Positions 1-64,000 of a stretch of DNA of 64,000 nt are shown piece after piece. Source of the DNA: Calothrix brevissima NIES-22. GTDB lineage: Bacteria > Cyanobacteriota > Cyanobacteriia > Cyanobacteriales > Nostocaceae. The position numbers and the translations under genes are program-made. Positions within the stretch are counted from its first letter, which is position 1. Every line of letters begins with the position of its first letter. The notes beneath the pieces were generated by a model. It was not told where the DNA came from. It searched no databases and saw only the letters and a list, made by a program, of their open reading frames with translations. The stretch covers positions 2,304,660 through 2,368,659 of the forward strand of contig NZ_AP018207.1 of NCBI RefSeq assembly GCF_002367995.1, in the 5' to 3' direction.

Positions 1-1
1 C

Positions 2-1078
2 TTAGGCGAAGCAATTGAGCGCTATTGCGGAGCTTTTACAGGAGAAGAACCAAGGGTGAAAGCTGCTTATGCTAATTTGCAAGAATTGGCGATTCATCCT
101 GATAAGTTTATGCACTATAGCGCTAATCAATACCGCGATCGCCAAATTTGGAATCAGCAACACCATGTTATTCAATGGATACCCGATCCTTTTGATGAAA
201 GTCAAGAAATTGAATGGTCGCCTTTTTGGTCGCTAAATCAGCAACAATTTAAATATCTACCAACAGCCTATTGTTATTATGGTTATCCTCTCCCGGAAAA
301 CCACAACTTTTGTTTTGCAGATACTAATGGTACAGCTGCGGGAAGTTGTAAAGAAGAGGCTATTCTTCAGGGCTTTATGGAGTTAGTTGAGCGGGATGCA
401 GTAGCAATTTGGTGGTATAATCGACTCGCTAAACCTGGGGTAAATTTTCATAGTTTTGACGAGCCGTATCTAAATAAATTACATACATACTATAAATTTA
501 TCGGTCGTGATTTCTGGGTATTAGACTTAACTACTGATTTAAATATTCCCACCTTCGCCGCAATTTCTCGCCGCTACAATCAACAGCCGGAAGATATTTT
601 ATTTGGCTTTGGTACTCACTTTGATGCCAAAATTGCTCTGTTACGTGCTGTCACAGAAATGAATCAAATGGTATTTCTCTCTAGTAATGGAAATCCTCAA
701 TCTTCTGCCAAATTTAGCCGTCAAGATATGCAGCATTGGTGTACAACTGCTACATTAGAAAATCAACCTTATTTATCACCGGATATTAATGCCATCCCCA
801 AAGTTTACACAGATTATGCTCTCTACCAAAGTAATGATTTGCAACAAGATGTAATTAATTGTGTAAATTTAGCTGCAACAAAAGAGCTAGAAATATTGGT
901 TCTAGAGCAAACACGCCCAGATATTGCTATACCTGTTGTGAAAGTTGTGGTTCCCGGTTTGCGTCACTTTTGGGCACAGTTTGCACCAGGACGATTATAT
1001 GAAGTTCCCGTAAACATGGGATGGTTAAAAGCAGAACTTCCAGAAACTCAGCTTAATCCAATTCCTATGTTTTTGTAA
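2..1078 (+). CDS. YcaO-family azoline-forming cyclodehydratase (TOMM/RiPP), 5' end outside the window
   Basis: This is the C-terminal part of a YcaO protein; the reading frame is open from base 2, so the start lies before the window. YcaO enzymes use ATP to activate peptide amides and cyclise Cys, Ser or Thr into azolines in thiazole/oxazole-modified peptides. Visible hallmarks are LGEAIERYCG at the very start, an SxxxE stretch (SCKEE), the ExxxR element in MELVERDA, and a later ExxQ (TEMNQ); these line the ATP site in the family. TOMM-type YcaO proteins usually end in a Pro-rich tail (PxPxP), and here the tail is NPIPMFL, a weakened version. The precursor peptide, dehydrogenase and protease partners are not in the window and would lie upstream. 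Family assignment is firm; the product is unknown. Confidence 0.85.
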   Translation, partial: LGEAIERYCGAFTGEEPRVKAAYANLQELAIHPDKFMHYSANQYRDRQIWNQQHHVIQWIPDPFDESQEIEWSPFWSLNQQQFKYLPTAYCYYGYPLPENHNFCFADTNGTAAGSCKEEAILQGFMELVERDAVAIWWYNRLAKPGVNFHSFDEPYLNKLHTYYKFIGRDFWVLDLTTDLNIPTFAAISRRYNQQPEDILFGFGTHFDAKIALLRAVTEMNQMVFLSSNGNPQSSAKFSRQDMQHWCTTATLENQPYLSPDINAIPKVYTDYALYQSNDLQQDVINCVNLAATKELEILVLEQTRPDIAIPVVKVVVPGLRHFWAQFAPGRLYEVPVNMGWLKAELPETQLNPIPMFL

Positions 1079-1174
1079 AACTTCGATTAAGAAGATTAGT
1101 AAAATAACTTATCTGGAATGTTATAGGTATTAATAAAATTATCGATATTTATATAATACCTTATATTTTAAATT

Positions 1175-2116
1175 ATGAAGTTTAAGATAGCTAGCGATCG
1201 AGCTGGTATTTTTACATCTCAAAGACAACCATTTATCGGCAACAGTTATCAAGAAAATTTTGTGAATATTTTTGATGCTTATCCCGATTTAATTTTGTTA
1301 ACAACCTTGGGTAAGGGTTATTGCGTAGAAGTAAATCAAACTTTTTTAAATGTCACCGGCTACAGCCGGGAAAATGTCATAGGTACGCCCATTACAGTTT
1401 TGGATATGGGATTAACAGTTGACAGTTATACGCAAATCAAAAAAAAGTCCCAGACACAGGATTTTATCCAAAATTTAGAAATTGAATTTTGTTTAAAGTC
1501 TGGGGAAAAACGCATCGGTTTACTATCTGTTAAGCGCTTAGAATGGTTCGGTAAAACTTATTTACTGAATGTGATTCGTGATATTACAGAGCGGAAACAA
1601 ATAGAAGATGATTTACGCCGAATTGCCATGCACGATCCCTTGACAGGGTTACCCAATCGGGCTTACTTTATGCAGCAATTAGATTATGTTATTGAATCTC
1701 TGCAATATCATCCTGATTCTTGTTCTTATATTCTCTTTTTAGATTTGGATGCATTTAAAGCAATTAATGACAATTTTGGTCATGCTATGGGAGATAAATT
1801 ATTAATTGAAATTAGTCAGAGGCTCAGAGCTATACTCAGATGGGGAGATTTTATTGCCCGTCTTGGTGGTGATGAATTTGTGATTCTGCTGGAGGATGTG
1901 CAAAATTTTCGTTATGCTACGCGCATTGCTAATCAAGTAATTACTGCTCTCAAAAAACCAATGTTATTGAATGGGAAGAAAATTTCTTGTTCGGTGAGTA
2001 TTGGTATATCTATGATTTCTGATGCGGAAAAATCACCCGAGGAAATATTAGATAAAGCTGATGCAGCAATGTATCAGGCAAAAGCATTTGGTAAGAGTCG
2101 CTATCATGTGGGTTAG
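1175..2116 (+). CDS. PAS-GGDEF diguanylate cyclase
   Basis: A 313-residue signalling protein that should make cyclic di-GMP from two GTP. A PAS sensor domain occupies about residues 28-140 (it ends in the typical RDITERKQIEDDLRR linker), and a GGDEF domain follows from about 148 (HDPLTGLPNR) to the end. The catalytic signature GGDEF is intact at residues 231-235. An RxxD inhibitory site (RWGD) sits five residues upstream, so product feedback inhibition is likely. There is no membrane segment, so it is probably cytosolic. It starts about 100 bp after the YcaO gene on the same strand, with no sign that the two are functionally linked. The ligand of the PAS domain cannot be told from the sequence. 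Confidence 0.93.
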   Translation: MKFKIASDRAGIFTSQRQPFIGNSYQENFVNIFDAYPDLILLTTLGKGYCVEVNQTFLNVTGYSRENVIGTPITVLDMGLTVDSYTQIKKKSQTQDFIQNLEIEFCLKSGEKRIGLLSVKRLEWFGKTYLLNVIRDITERKQIEDDLRRIAMHDPLTGLPNRAYFMQQLDYVIESLQYHPDSCSYILFLDLDAFKAINDNFGHAMGDKLLIEISQRLRAILRWGDFIARLGGDEFVILLEDVQNFRYATRIANQVITALKKPMLLNGKKISCSVSIGISMISDAEKSPEEILDKADAAMYQAKAFGKSRYHVG

Positions 2117-2601
2117 AGACGCCAGAGACGCGATGAATCTCACAGACACAGACGCGATGAATCCCATCTCTACAAGAATAAAAAATCCTCCGCTATGCGA
2201 TCGCATGGAAGTCGGGGATCTGACTACCACAAACTTCTCACAGTTAATTTAAGACAGTCAATCATGGAAAAATCCCACAACTAAGCATGAAAATTTGTCT
2301 TTCCATGCCCAATGCCCAATGCCCATTTTCAAGCTAGACAGATGCAAAAAAAATTCATGCAAACAGACTCAAGCCTTAAGATACTGAGAAACAACCGCTA
2401 AAAATCCTGTTTACCTGGGCTATACACCAATCAGGGCACAAGCTGGTATATTGTTCAAAAAGATATATCTCAGCAATCTGCTCAGCTACTTGGCCGGAGA
2501 TTATGCCATATTGTCTTCAATTAGATACTATTGATGCTAGATAATGGGAAGGCTTTGACATTTACTTGCCCATCTAGAGCGGAAGAACAGAATTAACTAC
2601 T
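2117..2601. other. Spacer with short repeats upstream of aspS
   Basis: I see no gene here. The stretch has a doubled GACGCGATGAATC motif near 2126-2162, a GTCGGGGATCTG piece at about 2211 that matches one arm of the palindrome at 7784-7816, and an ATGCCCA heptamer repeat near 2305-2325. The aspS promoter must lie in its last part, but no clear -10/-35 pair stands out. Confidence 0.6.
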
Positions 2602-4389
2602 ATGCGAACTCACTATTGCGGCGAACTCCGAAAAGAAGATATTGGAGAAACTGTTACCTTGTACGGATGGGTAGACCGTCGCCGCGATCATGGGGGCGTG
2701 ATATTTTTAGATTTACGCGATCGCTCTGGCATTGTCCAGATTGTCAGCGATCCGCAACGCACCCCAGATTCCTACGAGCCAGCGAATGCTCTGCGGAATG
2801 AATACGTTGTCGCAATCACTGGAAGGGTGACACAACGTCCCGACGAATCTCTCAATCCTCGCCTACCTACGGGTGAAATTGAAATCTACGCGGATAAAAT
2901 TGAACTACTCAATGGCGTTCGCAAGCAACTACCATTCCAAGTTTCCAGCGCTGATACTGAGTCAGTGCGGGAAGAATTACGACTAAAATATCGTTACTTG
3001 GATTTGCGACGCGATCGCATGGCGCGGAATATCCAATTGCGTCATCAAGTTGTAAAAGCTATGCGTCGCTTCTTGGAAGACGTAGAAGGCTTTATTGAGA
3101 TTGAAACCCCAGTACTGACTCGTTCTACCCCAGAAGGCGCTAGAGATTACATCCTTCCCAGTCGCGTCAACCCCGGTGAGTGGTTTGCTTTACCCCAATC
3201 ACCCCAATTATTTAAACAATTACTGATGGTATCCGGGATGGATAGATACTATCAGGTGGCTCGTTGTTTCCGCGATGAAGATTTACGCGCTGACAGACAA
3301 CCAGAATTTACTCAGTTAGACATGGAAATGAGTTTCATGTCTCAAGAGGAAATTATGCAACTAAATGAAAAGTTGGTTGCTTATATCTTCAACGCTGTCA
3401 AAGGAATTGATATACCCCATCCCTTCCCCCGGCTTACCTACGCCGAAGCAATGGAACGCTATGGTAGTGATAAACCAGATACCCGTTACGATTTAGAATT
3501 AGTTAATGTTTCTGATGTTTTAAAAGATTCGGGTTTCAAAGTCTTCCGTGATGCGATCGCTCATGGTGGTGTCGTCAAAATTTTACCCATTCCCAACGGT
3601 AACGATGCGATTTCTAATGTCCGCATCAAACCAGGCGGTGATATTTTCAAAGAAGCGAGTGAAGCTGGCGCTAAAGGTTTAGCTTACATCCGCGTGAGAG
3701 AAGACGGTGAAATTGACACAATTGGGGCGATTAAAGATAACCTCAGCCACGAACAAAAAGCCGAAATTTTACGCCGTACAGGTGCAAAAGCCGGTCATTT
3801 GCTATTATTTGGCGCGGGTGATGTAGCTACTGTTAATAAAACTTTAGATAGATTACGCCAGTTTGTTGCTAAGGAATTTGGGTTAATCGATCAGGGAAAA
3901 ATTAACTTGCTCTGGATTACCGATTTCCCCATGTTCGAGTGGAATGCAGATGAAAAACGTTTAGAAGCATTACACCACCCCTTTACAGCACCCCATCCCG
4001 ATGATTTACATGATTTAAAAACCGCCCGCGCCCAAGCTTACGATTTAGTTTTCAATGGTTTTGAAGTTGGCGGTGGTAGTCGGCGGATTTATCAGCGAGA
4101 TGTGCAAGAACAGGTGTTTGAAGCGATAGGTTTATCACCGGAAGAAGCCCAAAATAAATTTGGCTTTTTGTTAGAAGCTTTTGAATATGGAACACCGCCT
4201 CATGGTGGTATCGCCTACGGTGTAGATCGGTTAGTCATGCTATTAGCTGGAGAAGAATCGATTCGTGATGTCATCGCTTTTCCGAAGACACAACAAGCAC
4301 GCTGTTTGTTAACCGATGCGCCTTCTGGAGTTGATGCGAAGCAGTTAAAAGAATTGCACGTTGCTTCAACTTTCAAACCAAAAACTTAG
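2602..4389 (+). CDS. aspS: Aspartyl-tRNA synthetase
   Basis: Class II aminoacyl-tRNA synthetase of 595 residues that charges tRNA with aspartate. The N-terminal OB-fold anticodon-binding domain covers about residues 1-110 ([13 protein letters not shown]). The catalytic core carries motif 2 ([19 protein letters not shown], about 218-236) and motif 3 ([18 protein letters not shown] near 535). The GAD insertion of bacterial-type AspRS lies between them. Length and motifs are those of a full bacterial enzyme. Bacterial AspRS enzymes that also serve tRNA-Asn cannot be excluded by eye. It is a single-gene unit followed by a strong inverted repeat. Confidence 0.98.
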
Positions 4390-4408
4390 GCGATAATTCG
4401 TAATTTGT

Positions 4409-4467
4409 AATTCGTAGTCAGGACTTTAGTCTTTTATTTGCAAACACTAAAGTGCTGACTACGAATT
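4409..4467. repeat. 22-bp inverted repeat after aspS
   Basis: The left arm at 4409-4430 begins AATTCGTAGTCAGGAC. The right arm at 4446-4467 matches its reverse complement at 21 of 22 positions, with a 15-nt loop. It lies 20 bp after the aspS stop and could act as a terminator or mRNA-end hairpin, though no T-run follows. Its near-perfect arms also fit a small mobile inverted-repeat element. Confidence 0.75.
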
Positions 4468-4487
4468 AATTTTCATCAATCAGGGTA

Positions 4488-4588
4488 ATACCAATTTCAA
4501 TAATCTTTGCGACACATCAAAATATTCTAGAGGGCATGGCAGTGCCAGTGCCCCTACAATCTGTCGCATTCTTTTTTTCAATTGGTAT
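4488..4588. repeat. 101-bp inverted-repeat element, family A, copy 1
   Basis: This element starts ATACCAATT and ends AATTGGTAT, and can fold almost end to end (inner pairs TGCGACA/TGTCGCA and GGGCATGGCA with TGCCAGTGCCC). Nearly identical 101-bp copies lie at 31083-31183 (opposite orientation) and 43326-43426. It has no coding capacity, so it fits a MITE moved by a transposase encoded elsewhere. It ends 6 bp from the stop of the neighbouring minus-strand gene. Confidence 0.85.
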
Positions 4589-4593
4589 AAAAA

Positions 4594-5796
4594 TCATAAA
4601 AATCGTAACCACCAAGATTTATTTTTTACCTTGTACTTGGCATACCAATTACATATTAGATAAAGAATAAAAACTATGACAATCCATACCAGATAAACAT
4701 ACTGTAAATCATATCCATAATCTTCTGGCATAGCTCTAGATGATAGATAGGGCAAAGTTATTGCCTTCAACCCATATTTGGGTAAGGCTAGCAAAATGGC
4801 AGAGAAATGTATTAACCAAAGATGAATAATGTAAAAGAATAATGGCACCCTCCCTAAAATAATCAGAGGTTTGAGAAATGATAAATTTTGATTTTCAAAT
4901 ATATAAAGTAGTAAAAAAGCTATCCCCAGTGTAATTAATAAATAAGCTAATGATGGGGGATATTTATTGCATTTGATAAATGATAATATGGTATTCAAAA
5001 ATGTAGATTGAATTAACCAAGGTTGCGGATCGCCATAAATGTTTATCCCTCTGATAACTACAAAGCTAAAAATTAAACCCCAACCCAAATTTTGTAACCA
5101 ACGGAGGCGTTGAGTCTTTGGTTTAGTCATCACATATCCAAAGGCATAGCCACATATCATTACTCCAACCCAAGGGATAAGTGGATAAACCAAGAAAAAG
5201 CGAATTCCTGATGTCGATATAAACATTGTCCGCTCGTGAAGAAATGACCAAATCCAGCCAAAATTTCCTAGTTGTTTAGCTTGCACACTATCAAGTAAAT
5301 TATGTCCAATAATCAGTAGGACTCCAAATATAGCTATATTTCTCATGGGGAACTGGATTAGTAGGGCTAAAACAACCATAGACCAGCCAATTGCCCATAG
5401 TACTCCTGCCGTAAAAATACCAGGAGAAAATGTCCATGCCAAACTAACTACACTTAATTCCAAAAATATTAGCCAAAATCCCCTTATCAATAGAAAACGA
5501 GCTAGCTCTTGCTTTGTTTTTCCTCTTTTTAAAGAAAGATAAGCAGCCACACCTGCAAGGAAAATAAATGAAGGGGCACATAAATGGGTAATCCATCTCG
5601 TCAAAAATAGAAGAATATTTGATTTTTCTATATCCAACGCATCAAAACGAACATTAGAAAAAAAATCTCTGGTATGGTCTAATGTCATCAAAACCATCAC
5701 CAAACCACGTAGTAAATCTATTGATACGAGGCGTTTAGTTTTGAGTTGATTGTCATTTTTATGGTCGTTACTAGAAGCATTTGAATATATATCCAT
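4594..5796 (-). CDS. DUF1624 / HGSNAT-like multi-spanning acyltransferase-family protein
   Basis: A 400-residue integral membrane protein with about ten hydrophobic segments. The N-terminal part (RLVSIDLLRGLVMVLMTLDH, then TRDFF) matches the DUF1624/heparan-alpha-glucosaminide N-acetyltransferase domain, in which a conserved His of the first segments is used for transmembrane acetyl transfer; the DHTRDF His at about residue 42 is the likely equivalent. Bacterial members are mostly uncharacterised, so an acyl-transfer role on the periplasmic side is only an inference. The first ~25 residues are polar and disordered. It stands alone with no operon partners. It ends next to a family-A repeat, which may have become part of its transcription end. 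Confidence 0.8.
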   Translation of the reverse strand: MDIYSNASSNDHKNDNQLKTKRLVSIDLLRGLVMVLMTLDHTRDFFSNVRFDALDIEKSNILLFLTRWITHLCAPSFIFLAGVAAYLSLKRGKTKQELARFLLIRGFWLIFLELSVVSLAWTFSPGIFTAGVLWAIGWSMVVLALLIQFPMRNIAIFGVLLIIGHNLLDSVQAKQLGNFGWIWSFLHERTMFISTSGIRFFLVYPLIPWVGVMICGYAFGYVMTKPKTQRLRWLQNLGWGLIFSFVVIRGINIYGDPQPWLIQSTFLNTILSFIKCNKYPPSLAYLLITLGIAFLLLYIFENQNLSFLKPLIILGRVPLFFYIIHLWLIHFSAILLALPKYGLKAITLPYLSSRAMPEDYGYDLQYVYLVWIVIVFILYLICNWYAKYKVKNKSWWLRFL

Positions 5797-6610
5797 AATT
5801 ACAACTTACCCTTAGAGCCAATTAGCCTAATTTCTTTTACCCTGAAGATGCGCCAGTGCGTGGAATGCTAACTAGTGATTAGACAGAATTTTTTTGGATA
5901 TGGTTTTTTTGGATGTCCCCTCGGAAAGGTTAAATTTATGCCTTCTGTAAAATCAACGCAACTACCGACGGCATTTATGCAAATTTGTAAATAAGTTATA
6001 TTTCTTTACTTAATGCCAGAGATCGCTATGCCAAAGAAGATTTTTTAAGCTTAGGAATCTGCATCTGCTGCAACCGCACAAGAATGTTGCGCAGTAATGG
6101 CTATTGAAATCCTTGCCAATCAAGCTTTTGAGCAGACTAATCAATGGGATAATGATTTATGAGGAAATATGTAAGTATTTAAATGTAATTTATAAAACTT
6201 GTTTTTAGTCTATATATTATGCAAAGTATATAATATTAACCTCAAAATTCAATTAATATGAGTAATTAAACATATATTTACATATTCAGTGTTTTTTAAC
6301 GCATGATTCCAGATTCCTATATAGCTTTTTCAACACAATAAAAAAGCTAGATTTTTGGCGGTAATAATTTATTTTTGATTTTTATTTGATTGTTTTACTA
6401 TATAGCAATCCTATCTTAGTTGTGAAAATATTTTTTTTGATGAACCGCCAAGACGCCAAGTACGCCAAGGTTCAGAGAAAAAACTGAGAGTTAGCAAATT
6501 TCATAAATGATTTAGGATTGCTATAGTTCTTAATTGTTTGTGAGTGTAGTTTATTTATGTTACTTCGTGAAGTGCGGAATGTGGGATTATATGAATTATC
6601 CCATGCCCTA
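5797..6610. other. Long AT-rich spacer with a possible gene remnant and one small mobile element
   Basis: No intact gene is visible. At about 6058-6163 a short reading frame (ending AFEQTNQWDNDL, stop at 6163) runs out into a stop just upstream; it has coding-like composition and may be the 3' remnant of a lost gene, with no family I recognise. The element at 6401-6525 is described separately. Confidence 0.45.
6401..6525. repeat. 125-bp inverted-repeat element, family B, copy 1
   Basis: It is bounded by TATAGCAATCCT (6401-6412) and its exact reverse complement AGGATTGCTATA (6514-6525). The inside holds a short repeated GACGCCAAGTACGCCAAGG stretch. A second element with the same ends but a different interior is at 46693-46789. 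It has no coding capacity and is MITE-like. Confidence 0.75.
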
Positions 6611-6637
6611 TAAAAAACAAAACCCGCAGATGCGGGT
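6611..6637 (-). terminator. Rho-independent terminator of the 51-aa gene
   Basis: On the minus strand, ACCCGCA and TGCGGGT form a 7-bp GC-rich stem (6622-6637) with a 2-nt loop, followed directly by a T-rich tract (TTTTGTTTTTTA, 6611-6621). It starts about 35 bp after the small gene's stop. Confidence 0.85.
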
Positions 6638-6671
6638 GGGTATACAGAAACTATACAGATAAAAGCTTGAT

Positions 6672-6827
6672 TTAGCCAAAGTAACGCATTTCCGCTTCTA
6701 ATTGCCGAACTAGATTTTCATCACCATTGGATCTAGCTACTTGCAAGCGGCGCTCAATATCGCGTTGAATATTTTGTTTGTGGGCTTCTTTGGCTCTGTT
6801 AGCAGCTTGTAGTCTATTTGTATTCAT
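6672..6827 (-). CDS. Small conserved hypothetical protein, 51 aa
   Basis: A 51-residue highly charged, Arg/Gln-rich helical protein (starts MNTNRLQAANRAKEAHKQN, ends QLEAEMRYFG). An AGG sits about 10 bases before the ATG, and a textbook terminator follows the stop, so it is very likely a real transcription unit despite its size. The composition suggests one or two amphipathic helices that could bind a partner or nucleic acid. I recall similar short proteins in other cyanobacteria but know no function. Confidence 0.75.
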   Translation of the reverse strand: MNTNRLQAANRAKEAHKQNIQRDIERRLQVARSNGDENLVRQLEAEMRYFG

Positions 6828-6945
6828 AATGATTACCTGGTTAAGTTTTCATTCTTTTATTTCGTTTCCCTAATATAGCACAAATTTCGTAGCGTTTGTT
6901 ACAGAAATAATTACTTTTTTGCATGTGTATAGATATACGTCTACC

Positions 6946-7818
6946 ATGACCATAGATCGAGCAATCATCTCTGATGCATCCTCACCCCAGCAAGAAAAAT
7001 TACCACAACCCAGTATTGTGACGTTATTGAGCGATTTTGGCGATCGCGATATTTATGTAGGAGTGATGAAAGGTGCGATCGCGCAAATCAACCCCAACCT
7101 CAAAGTTATCGATTTAACGCACCAAATTCCGCCGCAAAATATTGCTGCTGCGAGGTTTTGTTTAATGAATGCTTATCCTTATTTTCCTGTAGGGACAGTA
7201 CATATAGCGGTGATAGATCCTGGTGTGGGCAGCAGTCGCAGAGCGATCGCGCTACAATGTGCTGGGGGATTTTTAGTAGGGCCGGATAATGGGCTGTTTA
7301 GTGGCGTACTCAGTCAAAATATAGCGATCGCCGCCGTTGAGTTAACAAATTTTAACTATTGGCGCAATTCTCAACCAAGTAACACATTTCACGGGAGAGA
7401 TATTTTTGCACCGGTGGGAGCTAATTTAGCTAATGGTGTACCAATTCAAGAATTAGGAACAGCTATCGATCCCGCAACCTTGGTACAGTTAAATATTGGT
7501 GAATGTCAGCAAACAGCCAGTGGTTTCTTGGGTATTATTCAATATATTGACCACTTTGGTAACTTAGTGAGTAACATTCCGGGGAGTTACGTTAAAGGTA
7601 AAAACTGGTATGTGCAAGTGGGAGATCTGACTATTCCTGGCGGTGAAACATATAGTAACGTGGGGATAGGAGAAGCGATCGCCTTAGTTGAGAGTAATGG
7701 CTGGGTAGAAATCGCCATTAATAACGGAAACGCACATTTACAATTACAGGTAAACTTGCAAGATAGTCTAGAAGTGAGTTGCGAGATCCCCGACTTCTTC
7801 AAGAAGTCGGGGATCTAA
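6946..7818 (+). CDS. SAM hydroxide adenosyltransferase (DUF62 family)
   Basis: Family members hydrolyse S-adenosylmethionine to adenosine and methionine; they are relatives of the fluorinase and SAM chlorinase. Seen motifs are TLLSDFGDRDIYVGVMKG at the N-terminus, IDLTHQIPPQNI, then DPGVGSSRRAIA and FHGRDIFAPVGA, in the order expected. The upstream TTG at 6919 is possible, but the ATG at 6946 gives the family's usual N-terminus and is preferred (290 aa). The last residues, DFFKKSGI, are not family-like: they are encoded by a perfect palindrome (7784-7816) that also supplies the stop codon, so the native C-terminus was probably replaced by a repeat insertion. It is followed closely by a DUF2301 gene. 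Confidence 0.92.
   Translation: MTIDRAIISDASSPQQEKLPQPSIVTLLSDFGDRDIYVGVMKGAIAQINPNLKVIDLTHQIPPQNIAAARFCLMNAYPYFPVGTVHIAVIDPGVGSSRRAIALQCAGGFLVGPDNGLFSGVLSQNIAIAAVELTNFNYWRNSQPSNTFHGRDIFAPVGANLANGVPIQELGTAIDPATLVQLNIGECQQTASGFLGIIQYIDHFGNLVSNIPGSYVKGKNWYVQVGDLTIPGGETYSNVGIGEAIALVESNGWVEIAINNGNAHLQLQVNLQDSLEVSCEIPDFFKKSGI
7784..7816. repeat. Perfect 16-bp palindrome spanning the end of the SAM hydrolase gene
   Basis: AGATCCCCGACTTCTT (7784-7799), one base, then its exact reverse complement (7801-7816). It encodes the last codons and the T of the TAA stop. It could terminate transcription or act as a REP-like element. One arm's core (GTCGGGGATCT) recurs near 2211. Confidence 0.85.
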
Positions 7819-7852
7819 GCACCACTAGATGCTCAATTGAAATTGATTAATT

Positions 7853-8509
7853 ATGACAACACAAACATTATCCACACCAACAGTTTATCAAGGTCAGTTT
7901 GGGGAATTTACAATTACTCAGAGCGATCGCATCGGTGTTATCGTCTACCGTGGGGGATTAATGGTAGCTGCACTAAGTTTTGCGATCGCTAGCGCTTTGG
8001 TATTATTCAACAATCAGCCGATTAATTTCCAGATTCTCACCCTGCTCTATGCTTGTTTTACACTAGCGCTCGGCGTGAGTTTATTTACCATCCATATATA
8101 TATGGTAATGCTGCACCGATTGTTACAAGTTTTTTGGGCAATTGGTACTATTGCATCAATAGCATTGGCATTATCTAGCCATGAACCATTAGCTATTACT
8201 GTTTACAATCATCCCCTTACATTATTCGGAATTGGCTTTACCTTTGTTGCACTCACAGGTATTTATTTCAAAGAAGCTTTTTGCTTTAATCGCCTAGAAA
8301 CTAAATTCTTAACTTTCATTGTCCCGCTATTATTACTCGGTCATTTAGTAGGAATTTTACCAATTCAAGGGGAACAAGTTATATTAGGAGCTTGGGCAAG
8401 TTTATTTTTAGTATTTGCTCTGCGGAAGACAGTACAAGCCATTCCTGCGGATATTGGCGATAAATCTGTCTTTGCTTATTTGAAACAACAAAGTGCAGCA
8501 AAAGTTTAA
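7853..8509 (+). CDS. DUF2301 integral membrane protein
   Basis: A 218-residue protein with about six hydrophobic segments after a polar N-terminus of about 40 residues. The QSDRIGVIVYRGG stretch before the first helix and overall plan match the DUF2301 family, which is largely cyanobacterial and plastid-related and has no known function. It begins 34 bp after the SAM hydrolase gene on the same strand, with the palindrome between them, so co-transcription is possible but may be attenuated. Probably in the plasma or thylakoid membrane. Confidence 0.8.
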   Translation: MTTQTLSTPTVYQGQFGEFTITQSDRIGVIVYRGGLMVAALSFAIASALVLFNNQPINFQILTLLYACFTLALGVSLFTIHIYMVMLHRLLQVFWAIGTIASIALALSSHEPLAITVYNHPLTLFGIGFTFVALTGIYFKEAFCFNRLETKFLTFIVPLLLLGHLVGILPIQGEQVILGAWASLFLVFALRKTVQAIPADIGDKSVFAYLKQQSAAKV

Positions 8510-8556
8510 TGCAGAAAAGAAAAAATTGTCGGGGGCTATAAAACCCTTTCAAGTCT

Positions 8557-8585
8557 GTCAACAGTCAACAGTCAACAGTCAACAG
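8557..8585. repeat. TCAACAG short tandem repeat
   Basis: Four 7-bp units (GTCAACA) lie in the convergent spacer between DUF2301 and the binding-protein gene. This is a classical cyanobacterial STRR. Confidence 0.85.
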
Positions 8586-8610
8586 CCATAATTGGTATTT
8601 TTTCACCAAA

Positions 8611-9762
8611 TTACTCAATTTTAATTAAATTAAATAAGGTTTCATACTGCTTATTAGCTTCAGAAGATAAGGGAAGTAAAAATTCGCTTTTAGCGAAAAC
8701 TTCTCGATTATTGACTAACAAGTTTCTCAAGGGTTCAGGAATTTCTGTGGCGACAATGTTGGGAGCAATAGGCGAATTAGTTTTACTGAGTACAGAAATA
8801 TCTTTAGCGATCGCACTTTGCAAACAAAAATCCATCCATTGATTAGCTAAAGCTTCTTTCTCTGAACCTTGAGGACGTACCCACAAATCCGCCCATATCG
8901 CTGTTCCTGATTGAGGAAGCACGACGCTAAGGTGAGGATATCGCGATAACACAGGAATAATATCATCAGACCAGCCAACAGCCAGCCAAGTATCCTCAAT
9001 AATTAACGGTTCTAGATAGGTAGTAGAGTTATAGAATTTGACTTGTTGATTTAAAGCGCGTAGTTCTGATTCTAAATTTGCTACTTGATCGATATTCTCT
9101 GTATTGTAGGAATTGCCTAATTTCTTTAACACCAGCCCTATAACTTCTCTGGGGTGGTTGAGGAGAGAAATTCGCGATCGCAATTCACTGCGCCACAAAT
9201 CACTCCAATCTGTTGGTGTCCATCCTAAATCTTGGAACTTTTCCCGATTGTAAACCATTACCGTACTACCCCAACGGTAAGGAACCGCCCAAACTTTTCC
9301 TTGAGGATCGGGATTACCTTGCTCGTTACGCTTTACCAGCTGCTTCCATTGTTCGCCTAAAGCTGACCAATTTTTAATTTGCGCTTCATTGAGTGGTTGA
9401 ATCAGCTTTTGCTCAATTGCCGCTTTTAGCCAATAATCACCCAATGTTACCACATCAGCTATTGGAGTTTTTTCTGCTTTCACCCAAGGGATATAGCGAG
9501 TCCATCCTTGCTCATCCTGAAATTTGGGCTTTTGCTGCCAAGTTTGTAATTGTTTAAATAAATCTTGTATTTGCGCTACAGGAGAAAATTTTAACTGCTC
9601 CTGAGATTTTAACGCTTTCTGAAATTTATTAACTACCTGACCTGGTATAGAACCATTTAATAGCTGTACTTTTAGTTGCGTCTGGTTATTAGCGCCACAG
9701 CCAATCAGCAGTTGTGAAAGCGCCAATGTACCTGTACCTAATATAAAGGAGCGTCGATCCAT
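8611..9762 (-). CDS. Polyamine/iron-type ABC transporter substrate-binding lipoprotein (PotD-like)
   Basis: A 383-residue extracytoplasmic solute-binding protein. The N-terminus MDRRSFILGTGTLALSQLLI with a twin-arginine and a lipobox Cys (LLIGCGAN, Cys22) predicts Tat export and lipid anchoring. The body has the type-2 periplasmic binding layout: WAVPYRWGSTVMVYNREKF and WSDLWRS are typical of spermidine/putrescine-like binding proteins. No permease or ATPase is adjacent, so it is an orphan whose transporter is elsewhere. Ligand identity is uncertain. The family call is good. Confidence 0.85.
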   Translation of the reverse strand: MDRRSFILGTGTLALSQLLIGCGANNQTQLKVQLLNGSIPGQVVNKFQKALKSQEQLKFSPVAQIQDLFKQLQTWQQKPKFQDEQGWTRYIPWVKAEKTPIADVVTLGDYWLKAAIEQKLIQPLNEAQIKNWSALGEQWKQLVKRNEQGNPDPQGKVWAVPYRWGSTVMVYNREKFQDLGWTPTDWSDLWRSELRSRISLLNHPREVIGLVLKKLGNSYNTENIDQVANLESELRALNQQVKFYNSTTYLEPLIIEDTWLAVGWSDDIIPVLSRYPHLSVVLPQSGTAIWADLWVRPQGSEKEALANQWMDFCLQSAIAKDISVLSKTNSPIAPNIVATEIPEPLRNLLVNNREVFAKSEFLLPLSSEANKQYETLFNLIKIE

Positions 9763-9904
9763 TTAATTTAAACATAAAATTCCATATTATAACTCTCTTT
9801 CGTCTGTCAGTACCATAACGGGTTGGGAGTTAAGAAACTAGAAGATAGCGCTTGTAATTCCTGGGACTTTATTGAAAATAGAGACTAGAGCGATTGCCAG
9901 TTGG

Positions 9905-9969
9905 TGAGGTACAGATGATCGTTGATTGTAGGGGCACTGGCACTGCCATGCCCCAAAGCGCGTACCTCA
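9905..9969. repeat. Hairpin element sharing the core of family A
   Basis: The outer arms TGAGGTAC (9905-9912) and GTACCTCA (9962-9969) are exact complements. The inside contains TGTAGGGGCACTGGCACTGC followed by CATGCCCC, the same GC-rich core as the 101-bp family A elements, but with different ends. It may be a related or recombined element. Confidence 0.65.
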
Positions 9970-10384
9970 TTTACTCATTAAACTGACAGTAATAATTTAT
10001 TGTTACTTCGGCATTAGGTAAATTTGATGAAATTAATTAATAAGAGGTATCCAGCAAAAATATTTGCTGTATTTTCATAAATTTCATGAGTTTTTTACAC
10101 AATCTTTATCATTGATTAGATAAAAATAATAAGCATAAACAAGACAATAATTTAGGAGATATTGCATGTAATTAAATATATAGTTATTAGGTTATTTTCT
10201 ACGATAAATTTTACATCTAAAATTTATGTAAATCTTCAGAATTAACGGGCATTATACATCTTTATTTGTATAGTGTATATATTAATTTACTCCGCAAACA
10301 CGTATTGAGATATACAAGAACCAGGGAAATTATACATCTACATTCTTTGCACTTAGCCAGGTAACCGTAATTATTTTCTTTCTT

Positions 10385-10491
10385 ATACCATTTCTGCGTG
10401 AAACATAGATTTACCCTCTAGTTAGATTCTTCTTGCATTGGCAAAGAATACAGGAGGTCTAATAGAGTAAACCTTGCTCAAGAATTGGTAT
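10385..10491. repeat. 107-bp imperfect inverted-repeat element before the NRPS gene
   Basis: The ends ATACCATTTCT (10385) and AGAATTGGTAT (10481-10491) are complementary at 10 of 11 positions. The next inner blocks (TTTACCCTCTAGTTAGAT and GTCTAATAGAGTAAA) also pair partly. It sits about 140 bp before the NRPS start, so it could affect that promoter. The ATACCA..TGGTAT ends resemble family A. Confidence 0.55.
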
Positions 10492-10633
10492 GAGAAATTA
10501 AAACCAATCAAATGGACTTAAAGACTATCGAGAAAGCTCTTAATTAATTTTAGTTATGAGCTAATACCGTTTAGCCAAAAATAGTTTTCCTGGCATATCA
10601 GCATCAAAGTGTACAATCATTCTCTACATAAAT

Positions 10634-13600
10634 ATGAAGCTAGCAACAGGTTTAGAAGCAGTATCATCTCTCGCTTTATGTAATCAAGAATTAGCAAGAA
10701 TTTCAACTTTATTATCACTACCAAGTGACCGACCCAAGACAGCGATACAAAGCTTTAAGGTTGCACAGTCATCTTTTAAAATTGCTTTAGAAATTGCAGA
10801 AGCACTTAGCTTATTTAGCAACAAAGAAAGAGTTACTCTATTTATTACCTTGTTAGCAGTATTTAAAACGTTACTTTATCGCTATACATGGACTGAAGAT
10901 ATTTTAGTAGGTTCGCCAATTGTTAATAGTGAATACACTTTTGTAGACAACTTAATTTTATACACAAATATTTCAGAAGAAACCAGCTTTCAAGAATTAC
11001 TACAGCGCGTACACAAAGTAGCTTTAACATCTGATACCACTCAAGATTTTTACGCTGAAACCCAGCTAGAAGAATTACAGCTTAATTCAAATTGCAGCGA
11101 ATCACCACTTTTTCCAGTCATGTTTGGATTGGACAATCTGCCATTAAATATCAATACTTGGACAGCGAATAATCAGGCAACAAAGTGTGATTTAAGTTTA
11201 TTTTTACAACAAACCACCACAGGATTGTTGGGCGTATGGATATACAACGCCGAGTTATTTGATGTCAGCACCATTGAGCGAATGAGCGGACATTTCCAGA
11301 CTTTGTTGGCGAGTATCGTCACTAACCCCAAACAGCCAATTTCTCAGTTAACCCTGTTGACAGTTCAAGAACAACAACAACTGCTGTATCAGTGGAATGA
11401 TACCCAGATAGATTATCCGCAAGATAAATGCATTCATCAGTTGTTTGAAGAGCAGGTAGAGCGTACCCCAGACGCAATAGCAGTAGTTTTTGAAGATAAA
11501 CAAATTACCTATCAACAATTGAATAGTCAAGCCAATCAATTGGCTAATTACCTGAGGAATCTGGGAGTCGGGCCGGATGTGCTAGTGGGTATCCGTGTAG
11601 AACGCTCTTTAGAAATGATAGTAGGGTTGTTGGGGATTCTCAAAGCTGGCGGTGCTTATGTGCCCTTAGATCCCAATTATCCAAGAGAACGTTTAGCCTA
11701 TATGTTGGCAAACGCCCAACTATCAATACTGTTGACGCAACAGCAACCGCTAGGCGGGTTAAAAGAGCAGGAGATAGTTGTAGTTTGTTTTGATACTGAC
11801 TGGGGTGTAATTGCTAGTGAAAGTGAAGAAAACCCAGTTAGTGAGGTGACACCAGAGAACTTAGCTTATGTGATTTATACCTCTGGATCTACCGGAATGC
11901 CAAAAGGAGTGGCTATTAAACATCACTCAGTTTTAAATTTGGCTACAGGTCTTAACAACGCCATATATACCAAACTTCCACAACAGCAATTGCGAGTTAG
12001 CTTAAACGGATCTTTAAGTTTCGATACTTCCGTTAAACAGTGGATACAGTTACTTTACGGACACACCCTGGATATTATCCCCCAAATGCTGCGATTTGAT
12101 GGCAATGCTTTGTTAGCTTACCTGCGATCGCACAAAATAGATGTATTAGACTGTACGCCATCACAATTAGAATTGTTAATTGGCGCAGGATTGCTTTTAG
12201 ATAATATACCTCAATGTGCGTTGGTAGGAGGAGAAGCGATCGCCCCATCTACTTGGGAAGCTTTGAGCCAATCCACAAACATTAATGTTTATAACGTATA
12301 TGGGCCTACAGAATGCACTGTTGATGCTACACTTTGCAACCTGCGGATATTCAATCACAAACCAATCATCGGTCGCCCAATCTCCAACACCCAAATTTAC
12401 ATTCTCGACCGCAATTTACAACTAGTACCTGTGGGTGTGCCAGGAGAAATCTACATTGGCGGTGCAGGTTTAGCTAAAGGTTACCTCCACCGACCAGATT
12501 TGACACAAGAGAGATTTATCCCCAACCCTTTTAGTAACGATGCTGAATCACGCCTTTATAAAACTGGGGATTTAGCTCGTTACCTAAATGATGGCAACAT
12601 TGAGTATTTAGGACGTATCGACCACCAAGTTAAAATTCGCGGCTTTCGGATTGAATTGGGAGAGATAGCAGCTGTACTCAGCCAACACCCGACTGTAGCC
12701 CAGACAATAATTAATGTCTACGAACCGGTTCCTGGAGATCAACGCTTAGTGGCTTATATTGTCCCGACTCAGGGACAAAAACCTCCGATTAGGGAGTTGC
12801 GACAGTTTCTTTCTCAAAAGCTACCAGACTTTATGGTGCCATCAGCTTTTACAATTCTGGATGTTCTACCACTAACACCAAATGGCAAAGTAGACCGCCA
12901 AGCTTTACCTAAACCTGATTTATCAAGGCTAGAGACAGAAGCCGCCTTTGTCGCTCCTCGTAATCAAGTAGAACAGCAGTTAACACAAATTTGGGAACAA
13001 GTTTTAGGTATCCAACCCATCAGCATCAAAGATAATTTCTTTGAATTAGGCGGACATTCCTTGCTCGCAGTCAAACTTTTTGCCCAAATTCAAGAGCAAT
13101 GGGGCAAAAATTTACCCCTGGCGACTTTATTTCAAGCAAGTACTGTAGAAGCTCTAGCTAACATCATCTCTCAAGCAGAAGACTCAGTAACAACCGAATC
13201 AAATCCTTGGTCATCACTGGTAGCAATTCAACCTCATGGCTCTAAACCTCCTTTCTTTTGTATTCACGGACTAGGCGGAGAAGTCCTATGTTTTCGTCAG
13301 TTAGCGCTACATTTGGGAGCAGATCAACCCTTGTATGGACTACAACCTATTGGGCTAGATGGCAAACAGTCTGCCCATACTACAGTTGAAGATATGGCAT
13401 CGCATTACATACAACAAATCAAACATCTCCAACCCCAAGGCCCGTATTTTTTCGGAGGATATTCTTTTGGGGGTATAGTTGCCTTTGAGATGGCGCAGCA
13501 ATTGCACAAACAAGGCGAGCAAGTTGGTATTTTAGTCATGTTTGATACTTGTCTTGCTGGTTATAGTCAACGACTATCATTTTGGCAGCGAATTTTTGAG

Positions 13601-14068
13601 CATATAAATAATACCCTTCAACAAGGGCCTGCTTACCTTTGGCAAAAGGCTAGAGGCTGGAGCCAGTGGGGTAAATACTATCTCCAAAGTAAGTATAAAA
13701 CTTTCTTGGAAGCTACAGAGGATTTACCCCCAACTGACAAACATTTAGAGATTATCAATATTAATACTCAGGCTCTCAATCAATATAAGTTCCAAGTTTA
13801 TCCTGGTCGAATGACCCTATTGCGGACTGAGGATCGGAATCGAGATGATGCTGTAGGGATGACATACGATCCTCAATTCGGCTGGGGCGATTTAGTTACT
13901 GGCGGATTAGATATCCATTTTGTCTCTGGTTCTCACCTTTCCCTGTTTGATGAACCCCATGTACAAGTGTTGGCAGAAAAATTGCGCAGTTGTTTACCAA
14001 ACCCACAAGGGAATGGAGTTTTGAGGCAGAGGAAATGGGAGCATCCCAATTTTGACGCAATACCCTAG
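10634..14068 (+). CDS. Single-module nonribosomal peptide synthetase: partial C - A - T - TE
   Basis: 1144 residues. Residues about 1-245 match only the C-terminal half of a condensation domain and lack the HHxxxDG motif, so normal peptide-bond catalysis is doubtful. The A domain (about 255-760) has YTSGSTGMPKG, NVYGPTE, GFRIELGEI and NGKVDRQALP (Lys752). The carrier Ser is 809 (GGHSL). The thioesterase has Ser944 (GYSFGG), Asp971 and His1101. The specificity residues read by alignment to GrsA are D-T-K-D-L-G-V-V-D-K, close to the remembered surfactin Glu code (DAKDLGVVDK), so Glu or Gln is the predicted substrate. There is no oxidase insertion between A8 and A10, so this is not an indigoidine synthetase. 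No tailoring genes flank it and the product is unknown. Confidence 0.93.
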   Translation: MKLATGLEAVSSLALCNQELARISTLLSLPSDRPKTAIQSFKVAQSSFKIALEIAEALSLFSNKERVTLFITLLAVFKTLLYRYTWTEDILVGSPIVNSEYTFVDNLILYTNISEETSFQELLQRVHKVALTSDTTQDFYAETQLEELQLNSNCSESPLFPVMFGLDNLPLNINTWTANNQATKCDLSLFLQQTTTGLLGVWIYNAELFDVSTIERMSGHFQTLLASIVTNPKQPISQLTLLTVQEQQQLLYQWNDTQIDYPQDKCIHQLFEEQVERTPDAIAVVFEDKQITYQQLNSQANQLANYLRNLGVGPDVLVGIRVERSLEMIVGLLGILKAGGAYVPLDPNYPRERLAYMLANAQLSILLTQQQPLGGLKEQEIVVVCFDTDWGVIASESEENPVSEVTPENLAYVIYTSGSTGMPKGVAIKHHSVLNLATGLNNAIYTKLPQQQLRVSLNGSLSFDTSVKQWIQLLYGHTLDIIPQMLRFDGNALLAYLRSHKIDVLDCTPSQLELLIGAGLLLDNIPQCALVGGEAIAPSTWEALSQSTNINVYNVYGPTECTVDATLCNLRIFNHKPIIGRPISNTQIYILDRNLQLVPVGVPGEIYIGGAGLAKGYLHRPDLTQERFIPNPFSNDAESRLYKTGDLARYLNDGNIEYLGRIDHQVKIRGFRIELGEIAAVLSQHPTVAQTIINVYEPVPGDQRLVAYIVPTQGQKPPIRELRQFLSQKLPDFMVPSAFTILDVLPLTPNGKVDRQALPKPDLSRLETEAAFVAPRNQVEQQLTQIWEQVLGIQPISIKDNFFELGGHSLLAVKLFAQIQEQWGKNLPLATLFQASTVEALANIISQAEDSVTTESNPWSSLVAIQPHGSKPPFFCIHGLGGEVLCFRQLALHLGADQPLYGLQPIGLDGKQSAHTTVEDMASHYIQQIKHLQPQGPYFFGGYSFGGIVAFEMAQQLHKQGEQVGILVMFDTCLAGYSQRLSFWQRIFEHINNTLQQGPAYLWQKARGWSQWGKYYLQSKYKTFLEATEDLPPTDKHLEIININTQALNQYKFQVYPGRMTLLRTEDRNRDDAVGMTYDPQFGWGDLVTGGLDIHFVSGSHLSLFDEPHVQVLAEKLRSCLPNPQGNGVLRQRKWEHPNFDAIP

Positions 14069-14175
14069 AAGGGTATTGCTATACCAACAAAGCCTGCCTT
14101 GGCAGGCTATCAAACTTTTAGCCTGCCTTGGCAGGCTTCGTATTTCTAGCCCCACCCTTATAGGGTGAGGGCGTT
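14059..14175 (+). terminator. Cluster of hairpins after the NRPS gene
   Basis: Four stem-loops in a row: AATACCCT/AGGGTATT overlapping the NRPS stop (14059-14077), AGCCTGCC/GGCAGGCT twice (14091-14108 and 14120-14137, identical 18-mers), and CACCCTTA/TAGGGTG followed by GCGTTTTTGC (14153-14175). The last has the best terminator character. The doubled 18-mer is a palindromic repeat. Confidence 0.65.
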
Positions 14176-14991
14176 TTTGCACATTTGGGATGCTCCCTAG
14201 GAAATTAGGCATGGAAGAGAGTAATTATTAGTTAAATTATCATAATTTCAACTGCATCTACTTTAAAAACCCTAAATTTTGTGGATTTGCTTTTATTTCC
14301 ACAATTTACACTATTCCCTTGTAAAAAACTCTAATGTTCAAGGTGAATAAGTTTTAAGTTAACGATCCTGGATGCAATTCTTCTAGTTTTATCTTGCTTA
14401 TGGTAGATGATAAGTGTCTCCTATCTTAATTTAATTATTCAAGAAATTATTCCCTATCCTAAAATAAATTCTGCTTTTTAATTTGCAGTTTTGAATCAGT
14501 AATTTAATTATTTATAGCTGTATCCGTTAATTTTATGAGTTCTTGACTAGCAATTTTTTTAGTTACCTACATCACTCAATTCTTAATTATTTCTTCGGTT
14601 TTTAAGTAAATGGTCATAGTTCCGTAATCACAACTAGAGATAGCCATCTATAGATAACAGGTGCAACAGAATTATTGGTAACAGGCTCATGTTTATCGTT
14701 TAGAGAAGATAGCTGAAACAGCCAGGATGGCGCAAATTAGCGGTAAAAAAAGCAAAAAAGCTGCATATATAGCCAAAATAATTCCATTTATTCAAAGGTA
14801 ATAGCAATTTGCTTCATATTTCTTAATATAGTTGTAAAATTTCCTGTCAAAAATATTGAGTTATGTTTATAAGTAATGAAATTAATGTCACATTCCTACA
14901 GTGCGTGGGAAAAATTAAATAATTCATAAGTATTTTTAAGGTTGCCAGTAAATTGAATAACATAGAGAAAATATGCGGATTAGGGTATTAA
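14176..14991. other. AT-rich spacer, no gene seen
   Basis: About 0.8 kb with many stops in all frames and no homology I recognise. It presumably contains the promoter of the 125-residue gene downstream. Confidence 0.5.
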
Positions 14992-15369
14992 ATGGAGCCA
15001 TTACAAAAGCAGATCATGACTCTGAGCTATAAACTGGATGCTCTCTGCCAAGTAATTGAGGAACTTGATAATAAAGTCTCTCAAACTTTGTCAGAATGCT
15101 CTTTAGCTAGAACCCAAGCCAGAGAAAATTATTCAGAAAATAGCGAAGTCGTACATTACCATCAATTCAAAGCAAATATCAATTTCAATCCCGATATGGA
15201 ACACAAGGATGTGTTATCAGACGGGATTTATTCAGATATGAATCGTCAAGGGGGAGAAAGAACCCTGTCACCAGAAATTCAAATTCAACGATTAACAGCA
15301 CAATTAACCGCCGCCTACAATCGTATCGCCGCCTTAGAAGAACAATTACTGCGGGAGAGAATTCACTAA
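14992..15369 (+). CDS. Hypothetical coiled-coil protein, 125 aa
   Basis: I do not recognise a named family. It has a predicted coiled coil at residues 1-45 (MEPLQKQIMTLSYKLDALC..), a polar, probably disordered middle (about 46-95), and a second heptad-rich helix at the end (QRLTAQLTAAYNRIAALEEQL). That layout suggests a small self-associating or scaffold protein. It converges with the CobT-like gene (56 bp between stops) and has its own long upstream region. Composition is like the neighbours, with no sign of transfer. Confidence 0.65.
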   Translation: MEPLQKQIMTLSYKLDALCQVIEELDNKVSQTLSECSLARTQARENYSENSEVVHYHQFKANINFNPDMEHKDVLSDGIYSDMNRQGGERTLSPEIQIQRLTAQLTAAYNRIAALEEQLLRERIH

Positions 15370-15424
15370 TTTATTTATTTATTGCCCAAGAGATTTACCT
15401 GAAATTCCTGAGTCTTGGCATCCG

Positions 15425-16558
15425 CTATTGGCGATTGAATCTGCTCAAACGCTCAATTTGTTTTTCAATGGCTTCCAAAAGTTGTGTTTGCTGCCAACCT
15501 AGACTAAGACTAGCAGCGATCGCAGCTCCTCCAGCGCCCATGCCTTCTTTCACAAAACCCTGCTCGTAAGCTTGGAGTTGGGGATAACGAGAATCAGCAA
15601 AACTCAGTTGAGTCGCTAGTAGGGGTGGAGCCTCTCCACCCCAAGAGTTGTTTGTTTGAGATAAATTCAGCGCTAATTCCACCGTAGCGCCTGTAGGATC
15701 TTCGGCTACCCAGCGAGTTGTACCCACAACAACCTCTGCTTGTTGCCAAGGTAAATTGTAGGTTTGAGCGATCGCCTTCATCAAGGCATAAACTGCTAAC
15801 ATTTGCGTCCCACCAGCCAGCAACACACCACAGCGACGACTAGCTGCGATCGCCATTCCTGCAACTACCACCTGCATCGGATCGCCAACTGCGGCGACTA
15901 ATTCTAAAGGATCGAGAGAATTTGAGTTTTCTTGCATCCTGGCTAAACCGGCTTGTACCACAGCTGATTTTTGTTCATGGTTACAAATTGGATGGCTGCT
16001 GTTAACCTTCCCCGCAGCAGCTACACCCAAACCCTGTAAAATTGCCAAAGCGGTAGTCGTACCGCCAACTACACATTCACCTAAAATTAAATAACTTTGT
16101 TGGAGATTCGCCGCCAACACCGCACCCCACTGTAAGCCTTGCTCTAGTAGGTGCTGGACTGTGCTTAGTTCCATCGCCGCACCTTTACTTAAACACCGAG
16201 CGGGAACTCCCCCCAAATCGATTGTGGGTACTGCTGGGGGTTGGTGTAAGCCAGCATTAAATATATAAAGTGGAGTTGGTAACGCCTCAACCACAGCACG
16301 GGAAATCAATACAGGTGAAGCACCCGCCATTAAAGGTGGTAAAGGATACTTAGCTTGATGTTCTGCTCCGTAATATAAAAACTCAGCATCAGCACAAGCA
16401 GTAAACTTGCGGTCTTCTGGAGTCTTTCCCGCCGCCGAAATCCCTGGAATTAAGCCAGTTTCCGTAAAACCTAAAATACAAGCAAATACAGGTAAGCGAT
16501 CGCGGTATTTAGCAATCCAGGCTGCACCCTGGTCTATTTGAGTATAAATATTAATCAT
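15425..16558 (-). CDS. CobT-like nicotinate mononucleotide phosphoribosyltransferase (TIGR00303 family)
   Basis: A 377-residue protein resembling nicotinate-nucleotide:dimethylbenzimidazole phosphoribosyltransferase, which activates the lower ligand of cobamides by moving phosphoribose from NaMN. Family features include LGECVVGGTTTALAILQGLG and the Gly/Ala-rich AGGTQMLAVYAL block. The subfamily in cyanobacteria and archaea (TIGR00303) is shorter and distinct from enterobacterial CobT. Cyanobacteria make pseudocobalamin, so the natural base may be adenine. It follows the DUF2232 gene on the same strand, 83 bp apart with an STRR between, and may be co-transcribed. Substrate is inferred. Confidence 0.88.
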   Translation of the reverse strand: MINIYTQIDQGAAWIAKYRDRLPVFACILGFTETGLIPGISAAGKTPEDRKFTACADAEFLYYGAEHQAKYPLPPLMAGASPVLISRAVVEALPTPLYIFNAGLHQPPAVPTIDLGGVPARCLSKGAAMELSTVQHLLEQGLQWGAVLAANLQQSYLILGECVVGGTTTALAILQGLGVAAAGKVNSSHPICNHEQKSAVVQAGLARMQENSNSLDPLELVAAVGDPMQVVVAGMAIAASRRCGVLLAGGTQMLAVYALMKAIAQTYNLPWQQAEVVVGTTRWVAEDPTGATVELALNLSQTNNSWGGEAPPLLATQLSFADSRYPQLQAYEQGFVKEGMGAGGAAIAASLSLGWQQTQLLEAIEKQIERLSRFNRQ

Positions 16559-16559
16559 A

Positions 16560-16596
16560 GGTCAATGGTCAATGGTCAATGGTCAATAGTTAATGG
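16560..16596. repeat. GTCAATG short tandem repeat
   Basis: Several 7-bp units (GTCAATG, then variants) fill the spacer between the DUF2232 and CobT-like genes. Confidence 0.8.
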
Positions 16597-16641
16597 TAAG
16601 AAAACTATGGACTGTGGACTATTGACTCTGGACTCTTGACA

Positions 16642-17403
16642 TTATTCATAATCCATTAAAACCTGTACCCAACGTGGCGGACGGGGGATGGGATTTCCGA
16701 GACGATCTAAAAGTAGCCAGGCGGCGATGTGAACAATAAACAAGTAGATAAAATTATTAAACATAATCAGAGCGATCGCGCCAATTTGAATCCAGAAGAT
16801 ACTGGGATTGCTCAATAAGCCTAGTTTGAGGAAGATCCACTCTGCTAACTCTGTGACTTGATTGATGGCATAAATCCACAGATCCTCACCAGATAACAAA
16901 GATAGTAACCAGACGCGGAAAAAAGCGCCTAAAGTACCTAGTAGCATACCCAAGGTGATAGAAACTATCCAAGGTACGCGACGGTTCCATGTTGTGCCTA
17001 ATAACACGCCCATAAAAGCATAGGGCATAACAAACAATAAACTCCGGACTGGCCCCATTAATACCGCCAGCAGCAACCCAGATGTTACCGCTCCCATCCA
17101 AGCGGCTCTACGTCCCCAACGAAGATAAACTAAAGCAATGGGTACAGGGAAAAATATTCGTAAAACTGGCCCTAAGGGAAAGTAAAAATTAATAAACCAA
17201 ATTAAGCTAGCAGTACTGGCTAAAAAAGCCGTTTCCACCATCCTCAAAGGTGCATCAACCTTAAGTTGGGGCGGTTTCAGTGTAGTTTGATTTTCCCACT
17301 TTTGGTAATTATCTGGTTTATCTAAATCTGGGTTTTGGCTAGTTGGTGATGTTGGTGACGGACTTTGCTCCGGCTCTTCTGGCAAAGAATCTAAGATACT
17401 CAT
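16642..17403 (-). CDS. DUF2232 integral membrane protein
   Basis: A protein of 253 residues from the ATG at 17403, which has AGGAG about seven bases upstream; a GTG at 17430 is in frame but less likely. The first ~60 residues are Pro/Ser/Glu-rich and cytosolic. Six or so transmembrane helices follow (VETAFLASTASLIWFINFYF, then repeated Gly-rich helices), matching DUF2232, whose members often resemble substrate-binding membrane components. With a CobT-like gene next to it, a role in cobalamin precursor uptake is conceivable but unproven. Confidence 0.82.
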   Translation of the reverse strand: MSILDSLPEEPEQSPSPTSPTSQNPDLDKPDNYQKWENQTTLKPPQLKVDAPLRMVETAFLASTASLIWFINFYFPLGPVLRIFFPVPIALVYLRWGRRAAWMGAVTSGLLLAVLMGPVRSLLFVMPYAFMGVLLGTTWNRRVPWIVSITLGMLLGTLGAFFRVWLLSLLSGEDLWIYAINQVTELAEWIFLKLGLLSNPSIFWIQIGAIALIMFNNFIYLFIVHIAAWLLLDRLGNPIPRPPRWVQVLMDYE

Positions 17404-17460
17404 CGAAACTCCTGGTTCGTTCTCTGCCACTTGTCATTGCTCATTTATCCTTTGTTCCAG

Positions 17461-17493
17461 CAAATGACAAATGACAAATGACAAATGACAAAT
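17461..17493. repeat. AAATGAC short tandem repeat
   Basis: About four to five units of AAATGAC lie between the DUF2232 and Crp/Fnr genes. Confidence 0.85.
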
Positions 17494-17549
17494 AACAGCT
17501 TTCACGAAAAATGTCCAATCTAGACGCGCTTTAGCTAAATTGGCAAGTG

Positions 17550-18251
17550 TTAAACGATTGTGCGTTCCAAAGCTAACAAATCAGGAATACAAATTATGTC
17601 CTGATCCCGTTTAATCAAGCCTTTCTTTTCTAACCTAGTCAACACTCTTGTCACCGTTTCCCGTGCTAGCCCGCTTAAACTACTGAGTTCTCGGTGTGGT
17701 AAATTAGGTATTTCTGTTCCAGTCTGAGCTTTTTTTCCTTGTCCTTCTGCCAAAAACAGCAAAGTATCTGCTACCCGCGATTGGCTGTCAGATTCTCGCA
17801 AGCGTAAGCGGCGATTAACTTGGCGTAAGCGTCGCGCCATCAATTGAGCTAATCGCATTCCCGCTAAGGGTTCTGTTTGCAGTAACTTGACAAAATCCTG
17901 GGATGGCATACTGCCAATTACTGTTGGTGTCAGGGTAATTACATCCGTAGAACGAGGTACTTCATCGAGTGCCGCCATTTCACCAAACAATTCTCCCTTA
18001 CCCAGAATATTCAAAGTTACTTCTTTGCCTTCTAGGTTATAGGTACGAATTTTAACCCATCCATCGACAATAAAATATACAGAACCACCCCAGTCATTTT
18101 CCAGTAAAATTACTTGATTGGGTGGGTGAGTACGAGTTACAAGATGGGTGAGAGCTGGTTCTACAACCAGTTCGGGCAACCCTTGAAAAAAGGGAGCCGA
18201 AGCGATCATCCAGGGATTTGCGGGCGTCTGTAGGCTATATCGGTCTTCCAT
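17550..18251 (-). CDS. Crp/Fnr-family transcription regulator
   Basis: A 233-residue protein: cyclic-nucleotide-binding fold at about 15-135, dimer helix (LAQLMARRLRQVNRRLRLR), and C-terminal winged helix with recognition helix GLARETVTRVLTRLEKKGLI. The phosphate-binding-cassette region GELFGEMAALDEVPRSTDV keeps the Gly-Glu and Arg-Ser positions that hold cAMP in E. coli CRP, so nucleotide binding is plausible. It has no Fe-S cysteine cluster. Monocistronic; its targets are unknown. Confidence 0.92.
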   Translation of the reverse strand: MEDRYSLQTPANPWMIASAPFFQGLPELVVEPALTHLVTRTHPPNQVILLENDWGGSVYFIVDGWVKIRTYNLEGKEVTLNILGKGELFGEMAALDEVPRSTDVITLTPTVIGSMPSQDFVKLLQTEPLAGMRLAQLMARRLRQVNRRLRLRESDSQSRVADTLLFLAEGQGKKAQTGTEIPNLPHRELSSLSGLARETVTRVLTRLEKKGLIKRDQDIICIPDLLALERTIV

Positions 18252-19303
18252 TACAACATTTTGATTACATACTTATTAAATAAAGCTGTCGGGTATACAA
18301 CAAACGCGATCGCTATGTTCAGCCTAAGCTATCAAAGCACAACCCTTTACCAAAATAAAACTAAACTATGATACACAACAAAGCCATATAAACCTAGATA
18401 CAATCTGCGCCCAGCCAATTTTGGCTTTAAAAGTCTTCGGCGTCTAACTGGAAGGAAAGCCCGATGACTTAAGAACATAGGTAGCCAACATTAATGATAC
18501 TCAAGGGAGTTAATTTTTGCTAACTTAAAACCTTTACCTGTTTTTGGCAATATGCACTAGGGGCTAGGGGCATGGGGTTAGGGATTAGGGGCTAGAGGCT
18601 AGGGGCTAGGGGTTAGGGGAGAGATATTTTCATATTTAATTGTGAGTTTTTCTCGTGATTAGCTGACTGGAAAGATTTATTCCTCCCTTGTCCTCCTTGT
18701 CCCCCTTGTCCTCCTTGTCCCCCTTGTCCTCCTTGTCCCCCTTGTCCTCCTTGTCCCCCTTGTCCCCCTTGTCCCCCTTGTCTCCCTTGTCCCCCTTGTC
18801 CCCCTTGTCCCCCCTATCCTCCTTGTCTTCTTTCCTGGTTCTTTTTCTCCAAGGCTGTATTAATGGCTAGTTCAGTACACAAATGATTTTTTTACCAAAA
18901 GTAGTTTCATGAACTGCGGTAATTTTTTGGTTTTTTTATGCTATGAAATCTGAGAAGCTATAACATTACCTGTTTAATCAAGCGCAAACAACACCCAGTA
19001 GCCTGCCGTGCTGTTGATGCTACCAAACAGTTGTTGTCCTCCAAGACTTTTAGTAGCTACCAAACCAATTTTTGTAAATAGCCATGATGAACTGGGTACG
19101 CCAGGAAACATGAAAAATTTATTTCTTCCCTCTAGCCCCTAGCCCCTAGCCCCTAATTAACGATTGCCTAGATTGCCAAAAGCGATCGCATGATTAAATT
19201 GCACCCAACAACTCAACGGGTCAAAGCCAGCCGTTGTAACTTTAATTATTGTAAATTAATTTCCTTGCCAATTTAACGTAAATTTCTACATAAGGTATCT
19301 AAA
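18252..19303. other. 1-kb spacer rich in short repeats
   Basis: No gene. It holds (a) a run of GGGGCTA/GGGGTTA-type heptamers near 18558-18620, (b) the 9-bp CTTGTCCCC array at 18684-18830, and (c) TAGCCCC heptamers at about 19131-19156, the reverse complement of (a), about 520 bp away. The (a) and (c) arrays can pair as long inverted repeats. The frames open across the arrays are products of the repeats. Confidence 0.7.
18684..18830. repeat. 9-bp CTTGTCCCC/CTTGTCCTC tandem array, about 16 units
   Basis: A strictly pyrimidine-rich strand made of 9-bp units that differ mainly at one base. The same unit forms shorter arrays at 49301-49354, 53124-53168 and 56057-56096. As the period is a multiple of three, open frames coding SPLSSL-type repeats appear, but there is no start context or codon logic supporting a protein. 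Confidence 0.85.
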
Positions 19304-22300
19304 GTGACTTCTCACCAAGATGAAATTCAAAAATTGATCGCAGATATTGACAACTTACTAACTAGTAATGGTAAGCGTCTATCTAAGCTATTATCTGGAC
19401 AGTCTCAAGAGCCACGAGAGGTTTTAGAACGCACTCGCGACTTTCTCAATCGGTTGGCAGCAACCGCAAATCCACCAGGGGATGAGGTAAATAAAACTGC
19501 TGAAATCAAACCCATATCACCTTTGTTAGCTAGATTTGTCGAACAAAATCTTCAGTCTGTCGATGACAATCAGCAACCACAACCGGAGCAGGTGAGCGCG
19601 GCGCTATCAGCACAATTTAATAGTCAAGTTTCGGCGTTAATTCAACCTTTACAAGCAGAATTAGCCAGTTTAATCCAAGAGCGCACGGCGCTGGTACAAG
19701 AAATTCGCCAGCTAGAGCAAAGAAGACTGCAAAACTACTCTCTCAGTCAGCAGTTAGCCAATCAAGAGCAGATTATTAACGAATTTTTACAGGTTTTAGG
19801 CAATCGCTTGCTACCAAGTTTAAGCCAGCAATTAACTCAGGGTTTAACAAATTCGTCAATTGCGGTGAATTCAGATTCTAGTTTATTAGCAACTCCACCC
19901 CAAGGAGAGCAGTTAACTAAGCTAGCCAAGGACTTAGATCAACGGTTATTATCCCTGGATGGTACGGTGAATGTTGTCTTTGAAGCACTACAGCGCAATA
20001 TTCTGACTTACCACGAATCCCTATCGCAAGCACTGGCGAGAATGCACAATCAAGGATTGCAAGGTGAGCAGGTAATGGCTAGCTTTGTCAATAACTTAAC
20101 TCAATATCTCCAACAATATCCAGGCGATCGCACAGATTTATCAGTTAGCCACACAAATATTGATTTAGCTGAAAATCAGACACCAATTCTCCCATCACAA
20201 CCAGTAGAACCGGCTCCTAGCGCAGAGGATTTAGATACGGTATTGTCTCAACTCATTGCAGATGAGCCACCACCTACCCCATCAACTCCGACGATAATCC
20301 CGAATACCTTCGAGGTTGATAGTTCTCAAGCTGATGAAGTAGATCAACTTTATGCCAGCTTATTTGGTAGAGAAAATATTCCCAACTTAGTCAGCGAAAC
20401 AGCAGCGCCAGTAGTAGCTGAAGATAATTCTGTAGGGGATTTATCAGAGTTAACTCTGAGCGATAACCAACCAGAAACTGCAATTAATCCAGCCTCAATT
20501 TTACCAATTCCTGCGCCACCCCCACAGCAAACTGAACCAACGCCAGAGTGGCAAGATTTATTTTTTGACGAAGTAACAAATACAACTACTGCTCCAGCAG
20601 AAGAAATTAATATCCCTGAAAATCCGGCTAGTGAATCGGATATTTATACAATTACAGCGCTGACAGAATTACTAGGGGATGAGGTTACGCAACAGGAGGT
20701 GCTTCCTGTATCAGAAGCCGTACCAGAAATCATTGAAACTACAACCATCACCACTAAAACCCCAAAACCGGAAGTAGTGATTCTCGATGAAGAACCAGCT
20801 ACATCTTTAGAAAACTATATTCCTGCTTCTTCCAGGGAAAATTTGCTAGAACCTGAACCAAATTCCAGCATACCGGAGATTAGCTTAGATGAAGAGCAGT
20901 TACAGTTATTAGATGAAGATTTAGCGCAATTTGATGGGTTACTCAATTCCCCATCCAAACTGATTACTAACTGGGTAAATAGCAACAATCAAAACCACCA
21001 AGAACAGTTACCTAGCGAAGCAGATAGTGCAGAATTATCACAAATGGGAGCGGGTGCGATTCCCCAAGCAGAGCCAGAGTTAGATTTTAGCCCCATAATT
21101 GAAAAAAAAAAGGAAGACACTACTCCCAGTACTGTAAATCCTTCGCCGTCTGTAGCGCCAAACGCCAATCCTCCAGAAGTCTCATCTGCAAATAGTCAGG
21201 AATCGCGCTGGTATTTAGGTATTGATTTAGGCACAACAGGAATTTCTGCGGCATTATTAAATAGTTCAACCTTTGTGGTTTATCCTATCTATTGGTCAGC
21301 CGAAAGCCAAGGGGGAAAATCTGCCTTTCAGCAATCATTTAGGTTACCAGCCGAGGTGTATTTACCGACGGCTTCTGTAAATCAGTCAGGAAAAGCAGCA
21401 GATAATTTAACTAATACTCCCTATTCGGCACAGTTGAAACCATATTTACAGTTAGCTATTCCCTACAAAAGCGCTCAACAAAAATGGGAACCTGTACTGC
21501 AATTTAACGAATTTTCAGCAGGGCCATTAGTTTGGGTAGTGCGATCGCTCTCTAAGCTACTATTAACATTAAAATCCGATCGCCAAAGTACCACCCAAGG
21601 TTTAACTGCGGCGGCTGTAGGTTTAGACGAACAAAGCTTTCATCAGATTATCAATAATATTGCCGGAGCAATTTGCACTTGTCCAGCTAGTTGGTCAGAA
21701 CAATATCGCTTTAATGTCAGGGAAGCATTACTAACGAGTAAATTAGTCCAACATCCCCAGCAAGTCTTTTTTATCGAAGAAGCGATCGCTAGTCTTTTAA
21801 GCGTACTCAATACTGGTAACGGTGAAACTGTACAATTAAGCAGTCCAAAAGGTTTACAGCCGATTCAAATCCACGAGCAACCATTACTGGGTAATACTTT
21901 AGCCCTAAATATTGGTGCTACCGCCACAGAAATGGCATTAATAGATTTAGGCGAAAGCTTCAGCAAATTAACCCATAATGATTTTATGCTGCATAGCTTT
22001 GCCTATGGTGGTAAAAGTATTGAGCAAGATATTATTTGTCAATTATTAGTACCCCCCAAATCTCGCCAATCGCGCTCAGAAACTAGTGGCGAGCAAATTA
22101 GCTCTCAGCCAGGATTGTGGCGCTCAAATATTCCTGGTTTAGACTACATGGAGTGGCAAAGTTTGGGCTTGGAAGAATTAGAACTTCCCAGCGTTGGCGA
22201 ACCAGATATTAGCGCTCGCGTTCGCCTCCAGCAGCGTTTAGAAAGTTCGCTGTTAGGACAAGCGGTACTTGATGCGGCATTAGCTTTGAAATTGATTTTA

Positions 22301-23044
22301 CAACACCAGGAATCCTTTACCTTAGATTTAGCTGACCAGCGTTGGGTATTGCAACGGCGAGATTTAGAAAGCCAAATTTTAGTTCCCTTTGTGCGTCGCC
22401 TAAATCGCGAACTCAACAAATTATTAGTTGCTCGTGGTATTCCCACAGAAGCGATTAATCAAGCTATTTTAACTGGTGGGGTGGCAGCGATCGCGACTAC
22501 TAACCGATGGTTAAAGCAAAAATTACCCAACGCCAAGATTATTCAAGATGCATATTTGGGTGAAAATGGCGCTCCTAATTGTAGCCGAGTTGCCTATGGT
22601 TTAGCGATGTTACCTTTACATCCCCAGGTGTTAGAACTACCCAGACAACAATACACCGATTATTTCCTGTTTACAGAATTACTGCGACTATTACCAGAAC
22701 GTCCTCTATCCTTTAATGAAGTTCTCCAGTTATTTGAGGGTAGAGGGATTAACACCCGCACTTGTCAGCAACGCCTGTTAGCTTTCTTAGAAGGAGAATT
22801 ACCTGCGGGTTTAATTCCTAGCAGCACAGATGCGGCTTGGCTTACCCCAAGTTCTCAGAATAATCCAGATTATCAGGCGATCGCATCTGCTCCCTTATTT
22901 GAAAAACAAGGTAATCTCACCTATCGCCCTAATTCTCAGCAACTTCTAGCTTTACGTCGCTATTTAGATGCCATTAAAGCTAGTACTCGTCAATCTTTGG
23001 AAGAACCCTATACCCTGAATTTTTCCTTAGAAATTGCTCATTAG
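19304..23044 (+). CDS. Very long Hsp70/actin-like ATPase protein, 1246 aa
   Basis: Starts at a GTG with AAGGT about 8-12 bases upstream. Residues 1-275 are helical and coiled-coil (QAELASLIQERTALVQEIRQ), about 280-630 are acidic, Pro/Thr-rich and probably disordered, and from about 635 an actin/Hsp70 ATPase fold begins: phosphate-1 motif YLGIDLGTTGISAALL (635-652), phosphate-2-like LALNIGATATEMALIDLG (about 865-882) and adenosine motif ILTGGVAAIATTNRWL (about 1054). There is no recognisable DnaK peptide-binding domain; the last ~160 residues are different. It is not a housekeeping DnaK. The long N-terminal region suggests a scaffold or client-recruiting role. A strong terminator follows at once. 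Confidence 0.85.
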   Translation: MTSHQDEIQKLIADIDNLLTSNGKRLSKLLSGQSQEPREVLERTRDFLNRLAATANPPGDEVNKTAEIKPISPLLARFVEQNLQSVDDNQQPQPEQVSAALSAQFNSQVSALIQPLQAELASLIQERTALVQEIRQLEQRRLQNYSLSQQLANQEQIINEFLQVLGNRLLPSLSQQLTQGLTNSSIAVNSDSSLLATPPQGEQLTKLAKDLDQRLLSLDGTVNVVFEALQRNILTYHESLSQALARMHNQGLQGEQVMASFVNNLTQYLQQYPGDRTDLSVSHTNIDLAENQTPILPSQPVEPAPSAEDLDTVLSQLIADEPPPTPSTPTIIPNTFEVDSSQADEVDQLYASLFGRENIPNLVSETAAPVVAEDNSVGDLSELTLSDNQPETAINPASILPIPAPPPQQTEPTPEWQDLFFDEVTNTTTAPAEEINIPENPASESDIYTITALTELLGDEVTQQEVLPVSEAVPEIIETTTITTKTPKPEVVILDEEPATSLENYIPASSRENLLEPEPNSSIPEISLDEEQLQLLDEDLAQFDGLLNSPSKLITNWVNSNNQNHQEQLPSEADSAELSQMGAGAIPQAEPELDFSPIIEKKKEDTTPSTVNPSPSVAPNANPPEVSSANSQESRWYLGIDLGTTGISAALLNSSTFVVYPIYWSAESQGGKSAFQQSFRLPAEVYLPTASVNQSGKAADNLTNTPYSAQLKPYLQLAIPYKSAQQKWEPVLQFNEFSAGPLVWVVRSLSKLLLTLKSDRQSTTQGLTAAAVGLDEQSFHQIINNIAGAICTCPASWSEQYRFNVREALLTSKLVQHPQQVFFIEEAIASLLSVLNTGNGETVQLSSPKGLQPIQIHEQPLLGNTLALNIGATATEMALIDLGESFSKLTHNDFMLHSFAYGGKSIEQDIICQLLVPPKSRQSRSETSGEQISSQPGLWRSNIPGLDYMEWQSLGLEELELPSVGEPDISARVRLQQRLESSLLGQAVLDAALALKLILQHQESFTLDLADQRWVLQRRDLESQILVPFVRRLNRELNKLLVARGIPTEAINQAILTGGVAAIATTNRWLKQKLPNAKIIQDAYLGENGAPNCSRVAYGLAMLPLHPQVLELPRQQYTDYFLFTELLRLLPERPLSFNEVLQLFEGRGINTRTCQQRLLAFLEGELPAGLIPSSTDAAWLTPSSQNNPDYQAIASAPLFEKQGNLTYRPNSQQLLALRRYLDAIKASTRQSLEEPYTLNFSLEIAH

Positions 23045-23048
23045 TTGG

Positions 23049-23080
23049 AAAAACTCTACCCCCTGATGGGTGGAGTTTTT
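23049..23080 (+). terminator. Terminator of the Hsp70-like gene
   Basis: AAAAACTCTACCC (23049-23061) pairs with GGGTGGAGTTTTT (23068-23080) with one G-T pair. It lies 4 bp past the stop codon and its right arm provides the T-run. Confidence 0.9.
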
Positions 23081-23807
23081 GGGCATGGGTAATGGCGCAT
23101 AGGGCATGGAAAAGAACATACCAATCACCTGTGTCAACTTAAGCTAAAAGCTATATACGGCGCGTGTTGTACAAAAACCCTCGCCCTCATCCCCTCACCC
23201 CTTCTCCCCCAGGAGAAGGGAAATTAAATCTCTTGCTCCCCTATCCCAGTGGGAGAGCAGGGCTGTTTCATTCGCTGGTGTTAGAAATTTGTCAAGAGGA
23301 TAATCTCACGCAAAGGCGCAAAGACGCAAAGAAAAATCACGTATTTTGGGTAGAAGGCGCAAAAATTTTTGGCTAACATTGTGCACTTGTTCTCAATTTT
23401 TGTCTCTTTGTATCTTGCAATTTTACCCATGTTAGGGAACGAAACAGCCCTGCAGTGGGAGAGGGGTTGGGGGTGAGGGCAAAAACTTTGCTACAAAGCG
23501 GGTTTCGCGTTAAGTTGACACCAATGCATACCAATGCGCCCCTACTAATAGGTGTTTGGGGATTGAGTATCAACAAATCTTCAGAAATTTTTCTAGCAAA
23601 ATTCTACGCATTTTTACATATCACCAAATTTTTGCATCTACCGGAAAAATACTGAAACTTTATAATATTTAACTAATTTACAAAGATTGTGTAAAGTTGC
23701 CGTCGATCTTACAGAAAATTGTCTATATTAGCACTCAGTACAACTCTCAGTGGAAACGGAAAATAACAGTAGTAACGGCTAAGTCCAGTAAAAACCGAAG
23801 GCTAATT
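23081..23807. other. Repeat-rich spacer before the sugar transferase gene
   Basis: No gene is supported. It holds CCCTCACCCCTTCTCCC-type repeats (about 23180-23250), the 195-bp element at 23258-23452, and the matching GGGTTGGGGGTGAGGG stretch just after it, so the element sits inside an older inverted repeat. The last 150 bp are AT-rich and should carry the promoter of the next gene. Confidence 0.6.
23258..23452. mobile_element. 195-bp MITE-like element with terminal inverted repeats and an 11-bp direct repeat at both sides
   Basis: The left end CAGGGCTGTTTCATTC and right end GAACGAAACAGCCCTG are complementary at 15 of 16 positions. Immediately outside, CAGTGGGAGAG occurs at 23247-23257 and again at 23453-23463, as expected for a target-site duplication. 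The inside has GCAAAGACGCAAAG-like repeats and no reading frame long enough for a transposase. Confidence 0.75.
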
Positions 23808-24515
23808 ATGTCCCTATCTACTTTCACTACTGACGTTGAAGATTGTATTGTGGATAATTTAACTTTATTGAGTCAAATTGATTCTGTAAGTTCAGCACCA
23901 CAACCTTTACACCCTTCTATCAGCAGCAAAACAAAACGATTCATCGATATTCTCGGTGCAATTGTTGGACTCGCGATTACGGCTTTAGTTGCAGTTCCCG
24001 TAGCTCTTGCTACATTTATTGACGATCCAGGGCCGATATTTTATTGCCAAGTGCGTTGTGGTTTGAACGGAAAATCCTTCCGGATGTGGAAGTTCCGCTC
24101 AATGGTTGTCAACGCTGACAAACTCAAGCATTTGGTGAAAAACGAAGCTCAAGGTCACATTTTCAAATCCGTAGACGATCCCCGCATTACTCGCGTGGGT
24201 AAATTTCTCCGTCGTACCAGTTTAGACGAATTACCCCAATTTTGGAATGTTCTCAAAGGAGATATGAGCCTAGTTGGTACTCGTCCACCCACGCCTGACG
24301 AAGTAATCAAATACGAACCCCGCCACTGGGAAAGATTGCGTGTCAAGCCTGGTATGACTGGAGAATGGCAAGCTAACGGTCGTTCCAGTATTATCAATTT
24401 TGAAACGATCGTCAGTATGGATATCGATTATCAGCGTAAGTGGTCTATAAGTTACGACCTGGGTCTAATTTTCAAAACTATCCAGGTAGTGTTGTTAAAA
24501 AGTGGTGCTTATTAA
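23808..24515 (+). CDS. Bacterial sugar transferase (polyprenyl-phosphate hexose-1-phosphate transferase)
   Basis: A 235-residue protein from the ATG at 23808; an in-frame TTG at 23697 would add 37 unusual residues and is not preferred. One transmembrane or re-entrant helix (FIDILGAIVGLAITALVAVP) leads into the catalytic domain with KFRSM, DDPRITRVGKFLRRTSLDELP and LVGTRPP, the signature order of the WcaJ/PglC-like family. The enzyme moves a sugar-1-phosphate to undecaprenyl phosphate at the inner membrane face, the first step of exopolysaccharide or glycan assembly. No other glycan genes are next to it. Sugar specificity unknown. Confidence 0.93.
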   Translation: MSLSTFTTDVEDCIVDNLTLLSQIDSVSSAPQPLHPSISSKTKRFIDILGAIVGLAITALVAVPVALATFIDDPGPIFYCQVRCGLNGKSFRMWKFRSMVVNADKLKHLVKNEAQGHIFKSVDDPRITRVGKFLRRTSLDELPQFWNVLKGDMSLVGTRPPTPDEVIKYEPRHWERLRVKPGMTGEWQANGRSSIINFETIVSMDIDYQRKWSISYDLGLIFKTIQVVLLKSGAY

Positions 24516-24518
24516 TTA

Positions 24519-24591
24519 ATACCAATTTGTCAAAATTCAATAATAAGTATTTTATCTTTCTAATTTTGAATTTTGAATTTTGAATTGGTAT
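24519..24591. repeat. Inverted repeat after the sugar transferase gene
   Basis: ATACCAATTTGTCAAAATTC at the left and TTTTGAATTGGTAT at the right are largely complementary. The inside has three TTTTGAA units. It starts 3 bp after the stop and may act as the mRNA end. Its tips again resemble family A. Confidence 0.6.
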
Positions 24592-24685
24592 GGGTGTGCC
24601 TATCTCGAGATGAGATAAAGTTCAACATTATGAATTCAGACATCCTATTTGATCCGGGAATTTATAATATTGAATTTTGAGTTGT

Positions 24686-25528
24686 TTAACCTTTCACCCC
24701 ACTTCCCGTTTCTGTAGGTACGATATAGCGTTGCAAGAAAAGAAACAGTACCAAGACAGGGGCTATAGAAATTACCGAACCCGCAGCTACCAAACGCCAA
24801 TCTAAAGAAAACGTACCTGCAAGCTTGGCGACTCCTAGTGGAAGGGTATACAAACTTTCGTCTTGAATGACAATCAAAGGCCAAAGAAAGTCACTCCATG
24901 AACCGATAAAGACGAAAATAGCCAGGGTTACCAAAGCCGGACGAATTGCCGGTAGCATAATAAACCACCACAAACCTAACTCGGAGCTGCCATCCATACG
25001 GGCAGCTTCTTCTATCTCTTTGGGAACGCTCATAAAAGCTTGGCGTAAGAGAAAGATGCCAAAAGCAGAAGCTAAACTCGGAAAAATCATCCCCAAATAA
25101 GTGTTTCTTAAGCCGATTTGCACTGTTAAAATATACAGGGGTATCATCACGATTTGAAACGGAATCATAATCGTGGTAACAATAGCAGTAAAAATCCAGT
25201 CTCGCCCCCAAAATGAGAGTCTAGCTAAGGGATAAGCCGCTAAGGCGCAAAATAGCAGATTTAAAGCTACAGTCAGTAAGGCTACCAAAGTGCTGTTATA
25301 TAAGTATTGGGCAAAAGGTAGGGATTGCCACACATGAGAGAAATTATCTAATGTGGGTTGACTGGGTAATAATTGCGGCGGCGACTGCAAGATATTTTCT
25401 GTAGGCGATTTGAGCGAGGTACTAATTAGCCAGAGTAAGGGAAATAGAGTTAGGATGGCGATCGCTCCTAACAACCCATAAATTCCTAAGATTTGCAGCC
25501 GTGATTTGTGATGTTGTAAATTAGTCAT
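24686..25528 (-). CDS. Carbohydrate ABC transporter permease (MalG/UgpE type)
   Basis: A 280-residue inner-membrane permease with six helices. The cytoplasmic EAA loop, which contacts the ATPase, is present as EEAARMDGSSELGLWWFIMLP. The P-loop-free layout and length fit the second permease of sugar importers. No binding protein, ATPase or first permease is adjacent, so the system is split or this is an orphan. The transported sugar cannot be read from the sequence. Confidence 0.9.
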   Translation of the reverse strand: MTNLQHHKSRLQILGIYGLLGAIAILTLFPLLWLISTSLKSPTENILQSPPQLLPSQPTLDNFSHVWQSLPFAQYLYNSTLVALLTVALNLLFCALAAYPLARLSFWGRDWIFTAIVTTIMIPFQIVMIPLYILTVQIGLRNTYLGMIFPSLASAFGIFLLRQAFMSVPKEIEEAARMDGSSELGLWWFIMLPAIRPALVTLAIFVFIGSWSDFLWPLIVIQDESLYTLPLGVAKLAGTFSLDWRLVAAGSVISIAPVLVLFLFLQRYIVPTETGSGVKG

Positions 25529-25683
25529 TTGTCAATGGTCATTTGTCAAGGGTAAAGGTTGCAAGTATGTTTGGGTTTACTAACATATTTTTTCTCAACT
25601 TACGCAAAATGCGATCGCGTTAATAATAAACGCCTGCCTGTTCATCATTAACGTTAATATATTCATCATCCTAACCCCATGCC

Positions 25684-26268
25684 CTATGCCCCATGCCCCA
25701 TGCCCTTATATTGAGTTTCTGTAGCGACGAAATTTAGAGGTTTATCCCAATGTGCAACAGGTAGTTGCGGTAAATAAGCAAAATCAAAGATAATTCCGAT
25801 AGTTGGCTTTGTCGCCCATTCTGGAGAACTCAATAAGCGATCGTAATAGCCGCCGCCATAGCCTAAGCGATATCCTTGGCGATCGCAAGCCACGCTAGGA
25901 ACTAAAATTAAATCAACTTCTTCAGGCTTGATAACTGGCGCGTGGGGATGGGGTTCGCTGATACCATAACTACCAATTGCTAAAGTATCTTCAGGATTCC
26001 ACAAATGCCAATACATAGATTTACCCACACAACGGGGAAATCCCCAACGGTATTTGTTATCTGTAAATAGCGAACTTAAATCCGGTTCTTGGCGAAAACT
26101 GAAATAAGCGAGTATGGTTTTGGCTTGGGTAAATAAAGGCGAGTTTTGCAGATGGTGACAAATGCGATCGCTTTTTTCTCTCCATTCGTTAACCTCCATT
26201 AATTGGCGTTGTTTCAGCAGAGTACGCCGCAGTTTGGTTTTAGCTAATTGCGAATCATCTAAGATCAT
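25684..26268 (-). CDS. 5-formyltetrahydrofolate cyclo-ligase
   Basis: A 194-residue enzyme converting 5-formyl-THF to 5,10-methenyl-THF with ATP in one-carbon metabolism. The N-terminal basic helix (AKTKLRRTLLKQRQ), the ATP-binding region GYRLGYGGGYYDRLLS (about 145-160) and the TIGIIFDFAYLPQLP block are all as expected. The last residues (YKGMGHGA) are encoded by an ATGCCCC-type STRR that also supplies the stop, so the end of the protein has been set by a repeat. The catalytic core should be unaffected. Confidence 0.93.
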   Translation of the reverse strand: MILDDSQLAKTKLRRTLLKQRQLMEVNEWREKSDRICHHLQNSPLFTQAKTILAYFSFRQEPDLSSLFTDNKYRWGFPRCVGKSMYWHLWNPEDTLAIGSYGISEPHPHAPVIKPEEVDLILVPSVACDRQGYRLGYGGGYYDRLLSSPEWATKPTIGIIFDFAYLPQLPVAHWDKPLNFVATETQYKGMGHGA

Positions 26269-26337
26269 TCTCTAAATATAATAAAATGCGTCAGCTAAAT
26301 AATTTAGCCTAACGCACTATTGATTATTTGCTTTTAC

Positions 26338-27138
26338 TTAATCCAACATTTCTGGATCGATACCTAAAGCGTTAAGTTGTTCTGGGGAAAGATTACGTAA
26401 CTTTTCCACGAGTCTCTCCCGTTTTTGGCGTTCCAGTTCAGCTTTCTGGCGCTCAAGTTCAGCTTTTTGCTGTTCAATTATGGCGCGTTCTTCACCTATT
26501 AACAATAAATTTCCTTCTGCATCCCACCAACGCAACCAAGGTAATTCAGCATTTTGATACAATCCCTGCCATATTCCCAACTCTACCCCTAAAGGTGAAA
26601 TGGGGTAATGTCCGCGATCGTTGGGTGCCATTCGTACATAAGCATTATCTACGAGGTGATAAACTTCTACCTGGGCTTTAGCAACTTCGTAAATTCCATA
26701 ATAAGGAACACGAATTGCTTGTTCGTAAACCCAAAATTTACCAACTTTTCCCCCTTCCCCTTGAGATGGCGGTGTTTTGTCTCGTTCTTCTATACCATCA
26801 CCTGAGACAAATTCCAACACAATCAACGGTGCAATATATTCTTTCCACAGCACGTAGGAACGCCGCATTTTCCCGTCGAGGGTTGGCGGTACATTGGGGA
26901 CATAAAACCAATCTGGTGCTTCTGCACCTTTTTCTGGGGGATCAGTTAATCGCCAATAAATACCAGAATCTTGCCCAATACAATATTGTCCATCAGGATG
27001 AAGTTTTTCTAAAATCGGTTTAATTGAATCTGTAAGTAAAATACTTTGGGGATGCTCCTGAAGATTTTTCACAAACGAACCATCGGAATCTGGTAGCTGG
27101 TTATGATCGGGTATAGTTAATGCCGATAGGGATGTCAT
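26338..27138 (-). CDS. Uma2-family (DUF820) putative endonuclease with C-terminal coiled coil
   Basis: A 266-residue member of the PD-(D/E)XK-like Uma2/DUF820 family, strongly expanded in cyanobacteria. The core is seen around PEKGAEAPDWFYVPNVPP and APLIVLEFVSGDGIEERD; the C-terminus repeats KAELERQ in a coiled coil, then ends LSPEQLNALGIDPEMLD, a frequent tail of this family. The nuclease fold is established for relatives but the role in the cell is not known. A second, divergent member is at 34664-35398. Confidence 0.85.
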   Translation of the reverse strand: MTSLSALTIPDHNQLPDSDGSFVKNLQEHPQSILLTDSIKPILEKLHPDGQYCIGQDSGIYWRLTDPPEKGAEAPDWFYVPNVPPTLDGKMRRSYVLWKEYIAPLIVLEFVSGDGIEERDKTPPSQGEGGKVGKFWVYEQAIRVPYYGIYEVAKAQVEVYHLVDNAYVRMAPNDRGHYPISPLGVELGIWQGLYQNAELPWLRWWDAEGNLLLIGEERAIIEQQKAELERQKAELERQKRERLVEKLRNLSPEQLNALGIDPEMLD

Positions 27139-27199
27139 AGGCTTTAACCAAGGATTTATCTCAATTTTATTGTGCTTGGCGTATTAATTGTTAGTGACT

Positions 27200-27228
27200 C
27201 GTAGGGGCGGGGTTACCCCGCCCCTAGA
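27200..27228. repeat. GGGGCGGGGTTACCCCGCCCC palindromic repeat
   Basis: An almost perfect palindrome centred on TTA (GTAGGGGCGGGG/CCCCGCCCCTAG), in the spacer between two divergent genes. A close copy lies inside the STAND gene at 60118-60143, and partial or longer hairpin variants occur at about 42046-42109 and 55513. Confidence 0.8.
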
Positions 27229-27379
27229 ATTTGGGTTAATTTATTTTGTACTTCTTAAGGATTACACTGATCAACTGTTGCTCAACCGATTAGTCTACCC
27301 TAGGGTGATGTCTTCATAGGCAAAAATTCCTTAGCCTAAATTGAGAGTTCAATAAATAGGTATTAAGGATAAAATTGCT

Positions 27380-27961
27380 ATGACAAGCAATATTTCTAAT
27401 GTTTCTAATGAAATTAACAAGAGTGATAATAAATCTCTGTTAACTGGTGTTCTGTTGATTGTCTTGGGAATTATTGCGATCGCACTTCCGGCTATCTCAA
27501 CAATTTTTGCCGAAACTTGGGTAGCGGTAATTCTCGCCTCTGCTGGATTCGCGAAACTATTCTATGCATATAACACCCGCAACGAAGGCGGTGTAGTGTG
27601 GAAAGTTTTGTTAGGCGTACTCTACATTGCAACAGCTGTGATGCTGTTAATTTACCCATCTACAGGTATTTTGACACTAACTTTATTGCTGGGTAGCTTC
27701 TTATTAACTGAAGGTGTGTTTGAGTTAATTCTCGCATTGAGATTGCGTCCTCAACAAAACTGGACATGGGTATTAGGTGATGGTATTATCACTTTGATTT
27801 TGGGTTCAATGATTTGGTTTCAATGGCCTTTTAATGCACCTTGGTTAATAGGAACATTACTCGGTGTCAGCATTCTCTTCACTGGTGTATCGCGGTTAAT
27901 GCTGTCATGGAATGGTGGCTCTAACTTGAATAACCCGGATCAAGCTGCTGGTACGGCTTAA
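27380..27961 (+). CDS. HdeD-family (DUF308) membrane protein
   Basis: A 193-residue protein with six transmembrane segments arranged as two similar halves, as in E. coli HdeD, which supports acid resistance at high cell density. The first helix pair (LLTGVLLIVLGIIAIALPAIS) and the LLGSFLLTEGVFELILALRLRP block match the family. In cyanobacteria these proteins have been linked with stress responses, but the sequence shows no mechanism. Monocistronic. Confidence 0.9.
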   Translation: MTSNISNVSNEINKSDNKSLLTGVLLIVLGIIAIALPAISTIFAETWVAVILASAGFAKLFYAYNTRNEGGVVWKVLLGVLYIATAVMLLIYPSTGILTLTLLLGSFLLTEGVFELILALRLRPQQNWTWVLGDGIITLILGSMIWFQWPFNAPWLIGTLLGVSILFTGVSRLMLSWNGGSNLNNPDQAAGTA

Positions 27962-27980
27962 GGCATCAAGTAAAAATAAG

Positions 27981-28021
27981 TAGTGTGAGCATCTTCCTCG
28001 CGCGGGCAAGATGCCCGCACT
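27981..28021. repeat. Inverted repeat after hdeD-like gene
   Basis: TAGTGTGAGCATCTTCC.. pairs partly with GATGCCCGCACTA, and GCGGGCAAGATGCCCGC forms the inner hairpin. It lies 20 bp after the stop and is a possible bidirectional terminator with the convergent GST gene. Confidence 0.6.
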
Positions 28022-28051
28022 ACAAATATTAAGGCGATCGCATTTTCTTGT

Positions 28052-29095
28052 TCAACTGATGCGATCGCGATCGTGTGGTGTTAACAAATATGACATATCT
28101 GGCCCGGAAGGAATAATTCCGCCAGGATTTAACGGAAATAAATTACCATAATAATCTTGCTTCACGCTTTCTAAATTACAGGTTTCAGAAACTCCAGGAA
28201 GTTGATATATATCTCTTAAATAAGCTCCTAAGTGGGGATAATCTTGAATTCGTCGGCGATTACATTTAAAAATTCCATAATAAGCCACATCAAAACGGAA
28301 TAATGTTGTAAATAGCCGCACATCTGCAAGGGTGAGATCATTTCCACACAAATATCTATTTGTTTCGAGTGCGGCTTCAATTTCATCTAATGTCGTGAAT
28401 AATTCATCTATTGCTAGATTGTAAGCTTGTTGGGTTTGCGCAAAGCCGCAACGATAAACACCGTTATTTACACTGTGATAAATCTTTTCATTCCAGCTAT
28501 CAATTTTTTCTTTTAATGCTTCTGGATACAAATTCAGCGTTGGATTACCAGCGAACTCATTAAATTCTGAGTTCAGCATGACAATAATTTCTGAACTTTC
28601 GTTATTAACAATAGTATTTGTTTGTTTGTCCCATAAAACGGGAACTGTAGCCCTACCGCTATAACCCGGTTGCGCTAGTTGATATAATTGCGCCAGACTA
28701 GCACAATCTAATTCTGGTTCATCGAATATCCAACCACCTGCGATCGCTGAAGGAACAACTACAGTTACAGATATTGCATCTTCTAATCCCTTTAAAGCCC
28801 GTAAAATTAAGGTACGATGCGCCCAAGGACAACTCAACCCTACATAGAGATGATAGCGCCCTGTAGCTGCTGGATAGAGACTATTTGTCTCTGTGTTAAT
28901 AGAATTTCTAAATTGACTGTTAGGACGAAGATATTCTCCCGACTTGTTGCGCGGAGCAATTTTCGACATCATAGTTTGCCACATAGTTGTCCACACAAAC
29001 CTACCTAGCTGAATAATTAGCTTTGGCGGTAATGATTTACCTTTCTTTTTTGTCGAGATAGTAGACTCAACCTGAAAATTTTTAACCTCAGTCAT
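28052..29095 (-). CDS. Glutathionyl-hydroquinone reductase (xi-class GST, YqjG/ECM4 type)
   Basis: A 347-residue member of the omega/xi glutathione transferase group that removes glutathione from glutathionyl-hydroquinones. The catalytic CPWAHR motif is present (in the stretch HLYVGLSCPWAHRTLILRA), followed by NNESSEIIVMLNSEF and the C-terminal helical domain with DLTLADVRLFTTLFRFD. Length is the usual size for the class. Cytosolic; probably protects quinone pools. An unusually long N-terminal helix (KLIIQLGRFVWTTMWQ) precedes the thioredoxin fold. Confidence 0.92.
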   Translation of the reverse strand: MTEVKNFQVESTISTKKKGKSLPPKLIIQLGRFVWTTMWQTMMSKIAPRNKSGEYLRPNSQFRNSINTETNSLYPAATGRYHLYVGLSCPWAHRTLILRALKGLEDAISVTVVVPSAIAGGWIFDEPELDCASLAQLYQLAQPGYSGRATVPVLWDKQTNTIVNNESSEIIVMLNSEFNEFAGNPTLNLYPEALKEKIDSWNEKIYHSVNNGVYRCGFAQTQQAYNLAIDELFTTLDEIEAALETNRYLCGNDLTLADVRLFTTLFRFDVAYYGIFKCNRRRIQDYPHLGAYLRDIYQLPGVSETCNLESVKQDYYGNLFPLNPGGIIPSGPDMSYLLTPHDRDRIS

Positions 29096-29529
29096 AGTTA
29101 ATTTTTATGAATAAATTCAAAGCTTGGATTAACATTTAATTTATGCATTTTCTAAAGATTTATCTCTTAAGTTTTGTATAGCAATAAATGGCGATCGCGC
29201 TTATCTCTACTATTGGAGATATTTAGCTATATCTATGGTAGTGCTAACAATTTTTATTGCAGAATAATTTTATCACCTAAGCAGGAAGAAACTTATATAT
29301 ATTTTTTATTAATATCAAATTCTAGATTTTACTAAACAAGCTAATGCCAAATTTTCTGTAACTCAGCCATTCATTAGCTCGCAGAATATAAACGCAGTAG
29401 CTGTTGGAATCAGGTGCAGGTAGTGATATCTCTTCACTAAGGGAGATGATTAATATCTTCCTTAGTGATTATTTAGGTTGATCAAAAACAACAGTTAACA
29501 AAAATCATCATTTTTAAAAGCTTACTATC
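29096..29529. other. AT-rich spacer between divergent genes
   Basis: No gene. It contains an inverted repeat around 29433-29473 (TTCACTAAGGGAGAT with ATCTTCCTTAGTGA) about 60 bp before the next gene, which may be a regulatory dyad or transcript hairpin. Confidence 0.5.
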
Positions 29530-30045
29530 ATGACTATATTTGATCGAAACCAATCTAATCAAAATACTAGTAGTAATGCTAGAGTAGAAAGTCCTTCTCG
29601 GACATTAAGGCTACAAGATGCAATATTGTTAGCTACTTTAGTAATGATAGCGGCTTTTGTAAAATGGGACTACACCGATGGGCAGGGTAGCAATCGATTT
29701 CCTAATCTGACTACCACATCAGAAGTAACTACAAATACTGGCGAATTTATTGGAGAAACTATCACTATCAGAGGCAAGCCAGTTCAGACAATAAACCCTA
29801 ATTCCTTTCTCATCAACGATCGCCCAGGAACTAGCCAAGAATCTTTGTTAGTTGTGAATGCCTCAAATGTAGTTTTTCAGTTACCAACCAATACCAATAA
29901 AAAAGTTGAAATTAAAGGTGAAGTTCGGAGATTAGTAATTCCCGAAATCGAACAAGATTTTAATTTAGATTTACCAGACGAAGACTATACAAGTTATCTG
30001 AAAAAACCTGTGATGATTGCTAAATCTATTAGTCTAGTAAACTAA
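29530..30045 (+). CDS. Hypothetical membrane-anchored protein with OB-like domain, 171 aa
   Basis: I do not recognise a named family. Residues 1-27 are polar, 28-45 form one hydrophobic helix (LQDAILLATLVMIAAFV), and the rest is beta-rich with GEFIGETITIRGKPVQTINP and VEIKGEVRRL, reminiscent of OB-fold proteins that sit on the outer face of membranes. The likely topology is an N-terminal anchor with the beta domain in the periplasm. It stands alone, with an inverted repeat upstream. Confidence 0.6.
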   Translation: MTIFDRNQSNQNTSSNARVESPSRTLRLQDAILLATLVMIAAFVKWDYTDGQGSNRFPNLTTTSEVTTNTGEFIGETITIRGKPVQTINPNSFLINDRPGTSQESLLVVNASNVVFQLPTNTNKKVEIKGEVRRLVIPEIEQDFNLDLPDEDYTSYLKKPVMIAKSISLVN

Positions 30046-30082
30046 TTATAGTTCAATACTGTTAAGTTAGCGTCAAAAACCT

Positions 30083-30168
30083 TAAACCGCGTAGGTTGGG
30101 CTTACCGTGTAAACACCCAACAAATCGCTGAAAATGTTGGGTTTCGTTCCTCAACCCAACCTACATTT
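30083..30168. repeat. GTAGGTTGGG inverted repeat with AAACCCAACA core
   Basis: GTAGGTTGGG at the left and CCCAACCTAC at the right enclose TGTTGGGTTTCGTTCCTC. The same words (GTAGGTTGGGTTGAGGAACG followed by AAACCCAACA) form the core of the 126-bp units at 57865-58252, in opposite orientation. It is a dispersed repeat family. Confidence 0.75.
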
Positions 30169-30282
30169 ATCCTTAACTAATTTTAGGTACCAAAATTAAT
30201 GAGTAGTCAGATAAAAATAGACAAACAAACGCAGAGAATAACTAAAATAACCAATGACAACTGACAAATGACAAATGACTAT

Positions 30283-30870
30283 TTATACTTTTGCTCCAGC
30301 CTTCTTGAGAACAGCAACTATTTTCTGCCAATTACCTTGAGTTGCGATACTTAGCGGTGTGGCACCCAGCTTGTTTTTAACATTTATCTGTGCGCCCTTG
30401 GCAAGTAGCATTTTCACAACTTTGACATAATCATCTTCGTAGTGTTGAGCTACTGGCGAACAAGCAAACATTAGTGCAGTGCTATCTTTTTTAGTTTTTG
30501 CATTCACTAAAGCACCTTTATCTAATAAAAATTTTGTCATTTCTATTCCTGCACGATAGGTATATCTAGCTGCAACCATTAACGGAGTTATACCATTTGG
30601 ATCGGCAATATTCACATTTGCTCCCCGTTGCAGCATTAGTTCTACACTCTGCATAGAACCGTTACTTACCGCCAGGGCAAAATATCTATCGGGATCGCCG
30701 CCGTTATCTAAGTACTGTTTCAACACATCAACTTGATCTACAGAAACAGCCTCAATTAATGAGTCTTCTTGGTTATTTGTTTGTGCTTGTGTTGCTGAAA
30801 TTGAAGGTGTTCCCAATACCAGAAATAGGAGTAACAATCCTAACTTCCAATGTGATAGTTTTCTGACCAT
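30283..30870 (-). CDS. Exported ankyrin-repeat protein, 195 aa
   Basis: An N-terminal signal peptide (KLGLLLLFLVLGTPSISATQA, cleavage around residue 29) is followed by about four ankyrin repeats, e.g. GANVNIADPNGITPLMVAAR and GAQINVKNKLGATPLSIATQ. Ankyrin arrays bind partner proteins; the signal peptide puts this one in the periplasm, where such proteins are thought to be chaperone-like or protective. No partner gene is evident nearby. There is a roughly 340-bp repeat-rich spacer before the next gene upstream. Confidence 0.85.
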   Translation of the reverse strand: MVRKLSHWKLGLLLLFLVLGTPSISATQAQTNNQEDSLIEAVSVDQVDVLKQYLDNGGDPDRYFALAVSNGSMQSVELMLQRGANVNIADPNGITPLMVAARYTYRAGIEMTKFLLDKGALVNAKTKKDSTALMFACSPVAQHYEDDYVKVVKMLLAKGAQINVKNKLGATPLSIATQGNWQKIVAVLKKAGAKV

Positions 30871-31207
30871 ATCTCAAGTGTATAAAGCATCTTGAGCCAA
30901 CCTTCAGTCCAAGAAGTATGTTTTCCGGAAGGTATAAACTTTTATCAAGTAGGAAATTGGATATTGGGCATTGGGGAGGCAGTGCGTTGCGGGGGTTCCC
31001 CCTGTTGTAGCAACTGCCGTCATTGGCAATAGTTTTAGATTTTGGGTTAGATTTCAATTAAAAATCCAACATCCAAAATCTAATACCAATTGGAAAAAAG
31101 AATGCGACATATTGTAGGGGCACTGGCACTGCCATGCCCTCTAGAATATTTTGATGTGTCGCAAAGATTATTTGAATTGGTATGAAATCCAAAATCTAAA
31201 ATTTCAG
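30871..31207. other. Repeat-rich spacer
   Basis: No gene. It contains an inverted repeat near 30980-31020 (GGCAGTGCGTTGCGGGGG / CCCCC...GCAACTGCC) and the second family A element at 31083-31183. Confidence 0.6.
31083..31183. repeat. 101-bp inverted-repeat element, family A, copy 2
   Basis: It has the same length and ends (ATACCAATT...AATTGGTAT) as the copies at 4488 and 43326, in the opposite orientation. It lies 24 bp from the stop of the M23 gene. Confidence 0.85.
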
Positions 31208-31909
31208 TTAATAACCGGAATCGCGAGTATATTGTGATTCTTCAATGATGACTTGTGACTGTTGAGCGTCAACTGTCGATCCGGTTTTTCTAGCGATTTG
31301 CTGCTGAGAAAACATTTCCCGCAAAACCATTGCTGGATCTACATAGTTGCTGTCATATTTGAGTCCCCAATGTAGGTGAGGCCCGGTGGTGCGTCCGCTC
31401 ATACCGACTCTGCCAATTCTGATACCAGTAGGTATTTGTTGACCTTCAGCGATTTGAATTCCACCTGTGCGATCGACTAAATAACGCCGTCCAGAGACGC
31501 TTTCAACATGTCCTTCCATGTGACAGTAGGTATGCTCCCAGGCTCCAGATTGGATGACGATATGAGTACCACAGGCATTGCGATCGCCTACTTTAATGAC
31601 TTTACCAGCCCACCAATTGCGAATATAACTACCTTGAGGCGCAGCAATATCTAAGCCGCCATGAAATTCCCAGTTATCACCACCAGTAGCTGAACGGCGA
31701 TAACCAAAAGCAGAAGTGTAAGCTTGAAAATTCTCTACAGGAAAAGAAGCGGCTAGCCAAGCATTACTTTTATTGACTTTGGTTGACTTAACTTCTCTAG
31801 CTCTGGCGCTCTCTGGTTTAGGTAATAGAGTGATGACGCTGGCAATACTCAAACCTAATATTAATAAAGTAGCTCCCGATACTAATACTTTTTGTCGCTG
31901 CTGTTTCAT
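31208..31909 (-). CDS. M23-family metallopeptidase (LytM-type)
   Basis: A 233-residue protein with an N-terminal membrane anchor or signal (VLVSGATLLILGLSIASVITL). The M23 zinc site is complete: HGGLD (first His and Asp) and HLHWG (HxH) near the end of the domain. M23 enzymes cut peptidoglycan cross-links or act as regulators of amidases. The conserved Cys pair (NACGT, HTYCH) may form a periplasmic disulfide. A Gln/Ser-rich tail follows. It stands alone. Confidence 0.93.
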   Translation of the reverse strand: MKQQRQKVLVSGATLLILGLSIASVITLLPKPESARAREVKSTKVNKSNAWLAASFPVENFQAYTSAFGYRRSATGGDNWEFHGGLDIAAPQGSYIRNWWAGKVIKVGDRNACGTHIVIQSGAWEHTYCHMEGHVESVSGRRYLVDRTGGIQIAEGQQIPTGIRIGRVGMSGRTTGPHLHWGLKYDSNYVDPAMVLREMFSQQQIARKTGSTVDAQQSQVIIEESQYTRDSGY

Positions 31910-32447
31910 TTTTTCTGCCTCAATCCAATAAAATTTTTAATAAATTGCTGTGAAAATTCAATTTAATTGGGTTCTAAAAGCTGCGATGAAAGCTACTTAA
32001 TTTTTGATATCTCAATATGGTTGACAAGACAATATATGGCTAGTACATATTGCTATGTCAAGTTATCTAGCCTACAATATCATGCTTTTTTAACTGTCAA
32101 GTCTGTATGATTAGATATTCAAATCAAAAATTGCAAAATTAGAGCTAATCAGTATTTTTATTGCATTTCAGTACACAAGTATAGTCTTTAATTAGCATAG
32201 TGTTTAGCTAGTAATTACGGATTAAGTGATTTTTAATATTAAAGCTTTTTGCTAGTTTTTACGGATATAGTGATGATATTAATTCATACATTCTTACTAA
32301 AAAAAGCAGTGGTGACTGAAATAATATACGCTCAAGATAGTTGCTAATCCGGCAAAAGGCTGTTAAGTTAATGTACTTAAAAGATTAATTTGACGTTCAT
32401 CAAAGCTTTACAGCTAAAATTGTGCCTTTACAAGACTCCGACAAACT
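31910..32447. other. AT-rich spacer between divergent genes, nothing recognised
   Basis: No coding potential or clear repeat. It should hold the promoters of the M23 gene and the 127-residue gene. Confidence 0.5.
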
Positions 32448-32831
32448 ATGCTGACAGATATTTGGCCCTTCCAGTTTGAATTGGACACAATTGCGATCGC
32501 GGGAGCGAGTTTGTGGTCTTTGGCGTTATATTTAGCTTTTTCCTCGGTGAGTGAATGGGTAATTGAGCAACTTAACCGTTGGTTTAACTTTGCCGAGCGA
32601 TCGCTCTACACTAGTAAAACAGAGTTTGAAAAAACGCGCAAAGCTAGAGAATCCCAAAACGCTTTTTACGCTTCTTTGTTTAGTATTGTGCCTTTTTTGA
32701 TAGTCGGTGCTTTAGTCCACTGGGGTCTAGAAATTAGTTTAGGCCCGAGTTGGGGCATCAGTACTGGTATACTTGCTTGCATCGGTTCCGGTATTTACGA
32801 ACTCGGTAGAAGAGATGGGAGTTCGGATTAG
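32448..32831 (+). CDS. Hypothetical membrane protein, 127 aa
   Basis: Unrecognised. It has one or two hydrophobic segments at each end: IAGASLWSLALYLAFSSVS near the N-terminus, then a polar helical stretch (SLYTSKTEFEKTRKARESQ), then FYASLFSIVPFLIVGALVHWGL and a final Gly-rich helix. A good terminator about 120 bp downstream supports it being a real unit. Probably an inner-membrane protein; no function can be suggested. Confidence 0.65.
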   Translation: MLTDIWPFQFELDTIAIAGASLWSLALYLAFSSVSEWVIEQLNRWFNFAERSLYTSKTEFEKTRKARESQNAFYASLFSIVPFLIVGALVHWGLEISLGPSWGISTGILACIGSGIYELGRRDGSSD

Positions 32832-32833
32832 GA

Positions 32834-32878
32834 TATGGGCATGGGGCATGGGGCATGGGGCATGGGGCATTGGGCATT
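32834..32878. repeat. GGGGCAT short tandem repeat
   Basis: About six units of the heptamer GGGCATG/GGGGCAT directly follow the stop of the 127-residue gene; the reverse-complement ATGCCCC/ATGCCCA family is found at 25676, 53183 and 55612. Confidence 0.85.
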
Positions 32879-32952
32879 TTTTCAATGAGAAAAAGTCTCT
32901 CTCATAGCCAAAAATAACGCCCGCAGGCTAGAAGCCTGGGGCTATTGTGACA

Positions 32953-32982
32953 AAGCCCACCTTCGTGGGCTTGTTTTTTATT
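32953..32982 (+). terminator. Rho-independent terminator
   Basis: Stem AAGCCCAC/GTGGGCTT (32953-32972) with a CTTC loop, followed by GTTTTTTATT. It ends the 127-residue gene's transcript. A second, smaller stem (AGGCTAGAAGCCT) lies just before it. Confidence 0.88.
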
Positions 32983-33089
32983 GGATGAGTTTAGACAAAA
33001 AAGTAATCAATCTTGTAACTAATTAGTACAGCACGGCGTAAATAAAGCTACTATTTCAAATAGTCACAAGCCATGATATATTAACCTTC

Positions 33090-33122
33090 TAACTTTTGAC
33101 TTTTGACTTTTGACTTTTGACT
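33090..33122. repeat. TTTTGAC short tandem repeat
   Basis: Four to five units of the heptamer TTTTGAC lie between the terminator and the Nif11 gene. Confidence 0.85.
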
Positions 33123-33148
33123 TCCGCATAGCGGTACTAGATGCAAAA

Positions 33149-33382
33149 TTATCTGGGATGAATGTGTTGTCTGGGGCCCCATCCGGGATTGATAATAGCT
33201 GCTAAATCTTCTTCAGATAATTTGGCAATTTCTGCTTCTAATTCTGCAACTGTGAAATTATAGCCACGTTCTTTAGCAATTTGGATAAAGGCTTCGGGAT
33301 TGGATGTGGCTTTTAATCTTTGCTTTAATGCTTGATCCTGTTTTACGGCTTTAAAAAGTTGAGCAGCATTTTGTTGCGGCAT
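33149..33382 (-). CDS. Nif11-type leader RiPP precursor peptide, 77 aa
   Basis: The first ~60 residues match the Nif11-like leader (LFKAVKQDQALKQRLKATSN, PEAFIQIAKERGYNFT, LEAEIAKLSEEDLAAI). The tail after AAI is INPGWGPRQHIHPR. AGGAG lies 10 bases before the ATG. In known Nif11 precursors the tail is modified and cut off, but this tail has no Cys, Ser or Thr, so lanthionine or azoline chemistry is excluded. No modifying enzyme, peptidase or transporter gene is adjacent. It could be an orphan precursor served by an enzyme elsewhere, or an unmodified leader-only protein. Confidence 0.85.
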   Translation of the reverse strand: MPQQNAAQLFKAVKQDQALKQRLKATSNPEAFIQIAKERGYNFTVAELEAEIAKLSEEDLAAIINPGWGPRQHIHPR

Positions 33383-33693
33383 GACAGTCTATCTCCTGTT
33401 TGAAACATTAGATTTGAATTGAGTAATTTGACTCCTGTCGTTTTGCCTAGCCTATGAGCCTAGTAGAAGATATTTTCGCTGAGGTTATAAAGTTCCATCT
33501 TAGAACTAATAAACAAAAGAATTTGATTTTGACAAAAAAATATAACTTTCGATAACTGTTTGTAGCATTAATAGGTTAGTAATGAGATTCAGTCATAAAA
33601 TGATTTATATTTCTGATTTTCTTTTTAGTCCTAATTTAAGGGCTGAAATCCTGACTATAAACTATTAATTTCTAGCGAATATTGGGACAATCT

Positions 33694-34461
33694 ATGACTG
33701 GTAAACAGTTCTATCATCTTGGTTTTGGACAAGAAGACTTGGGTAATTCTCCACCAACAATAGCTTTATTATCTGGCGATCCGGAGCGGGCGCGTTTGAT
33801 TGCGCAAACTCATTTCCGCGATGTGCGCTTATTGTCAGAGAATCGGGGGCTAAATAGTTATATGGGCTATTTAGCTAACGATCGCTCTATTTTATCTGCT
33901 ACTAGTGGGATGGGTGCGCCTTCTTTAAGTATTGTTGTCAATGAGTTGATACAGTTAGGTATCCGGAAAATTATTCGTATTGGTACTTGCGGTTCGATTC
34001 AAAGCCATGTGTCGGTTGGTAGTATTGTCATTAGTAGTGCGGCGTTATGTCGCCAAGGTGCAGCTAATGATATTGCGCCTGTGGAATATCCAGCCGCAGC
34101 CGATCCGTTTCTGACGGTGGCGTTGGTGAAAGCTGCGCAAGAGTTAGGCTTTGAGCATCATTTAGGAATTACGGCTTCGGTGGATACCTTTTACGAAGGA
34201 CAGGAACGCACAGATTCAGCCAATCCTTATTTAATGCGATCGCTCCAAGGAATTACCGCAGAATATCGTCATTTGAATATCTTGAACTATGAAATGGAAT
34301 GTGGCACTCTGTTTAAAATGGCGGGAGTGTATAAATTTGCGGCTGCGGCTGTATGTGCTGTAGTTGCCCAGCGTACTGTTTCGGAAAATATCATCTATCC
34401 GCAGAAGGATATTGCTGTAGAAAATGCGATCGCTACTGCTGTACGTGCAGTCAGTGCCTAA
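33694..34461 (+). CDS. Nucleoside phosphorylase (uridine phosphorylase-like)
   Basis: A 255-residue NP-I family enzyme from the ATG at 33694; an in-frame TTG lies four codons earlier. It should cleave a nucleoside with phosphate to a base and ribose-1-phosphate. Signatures are SGDPERARLIA near the N-terminus, IRIGTCGSIQ (about 100) and the substrate-binding NYEMECGTLFKMAG near residue 207, which is the uridine phosphorylase form of the motif. The purine enzyme type is less likely but cannot be ruled out. Cytosolic salvage role; monocistronic. Confidence 0.88.
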   Translation: MTGKQFYHLGFGQEDLGNSPPTIALLSGDPERARLIAQTHFRDVRLLSENRGLNSYMGYLANDRSILSATSGMGAPSLSIVVNELIQLGIRKIIRIGTCGSIQSHVSVGSIVISSAALCRQGAANDIAPVEYPAAADPFLTVALVKAAQELGFEHHLGITASVDTFYEGQERTDSANPYLMRSLQGITAEYRHLNILNYEMECGTLFKMAGVYKFAAAAVCAVVAQRTVSENIIYPQKDIAVENAIATAVRAVSA

Positions 34462-34663
34462 GAAAATTATCTTGTTGCTGTGGATAAGTCAGAAGTTACG
34501 CAAGTACAACGGAAAAACAAACAGCACATCTACAATATTGCCAGAAATCCTCAGGCTATACATCGCTCACCTTTTGAGGTAAAGCGATCGCGTTCTCTAA
34601 TTTTATTTGATGCTGACGTAGTATAAATCACTTAAAATTGTATCTAATTGTTGACTGAGAAAA

Positions 34664-35398
34664 TTAACCTAAATCAGGTTCAATACCTAATGCGCGTAAT
34701 TGTGCAGCTAATCTTTCTGTAGTCGTCAATTGTGCAGCCAACTGTTCTTGAGGGGTTAATATCCAGTTACCTGACTTATCATACCAACGCAACCACTGCT
34801 GCTCAATATTTTGATAGCTTCCCTGCCATACACCCAAACCTAAATCTATTTCTGGTATCCAAGTCCGCGATTCTGATAGCGCCACCTCAGCATAACGACC
34901 ACCATTTAACTTAAAAACTTTAAAAGCATAGGTGTAGCGGTCAAATATAGCGTAATAGGGAATGCGGAGAATTTGCTCGTATACTTCCCATTTTGTGGGT
35001 GGTTGGTCGATATCTCGCAATGTCTGTCCTAAATCTTCTTTTTCTGTACCTGGGTACAGCAATTCAACCACAATAAAGGGATTGACACCCTCTTGCCAAA
35101 CAACATAACTTAAGCGTAAATCCCGTTCTTCATAAAGACGGGGAACACCTAAAACTGCATACCAATCTGGACGCTTATACCATAGGGTATGACGCGGATC
35201 GTAGTAAAGATTGAGGTCGCTAGCAACTAAAATTTGCTCTTGGGGATAATTGGGAGGACGAAAGGTTTCCTCTAACAGGCGGGGTTGAAATATATGAAAC
35301 TGATCGGGCAAACCAGGTTCCTCCGGATCTTCGCTCTTGAGATCGTACATCGTTGGTAGATAATCTTTTGGCGATCGCGGTGGATCAGTTTGATACAT
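34664..35398 (-). CDS. Uma2-family (DUF820) putative endonuclease
   Basis: A 244-residue paralogue of the protein at 26338-27138 with the same plan: RHTLWYKRPDWYAVLGVPRL, LSYVVWQEGVNPFIVVELLYP, and a C-terminal helix rich in QLAAQL ending RALGIEPDLG. The Uma2 family has a restriction-endonuclease-like core, but cyanobacterial members have no agreed role. It is convergent with the nucleoside phosphorylase and has its own promoter region. Confidence 0.85.
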   Translation of the reverse strand: MYQTDPPRSPKDYLPTMYDLKSEDPEEPGLPDQFHIFQPRLLEETFRPPNYPQEQILVASDLNLYYDPRHTLWYKRPDWYAVLGVPRLYEERDLRLSYVVWQEGVNPFIVVELLYPGTEKEDLGQTLRDIDQPPTKWEVYEQILRIPYYAIFDRYTYAFKVFKLNGGRYAEVALSESRTWIPEIDLGLGVWQGSYQNIEQQWLRWYDKSGNWILTPQEQLAAQLTTTERLAAQLRALGIEPDLG

Positions 35399-35523
35399 GA
35401 TAAACCAGTCCTGACAGTAAGAGCCTCATTTTAATTATGAAACATGCTTCAGCAGTTGGGAAAAATTACAAGCCGCAAAATTAAATTGTCACAATAGAGT
35501 AAATCATAATTGGAGATGAGACT

Positions 35524-35943
35524 GTGACTAATCTCGGACAAAAAAGATTAGATGCTGCTTTAACCATTGCTACTTATTCTATAGGTAGCGGTACAGCTTC
35601 TGCTGCGCCCACCTTTGGCGGAGAAATTCCTAAACAAATTTTGTTAACTGCTTCTGATATCCTGATGTATACCAACATTTGGAAAATTTATTTTGTAGAG
35701 GATTTATCTAGCAAACAACTGATGGAAATTTTGACAGAGTTAGGATTTGTCACCATTGCGGGTGCTGGTACGGCTTATGTAGTCAGTAAAGTCAATACAG
35801 CACTGCTAAAAGAGATTTCTAACTGGATGGGGCCATTAGGCTGGGGTGTAGTAGCTGCGATCGCAGGTTCTTTAAGTGGTTTATTTGGCGTTGCTTGGGC
35901 TATTTACTGCGATCAACTTTACGCGCAAAGACAACCACAGTAA
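35524..35943 (+). CDS. Hypothetical membrane-associated protein, 139 aa
   Basis: Starts at a GTG preceded by GGAGATGAG. It has Ala/Gly-rich segments around residues 8-35, 75-95 (ILTELGFVTIAGAGTAYVVS) and 105-130 (WGVVAAIAGSLSGLFGVAWAIY), suggesting helices that insert in or contact membranes, somewhat like DUF697/YcjF-type domains. No family assignment is safe. It is followed by a convergent 63-residue membrane-protein gene. Confidence 0.6.
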   Translation: MTNLGQKRLDAALTIATYSIGSGTASAAPTFGGEIPKQILLTASDILMYTNIWKIYFVEDLSSKQLMEILTELGFVTIAGAGTAYVVSKVNTALLKEISNWMGPLGWGVVAAIAGSLSGLFGVAWAIYCDQLYAQRQPQ

Positions 35944-36008
35944 ATCATGCAAAATTCTCAATTAATCACATTGTTATTGACAGCTTTGGTAAGCTTTCAT
36001 CACCTTCA

Positions 36009-36200
36009 TCAGCGATAAACTGCCCCTATAATTAGGGCAATAATTATGGGAATTAAAATCGGGATAGCTACTATTAAACCCCATTTACCAATTTTAATTT
36101 CCTCACCCTCCGATTTAAGAAATGCAATCCACCCCCCAACTCCCATCAGCAGCCACAGAAAACCAAAAGCTAGAAATATTATAAATACTGAATCATCCAT
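36009..36200 (-). CDS. Small two-helix membrane protein, 63 aa
   Basis: Two transmembrane helices (FIIFLAFGFLWLLMGVGGWI and LIVAIPILIPIIIALIIGAV) joined by a short charged loop (KSEGEEIKIGKWG). The strong hydrophobic periodicity makes this strand the coding one rather than the overlapping frame on the plus strand. Unknown function; possible small membrane regulator. Confidence 0.6.
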   Translation of the reverse strand: MDDSVFIIFLAFGFLWLLMGVGGWIAFLKSEGEEIKIGKWGLIVAIPILIPIIIALIIGAVYR

Positions 36201-36465
36201 GAAATATAACTTGAAATTTAGCTCTAAATATTATAAATAGTCATTCTAGTTTATTTGGAAAATACTTTAGATATTGTAAGATGGGTAATATGAGCGTTGC
36301 CCATCTTACATTTATTCATATCGAAAGCTATTTATCTAGCACAACACGGCGTAAATAAAGCTACCATTTATAACAGTCAGAAGCCTTAATATATTAACCT
36401 TTTGACTTTTGCCTTATTGGACTAGTAGCTTTATCCTTTATTTTCCGCAGACTTTTTTAAATTTA

Positions 36466-36861
36466 TTATGTTAGTTTTTGACGATTTATTGCTTTGATGG
36501 CATAGCGAGATACTAGCCAAGTTACATAACCAAAGCCAACTAATTCAAAAAATGAAGCAACTAATGGAATACCATTTAATGCTTCTGTAATTGCTAATAA
36601 TATCCTCAAGACAATAACGCCTATAACCAGAACAGCAAAGCTCAAAACTGGTAGTGGATATTCATTGACAAAATTGCCTATATTTTCTGATGCTTTTGCT
36701 ATCAGTTCAGAAATTTTTCTACTAATTTCTGATTCTTGCTTATCAGATTGATCGGTATTTGCTACTGTTGTAATCTGCCCTGGTATGGCAATTTCAACTG
36801 TGGCTATCTTTTGCGGTAAAGTAGCTTCTACATATTCTGATTGTGGTTCTTTAACTTGCAT
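36466..36861 (-). CDS. CAAD-domain membrane protein (CURT1-like)
   Basis: 131 residues: a polar N-terminus (about 1-45), an amphipathic helix (EISRKISELIAKASENIGNF), two transmembrane helices (LPVLSFAVLVIGVIVLRILLA and LVASFFELVGFGYVTWLVSR) and a short basic tail. This is the CAAD domain, first seen appended to some cyanobacterial aminoacyl-tRNA synthetases and related to plant CURT1 thylakoid-curvature proteins. A free-standing form like this is expected in thylakoids. Monocistronic. Confidence 0.85.
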   Translation of the reverse strand: MQVKEPQSEYVEATLPQKIATVEIAIPGQITTVANTDQSDKQESEISRKISELIAKASENIGNFVNEYPLPVLSFAVLVIGVIVLRILLAITEALNGIPLVASFFELVGFGYVTWLVSRYAIKAINRQKLT

Positions 36862-37138
36862 AAGCTTGGTTCAAAGAATTGCTGTATAGATGTGATACTA
36901 CCATTCCGGCATGATTTTTGGATAATTTCATCTTCCAATTGGCTGAAAAACCATATCTCATCAGAGAAAAATAAGTATATTTTCTAATTGAATAATTTTC
37001 TTTTCCGGTAACTACCGCAATTTAAATATAGCAAAATTATACCTTTAGGCGCAAGTAATTAACTAGAGAAAATGTTGATATGGAAGTAGGAAATTATTAA
37101 CCACGCTAATTAGTTGTAAACAAAACAAAGTACTGTAC

Positions 37139-37582
37139 ATGACAACTACTACTGAACAAAATCCAAATATTTATCAGTTGGTTAGACTCATTGAAGATAT
37201 TGACTGTGGTATGTTAACCACCATTGATGAAGATGGTAGTTTACACAGTCGTCCGATGGAAAGGACTAGCGATATTCAGGCTGATGGTACAATTTGGTTT
37301 TTTACTAACGCTAGTACCCATAAGGTATTTGAAATTAAAAATAGTCAACAAGTCAATATTAGCTTCAAATCTGATGACGCGCAGCGATATATTTCCATTT
37401 CAGGTATTGCTGAATTACTCAAAGATCGTCAGCAAATGCAACATTTTTGGAAACCAGAACTCCAAGCTTGGTTTCCCCAAGGATTAGATGAACCTGATAT
37501 TGCTTTGCTGAAAATCAACATCACTAGGGCTGATTATTGGGATAGTGAATCTCAGTTTCAACAGCAAACAATTACTGTATAG
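37139..37582 (+). CDS. Pyridoxamine 5'-phosphate oxidase family (general stress protein 26-like)
   Basis: A 147-residue split-barrel flavin-binding protein. The N-terminal IEDIDCGMLTTIDEDGSLHS with RPM at residues about 28-50, TIWFFTNASTHKVFEI and VNISFKSDDAQRYISISG follow the order of the Bacillus GS26-like branch, which binds FMN or F420-like cofactors rather than acting as true PdxH. A stress-linked redox role is likely but not shown. Monocistronic, divergent from CAAD. Confidence 0.85.
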   Translation: MTTTTEQNPNIYQLVRLIEDIDCGMLTTIDEDGSLHSRPMERTSDIQADGTIWFFTNASTHKVFEIKNSQQVNISFKSDDAQRYISISGIAELLKDRQQMQHFWKPELQAWFPQGLDEPDIALLKINITRADYWDSESQFQQQTITV

Positions 37583-38165
37583 ATTTTTGGGTTGATTTGG
37601 CAAATTTACCCTGATGAAATATGCCTGTTGACTGTTGACTGCCAAAATCGATATTTTTCACAACTGAAATATGATGGCTATATTTGTGATTATAGTTATA
37701 ATCTCATATGGCAATATTTAGCGATCGCCTGACGGGGTAGAAGGGGCGATCGCTTTTTGGCTATTACTCACCCTACAGAAACTAGTTCTCTCAATCTGTA
37801 CGCTACTGTTTAATTAACATATCTTAATTTTGAGTTAATATTTATCATTTAATATGTAGTAAGATTTATCATTGATAAACTTTTGATATTAAATTGGTCA
37901 AAAAATAATGGGCAAATTCGTTGATTTTTAAATGTACATCTCTATTTTTGGTAATTATCTAGAAAATAAATGAACTACTTTAAAACTGAAAACCATACTC
38001 TTATCTAAGATATTGCACTTCATCCTTAAGATAGAATTTATTGGTTGCCGATAGTTATAATGCTTTTGTGCCTAATCAAGCTTGCCAAGTTTGCAGAATT
38101 GTTAGCTAATAATTCAAATCCTGACGATTTACTTACCTAACCAAACAAATTTATCAGGTCAAATA
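37583..38165. other. AT-rich spacer upstream of the molybdenum hydroxylase operon
   Basis: No gene. Two HIP1 sites flank a short GACGGGGTAGAAGG segment at about 37719-37754, making a small inverted repeat. The operon promoter should lie in the final 300 bp; no site is identified with confidence. Confidence 0.5.
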
Positions 38166-38861
38166 ATGTCTGACAATGAAAAAGGCAAAGGAAAAACTTC
38201 CCGACGCGACTTTTTTGAACAAGCATTAACCGCAGCGAGTACAGCGATAGTCGCTCCGACTTTGATTAATCAAGTAAGCGTAGCCAACAAAAAAGCTACC
38301 CCCAATTCCCAAGGAGAGATGAAGGTGAAATTAAAGGTAAATGGTGAGTTGCAAAATTTAGATATTGAACCGCGTGTCACCCTACTAGATGCATTGCGGG
38401 AAAATTTAGGGTTAGTGGGAAGTAAGAAGGGATGCGATCGCGGCCAATGTGGAGCTTGTACAGTCTTAATAGACGGTCAACGAGTATATTCTTGCCTAGC
38501 TTTGGCAGTGATGCAAGAAGGTAAAGAGATTGTCACCATTGAAGGTTTAGCAACAGGCGATAGTCTCCATCCAGTACAAGCAGCATTTATTGAAAATGAT
38601 GGCTTTCAATGCGGTTATTGCACCCCCGGACAAATTTGTGCTTCCGTGGCGCTACTTGAGGAAGTAAAGCGAGGTTGTGCGAGTGTGGTTACCGCAGATT
38701 TAACTCGTCCCCCACAGTTAGCAGAACTCTCAGATCGGGAAATCAAAGAACGCTTAAGTGGTAATCTCTGTCGTTGTAGTGCTTACAACGGTATTGTCGC
38801 CGCAGTTCAACAAGCGGCGGGACAAACGCCACCTACGGCAGTTGCGGATGTGATAGTTTAG
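38166..38861 (+). CDS. Aldehyde oxidoreductase 2Fe-2S subunit (PaoA-like)
   Basis: A 231-residue small subunit of a xanthine-oxidase-family molybdoenzyme. The N-terminus carries a twin-arginine signal (SRRDFFEQALTAASTAIVAP), so the assembled complex is probably exported through Tat. Two 2Fe-2S clusters are supported: a plant-type set (CDRGQCGACTVLIDG plus YSC) and a helical set (CGYCTPGQIC and CRCSAYNG). First gene of a run of four; the next gene begins 18 bp later. The closest described system is E. coli PaoABC, which oxidises aromatic aldehydes. Confidence 0.93.
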   Translation: MSDNEKGKGKTSRRDFFEQALTAASTAIVAPTLINQVSVANKKATPNSQGEMKVKLKVNGELQNLDIEPRVTLLDALRENLGLVGSKKGCDRGQCGACTVLIDGQRVYSCLALAVMQEGKEIVTIEGLATGDSLHPVQAAFIENDGFQCGYCTPGQICASVALLEEVKRGCASVVTADLTRPPQLAELSDREIKERLSGNLCRCSAYNGIVAAVQQAAGQTPPTAVADVIV

Positions 38862-38879
38862 GGAAGTAGGGGAACAGGC

Positions 38880-39875
38880 ATGAATAATTTTACATATGCT
38901 CGCGCTAGCTCGCCAACAGATGCAGTACAAAAAGCAAGTAGCGATCGCAATTCTCTGTATATTGCAGGGGGAACAAATTTAGTAGATAGACTCAAGGGAT
39001 TTTTAGATCAACCATCGCAAATTATTGATATTTCGCGCTTGGAGATGAAGCGCATTGATAAGTTAGGGAATGGAAGTTTGCGGTTAGGGGCATTAGTTAG
39101 CAATACAGAAGTTGCAGATAATACAGATATTCGCCGTGATTACCCTATCTTGGCAAGGGCGATTCTATCCGGCGCATCTCAGCAAATTCGCAATATGGCG
39201 ACTGTGGGAGGTAATTTACTGCAACGCACACGTTGTCCTTATTATTACGATACAGCTTTCCCTTGCAATAAACGGGAACCGGGACAAGGTTGTCCGGCGA
39301 TTCCGGGAATTAATCGTATGCACGCGATTTTGGGAGCTAGCGAACATTGCGTGGCGGTGAATCCTTCCGATATGAACGTGGCGTTGGCGGCGTTGGATGC
39401 GGTGGTTGAGGTGGAGGGAACCCAAGGAAAGCGACAAATACCATTTACAGATTTTCATCGGCTTCCGGGAACAACGCCAGAACGAGATACAAATTTAGAG
39501 CCAGGGGAGTTAATTACATCGGTAATTTTGCCACCCCTAGCCTTTGCTAAATCGGGAGTTTATTTAAAATTACGCGATCGCACTTCCTACGCCTTCGCCT
39601 TAATTTCCGTCGCCGCCGCCATTGATGTAACTGGGGATAAAATTAACAATGTCCGCTTCGCCATTGGTGGTGTAGCTCATAAACCTTGGCGTTCCCTAGA
39701 AGCAGAAGAATTTTTAATCGGTAAAACTGCGGAAACTGCAACATTTCAACAAGCCGCCCAAATCGCCCTGCAATCAGCCAAACCCTTAACCTACAACGCA
39801 TACAAAGTCGAACTAGCAAAACGAGCAATTCGCCGCGCACTGACAATTTCTGCCAAAGGAGGCGGGGTAGTATGA
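38880..39875 (+). CDS. Aldehyde oxidoreductase FAD subunit (PaoB-like)
   Basis: 331 residues with the FAD-binding IAGGTNLVDRLKG (about residues 29-41) and ATVGGNLLQRTRCPY. As in E. coli PaoB, a group of cysteines (RCPYYYDTAFPC, then GQGC and later SEHC) could hold a 4Fe-4S cluster not found in most xanthine dehydrogenases. The C-terminal domain is of the CO-dehydrogenase flavoprotein type. Its stop overlaps the next start by 4 nt (ATGA), suggesting translational coupling. It passes electrons from the 2Fe-2S subunit to an unknown acceptor. Confidence 0.92.
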   Translation: MNNFTYARASSPTDAVQKASSDRNSLYIAGGTNLVDRLKGFLDQPSQIIDISRLEMKRIDKLGNGSLRLGALVSNTEVADNTDIRRDYPILARAILSGASQQIRNMATVGGNLLQRTRCPYYYDTAFPCNKREPGQGCPAIPGINRMHAILGASEHCVAVNPSDMNVALAALDAVVEVEGTQGKRQIPFTDFHRLPGTTPERDTNLEPGELITSVILPPLAFAKSGVYLKLRDRTSYAFALISVAAAIDVTGDKINNVRFAIGGVAHKPWRSLEAEEFLIGKTAETATFQQAAQIALQSAKPLTYNAYKVELAKRAIRRALTISAKGGGVV

Positions 39876-41986
39876 ATAAAGTAATTGGTACAGGCGTAAA
39901 CCGCAAAGATGGCTTCGCCAAAGTAACGGGAACTGCAACCTACGCCGCCGAACATCAAATTGCCAATGTGGTGCATGGTTATCTTGTCACAGCTGCGATC
40001 GCTAACGGACAAATTGACAGTATCGACACCAGCGCCGCCAAAACAGCACCAGGGGTAATTGCGGTATTTACTCACCAAAATTCCCCGAAAATATTTAAAC
40101 CCGCCAACGATTTTATGACCTCGAAAATTTACGAGGCTAGATTACCTTTATCAGATAATAAAATATACTACGGCGGGCAAATTATTGGTTTAGTTGTTGC
40201 CGATACCTTTGAGCGGGCGCGTCATGCAGCCCATTTGGTGAAAGTAAAATATACAACTTCAAAACCTGCAATTGATGGCAAACAAGCCACCTACAAAGAA
40301 GCACCTTCATTTTTTGGTGAAGAACTCAAATTTACCAAAGGCGATATCGCCGCCGGGACTAATGCCGCTACAGTCAAAATTGCCGCAACTTACACCACAG
40401 CTACCGAACTCCATGCAGCAATGGAACCCCATGCCATTATTGCTCATTGGACAGATGATAACTCCTTGACAATATACGAACCATCCCAATGGGTAGCCGG
40501 TTCCCAACGCACCTATGCCCAACTTTGTGGCTTACCTACAGAAAAAGTGCGGATTGTCACGCCCTTTGTCGGTGGTGCCTTTGGTTCTAAAGCTTTTCCT
40601 TGGCCTCATGGAATTTTAGCAGCCGCAGCAGCACGAGAAATCAAGCGCCCGTTAAAAGTTGTCCTCACCCGTCAGCAAATGACAGCCAATACTGGACATC
40701 GTTCAGAAACTGAGCAATTAATTAAACTAGGGGCAACCGCAGATGGTAAACTCACCGTCATTGACCATGAAGCCAAATCCTGTACCTCACTTGTAGATGT
40801 GTTTCCCGAACTCTGCACCGGGATTACCCCAGCAATGTATGCTGCACCAAACCTAAGAATTCAGCAAGAAATCGCCACTTTAAACGTCGGTACACCCACA
40901 TTCATGCGCGCGCCGGGAGAAAATCCGGGGATGTGGGCGATGGAATCAGCCATTGATGAGTTAGCTTGGGCGTTAAACATCGATCCGGTGGAACTGCGGT
41001 TAAAAAATGAAACCACAGAACACCAGCGCCAAGGCTTACCCTTTTCCGCCAAGCATTTTGCCGATTGTTTACGCCTGGGTGCAGAAAAATTTGGCTGGAA
41101 AGACAGAGCCAAACAAGTGCGATCGCTCACCCGTGACGGTAAACTCATAGGTTGGGGAGTAGCCGCAGCCACCTTCCCCGGTATGCGCGGTAGATCAACC
41201 GTTAAAGCGCGATTATTACCTGATGGTACAGCTCACATCCTCACCGCCGGTAATGATATGGGTACTGGCGCTTATACCATTGTCGCCGCCACCGCCGCCG
41301 ACGCATTGGGTTTACCAGTCGAAAAAATCCGCGTAGAAATGGGCGACTCCCTATTACCCGATGCAGGTATCGCCGGCGGTTCCCAAATGACAGCATCCCT
41401 AGCCCCCGCAGTCATGTCAGCTTGTGCAGAAGTCCTGAAAACTGCTGGTGTAAAAACTACCCAAGAAGCCTTGACAAAATTACAACAATCTGGTGTTGCA
41501 GCTTTTGAAGCTACCGCCACCAGCGCCCCTAGTGGCGAGAGTAAGAAATGGGCGTTTCAATCCTGGGGCGCGCATTTCTGTGAAGTCAGTATAGATGAAG
41601 AAATTGGCAGATTACAAGTTACCCGATGGGTTTCGGTAATGAATATCGGTCAAGTTATGAATGCTAAAACCGCAGCCAGTCAAGTGCGTGGTGGTGTCAT
41701 TATGGGTATTGGTCAAGCCTTAATGGAAGAATGCCATTTCGACCCCAATATTGGCTACCCCGTGGTTTATGACTTAGCTACATATCATTTTCCCTCCCAT
41801 GCAGACATCCCCCGCATTGAAGTTACCTTTGTCGGCGAACCAGATTTAAACTTCAACCCAGCCGGCGCTAGAGGTGTAGGTGAAATTGGCATTACCGGCG
41901 TCTCAGCTGCGATCGCCAACGCAGTTTATCACGCCACAGGTAAACGCATCCGTAATTTACCCATAACACCCGATAAATTGTTGTAA
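39872..41986 (+). CDS. Aldehyde oxidoreductase molybdenum-binding subunit (PaoC-like)
   Basis: A 704-residue catalytic subunit of the xanthine oxidase family, expected to carry a molybdopterin (probably cytosine dinucleotide) cofactor. Signature parts are VTPFVGGAFGSKAFPWPHG, the FMRAPGENPGMWAMES loop and, near the end, GARGVGEIGITG with the catalytic Glu671. The position matches the active-site Glu of PaoC and other hydroxylases. It overlaps paoB-like by 4 nt. The substrate is probably an aldehyde, inferred from subunit architecture only. Confidence 0.93.
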   Translation: MNKVIGTGVNRKDGFAKVTGTATYAAEHQIANVVHGYLVTAAIANGQIDSIDTSAAKTAPGVIAVFTHQNSPKIFKPANDFMTSKIYEARLPLSDNKIYYGGQIIGLVVADTFERARHAAHLVKVKYTTSKPAIDGKQATYKEAPSFFGEELKFTKGDIAAGTNAATVKIAATYTTATELHAAMEPHAIIAHWTDDNSLTIYEPSQWVAGSQRTYAQLCGLPTEKVRIVTPFVGGAFGSKAFPWPHGILAAAAAREIKRPLKVVLTRQQMTANTGHRSETEQLIKLGATADGKLTVIDHEAKSCTSLVDVFPELCTGITPAMYAAPNLRIQQEIATLNVGTPTFMRAPGENPGMWAMESAIDELAWALNIDPVELRLKNETTEHQRQGLPFSAKHFADCLRLGAEKFGWKDRAKQVRSLTRDGKLIGWGVAAATFPGMRGRSTVKARLLPDGTAHILTAGNDMGTGAYTIVAATAADALGLPVEKIRVEMGDSLLPDAGIAGGSQMTASLAPAVMSACAEVLKTAGVKTTQEALTKLQQSGVAAFEATATSAPSGESKKWAFQSWGAHFCEVSIDEEIGRLQVTRWVSVMNIGQVMNAKTAASQVRGGVIMGIGQALMEECHFDPNIGYPVVYDLATYHFPSHADIPRIEVTFVGEPDLNFNPAGARGVGEIGITGVSAAIANAVYHATGKRIRNLPITPDKLL

Positions 41987-42142
41987 ACAGAAGGCAGAAG
42001 GCAGGAGGCAGAAGGCAGAAGGAGAAAGAAAGCCTAATAAAAACTGTAGGGGCGGGTTTACAGATATCCTCAAATATCCATGATGATTTAGATAAACCCG
42101 CCCCTACAGACAACTGACAACTGACAACTGACAACTGACTCA
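41987..42142. repeat. STRRs and a long hairpin between the Mo subunit and XdhC genes
   Basis: A GAAGGCA/GCAGGAG heptamer array (41988-42024) is followed by CTGTAGGGGCGGGTTTA.. whose arms close at TAAACCCGCCCCTACAG (42045-42109), then four CAACTGA units. The hairpin may reduce read-through to the chaperone gene. Confidence 0.75.
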
Positions 42143-43309
42143 ATGAAAGAACTTACCGCTATTTTAGAAGCCTTTGCCAAACTGCAAGATGATGCTGAAT
42201 CTTGCTTTTTGGCGACTGTTGTTAATGTCAAAGGTTCTACCTATCGTCGCCCTGGGGCGCGGATGTTGATGACGCGATCGCATACGCTAATTGGCACAAT
42301 CAGCGCTGGTTGTTTGGAAAATGATGTATTTGAGCATACTCGTGTTTCCATGCCTAATGGTAAACCAATAGTGGTTACCTATGATTCAACTGCTGATGAA
42401 GATATTCTGTGGGGGTTTGGGCTGGGTTGCAATGGATTGGTGCAAGTGCTGATTGAAACCTTAGATCCAAATGACTTGTGTAATCCCCTATCCTTGATAC
42501 AGGAATGTTTTGCCAAACAGCAACCAGGTGCGATCGCTACTGTGTTTGCTGTGGATGGCGCAATGAATGTGAAAATAGGCGATCGCTTAATTATTAAACC
42601 AAATAATAATCTAATTACTAACATCACAGACTCAGCTTTAGAATCTGCTGTAATTCACGATGCCCAAATTGCCTTAAAAAATCAAAAATCAACTATTAAT
42701 AAATATCAATTATCATCAGGTATTGTTGAAGTATTTATCGAAATTATTCAACCCCCCACACACCTAATAATTTTTGGTGCCGGTCAAGATGCTTTACCCG
42801 TGCTACAATTTGCCAAAGCTTTAGGCTGGCGCGTGACTATAGTTGATTGTCGCGCCAACGAAGCCACTAAAGAACGTTTTGCCATAGCCGATGAAATCAT
42901 TCTTAGCCGTCGCGAGATTTTACAACAACAAATCTCTGTAAATCAGCAAACTATCGCCGTAGTCATGACTCATAACTACCTCGATGATTTAGCAATTCTC
43001 AAAATATTACTTCCCTCCCCAATAAAATATCTAGGTATTTTAGGGCCGAAGCGTCGCAGCGAAAAATTACTAGCAGAATTGAGCGACGAGGAACAAGCAT
43101 ATACACCAGAACAATTAGACAAATTACATAGTCCCATTGGTCTTGACATTGGCGCAGATACACCAGAAGCGATCGCCTTATCCATCATCGCCGAAATTCA
43201 AGCTGTATTAGCTAATCGTTGCGGCAACTTTTTAAAGAATCGTACCTTACCAATTCATCAGCCACATCAAATCAAAGAAATTGCCCTTGATGCATTGCAA
43301 AAGCTCTGA
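42143..43309 (+). CDS. XdhC-family molybdenum cofactor chaperone (PaoD-like)
   Basis: 388 residues: an N-terminal XdhC/CoxI domain (TVVNVKGSTYRRPGARMLM, about 25-45) and a C-terminal Rossmann domain (LIIFGAGQDALPVLQFAKAL, about 210). Such proteins bind the molybdopterin cofactor, help its sulfuration and insert it into the Mo subunit. Its place right after the Mo hydroxylase genes indicates it serves that enzyme. It has no Tat signal, consistent with maturation in the cytosol before export. Confidence 0.92.
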   Translation: MKELTAILEAFAKLQDDAESCFLATVVNVKGSTYRRPGARMLMTRSHTLIGTISAGCLENDVFEHTRVSMPNGKPIVVTYDSTADEDILWGFGLGCNGLVQVLIETLDPNDLCNPLSLIQECFAKQQPGAIATVFAVDGAMNVKIGDRLIIKPNNNLITNITDSALESAVIHDAQIALKNQKSTINKYQLSSGIVEVFIEIIQPPTHLIIFGAGQDALPVLQFAKALGWRVTIVDCRANEATKERFAIADEIILSRREILQQQISVNQQTIAVVMTHNYLDDLAILKILLPSPIKYLGILGPKRRSEKLLAELSDEEQAYTPEQLDKLHSPIGLDIGADTPEAIALSIIAEIQAVLANRCGNFLKNRTLPIHQPHQIKEIALDALQKL

Positions 43310-43658
43310 ATTTCTAAGGAAATTTATACCAATTCAAATAATCTTTGCGACACATCAAAATATTCTAGAGGGCATGGCAGTGCCAGTGCCCCTACAATCT
43401 GTCGCATTCTTTTTTCCAATTGGTATTATTTTGCATATTTTATAATTTGGCAATATATCTATGCCTTTTCTCTCTATGTTAGTTACTTTTACTATTACAG
43501 CAGTTTTCACCTATTTGAAGCACATCTGTCGTAGGGGCACGGCACCAGTAAAATTATTGTATGTACCAAAAGATTGTCGATGCCGTGCCCCTACAGCGTG
43601 GTTTATTTACCTGAAAATACCTGTAAACATACCCATAACAAATGACAATCCTCACCAG
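43310..43658. other. Spacer with one family A element and a second hairpin
   Basis: No gene. Besides the element at 43326-43426, GTAGGGGCACGGCA (about 43531) pairs with TGCCGTGCCCCTAC (about 43581-43594) to make a long hairpin of another dispersed family. Confidence 0.65.
43326..43426. repeat. 101-bp inverted-repeat element, family A, copy 3
   Basis: Same 101-bp length, ends and internal sequence as copy 1 (4488-4588), differing at a few positions; it begins 17 bp after the XdhC stop. Confidence 0.85.
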
Positions 43659-44432
43659 CTACTGATCTTTTGTTAAAGTCTGTTTTTCTTTTGGTAATAA
43701 GTTAGTTTCACCCACAGTTGACTGGGTAATTGTGGGGTTAGGGCGATTTCCATAGGGTTTGATAATCAGACTGACGCCAATCGCCCAGGCGATCGCCACC
43801 ATCCAACCTGCTAAAATATCACTAGGGAAGTGAACCCCTAAATATAGTCTCGTCCAAGCAATCGCCACAACATAGAAACTACCAAATAGCAACATCAACC
43901 ACCGACGAGGATGATTAATTGTCAAAATTAGCAAAATCATTACCAACGTCATGCTTGTCATTGCATGGCCGCTAGGAAATGCATAATCAAACTCAGGCGC
44001 ACTTGATAGCCACAGTTGGGGACGTACTCGATGCATCAGTGCTTTGGCGGTGCGGTTGATAATAATACTTCCTATACTGGTGGTGAGTAAATAAGCGAGC
44101 GATCGCCATAACTTTCTGCGCCATAATACAATCGCGATCGCACTCATGATTGGTATGACTGTCCAAGCCGAGCCAAACCTCGTCAGAATTACCGCCACCA
44201 CATCTAATTGTGGTCTAGCTTGCGAGTGAATAGATAATAAAATTGGTATATCCCAAGGAAAGCCAGCTTGATTCTGCCATACCTTAACTGCCAGAATTTC
44301 AAAAAATTGAAAGGGTAAATACACCCCTATTAAGAGGATTAATAAAGAACGCCAATGGGCAATAAGTACGTTTTTGAGAAAACTCAGCAGCGAACGACGC
44401 TCATTAGTCCTTTGTTTCACAGGTTGTATCAT
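43659..44432 (-). CDS. PAP2-family membrane phosphatase
   Basis: A 257-residue protein with about six transmembrane helices and all three PAP2 motifs: KALMHRVRPQL (KxxxxxxRP), PSGHAM, and YLGVHFPSDILAGW (SRxxxxxHxxxD-like). The family dephosphorylates phosphatidic acid, undecaprenyl pyrophosphate or similar lipid phosphates at the membrane. Which lipid is used cannot be told. Convergent with the XdhC gene. Confidence 0.92.
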   Translation of the reverse strand: MIQPVKQRTNERRSLLSFLKNVLIAHWRSLLILLIGVYLPFQFFEILAVKVWQNQAGFPWDIPILLSIHSQARPQLDVVAVILTRFGSAWTVIPIMSAIAIVLWRRKLWRSLAYLLTTSIGSIIINRTAKALMHRVRPQLWLSSAPEFDYAFPSGHAMTSMTLVMILLILTINHPRRWLMLLFGSFYVVAIAWTRLYLGVHFPSDILAGWMVAIAWAIGVSLIIKPYGNRPNPTITQSTVGETNLLPKEKQTLTKDQ

Positions 44433-45013
44433 TTTTTATAGGTTCTATTCCAAAATAAATCTGAATTTTTGCTAATGCATCTATATTAAGGTTTGAATTT
44501 TGTTAGTCCCAATGCCCAATACCCCAGCTACAGATCGGAGTTTCCCGCCGCTTTCAATGAAGTGCGATCGCGATCCCCAATTGCGGATAACTGAAAAGCC
44601 TAGTAGCCAAGGCGGGTAATTTTTATAGCAGTACAAAACAGCGAATCCCCTTTCAGTGCATGTATTATCCAAAATTTAAGTAATTTAGAACACGAGTACC
44701 CTAGACTTTACAGCAACTTTATGGTTAAAATACGGTAAGTCAGTCGGCTTTACGTGTTTTTATATGTAAAACAGCAAAAAATCAATCGGCAGTTAAACCT
44801 AGCAGGAAAAGCGATCCGGAACAACGATGACAGCATCCATGCTCAGATCATGCCTAAATGGTTGTTGATTGACTGGGGATTAACTCAACTCCAGCTTGAG
44901 TCTGAATCCGCCTTTGTGTTACGTATCTTTTGAGGAACACCATAACTAATCGAGCTTAGTCTTCCACTAAGCTAAATTTCGCCTGCCTGTAAACCTTATT
45001 TTTGGATAGGAGT
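44433..45013. other. Spacer upstream of the TauE gene with a compact hairpin
   Basis: No gene. The stem AGCTTAGT/ACTAAGCT (44953-44973, loop CTTCC) lies 40 bp before the TauE start and is a candidate leader hairpin; no T-run follows, so it is not a usual terminator. The preceding 200 bp have higher GC than most spacers here and could be a transcribed leader. Confidence 0.5.
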
Positions 45014-45811
45014 ATGCACTTTTTATTACTACCACTCTTCAGTTTCTTTGTTGGCATCGTTGTTGGGTTAACAGGAATTGGTGGAGCCTCTTTAATCACT
45101 CCCATGTTGATTTTTGTCTTTCAGGTACCGCCTTCAATTGCTGTCAGTTCTGATGTGGTAGCAGCAACATTAATGAAGGTTGTTGGTAGTATCAAACACT
45201 GGGAACAAAAAACCCTAGATGTAGAAGTTGTCAAGTGGTTGGCGTTGGGAAGCGTTCCCGGTTCATTGTGTGGTGTCGGAATTTTGCATTTTCTCCGACA
45301 AACTGGCGAACATCATCTAGATAGCATTCTGCTACGGATGCTAGGAGTGATGATTCTCTTAGTTACAGTATTAGCGCTAGTACAATTACTACTGCTGACT
45401 TTTTTCCCTAAATTTAGCTTACCTGAATTACCAAAGTTAGATTTAACAACCAATTTGGGGCGGTTTATCACAGTCGTTATCGGTGCAGTTTTAGGTTCTT
45501 TTGTAGGACTAACTAGCGTTTCTTCTGGCTCAATGTTTGCCTTAGTAATGATTGGGTTTTTCCGTCTAGATGCGCGTAAATTGGTAGGTACAGATATTTC
45601 CCAAGCAGCAATTTTATTATTATTTACTTCTCTAGGACATCTCACCTTAGGAACAGTGAATTGGAGTTTAGTATTGCCTATCTGGCTTGGTTCAATTCCT
45701 GGTGTATTATTAGGTGCAAAAATCTGTAAAATTGCGCCTCAACGTCCCCTAAGGTTTATTGTTTATGCAATTTTGATGATGGTTAGTTGGAAGTTGGTTT
45801 ATCAAGTATAG
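45014..45811 (+). CDS. TauE/SafE-family anion exporter
   Basis: 265 residues from the ATG at 45014 (AGGAG ends one base before it; a TTG four codons earlier is an alternative). It has eight or so transmembrane helices in two repeats, with the family stretch GIVVGLTGIGGASLITPMLI at the N-terminus and a related GAVLGSFVGLTSVSSGSM in the second half. Family members export sulfite, sulfoacetate or related sulfur anions. The nearby cysteine genes make a sulfur role plausible, but they are about 2 kb away and not co-transcribed. A 7-bp GTCATTG-type repeat follows. Confidence 0.88.
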   Translation: MHFLLLPLFSFFVGIVVGLTGIGGASLITPMLIFVFQVPPSIAVSSDVVAATLMKVVGSIKHWEQKTLDVEVVKWLALGSVPGSLCGVGILHFLRQTGEHHLDSILLRMLGVMILLVTVLALVQLLLLTFFPKFSLPELPKLDLTTNLGRFITVVIGAVLGSFVGLTSVSSGSMFALVMIGFFRLDARKLVGTDISQAAILLLFTSLGHLTLGTVNWSLVLPIWLGSIPGVLLGAKICKIAPQRPLRFIVYAILMMVSWKLVYQV

Positions 45812-45858
45812 TCATTAGTAATTGGTCATTGGTCATTTGTCATTGGTCATTGGTAAGG

Positions 45859-46518
45859 TTATTTAAACCAAGGTAGTAGGGTAAATGTACCTCTTTCGTA
45901 CATAATCAGTAAACCTAAACCAATTAAGATAAAAGGCACAAGATGATGACCGTAGCGGCTTAAAATACTAGCAATGGCAGGGTGAAGGCTTAAATAATAA
46001 GCGATCGCACACCATACGCCTACCATAATGAAAAATATTATTAAAATGACTCCCAAGCTGTTTAAATTCTGACCAGCAAATAAGGGAATATATATACTAA
46101 TATTGTCACCACCATTAGCAATTGTGACTGCGGCAACTTTATAAGTTTGAGGATGGAGAATCGTCCAAATAAACGCTAGAATAAAATTACTAGGTGAAGC
46201 TTGCGTAAAATTATCAGATACTGTTTGGACTTCTGAATTTTCTTGTTCTCTAAATATTAATTGCTTAATACCAATTAATATTGGTAATATTCCTAATAAT
46301 CCAATCCATTCTCTTTTTATTACCAAACCACCAAAAAACCCTGGTAAGCTAGCGATAATAATCGCCAAAAAACCAAGATACTGACCGATAATAATATGCC
46401 GACGGCGAAAGTTATTATCTATTTGGGTAAAAAATAACAGTAGGATGAATATATCATCAATATTTGTAGCTGCAAAAGCGATTATTCCTTCAGTGAAAGC
46501 TGAACCAAGCGGATTCAT
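45859..46518 (-). CDS. CadD-family cadmium resistance transporter
   Basis: 219 residues, about six transmembrane helices, with FAATNIDDIFILLLFFTQ at the N-terminus (the NxDD motif typical of CadD and the wider LysE exporter superfamily) and VAAVTIANGGDNISIYIPLF in the second half. CadD proteins give cadmium tolerance in Gram-positives; cyanobacterial members are not well studied, so the metal is an inference. Convergent with TauE. Confidence 0.88.
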   Translation of the reverse strand: MNPLGSAFTEGIIAFAATNIDDIFILLLFFTQIDNNFRRRHIIIGQYLGFLAIIIASLPGFFGGLVIKREWIGLLGILPILIGIKQLIFREQENSEVQTVSDNFTQASPSNFILAFIWTILHPQTYKVAAVTIANGGDNISIYIPLFAGQNLNSLGVILIIFFIMVGVWCAIAYYLSLHPAIASILSRYGHHLVPFILIGLGLLIMYERGTFTLLPWFK

Positions 46519-46858
46519 GGTGCGATGGTGAGAACTTACAATCTATCACCATACCAAATTATGATTGTAGTAAAGAATTTAATCCCCTATAAGTAGGCAA
46601 TGCCTACCAAAAACTAAATACTAGTACATATACTTATTTGTCTGAATATATAAATACTTTAATTGCTGTAATTGAGGAAATTATGGTGAATTTATAGCAA
46701 TCCTATAGGAGTTGAAAATTATTCGTCGTCACCACAATCTATCAACAATAGGTCAGAGATTTTGTTCGCGAATAATTGAGGATTGCTATGTTTTTATGTG
46801 TTTGACAATTTTCTTAAAAGATGATAAAAATGCCAACTGAATGAGTAAAAATTAAATT
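46519..46858. other. Spacer with the second family B element
   Basis: No gene. It contains the element at 46693-46789; the remainder is AT-rich and holds the CadD promoter on one side and the cysK 3' end on the other. Confidence 0.5.
46693..46789. repeat. 97-bp inverted-repeat element, family B, copy 2
   Basis: It begins TATAGCAATCCT and ends AGGATTGCTAT, as the element at 6401-6525 does, but the interiors are unrelated, which suggests a shared transposase recognising only the ends. Confidence 0.7.
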
Positions 46859-47821
46859 TTAGACTTTACTTAACCATTCACTTTCCTCTGGATCTCTAAA
46901 CAATGAGGTGCTGAGATAGCGTTCGCCAAAGCTGGGTTGTACCATGACAATGAGACGACCTTCATTTTCTGGACGTTTGGCTACTTCGATTGCAGCATAT
47001 AAAGCCGCGCCAGCCGAAATACCTGATAGTAATCCTTCTTCTTTGGCTAGACGACGGCTATAAGAAATCGCCTGTTCGTCTGTAACTTCAATAATTTCAT
47101 CTACCAAATCTGGGCGGTAAATAGCGGGGACAAATCCGGGGCCGATTCCTTGAATTTTATGGGGGCCTGGTTTACCACCAGCCAATACTGGGCTGTTAAT
47201 GGGTTCAACTGCGATCGCTTGAAAGCTGGGTTTGCGTTGTTTAATCACTTCGGAAACGCCTGTGATTGTTCCTCCAGTACCCACGCCAGCAATGAGAATA
47301 TCTACTTGTCCATCTGTATCTGCCCAAATTTCTTCTGCGGTGGTTAAAGCATGAATTTTGGGGTTAGCCGGGTTGCGGAATTGCTGCAACATATAGGCGT
47401 TGGGAGTTTTAGCGACAATTTGCTCTGCACGAGCGATCGCCCCCCGCATTCCTTCTACCCCTGGTGTTAACTCTAATTGCGCCCCATAGGCTTTTAGCAT
47501 TGCCCGCCGTTCCTGGCTCATTGTATCGGGCATCGCTAGAATAAGATGGTAGCCCTTGGCGGCTGCAACCATTGCCAAAGCAATACCTGTATTTCCAGAG
47601 GTAGGCTCGACTAAAGTGGTTTTTCCCGGTTCTATCCAACCGGCTTGTTCTGCGGCTTCCACCATGCTGACACCAATTCTGTCTTTCACAGACGAAGCTG
47701 GGTTCATGCTTTCTAGTTTCACCAAAATTTGCGCCAGTGCGCCTGCTGATTGGGGAATCTTATTTAATTGAACTAAAGGCGTCCGTCCGACTAACTGTGT
47801 GATGTCTTTCGCTATCCGCAT
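46859..47821 (-). CDS. cysK: Cysteine synthase A (O-acetylserine sulfhydrylase)
   Basis: A 320-residue PLP enzyme that makes cysteine from O-acetylserine and sulfide. Motifs are [11 protein letters not shown] with the PLP lysine (about residue 46), the [11 protein letters not shown] asparagine loop, and [14 protein letters not shown] phosphate cradle. Length and motifs are those of CysK rather than CysM. It lies 18 bp downstream of an Rrf2 regulator on the same strand, and serine acetyltransferase, its natural partner, is divergent just beyond. The three together make a complete regulated cysteine-synthesis unit. Confidence 0.96.
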
Positions 47822-47839
47822 CAGGGTACTCCTGCGTAA

Positions 47840-48307
47840 CTAGATGTAATACATGGGACTCTGTTGTAAACGAGCCTCTCTTTGCTGGCATAAATCTTGG
47901 AGTGTGTAGCTTTTTAACACCTCTATCGAGGCTGTATTAGCTTGTTCCCAGACTTCATGCACCAGGCTTCTTTCCAGGGTGGGGGATGTTGAATTGTCTT
48001 TGTCTTTGCGTTCGCCTTCCACCGTAGTCACAATCTCCAATAAAGTAATCTGCCAAGGCTCTCGAACTAAGATGAAACCGCCTTTAGAACCGCGTTGACT
48101 TTGCACCAAACCAGCACGCCGCAGGTTGGTCAAAATTTGTTCTAGATAGCGTTCCGGTATGGGTTGCTTGGCTGTAATCTCACTCATGGTTAGAGGGACT
48201 TTTTTACTGTGGTTACCTGCTAACTCTAAAAGTGCTAGCAGTGCGTATTCGACTTTGGACGACAGATCCAGCAGGGCGTAGGTTTGAGTGTTCAAGTCTT
48301 TAATCAA
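47840..48307 (-). CDS. Rrf2-family regulator of cysteine genes (CymR-like)
   Basis: A protein of about 155 residues: winged helix with LSSKVEYALLALLELAGNH and the recognition region YLEQILTNLRRAGLVQSQRGSKGGF, then a short regulatory helix. It lacks the three Fe-S cysteines of IscR, as does B. subtilis CymR, which represses sulfur genes and senses cysteine through CysK. The cysK gene directly behind it supports the same logic here. The start is uncertain: no ATG is available; TTG at 48307 is the longest, and starts further in (before LSSKVEY) are possible. Confidence 0.88.
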   Translation of the reverse strand: MIKDLNTQTYALLDLSSKVEYALLALLELAGNHSKKVPLTMSEITAKQPIPERYLEQILTNLRRAGLVQSQRGSKGGFILVREPWQITLLEIVTTVEGERKDKDNSTSPTLERSLVHEVWEQANTASIEVLKSYTLQDLCQQREARLQQSPMYYI

Positions 48308-48311
48308 TATA

Positions 48312-48418
48312 CTACGGTAGGTCGATTGATTTAACGTAACTTTGGGCTGTTAAAAGTATAGTATGCGATCGCCTATTTACAACGAAAAATTGTACGTATA
48401 CCTATCGACTTACCGTAG
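48312..48418. promoter_or_regulatory. Inverted 15-bp repeats in the rrf2-cysK / cysE divergent promoter
   Basis: CTACGGTAGGTCGAT (48312-48326) and ATCGACTTACCGTAG (48404-48418) are reverse complements with one mismatch, 77 bp apart, one beside each start. The first half contains its own small dyad (CTACGGTAG). This is what a pair of operators for the Rrf2 regulator would look like: one for its own operon and one for cysE. A -10-like TATAAA element is at about 48427 on the cysE side. Confidence 0.7.
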
Positions 48419-48507
48419 ATTATCTTATAAAATTTTTATAAATAGTGTGAATATTTAGAAAAATTCCCAATCCTCGCCCATCAAAGACCTTCTCACTCAA
48501 GGGATGT

Positions 48508-49233
48508 ATGTTACTAACTGATTTGCGAACCATATATGAGCGCGATCCCGCAGCGCGTAACTGGCTAGAGGTATTGTTTTGTTATCCTGGCTTACAAGCC
48601 TTGCTATTTCATCGCCTAGCCCATAGGCTCTATAAAATCGGGGTTCCCTTCTTTCCTCGATTTATTTCCCATATCAGCCGATTTTTAACGGGGATTGAAA
48701 TTCACCCTGGTGCAGTCATTGGTAAGGGTGTCTTTATCGATCATGGTATGGGTGTAGTAATTGGTGAGACAGCGATTGTCGGTGATTATGCGCTGATATA
48801 TCAAGGCGTAACCCTTGGTGGGACAGGGAAAGAGACTGGTAAACGCCATCCCACAATAGGTAGCCATGTAGTAGTAGGAGCAGGTGCAAAAGTTTTGGGA
48901 AATATTCAAATAGGCGATCGCGTTCGTGTCGGCGCAGGTTCGGTAGTCTTGCGCGATGTACCCAGCGATACCACCGTCGTAGGTATTCCCGGAAGAATCA
49001 CTCGCCAGAACAACGCCAATGGCGATATTCTCGCACATGGTAAAGTCCGGGACGTAGAAGCAGAAGCCATCCGCGCCTTATTTGAACGAGTCAAAGACTT
49101 AGAAAAACAGCTAGAACATTTACAAACTGAGCCAAATGTATCGCCAATTGAAGTATATGAAGCAGTAATTGATACTAACCATTTAGAGAGCGATCGCGTA
49201 ATTGAAGACTTTCTTGATGGCGCAGGAATTTAA
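48508..49233 (+). CDS. cysE: Serine O-acetyltransferase
   Basis: A 241-residue left-handed beta-helix acetyltransferase that makes O-acetylserine from serine and acetyl-CoA. Hexapeptide repeats run from about residue 68 ([18 protein letters not shown]) to 160, with the catalytic [11 protein letters not shown] and [12 protein letters not shown] regions. The short N-terminal helix bundle is of the small-type SAT seen in cyanobacteria. The C-terminal residues that could insert into CysK end in ...GAGI, an Ile-terminated tail as needed for the cysteine synthase complex. Confidence 0.95.
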
Positions 49234-49433
49234 TTAGTCAACAGTCAATGGTCAATTGTCAATAGTCAATAATCATTGGTCATTGGTCATTGGTAATTAG
49301 TCCACCTTGTCCCCCTTGTCTTCCTTGTCCCCCTTGTCTTCCTTGTCCCCCTTCCCTTCCAATCTCCATTTCTTCCTGCTGTTCTACATTTCCCTCCGTG
49401 TTAGATATTGTGGAACAGAACAGGAATATAGGA
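49234..49433. repeat. Spacer filled with STRRs
   Basis: GTCAATG/GTCATTG heptamers (about 49236-49295) are followed by six CTTGTCCCC/CTTGTCTTC 9-mers (49301-49354). They keep a frame open that would add a Cys/Pro-rich N-terminus (CPPCLPCPP) to the next gene, which I judge not translated. Confidence 0.75.
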
Positions 49434-50186
49434 ATGTTGCTCAAACTTTCTCTGGAATCTCCATTATTTATTTTCTTAATAGTTATTAGCTTTTTATTGG
49501 TAACTTTTACTGCTTGGTTATCACAACGTCCTTTAGAGTTAAGACCCTTTGGATTGGATGATATTATGCAGTTACTTACGTTACCATTTTTTATTTCTTT
49601 ATTATTAGAGCGTTCCTTAGAAGTTTTTATCACCACTTGGCGAGGCCCCACCACAGAACAATTAGAAGTTACTATTCAGCAACAAAATTTCCTGATTACT
49701 GAGAAACGCAAATTAATTGCAGAGCAACAACAAAATCAAATTCCTTATATAGAACCCAATCCTATACAAGTTAACCAATCAGGAGGAACTACTTTAGAAC
49801 AGCAATTGATTCAAGATTATCCACCAATACCTGTAGATTCATCCTCACAAATCAAAGTATATATTGATGAATTAAATAGTATAATTAACAACTTAAATGC
49901 TATAGAGCGTCAACGTTTAGCTTATAAATCCAATACAAGAATAATTGCTTTATGGACATCGCTTTTGTGCGGTTTATTAATTAGTGCAATTGGCATTCGC
50001 TCCTTAGAACCGCTAATAATACTTGATGCTAATAATCCTATTCAACTAATTATATTTCGCTGTTTTGATGCTTTCTTAACTGGTGGCTTAATTGCTGGTG
50101 GTAGCGAGGGAATACATAAATTTACTCAAGTGTTTACCGATTTTTTAGAAGCGACTTCCAGACAAGCTAAAGATAGAAGATTATAG
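49434..50186 (+). CDS. Hypothetical membrane protein, about 250 aa
   Basis: Not recognised. The start at ATG 49434 (GGA just upstream) is chosen because all upstream codons come from a 9-bp repeat array; GTG 49410 is also possible. There are two hydrophobic helices at the N-terminus (LFIFLIVISFLLVTFTAWL, then LPFFISLLLERSLEVFITTW), a long Gln/Glu-rich coiled-coil loop, and two further helices (IIALWTSLLCGLLISAIGI and FLTGGLIAGGSEGIHKF). It looks like a membrane protein with a cytosolic coiled-coil hairpin. Confidence 0.65.
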   Translation: MLLKLSLESPLFIFLIVISFLLVTFTAWLSQRPLELRPFGLDDIMQLLTLPFFISLLLERSLEVFITTWRGPTTEQLEVTIQQQNFLITEKRKLIAEQQQNQIPYIEPNPIQVNQSGGTTLEQQLIQDYPPIPVDSSSQIKVYIDELNSIINNLNAIERQRLAYKSNTRIIALWTSLLCGLLISAIGIRSLEPLIILDANNPIQLIIFRCFDAFLTGGLIAGGSEGIHKFTQVFTDFLEATSRQAKDRRL

Positions 50187-50253
50187 TGAAATAGCAAAGT
50201 AATCAAATCATTCCTCTACATTCAAGCCTGAAATTTGCTTCTGTGCTAATAAA

Positions 50254-50895
50254 TTAATTATTTAACTCTTCTGTAAGTAGTGAATATTCATCTAGAGATT
50301 GTTGTAAGGAAGTCACAGAAATACCACTATCTCCTAAATAATTTTCTTGCTGAAGATTATCTAGCATTATTTCTACATCATCATAAACATGTATTAAAGA
50401 GCGAACTTTATCTGATACAAATCCTTCTTTAACTGTATGGTCAAGATATGCAAGTAAAGTATTAAAGAAACCAGCCACATTCAGTAAAATGATAGGTTTT
50501 TTATGCATATCAAGATGCGCCCAAGTGACAATTTCAAATAATTCATCCAATGTCCCAACACCACCAGGAAGCGCCACAAAAGCATTTGATAATTTATACA
50601 TCATAGCTTTGCGATCGTGCATACTATTTGTGGTTATTAAAGAAGATAATCCAGGATGAGCAATTTCATAAGACATGAGAACTTCTGGTATAATTCCAAC
50701 AACATAACCGCCAGCATTCAGACATTCAGTTGCAATTGTACCCATCAATCCAATAGAAGCACCACCATATACTAAGCCAATTTGGCGTTTTGCCATACTC
50801 TTACCCAAGTTAGCGGCAATATTTTGATATGCAGGGTTAGTTCCAGATTGAGAACCGCAAAACACGCAAATATTAAATTCTGGTTGCACACTCAT
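50254..50895 (-). CDS. LOG-family nucleotide phosphoribohydrolase (TIGR00730)
   Basis: A 213-residue Rossmann-fold protein. VCVFCGSQ-like start (NICVFCGSQSGTNPAYQNIA), GLVYGGASIGLMG, and the family signature FVALPGGVGTLDELFEIVTW with catalytic Arg/Glu (HDRKAMM and GTLDE) are all present. The plant LOG enzyme activates cytokinins by removing ribose-phosphate; bacterial relatives hydrolyse AMP or similar 5'-monophosphates. The in vivo substrate in cyanobacteria is open. Monocistronic. Confidence 0.92.
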   Translation of the reverse strand: MSVQPEFNICVFCGSQSGTNPAYQNIAANLGKSMAKRQIGLVYGGASIGLMGTIATECLNAGGYVVGIIPEVLMSYEIAHPGLSSLITTNSMHDRKAMMYKLSNAFVALPGGVGTLDELFEIVTWAHLDMHKKPIILLNVAGFFNTLLAYLDHTVKEGFVSDKVRSLIHVYDDVEIMLDNLQQENYLGDSGISVTSLQQSLDEYSLLTEELNN

Positions 50896-50998
50896 AGTAC
50901 CGATATTGACAAATATAACAAGATTTTAGCGCTAATACTAGAACCGCACAAAATAACTCCAAATTTAACTAAATCCAAACTTTCCTTAATTCCTCGCA

Positions 50999-51055
50999 AA
51001 TCCTCCATGTACCTTTGCGCATACCTCCGCGTACCTTTGCGTTTAAATTTCCACC
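50999..51055. repeat. CTTTGCG-type short repeats
   Basis: Repeats of the form TACCTTTGCGCATACCTCCG lie in the divergent spacer before the 115-residue gene. No gene is present in this 230-bp spacer. Confidence 0.6.
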
Positions 51056-51138
51056 CTCAATTCACCATGATTTTATGCAAAGCTGTACTAAGCCAGATTG
51101 AATTCTAAAAATGTTTTTCTTGAATATTGAGGTTAGGT

Positions 51139-51486
51139 ATGTCTAAATTTTATGAATTACTGCAAAAAGTTAAAAAAAGACCATCTTTGTATTTAGGCAA
51201 GCGTTCATTAAGTCATTTACAGGTCTTTTTAGATGCGTACACTTTTGCTCGCCGCGAAATTGGTATTGAACCTACAGAGCAAGAACAAGATTTTGAAGAG
51301 TTTCAAGAATGGATAGAGCAAAGATTTAATCAAGTTAATACTCAATCTTGGAGTCGAATTATTTTGTTTTATTCTGAAGATGAAAGTGATGCACTAGAGA
51401 AATTCTTTGAATTATTTGAAGAGTTTTCACAGCGCCATCAAAGTTTAGAAGCTAATCAAATAGCTCATGTAAAGTCCGGAGTCTGA
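51139..51486 (+). CDS. Hypothetical acidic protein, 115 aa
   Basis: Unrecognised. The start is taken at ATG 51139, four codons after an in-frame TTG. It is helical and acidic: MSKFYELLQKVKKRPSLYLG, then LQVFLDAYTFARREIGIE, ending in repeated Glu/Phe helices (DALEKFFELFEEFSQ). The RPSLYLG-plus-acidic-helix layout is common in small immunity-like proteins, but no toxin gene is next to it, so this remains a guess. Confidence 0.55.
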   Translation: MSKFYELLQKVKKRPSLYLGKRSLSHLQVFLDAYTFARREIGIEPTEQEQDFEEFQEWIEQRFNQVNTQSWSRIILFYSEDESDALEKFFELFEEFSQRHQSLEANQIAHVKSGV

Positions 51487-51595
51487 AATTCTTGTTAAGA
51501 TAGGCTTGGAATAGCGATCGCATAATTTTTCACCTCAAAAGCGATCGCTAAAAAATAACTGATAGATAATGTTGATTTAAAAGCGATCGCACTAC

Positions 51596-53035
51596 TTATC
51601 CCACCATTTCCTTTTGCTGTTGATAACGGTTTTTAAACTGCCTTTGGCGTTGATTATGATCCACAATCGCGTCAGGATAACCAACAGCACGACGTTCTAA
51701 AGGCGTGATTTTACCTGTTACTAAATATTCCGTATCAATAGAACGCAATTCTGGTACCCATTGACGGATATATTCACCATCAGCATCAAATTTCTGAGCT
51801 TGGCTAGCTGGGTTAAAAATGCGCAATGGTTTCGCGTCCATACCGCTAGAAGCACTCCATTGCCAACCACCATTATTAGCAGATAAATCCCCATCGATTA
51901 GCCGTTGCATAAAATATTTTTCTCCCAATTTGGGATTAATTAATAAATCTTTGGTGAGAAAACTAGCAACAATCATCCGACAACGGTTATGCATCCAGCC
52001 AATCTCATTCATTTGTCGCATAGCTGCATCAACAATCGGGTAGCCTGTTCTACCTTCGCACCAGGCTTGAAAATGTTCCTCGTTATCATCCCAAGGGAAA
52101 TTTTTAAAAGTGTTGCGATATGCGCCATCGGCTAATTCTGGGAAGTGATACATAGCATGTTGATAAAATTCTCGCCATGCTAATTCCTGTTGCCAAGTGC
52201 GGATATTAACTTCGGTTTCCTCGCTGCGGCTATTTTCTAATGCTTCTAGGGTAGCTTGCCAAACGCTGCGAATCCCAATAGCACCAAATTTAAAAGCTGC
52301 ACTCAGTTGGGATGTACCCTCAACGGCGGGAAAGTTGCGTTGTTCTTGATACTCGTTGATAGCAGCATGAGTAAATTCCTCAAGTCGTTTTTGCGCTGCG
52401 GCTTCTCCTGGGGGAAGAATTAAGCCACCATCCCAAATAAATCCTAAATCTTTGGCTGTGGGTAATGCGATCGCTCCTGCTTGTTTCGCTATTTCTTGTT
52501 GTTCTGGTGTTAAACCTGCGACATCGTGCAGGGTTTCTACTGGTTTGGCTTTAGGTTTACTAATCCAATTTTTCCAGAAAGGCGTGTAAACAGTGTAAGC
52601 ATTATTACCACCTGTAAAAATTTCTTCTGGTGTATGCAGAATTTGATCCCAATTTTTTTCTAAAAATCCTATACCTTTTTCTTTAAGAGCATCAATTATA
52701 TTGCGATCGCGTTCTTGAGAATAAGGTTCTACATCCCAGTTCCAAAATACAGCTTTGGCATTTAACGCCGCAGCTAGCCTGGGAATGGCTTTTACAGGAT
52801 TATCTCGCAAAATTAACAGTTGACTACCTGCTTGCGCATATCGCTGTTGTAAAGCTTGCAAACAGCCAATCATATAAGTTACGCGCACAGGTGCAACATC
52901 ATCCCCTTCCAGAATATGCGGATCGAGACAAAATACTCCCACTACCTGAGAACTTTGTTGCCGCGCCGCCGCTAGTCCTGTGTTATCAGCAATTCGTAAA
53001 TCCCGACGATGCCAAAATAAAATTAAATCAGACAT
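51596..53035 (-). CDS. phr: Deoxyribodipyrimidine photo-lyase, class I CPD type
   Basis: A 479-residue light-dependent DNA repair enzyme that splits cyclobutane pyrimidine dimers. The N-terminal antenna domain ([18 protein letters not shown], about 4-21) and the FAD domain are complete, with [30 protein letters not shown] and [18 protein letters not shown]. The full electron-transfer and FAD-binding layout suggests a working photolyase rather than a cryptochrome. The antenna is probably 8-HDF as in other cyanobacterial enzymes. Three HIP1 sites crowd the spacer downstream. Confidence 0.95.
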
Positions 53036-53123
53036 TCTCTACTCACAATAGTTCGCCCGTACTAGTTTAGATTCTAATGTACCCTTAAGCATCAATCTAG
53101 CGATAAATTTCTTCGTGCAGGTA

Positions 53124-53279
53124 GGGGGACAAGGAGGACAAGGGGGACAAGGGAGACAAGGAGGATAAAGGAGAACTTACCAATGCCCAATGCCCAATGC
53201 CCAATGCCCAATGCCCAATTCCCAATTCCCAATTATTGAGTATAAATTGTGATATTCAGTGCAATAAAGAATAATTTTC
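53124..53279. repeat. CTTGTCCCC-type 9-mers followed by ATGCCCA heptamers
   Basis: Five GGGGGACAA/GGAGGACAA units (53124-53168; reverse complement of the array at 18684) are followed by ATGCCCA x5 and ATTCCCA x2 (about 53182-53233), immediately before the 723-residue gene. Confidence 0.8.
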
Positions 53280-55451
53280 GTGATATTAAAGATTGTGCAT
53301 CAAGTTAGGCAATTTTGGCGATCGCTCCTCAAGGGTGTTTTCCCAATTGCTTTATTTATGTTGACTGGTTTGCTTGTCATCTCTCTATCCCCAGCTAATG
53401 CTATCACCATCGGCTATTTGAGCGAACAGGGGGAACTATTTCGCCAAGTGCTAGCAGCAGCAAAGTTAACGCCAGAGGATGTCAAGGTAGATATGCAAGA
53501 TTTGGGGTTGTGGGGCGGCGATAAGTACCGAGTTAAGCTGCTGGATGTGTTTTTTGACAATCCTTGGAAAATCAGCCCTTACACCCGCACAATGAGTGAT
53601 GGTTTACTGGCAGATAAATCAGATTTAGCACAACTCACTGCTAGTGCTTATAGAAGAATTGAGGGGGGTGTCAGTCCGCAATTAAACGGAGATTTGCTGA
53701 CAAAATACAAACAACAAGTACAAAAACTGGGTGATGATGCTTTGGCTGTGGCGTTGGGGAAATTAACTAATCAAGCTGCTGATAGCTTAAAAACTAGCGA
53801 ATATAAAGCTTTATCGCCACAACTGCGTTCTGCAGTAGCGCAGTTTTTGTTAACTATTCCCGATGTTTTGCATTATAGACAGGTGGGATTATTGCGATCG
53901 CTCGCTAAATTACAATTAGATGTAGATAATACTTATAATGAAGTGTTTAATTTTGCAGTCAAGACTGTGGAAGAAGAAGCCGCAGAGACAGAAGAAGATA
54001 TTCGCCCGGAACAAGTCTTATTTATTGAATCTCTGTTAGATAACGTTGATTTTAAACTGCTGAATACAGGGGCAATTTTAGCAGCAGCAGCTGTGCAAGA
54101 AATGCAACGCCAATTGAGCCAAATTCCTGTGGATGTGTTGCAAGGAAATTATCACTACAGCCTAGATACACCCCAAGGTAAGATAATTCTTAGCGGTGAA
54201 GGCGATCGCATTTATCCTACTGATGATTACTTATTAATTGTTGATACTGCTGGTAATGATAGCTATGCTGGCGGTGCGGCAAATCGAGATATCAATCATG
54301 GCATCAGCGTTATCTTAGATTTAGCTGGCAAAGATAAATACATCAGTCCACCGGGGAAAGTTCCTAGCTTTGGCGCGGGTATATTTGGCTACGCAACCTT
54401 AATTGATGTCCAAGGCGATGATATTTATGAAGCGCAATACGCCAGTCAAGGTATAGGTATCTTTGGGACGGGAATTCTCTACGATGTACAGGGAGAAGAC
54501 ACCTATCAAGGTATTAGTCATTTACAAGGTAGCGGTACTTTTGGTTCTGGATTGCTGATTGATAATGCTGGCAGCGATCGCTATTCTCTATATAGGTACG
54601 GTCAAGGTTACGGCTTTACTAAAGGTATAGGGTTGTTATTAGATAGCGTCGGTGACGATAAATACATTGGCCTAGAAGACAAGTATGCCAACGGCGGGCC
54701 TTTTGGGGAAAAAAGACACATTCATTTTATCCAAGGTGCAGGCTTTGGTAGAAGGGGAGACTACACAGAAGGCCATAGCTGGGCTGGTGGTGTGGGGATG
54801 CTAATCGATGGCGCAGGAAATGACAGCTACGAATGTGAGGTTTACGGACAAGGTTCAGCTTATTGGTATAGTTTGGGTTTCTTAGTAGATAAAGCCGGTG
54901 ACGATTACCACGATGCAGGATGGTATAGCTTGGGAAGTTCGCCCCATTTTGGCGTAGGAATTTATCAAGATGATGGGGGAAGCGATCGCTATACAGGTAT
55001 CATTATGCAAAGCTTAGGCAATGGTCGTGATTGGAGTATCGGCTGGTTTGAAGATAGCGCTGGTAACGATTGGTATAACGGTAGTTTAATGACCTTTGGT
55101 ACAGGCGATGTTAATGGAATCGGCGTTTTCTGGGATAAACAGGGTGACGATACTTACCTATCTTTCTTAGAACCCGCCTATGGACAATCCCGCCTACAGG
55201 GTTCTACAGGCTTGCGAGAAGTTATGCTGACATTAGGCTTATTTGTTGATGGCGGTGGTAAAGATAAATACCTGCTATTGGCAGATAAAGATCCCCAAAA
55301 TAGATTGCCAGATTCCGCAATTGATATACAATCTTTAGCAAATAATCCTGTTGCAGGTAACGATCGGACATGGTGCCGAGCGACATCCCCAAAGTATGTG
55401 AAAATGGCTTACGGTTGTGGCATTGATGCACACTCAGTCAATAGTCAATAG
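53280..55451 (+). CDS. Exported protein with twelve DxxGxDxY repeats, 723 aa
   Basis: Starts at GTG. An N-terminal signal sequence (GVFPIALFMLTGLLVISLSP, cleavage near ANA at about residue 40) is followed by an alpha-helical region (about 45-300) and then a repeat region (about 310-670) in which Asp-x-x-Gly-x-Asp-x-Tyr occurs twelve times (DTAGNDSY, DLAGKDKY, DVQGDDIY, DSVGDDKY and so on), each followed by a Gly-rich turn and a hydrophobic strand. That spacing fits a beta-solenoid or propeller-like fold with Asp-rich, possibly metal-binding, turns. I know no named family. Extracytoplasmic; monocistronic. Confidence 0.75.
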   Translation: MILKIVHQVRQFWRSLLKGVFPIALFMLTGLLVISLSPANAITIGYLSEQGELFRQVLAAAKLTPEDVKVDMQDLGLWGGDKYRVKLLDVFFDNPWKISPYTRTMSDGLLADKSDLAQLTASAYRRIEGGVSPQLNGDLLTKYKQQVQKLGDDALAVALGKLTNQAADSLKTSEYKALSPQLRSAVAQFLLTIPDVLHYRQVGLLRSLAKLQLDVDNTYNEVFNFAVKTVEEEAAETEEDIRPEQVLFIESLLDNVDFKLLNTGAILAAAAVQEMQRQLSQIPVDVLQGNYHYSLDTPQGKIILSGEGDRIYPTDDYLLIVDTAGNDSYAGGAANRDINHGISVILDLAGKDKYISPPGKVPSFGAGIFGYATLIDVQGDDIYEAQYASQGIGIFGTGILYDVQGEDTYQGISHLQGSGTFGSGLLIDNAGSDRYSLYRYGQGYGFTKGIGLLLDSVGDDKYIGLEDKYANGGPFGEKRHIHFIQGAGFGRRGDYTEGHSWAGGVGMLIDGAGNDSYECEVYGQGSAYWYSLGFLVDKAGDDYHDAGWYSLGSSPHFGVGIYQDDGGSDRYTGIIMQSLGNGRDWSIGWFEDSAGNDWYNGSLMTFGTGDVNGIGVFWDKQGDDTYLSFLEPAYGQSRLQGSTGLREVMLTLGLFVDGGGKDKYLLLADKDPQNRLPDSAIDIQSLANNPVAGNDRTWCRATSPKYVKMAYGCGIDAHSVNSQ

Positions 55452-56120
55452 TCAGTTGTCAGTTGTCAGTTGTCATACCAATCCGCATTCTGATAAGTAA
55501 TTAAGATTCTGGTAGAGGCGGGGTTTACCCGCCCTTGTGTAGATTTCAATGTTACGTTTTAGATGACAGTTTGGTATCAGTTGTCAGTTGTTTTCCTGAT
55601 TGCCTCATCTTCCCATGCCCCATGCCCCATGCCCAATGCCCAATGCCCAATGCCCAATGCCCAATTCCCATTTTCTAGCTATATTTTTGCATTAACCTGG
55701 AGTTTTTTCCGGAACCCGTCAAAATCAATCTGTATACCCTTATATACAGAACGATTTATACCGAAACTGGGGCATACAACTATGAAGCCCCCATATATTA
55801 CTTCTATCTCAAAACCGCTCTCAAATTAGTTTGGGCGGTTTTTGTTTATCTGAGAAGTTCCATGTCTAACAGTGATTTTGTTAATTCGATTGTCAGTTTT
55901 ATAATTGCTTGAGAGATAAGTTGTTATGCGGTTGAAAAATCAAGAGGCTTATGTCACTTGAATTAGTAATTAGGTTGGTGCAATTAAAGATAACTGGGGA
56001 AGTTTGTCAATAGTCAATAGTCAATAATCAATAGTCAATAGTCAATAGTCAGTAATCTTCCTTGTCCCCCTTGTCCCCCTTGTCCCCTTTGTCCCCTAGA
56101 AAATATATCTGCTACTAATT
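55452..56120. other. Repeat-rich spacer with terminator
   Basis: No gene supported. It contains GTCAGTT heptamers (about 55451-55475), a TAGAGGCGGGGTTTACCCGCCC hairpin (55513), ATGCCCC/ATGCCCA heptamers (55614-55668), a plus-strand terminator at 55811-55842, TCAATAG heptamers (56007-56050) and CTTGTCCCC 9-mers (56057-56096). Short open frames here are products of these repeats. Confidence 0.65.
55811..55842 (+). terminator. Terminator-like hairpin
   Basis: AAAACCGCTC (55811-55820) pairs with GGGCGGTTTT (55833-55842), one G-T pair; a T-rich stretch (TGTTTATC) follows. It is 360 bp after the 723-residue gene, with repeats between them. Confidence 0.6.
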
Positions 56121-57161
56121 TTATACAGGTGTGATCGCAACTATTTTCTCGGTTTCATCCACTGTAATCTTGGCTATACCAAAGCGTTCAATAATCGCCG
56201 CATTGGTGGTTAAATGACTGCTAATCTCTGAGGCGCGATACTGACTAGCGCCAGATGCTAAAGTTGCGGGTAACAATAATTGATCTGCTAAATGTTCGTC
56301 AACCGGTGCGCCTGTGTGATGAAAATGTAACAATTGCCGACATGCAATATCTGCAACTTTCTCAGCAGGTAAGCGTAAACGCCCAAAACCACCAAATCCC
56401 GTTAAGCTATTTTTATACTCAGCAGTTAAAAATACACCTGCCCCTGGTGCAATCCCCTTTTCCCGCAAAGCTTCGATAGCAGGTTTTAATCCTGCTTGAC
56501 GCAGTAAATTTTCTGTACGATTCGCCATTCTTTGGGCAATATGGGAAGCTAATTCTGTCACCACAGCTAGTCCCCGTACTTGATGTAAGCTACCCCGTTC
56601 TAGTAACGTAATACCTTTAATTGTCCCACCACCATTGACCTTAATCTGCATTTCACCACCGCCTTGCGGATACCAACCCCAAGCGCGTAACTTTGCTGTC
56701 GCCTTAACTCCCATGCGGCGTAACATTGGTAAATACACTTGCTCAATGTATGTCATTGTTGGACTAAAAGGTACATGAGTCCCGCCTTTTAAAATCACTT
56801 GGGATTCCCCTGCTGTTAAAGCTAGAGGTAAAAGTACAGTCTGCAATACTAAAGTCATCGCCCCAGCCGAACCACCTTGTTGTGCTTCTGTGACATCAAA
56901 AGTATATTGTCCTGGTTGCACTGCACTACTGGGAATAAATTCCAACCGCATTGAACCTAAGGTATCGCCCCGGAGTTGCGCCTGACAGATTTTCGCCGCC
57001 GCCCTAACTGCTGTGAGGTGTTGGGCGGCTAATCCCGGCTTTTTACGTTTAGCGCGAATACCTACAATAGTTATCGCTTCGCCAGTGATAGCGGCTAAAC
57101 TCAAGGAGGTACGCAGAACTTGTCCACCCCCTTCTCCGTAGGAACCGTCAATTTCAATCAT
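56121..57161 (-). CDS. rtcA: RNA 3'-terminal phosphate cyclase
   Basis: A 346-residue enzyme (ATG at 57161; a TTG two codons earlier is unlikely) that turns RNA 3'-phosphate into a 2',3'-cyclic phosphate using ATP through an enzyme-AMP intermediate. Signature parts are the N-terminal EIDGSYGEGGGQVLRTSLSL, GGTHVPFSPTMTYIEQVYLP and the C-terminal HLTTNAAIIERFG containing the nucleophilic His. No rtcB or rtcR partner is adjacent, which is common in cyanobacteria. Possible roles are RNA repair or tRNA end healing. Confidence 0.95.
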   Translation of the reverse strand: MIEIDGSYGEGGGQVLRTSLSLAAITGEAITIVGIRAKRKKPGLAAQHLTAVRAAAKICQAQLRGDTLGSMRLEFIPSSAVQPGQYTFDVTEAQQGGSAGAMTLVLQTVLLPLALTAGESQVILKGGTHVPFSPTMTYIEQVYLPMLRRMGVKATAKLRAWGWYPQGGGEMQIKVNGGGTIKGITLLERGSLHQVRGLAVVTELASHIAQRMANRTENLLRQAGLKPAIEALREKGIAPGAGVFLTAEYKNSLTGFGGFGRLRLPAEKVADIACRQLLHFHHTGAPVDEHLADQLLLPATLASGASQYRASEISSHLTTNAAIIERFGIAKITVDETEKIVAITPV

Positions 57162-57239
57162 GGGCAATAGATGATTTTGAACCTTTGATTATAGCGGTTT
57201 ACACTGGAGTGCAATACAAATTTTTCATTTTTCGGCAAC

Positions 57240-57325
57240 TGTGTAGCAACTGTGTAGCTTGGGTTTATTTCCTCAACCCAACAATGGGCGATATTTGTGA
57301 GATTATTGCGATCGCACAATATACC
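57240..57325. repeat. Diverged copy of the 126-bp unit upstream of the DUF433 gene
   Basis: TTGGGTTTATTTCCTCAACC, CGATATTTGTGAGA and TTGCGATCGCACAATATACC follow in the same order as parts of the tandem unit at 57865 (AACCCAAC..CGATATTTGTCAAG..GCGATCGCACAATATCCC). This places related repeats on both sides of the toxin-antitoxin genes. Confidence 0.6.
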
Positions 57326-57430
57326 AGAGAAAATTTTACTCAAGCACTAACGCACAGTAGGTTAAAAATCGCAACTAGAAAGCTGTGAAGCGAGATAATA
57401 GAGCAAGCAACTAGAATTAACCGTGAAGCG

Positions 57431-57763
57431 ATGCAATTAGAAGATTATTTTGACTTTATCTCTGCCGATGATATTCGCTTGAAAGGACACCGCATCGGCA
57501 TTGACAATGTACTTGACTATTATTTAGAAGGTTATACACCAGAAGAGATTATTGCAAATCTACCCACTCTGACTTTAGAGCAAATTCACGCTACTATTAC
57601 GTTCTACCTTCATAATCGCGCACAAATTGACGCTTATCTTTTACGTTTAGCATCATGGCGCGAGCAGCGTTATCAAGAATCTATTGCTAATCCTTCACCA
57701 CTAGTGCAACGTCTGAGAACATTAAAATCTCAAAAAACTGAACAGCAAGTAGGCGCTTTGTGA
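57431..57763 (+). CDS. DUF433 antitoxin-like protein
   Basis: A 110-residue DUF433 protein (MQLEDYFDFISADDIRLKGH, then GYTPEEIIANLPTLTLEQIH, the winged-helix core), a family that forms type II toxin-antitoxin pairs with DUF5615 PIN-like toxins in cyanobacteria. Its stop overlaps the next start by 4 nt (GTGA), as in a genuine TA operon, but that toxin gene is truncated here. It should bind DNA and control its own promoter. It may now be a solitary antitoxin. Confidence 0.85.
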   Translation: MQLEDYFDFISADDIRLKGHRIGIDNVLDYYLEGYTPEEIIANLPTLTLEQIHATITFYLHNRAQIDAYLLRLASWREQRYQESIANPSPLVQRLRTLKSQKTEQQVGAL

Positions 57764-57888
57764 AGGTTCGCTTTTTACTCGATGAAAATTTGTCACCCCG
57801 GTTAAAAGTAGCAGTTCTGCGGTTAAATCCTGCTATAGATATTGTGCGTGTAGGTTGGGGATTTGCGATCGCACAATATCCCACGTAG
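57760..57888 (+). pseudogene. Truncated DUF5615 PIN-like toxin gene
   Basis: The GTG start overlaps the DUF433 stop. The first 31 residues (VKVRFLLDENLSPRLKVAVL..AIDIVRV) match the start of PIN-like DUF5615 toxins, including the LLDENLSPRL acidic motif. At codon 32 the sequence runs into GTAGGTTGGGG and GCGATCGCACAATATCCC of the repeat array and stops after 42 residues, versus about 110 in the family. The remaining active-site acids are missing, so it should be inactive. Confidence 0.75.
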
Positions 57889-58252
57889 AATAGAAAAACA
57901 GCGATCCCACTGATTCAATCAAAAACCTGAGCCTGCGTAGGTTGGGTTGAGGAACGAAACCCAACATTAACTGATATTTGTCAAGCGATCGCGATCGCAC
58001 AATATCCCACGTAGAATATAAAAACAGCGATCGCACTAATTCAATCAAAAACCTGAACCTGTGTAGGTTGGGTTGAGGAACGAAACCCAACATTAACCGA
58101 TATTTGTCAAGCGATCGCGATCGCACAATATCCCACGTAAAATATAAAAACAGCGATCGCACTGATTCAATCAAAAACCTGAACCTGTGTAGGTTGGGTT
58201 GAGGAACGAAACCCAACATTAACCGATATTTGTCAAGCGATCACGATCGCAC
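57865..58252. repeat. Tandem array of 126-bp units, just over three copies
   Basis: The unit junction GCGATCGCACAATATCCC starts at 57865, 57991 and 58117, and a changed form at 58243, giving an exact 126-bp period. Each unit contains ACAGCGATCGCACTGATTC, GTAGGTTGGGTTGAGGAACG, AAACCCAACATTAACCG and ATTTGTCAAGCGATCG. Copies differ by few bases. Since 126 is a multiple of three, a 128-residue minus-strand frame (57833-58219) with three 42-residue repeats stays open; I regard it as a by-product. Confidence 0.9.
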
Positions 58253-58320
58253 ACCAAACAATGGAGAATATAAAAACAGCGATCGCCTTTTTAACTCCAT
58301 CATTCCACCTCAGAACACAA

Positions 58321-58635
58321 AACTTCAAGCTAAAAACAGGAACGTTCTCGTTTGAAACAGAAAATTCCGAGTTCAAAACAGAAAACTTCAAGCTAAAAAC
58401 AGGAACGTTCTCATTTGGAACAGGAAACTTCGAGCTAAAAACAGGAACGTTCTCGTTTGGAACAGAAAACTTCGAGTTCAGAATATGAAACTTCGAGCTA
58501 AAAACAGGAATGTTCTGGTTTGGAACAGGAAACTTTGAGTTCAGAACATGAAACTTCGAGCTTGAAACAGAAACATTCTCGTTTGGAACACGGAACTTTG
58601 AGTTCAGAACACGGAACTTGAAGATAAAAGCTTGA
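58321..58635. repeat. Fifteen exact 21-bp units with a three-part order
   Basis: Fifteen consecutive 21-bp units of three types: A (AACTTCGAGCTAAAAACAGG), B (ACGTTCTCGTTTGGAACAGG) and C (AACTTCGAGTTCAGAACATG), each given without its last base. Order is A B C A B A B C A B C A B C A, so there is a 63-bp higher-order unit. No indels break the period over 315 bp. The minus strand is open through all units (58233-58688; heptads such as ENVPVFS and SKFHVLN), starting at a TTG overlapping the STAND gene's stop; a translated product is possible but not supported by a good start signal. Confidence 0.9.
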
Positions 58636-58684
58636 ACGATGAGGCTGAGAACTTGAATTTTACTGCTATGAAGCACATACTGTT

Positions 58685-60976
58685 TCAACGATATGCTTGC
58701 CTTAGGAAAATGGCATAATTGCTCCGTACCATTATTGTTAAAGGATGACCCACCCCTAAACTACGCTCACAAATATCCAAGGCTTGCACGAAAAGGAGTT
58801 CGGCTTCGCTATATTTTCCTTGGGATTGGTAGAGTCCCGCCAGATTGTTGAAGCTTTGTGCAACATCTGGATGTTCTTCACCCAACAAGCGTCGCCTGAT
58901 TGATAAAGCTTCCCGTAAAAGGGGTTCGGCTTCGCTATATTTTCCTTGGGATTGGTAGAGTCCTGCCAGATTGTTGAAGCTTTGTGCAACATCTGGATGT
59001 TCTTCACTCAACAAGCGTCGCCTGATTGATAAAGCTTCCAGTAAAAGGGGTTCGGCTTCGCTGTATCTTCCTTGGAAACGATAGAGTTCAGCTAGATTGT
59101 TGCGGCTTTGTGCAACATCTGGATGTTCTTGACCCAGTAAGCATCCTGTTAATGATAAAGCTTGCACATACAGGGGTTCGGCTTCGCTGTATCTTCCTTG
59201 GGAGTAGTAGAGATTAGCCAGATTGTTAAGGCTAGTAACAACAACTGGATGTTCTTGACCCAGCAAGTGTTGTGTTAGTGACAAAGCTTGTACATAAAGG
59301 GGTTCGGCTTCGCTGTATCTTCCTTGGGAACGATAGAGTTCAGCTAGATTGTTGAGGCTATTAGCAACATATAGATGCTTTTCACCCAGCAAACGTCGCC
59401 TGAGTGACAAAGCTTGCACATAAAGAGGTTCGGCTTTGCTGTAGCTTCCTAAAGTGTAGTAGAGATTAGCCAGATTGTTGAGGCTATTAGCAACATCTAG
59501 ATGTGATTCACTCAGAAAGCATCGCCTTAGTTGTAAAGCTTGCACATAAAGGGGTTCGGCTTCGCTGTATCTTCCTTGGTAATAGTAGAGTGCTGCCAAA
59601 TTGTTGAGGCTAGAAGCAACATCTGGATGTTCTTCACCTAAGCGTCTTTTGGTGACTTCTAGACACTGCTCAAACCAAGGTGCTGCTTGATCATACAATC
59701 CCTGACCAGTGTAAAATTTAGCGTTACCGAAGAAAGGCCAAATCAAATCATCATCGCTAACATATTGAATGAGATTGTTTGCGACTTCAGCTATATGAGG
59801 TATGGCGGGGGTGAAATCTGTAATTTGCTCAAGGGTAGAGGTTTGAGGAATATCTTTGGCAACTGCTACCATTACCTTACAAAAAGAATGCTTAAATTCC
59901 TCTGCTTTATCTAAACCTGTCAACTTATATTGAAAAAACTCCCGCAGTAGGGGATGTAGTTGATAGATTCCCTCACCTTTGCGCTGAAGTAAATGCAAAT
60001 TCAACAACTTATCATCTCTAATTTCCTCTAAATCTTCCCCGTCTTCCTCTAGTAAACACTGTTCCACCAACACCCAAGGTATAGGCGCGGCTGCAAATAA
60101 ACTCAATAAACACCCCACTAGGGGCGGGGTTACCCCGCCCTTACAAAGCGCGTCTTCTAATTCTTGCCAACTCAACTCAAAAGCGGCTAACACACCCCTT
60201 TGCGCTGTCATATCGGCTTCTGCTTCCTGAAGCGCAGGTTGTTCGAGTCGCTTTTTCTCCAACCGTCGCCGCATTTCCGCCAAAGATAAATCTGGTTTCC
60301 GCGCCAAATACCGCCCCACCAACTCCAAACCCAAAGGTAAATATCCCAGCCACTCACATAACTGTAATCCTACCTGGGGGTTGCGTTGATTTTCCCGTTC
60401 AAACCTTTCTCTCCCAATAATAGACTTTAATAATTCCAGCGCCGCCTCTGGTTGCAGTACATCTAAAGATAATGTTGCTATGCGCCCCAACTGCTGACGG
60501 CTAGTCATCAGTACTTTAAACCGAGAAGATAAAGACGTAAAGTAAGGTTTCACTTCCCGATAATCAGCCACATCATCCAACACCAGCAGCACTTCACCCT
60601 CACGCCAATTGCGAAAGCAATATTGTACTTGGGCGGAGAAATCTAAATCTTTGGGCGGGTTTAAATCAAGCTGAATTCTCGCAAACTGGATAATTTTCGA
60701 GCCTATATCCTCAGATTTTGGCAATAACCAGCAAATTCCCCCCTGATAACTGTTGCACTGCTGGATTGCATATTGCAACGCCAATTCAGTTTTCCCAACA
60801 CCACCCATCCCCGCAATAGCAGCAATGGCTACTTGTTGATTTTGCTGCAAAAGTTCGTGGAGTGTTTGCAATTCTTCCCCACGCCCAATAAATTCCCCTA
60901 CACCACTCAGGGGTAAATTTTGCGGTATTTCACTTTGGGGATGAGACTTTACCTGTTTCCCTACAGGCGAGTGTAG
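58685..60976 (-). pseudogene. NB-ARC-TPR STAND protein, main part downstream of an in-frame TGA
   Basis: This is the NTPase and sensor part of a STAND protein: EFIGRGEELQTLHELL linker, P-loop GMGGVGKTELA, Walker B LLVLDDV, GLPL-type LGYLPLGLELVG, winged helix with QLHPLLREFF, then seven 42-residue kinesin-light-chain-type TPRs (NNLAxLYxxQGRYSEAEPL). It is in the same frame as the 124-residue frame upstream, separated only by TGA at 60977-60979. The first usable start after that stop is TTG 60871, which would cut off the conserved EFIGRG motif, so it was almost certainly one gene of about 888 codons. A palindromic genomic repeat at 60118-60143 adds CKGGVTPPLV inside the domain. Two last TPRs are nearly identical in DNA. 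Confidence 0.8.
60118..60143. repeat. Palindromic genomic repeat inside the STAND coding sequence
   Basis: TAGGGGCGGGGTTACCCCGC followed by CC lies in frame within the NB-ARC region and matches the intergenic palindrome at 27200-27228. It encodes roughly KGGVTPPL. In typical relatives this segment is a continuous helix leading to GCLLSLFA, so this looks like an insertion. Confidence 0.75.
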
Positions 60977-61351
60977 TCAAAAGTTAAAGGTATTACCAGA
61001 AATACTATTAGTTCCGCCTTTAATATTTATCCCTTGATAATTTTCAATAATTTGGCTTAATCTCGGCTGTGCTTCCTTGGCTAATGCTGCGACAGCTTCA
61101 GCTATTTCATCATCTTTCTTTGCCGCTTCCTCTACTTGCTGCCCAATCAGGTAAGCTTGACCGTAATCTAAAGGTTGTGTTTGAGCCTGTTCAATAGCTT
61201 CTGCTGTGGTGGGTGCTTTTTTCTTGAGCAACGATAATAACTTACCACCTTGCTCTAAAGTCTTCTCGCCAAGAATCTCACCAGTCTTTTCAAAAGCTTT
61301 TGTAATGACTAAAGTAGCAATAGCAGCTGCTGTGAGTGTTACAGGCTCCAT
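60977..61351 (-). CDS. N-terminal effector-associated domain of the STAND gene, ending at TGA
   Basis: 124 residues beginning MEPVTLTAAAIATLVITKAF, a helical, Ala/Lys-rich domain that often stands at the front of cyanobacterial NB-ARC or NACHT proteins, followed by IKGGTNSISGNTFNF, a linker that normally leads straight to the NTPase domain. It ends in TGA followed by CTA, the next codons (LHSPVGKQVK) being in frame with the NTPase part. As a stand-alone product it would be a single helical domain. It may also be read through to the longer protein; TGA-C is a leaky stop context. Confidence 0.75.
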   Translation of the reverse strand: MEPVTLTAAAIATLVITKAFEKTGEILGEKTLEQGGKLLSLLKKKAPTTAEAIEQAQTQPLDYGQAYLIGQQVEEAAKKDDEIAEAVAALAKEAQPRLSQIIENYQGINIKGGTNSISGNTFNF

Positions 61352-61470
61352 ATTTTAGGCAAAAAATCCGAGATTATGCTGATGGAGATTGTAATCTAGC
61401 ACAACTCATTTGCTAAAAATAATCCAAATTTATTTATATTTGTCGTCAAAAACTGAATTTTGGCGATTCC
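61352..61470 (-). other. Short spacer between higA and the STAND gene
   Basis: 119 bp, AT-rich, without terminator. The STAND gene could be co-transcribed with higBA or use a promoter here. Confidence 0.4.
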
Positions 61471-61869
61471 CTAACTAAATAAACTAGCATCTACATGAAA
61501 ATATTCTGCAAGTGCTGCTGCTTGAGTGTTAGTGATAGCGCGATCGCCATTGATAATTTCCTGTACAACTTCCAAGGAACCAATGACTTCAGCTAATGCT
61601 TCTGCTGTCACATCTTGAGCATCCATTAGATGAATTAACATTGAATTGGCTGTACCTTGGGGAATTGGGTAATGAGTTGCTTCAAACTTTTCAATTAACG
61701 TTACCAGCAGTTCTAACACCATCTCTTCTTCTGGTGTACGCTGAGGACGATGTTCTAAGGTTAAAGCCAGTCTGATTGCTTCTTCGTTTTCTGCTTCCGT
61801 CGTAATCGTTTTTGGTTGATACTCAGCTAGCAACTTACCGTAAGATTCAGGATTAAAAGTACGGGTCAT
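61471..61869 (-). CDS. higA: HigA-type antitoxin with helix-turn-helix
   Basis: A 132-residue protein from the ATG at 61869, which overlaps the end of higB by 17 nt. The C-terminal helix-turn-helix (VTAEALAEVIGSLEVVQEII, then AALAEYFHV) is typical of HigA. The N-terminal part (YGKLLAEYQPKTITTEAENE, then EEEMVLELLVTLIEKFE) is the arrangement of cyanobacterial HigA proteins. It should neutralise HigB and repress the operon. Toxin-first order is the usual higBA order. Confidence 0.9.
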   Translation of the reverse strand: MTRTFNPESYGKLLAEYQPKTITTEAENEEAIRLALTLEHRPQRTPEEEMVLELLVTLIEKFEATHYPIPQGTANSMLIHLMDAQDVTAEALAEVIGSLEVVQEIINGDRAITNTQAAALAEYFHVDASLFS

Positions 61870-62152
61870 TTTTCCATTTATCCTTATCATATTCGGCGTG
61901 AGTTAGGACATATTTAATATAAATTCTTTGAGATTCGTAAACAATATCAACAATTAAGCGATAATTGTTACCTTTAATATTAAAGACAGTAAAGTTACCA
62001 ACTGCTTCAGCCTTGGGATAAATAGCTTGAACCTCAAGCAAATTTTGCCATTCTGCTTGAGTTGCTACCCTATACCAATCATAGAGTGCATCGCAGGAAT
62101 CTGCATGTGCTTGACAAAACTCCCGCAAAATCTTGCGGCTAATAACGTGCAT
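61853..62152 (-). CDS. higB: HigB-type mRNA interferase toxin
   Basis: A 99-residue RelE-superfamily toxin: MHVISRKILREFCQAHADS, LYDWYRVATQAEWQNL, then FTVFNIKGNNYRLIVDIVY and the C-terminal IYIKYVLTHAEYDKDKW with conserved Arg/His/Tyr residues used for ribosome-dependent mRNA cutting. It has full family length, so it is probably functional. It is the first gene of the unit higB-higA-(STAND), which makes a compact conflict or defence cluster. Confidence 0.92.
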   Translation of the reverse strand: MHVISRKILREFCQAHADSCDALYDWYRVATQAEWQNLLEVQAIYPKAEAVGNFTVFNIKGNNYRLIVDIVYESQRIYIKYVLTHAEYDKDKWKNDPYF

Positions 62153-62368
62153 TCAAATGTACTCGCGATGATAACTATGAGAATTTTCTCCCAAATTGCA
62201 GACTTAATAAAGTAATTAGAATTAGCTGATTTTCCCAAAAGCATTGCAGCGATACAGTAATAGGGAATCTTGGATACTTTGAGTATAGTGAACAATTTGA
62301 GTAGTCAGGAGAAATTTTCGTTATAGTAACTACGCGATCGCATTTTGTCGCCTTCTATCATCAGCACT

Positions 62369-63892
62369 ATGAACAGCACATCACAACAGCAAAAAGCAAT
62401 TACAGCCTTTGGTGATTTTGTCTCTACACCCCTAGACACCTTGCTACAACAGCATCTAGAAACACCAACAGAATCAGCAGTTTTAGCTTTATTTCACGAT
62501 GTCGCTGCAAATGTCCCAGCATACCAAGCCTTTCTCAAAGAACAGGGAATCGATCCTGCAACAATCCAGAGTTTAGCAGATTTTCAAAATTTACCCGCGA
62601 TCGCCAAAAATAATTATATCTCCCACTATCCCCTCACCGACTTGTGCCGCAATGGGCAGTTATCCGACTGTGATATGATCGCTGCTTCTTCCGGTTCCAC
62701 AGGTAAACCCACATTTTGGCCGCGTTTTTTCAGCGATGAACTACAAATCGCCACCCGCTTTGAGCAAATTTTTCACGACAGCTTTTATGCAGATACCAAA
62801 CGCACCTTAGCCGTAGTTTGCTTCACCTTAGGTACATGGGTAGGAGGAATGTTTACCACTAATTGCTGTCGCTATCTGGCGAGTAAAGGTTACCCCATCA
62901 CAGTCATTACCCCAGGAAATAATAAAACAGAAATCTTCCGGGTAGTTCAGGAACTCGGTGCAGGATTTGATCAAGTTGTATTATTAGGCTATCCGCCCTT
63001 TCTTAAAGATGTCATTGATACAGGTATTGCCAATGGCCTGCAATGGCAGCAATATCATATCAAGTTAGTCATGGCGGGAGAAGTCTTCAGTGAAGAATGG
63101 CGCAGTTTAGTTGCAGACAGAATAGGTGCGTCAAATCCCTGTTATGACTTTGCATCCCTTTACGGAACTGCTGACGCTGGTGTATTAGGAAATGAAACAC
63201 CCTTAAGTATCTGCATTCGCCGTTTTTTAGCTCAAAACCCCGATGCAGCCAAAGCCTTATTTGGTGAATCGCGGCTACCAACCTTGATACAATACGATCC
63301 CATCAGCCGCTTTTTTGAAGTTGAAGATCGCACATTACTATTTTCCGGGAATAATGGCATTCCCTTAGTGCGTTATAACATCTTAGATACAGGTGGCATT
63401 ATTAGTTATGACGCCATGCTGCAATTTTTAGCCAAATGGGGATTCAATCCACTGCAAGATGAGGATATCTGCGTTAAATCTCAGCCAATAAGAGGTATTC
63501 GTCCCTTACCTTTTGTTTATGTATTTGGACGTTCTAACTTTACAGTTTCTTACTTTGGTGCCAATATATACACAGAAAATGTCACAGTTGGCTTAGAGCG
63601 ATCGCCAATTTCCCAATGGGTAACAGGTAAATTTGTCTTGCAAGTACAAGAAGACACAGACAAAAACCGCTTTTTATGCATAGTTGTTGAGTTAGCACCG
63701 GGAATTGAAGCTAGTGAAGAGAAAAAACAAGCGATCGCATCTTCCATTCTCTCCCAACTGCTGCGCCTCAATAGCGAGTTTGCTAACTATGTTCCCCCAG
63801 AATATCAAATGCCACAACTTGCATTAGCTCCCACAGGCGATCCCGAATATTTCCCCATAGGCGTTAAACATCGCTACACCCGCAAATCATAA
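62369..63892 (+). CDS. Phenylacetate-CoA ligase-family adenylating enzyme
   Basis: 507 residues from the ATG at 62369 (TTG 62345 is in frame but has no support). The AMP-binding P-loop ASSGSTGKPTFWPRF (about residues 105-119), the YGTADAG motif and the ILDTGG hinge region match the PaaK-like branch of adenylate-forming enzymes. It activates a carboxylic acid to an acyl-AMP and then probably to CoA or a carrier protein; the substrate is unknown. No phenylacetate-degradation genes are near, so a biosynthetic role is as likely. Its downstream context is cut by the window end. Confidence 0.85.
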   Translation: MNSTSQQQKAITAFGDFVSTPLDTLLQQHLETPTESAVLALFHDVAANVPAYQAFLKEQGIDPATIQSLADFQNLPAIAKNNYISHYPLTDLCRNGQLSDCDMIAASSGSTGKPTFWPRFFSDELQIATRFEQIFHDSFYADTKRTLAVVCFTLGTWVGGMFTTNCCRYLASKGYPITVITPGNNKTEIFRVVQELGAGFDQVVLLGYPPFLKDVIDTGIANGLQWQQYHIKLVMAGEVFSEEWRSLVADRIGASNPCYDFASLYGTADAGVLGNETPLSICIRRFLAQNPDAAKALFGESRLPTLIQYDPISRFFEVEDRTLLFSGNNGIPLVRYNILDTGGIISYDAMLQFLAKWGFNPLQDEDICVKSQPIRGIRPLPFVYVFGRSNFTVSYFGANIYTENVTVGLERSPISQWVTGKFVLQVQEDTDKNRFLCIVVELAPGIEASEEKKQAIASSILSQLLRLNSEFANYVPPEYQMPQLALAPTGDPEYFPIGVKHRYTRKS

Positions 63893-64000
63893 ATCAACCT
63901 ACAGTACATCCTTCATGATACAAGCAGCAAGAATCATGTCTGCATAAAAGTGTGAATTCCTGTTTCACAAATTGATACTCACAATAGCGCAATATAATTT
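63893..64000. other. Window-end spacer
   Basis: The last 108 bases hold no complete gene or recognisable site. Confidence 0.5.

Follow-up and report, generated by a model that had tools for sequence, protein, structure and literature searches.

A leaky-stop and pseudoknot cassette of Cyanobacteria is predicted to yield a free effector and an effector-sensor fusion from one gene

We examined a 64,000-nucleotide stretch of the 9.26-Mb genome of Calothrix brevissima NIES-22 (hereafter the window) and describe a locus that is very probably a single gene from which programmed stop-codon readthrough makes two products. According to this prediction, most ribosomes would stop at an internal UGA and release a free effector of 124 aa, while some, aided by an H-type pseudoknot and the UGA-CUA context, would insert an amino acid, presumably via a near-cognate tRNA, and continue into an NB-ARC-TPR sensor, giving an effector-sensor fusion of 888 aa as the minority product. 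Sequence comparison supports the conserved stop, the pseudoknot, the in-frame leader, the coding constraint and the spread of the arrangement; we infer the occurrence and rate of readthrough, the inserted residue, the seeding of free effector and a role in immunity.

The locus (Table 1) is a single frame of 889 codons, read from 61351 to 58685 on the minus strand, whose sole internal stop, TGA at 60977-60979, is followed by CTA. Re-reading confirmed this part of the preliminary description, as well as its placement of EFIGRGEEL between the TGA and the first ATG, GTG or TTG (TTG 60871). Its further claim, that the downstream part cannot be a complete gene, proved too strong for this locus taken alone: a start at TTG 60871 would lose the FIGR motif, but it would keep the P-loop, which lies past it at about 60788-60811. 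A Pfam scan of the frame placed NB-ARC and TPR families after the stop, the NB-ARC match setting in at about 60871 (E 8.6e-16) and the TPR families scoring over the curated cut-off. Like STAND ATPases with NB-ARC and TPR domains, the sensor thus carries FxGR, a P-loop, NB-ARC and TPR; unlike them, it has no ATG of its own and is apparently reached by translation that continues past the end of the effector gene.

Table 1. Features of the locus, in positions of the window
Feature	Position	Strand	Basis
Effector ORF, 124 aa, helical family, begins MEPVTLTAAAIATLVITKAFEKTGE; a complete gene up to the internal TGA	60977..61351	-	frame, relatives, model
Effector C-terminal motif GINIKGGTNSISGNTFNF	60980..61033	-	sequence; low confidence, unstructured in model
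Internal stop TGA, then CTA; proposed readthrough stop	60977..60979	-	sequence, relatives, pattern loci
Putative readthrough element, TGA + 41 nt	60936..60979	-	match to covariance model R1, 54.2 bits
Pseudoknot stem 1, 5' arm, GCCTG	60964..60968	-	family alignments
Pseudoknot stem 1, 3' arm, CAGGT	60951..60955	-	family alignments
Pseudoknot stem 2, 5' arm, GGGA within the stem 1 loop	60958..60961	-	sequence and family-level support
Pseudoknot stem 2, 3' arm, TCCC	60938..60941	-	sequence and family-level support
In-frame leader, stop to FIGR motif, without ATG, GTG or TTG	60893..60976	-	protein-level conservation in relatives
Predicted readthrough part: leader, NB-ARC (about 60242-60871), TPR (about 58766-59719), final stop	58685..60976	-	sequence, Pfam

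The part upstream of the stop had relatives in 29 of the 58 genomes searched (its own included), most of them separate open frames of 123-211 codons (exceptions: 38, 90, 823 and 971 codons), and by this comparison it is a complete gene of a recognisable family. Searches of Pfam, PADLOC and NCBIfam returned no family match for it. Its structure model was all-helical (pLDDT 71), with the C-terminal motif disordered, and a fold search of the model against the PDB gave no match at E ≤ 0.001. A candidate class is the HeLo/Bell-like membrane effector, which is defined by a helical N-terminal domain of that fold. At one further locus (L065, G003:C93), a stand-alone effector is followed by an apparent decayed remnant of the cassette and, downstream, by an 823-codon frame in which a related domain seems to be fused to a P-loop protein with no stop between them.

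The internal stop recurs in relatives of the window. In a genome of the same genus (G005), the effector and STAND parts adjoin as in the window, with TGA CTA at the stop and the frame continuing unshifted into the STAND part, at 88% identity to the window before the stop and 82% after it, and the part after the stop had relatives in 33 of the 58 genomes (E ≤ 1e-20). Since matches to a covariance model that contains the TGA are biased towards it, the stop was tested with a pattern that begins only after it, scanned over a collection of 84,980 species genomes. This pattern identified 63 loci, all 63 in Cyanobacteria (Nostoc, Scytonema, Brasilonema, Calothrix, Moorena, Xenococcus, Acaryochloris and other genera), and had no match in viral contigs. 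The codon preceding it was TGA in 60 loci and TAG in three, never TAA or a sense codon, the loci being related and hence not 63 independent events; for comparison, TGA ends 5 of the 35 window ORFs of at least 200 codons. Neither the 63 pattern loci nor the two-gene relatives inspected presented a sense codon with an intact element. Downstream, frame 0 was open for at least 50 codons in 62 of the 63 loci (0 and 2 for the other frames) and contained FxGR or a P-loop in 61 (0 and 1); one exceptional locus, L251, has a second stop right after the first and looks decayed. Given the same TGA CTA in the same-genus relative and a stop at all 63 pattern loci, the arrangement is far beyond chance. As to the stop itself, all three Moorena pattern loci (L214, L216 and L234) have TAG as the putative readthrough stop, and TAG stands in place of TGA in 6 of 150 pooled loci.

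The bases flanking the stop were also recorded. The base that follows it is C by design in the pattern, and the pooled figure of 141 of 150 is biased, both the pattern and the model containing this base; among the 19 cassettes found by protein similarity, a set blind to it, the base was C in 18. The base before the stop, which is absent from pattern and model alike, was T or C in 143 of the 150 pooled loci and never G, and may be part of the signal.

A protein-led survey, blind to the stop, covered the N-terminal parts of 61 of 64 STAND matches. A same-frame upstream ORF of more than 100 codons preceded 22 of them: in 19 cases it ends in TGA and the frame continues, with no ATG, into the STAND part, and in three it ends in TAA and the STAND protein has its own ATG. 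No such ORF precedes the other 39, of which 36 have an in-frame ATG. Homologues with separate start codons, which the preliminary description had named as telling against its reading, therefore do occur, as a sister architecture (42 of the 61 N-parts are non-cassette, 39 of these 42 with an in-frame ATG).

Directly at the stop begins a conserved element, whose consensus over 19 sequences reads TGA CTR NAG YCG, CCYG-loop-CRGG, an A-rich stretch and a C-run, with variations. Stem 1 joins columns 12-16 with 25-29, and its loop pairs with the C-run, making an H-type pseudoknot; the cassette thus runs from UGA-CUR-NAG through the pseudoknot, about 9 bases past the stop, and along the in-frame leader into the sensor. 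All 19 elements, the window's among them, came solely from searches by protein similarity, and the pattern had no part in their selection. In their alignment 94.7% of the cells are paired and both sides change in five of the nine pairs, with 15 double-change cells (3.2 ± 1.5 when shuffled) and a covariation score of 0.374 (0.181 ± 0.020 when shuffled), and sliding the alignment by one column lowers the pairing to about 50%. The window's row is one base out of register for the 5' arm of stem 2 in the family alignment. A single-sequence fold of the window's element was unremarkable (z -0.50), the support for the fold being comparative, and a comparison of the element with Rfam gave no match.

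Over 87 distinct aligned rows, 94.3% of the cells are paired, with 67 double-change cells against 21.2 ± 3.4 in shuffled alignments. Stem 1 is paired in 99.5%, a figure that leans to this stem because the alignment was fitted to it and most rows came from the pattern, which fixed several of its positions. Stem 2, which is absent from the model, is 87.7% paired and has 13 double-change cells against 4.2 ± 1.8; three of its four pairs are broken in 11-17 of the 87 rows, and its count of three pairs with double changes was equalled by 80 of 500 shuffles. With a shift of the 3' arm allowed, 140 distinct 51-mers kept all five stem 1 pairs in 131 cases and four of five in 9, and their mean stem 2 score was 11.17, against at most 10.87 in 200 partner swaps. 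In 78 distinct 44-mers from outside the pattern, read in a fixed register, each stem 1 pair was kept in 66-72, and GC, CG and TA were all common at one of the pairs. On the evidence of these alignments, stem 1 covaries strongly and stem 2 clearly more weakly.

A covariance model of stem 1 only (R1), built from the 19 elements including the window's, had a single match in the window (E ≤ 0.001), the element itself, and two in the window's own genome, the second lying on contig C5. Across 388 genomes of the class, 66 had a match (E ≤ 0.01; 87 matches, a few of them by chance), and 117 of the 217 genomes of the window's family had the element at E ≤ 1e-4.

Substitutions were counted over 220 sequence pairs, drawn from 48 of 80 sequences and not independent of one another. 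The leader, from the element to FxGR, had a pN/pS of 0.44 (NB-ARC: 0.215) and is therefore apparently read as protein. Within the element pN/pS was about 1.1, so that protein-level selection is not readable there; the synonymous difference was 0.087 in the element (13 codons) against 0.388 in NB-ARC, and this low value points to constraint on the RNA itself.

These data bear on the main rival explanation, which we disfavour and regard as unlikely, namely termination-reinitiation or internal initiation. Here the sensor would be started downstream at a non-ATG codon, be it TTG 60871 in the window, a GTG or TTG elsewhere or the codon directly after the stop, and the RNA fold would serve as a signal for reinitiation. 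Two public records that we checked do place the sensor start past the stop, by 102 codons in CP019637.1 and 38 codons in NZ_CP091916.1, with the parts as separate genes. Furthermore, GTG or TTG precedes FxGR in about half of the FxGR loci, CTG or GTG directly follows the stop in 58 of 150, and the start at TTG 60871 would, as mentioned, spare the P-loop. However, in 54 of 108 loci with FxGR no ATG, GTG or TTG precedes it (ATG does in 1 of 108), no start codon precedes the P-loop in 11 of 137 loci that have one, and of the 53 in-frame candidate starts that precede FxGR in the pattern set, two have an SD-like 4-mer. Next to the stop, the commonest codon in the 150 pooled loci is CTA, with AAG, GAG, GAA or CCG in single cases; moreover, the leader is constrained as protein, and under a reinitiation model the sensor need not keep the frame of the effector. 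In both public records the annotated start lies past either the P-loop or the FxGR motif, and these annotations suggest that sensor genes are mis-annotated.

Under the preferred reading, programmed readthrough, the cassette joins modules of several kinds. Before the stop, 137 of the 150 pooled loci match a helical effector profile (itself derived from 78 members of that pool), seven match TIR over the Pfam cut-off, four form a hydrolase-like cluster (L120, L130, L216 and L234, of which L120 and L216 exceed a curated cut-off), and L082 and L131 belong to none of these groups. After the stop, the largest cluster holds 128 sequences including the window's (FxGR in 107), a cluster of 15 has the two scanned NACHT proteins (L163 and L138) among its members, and seven are single cases, among them CHASE2 (on contig C5 of the window's genome), a protein kinase, a NACHT protein and a WD40 protein. 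The CHASE2 case (L142:1015-2802, G000:C5) is a second cassette of the window's genome, in which a helical effector is joined to CHASE2 and not to a STAND ATPase.

G007 and G001 are 82-83% identical to the window after the stop and 42% before it, a contrast that makes module exchange at or near the joint likely. The same contrast, beside the 88% and 82% of G005, would fit a conserved DNA that is itself a recombination joint, shuffling effectors and sensors, with the stop incidental. Such a joint predicts neither the strictly kept stop and in-frame reading nor compensatory change in two crossing stems, and we find it very improbable as the explanation of the element; it may act alongside readthrough.

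Bacterial selenoproteins combine a UGA with a downstream SECIS hairpin, and the cassette likewise has a hairpin close after its UGA. Selenocysteine insertion at a SECIS-like hairpin nevertheless has next to no probability here: neither SelB nor tRNA-Sec scored over the cut-off in the window's genome (2 and 5 of 14 control genomes, respectively, did), TAG is tolerated in place of TGA at the six pooled loci, the motif that ends at the site is variable, a second stem crosses the hairpin and Rfam has no counterpart of the element. A recent nonsense mutation, a sequencing error or phase-variation-like silencing would each leave a lone in-frame stop in an otherwise open frame, but these readings are scarcely credible and we reject them, as the same stop recurs across many genera and with its context in the same-genus relative, the element is present in over half of the family genomes, and neither the pattern loci nor the two-gene relatives inspected had a sense codon beside an intact element. 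Among the options raised in the preliminary description, it is regulated readthrough that is strongly supported, by the conserved stop, present at every pattern locus, the covarying pseudoknot and a leader usually without ATG; that the part before the stop is an effector gene in its own right and that a structured RNA follows the stop had been missed.

RF2 is present in the window's genome. A CUA-anticodon tRNA (L266:11485-11559; G000:C1 about 8086484-8086558, minus strand), labelled tRNA-Pyl by ARAGORN, sits there in a long tRNA array between tRNA-Trp and tRNA-Cys and may be an amber-reading tRNA; the nine loci scanned, which make up a small fraction of the genome, contained no tRNA with a UCA anticodon.

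Viruses and a few animal genes supply most known cases of programmed stop readthrough in which an RNA fold lies past the stop. In gammaretroviral (MuLV) gag-pol, an in-frame stop, a spacer of about 8-9 nt and an H-type pseudoknot yield a minority fusion that extends the major product, and the cassette likewise has an in-frame stop, about 8-9 nt of spacer, an H-type pseudoknot and a proposed minority fusion. Unlike gag-pol, it lies in a bacterial cellular gene, mostly has UGA-CUR rather than UAG-G, has shorter stems and joins an immune-type effector to a sensor; no homology is claimed. UGA-CUA readthrough contexts occur in alphaviruses and some animal genes, their leakiness having been recorded in organisms other than this host. 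The stop and next codon are the same here, whereas the ribosome is bacterial, the pseudoknot compact and the proteins unrelated.

A further parallel lies in bacterial NLR-associated amyloid signalling pairs, in which an effector with a C-terminal motif stands beside an NLR with the same motif at its N-terminus; Dyrka et al. 2020 is reportedly an example study. Similarly, some two-gene relatives of the cassette have a sensor whose N-terminus repeats the final ~22 residues of the effector, ENWQGINIKGGKPTIKNNT..F being one example. Among 39 non-cassette rows with an ATG, 16 pairs score at least 30 for this repeat, seven of them at least 66, scores that stand without a shuffle control; in one of these seven, L054, the upstream protein is larger and unrelated. 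Another two-gene relative, L077, has its own ATG, the effector motif and then the same leader peptide with the stop gone. The window has a single copy of the motif, just before the stop, so that readthrough would put it inside the fusion and termination would leave it at the end of the free effector. Unlike in the amyloid pairs, one copy would therefore serve both products by way of readthrough and not of two gene starts. The repeats in two-gene relatives are consistent with a fusion that seeds the free effector, suggesting the following mechanism. Once triggered, the STAND sensor would oligomerise, and its N-terminal effector copies and motif would recruit free effector and polymerise it, while the rate of readthrough would set the surplus of effector over sensor from a single transcript.

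Extended to all loci, a free effector (helical, TIR or hydrolase) would be accompanied by a minority fusion to an NB-ARC, NACHT, CHASE2 or kinase sensor. We see about even chances that Cyanobacteria possess in this leaky stop and H-type pseudoknot a dedicated mobile RNA cassette, which would make from one gene a polymerising immune effector and, as a fixed minority, its sensor-fused seed, would serve as a plug-in joint at which such effectors and sensors are exchanged, and whose readthrough rate, perhaps altered by infection or suppressor tRNAs, would set the alarm threshold. If true, this would be a simple solution to the problem of the effector-to-sensor ratio in NLR-type signalling. Judging by the frequency of the element in the family, stop readthrough of this kind would seem to be widespread among cellular genes of bacteria, and about 140 distinct natural elements are on offer for dissecting it on the bacterial ribosome.

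Some observations concern the locus and its surroundings. Within the sensor's TPR part, positions 58782-59638 form a tandem DNA array of 126-bp units (81% matches), suggesting repeat turnover in the sensor. Downstream of the gene (57865-58619) are tandem arrays of 126-bp and 63/42-bp units, with repeat ORFs on both strands, and immediately upstream of the effector gene (61471-62152) lie ORFs for a HigB-like toxin and an HTH antitoxin.
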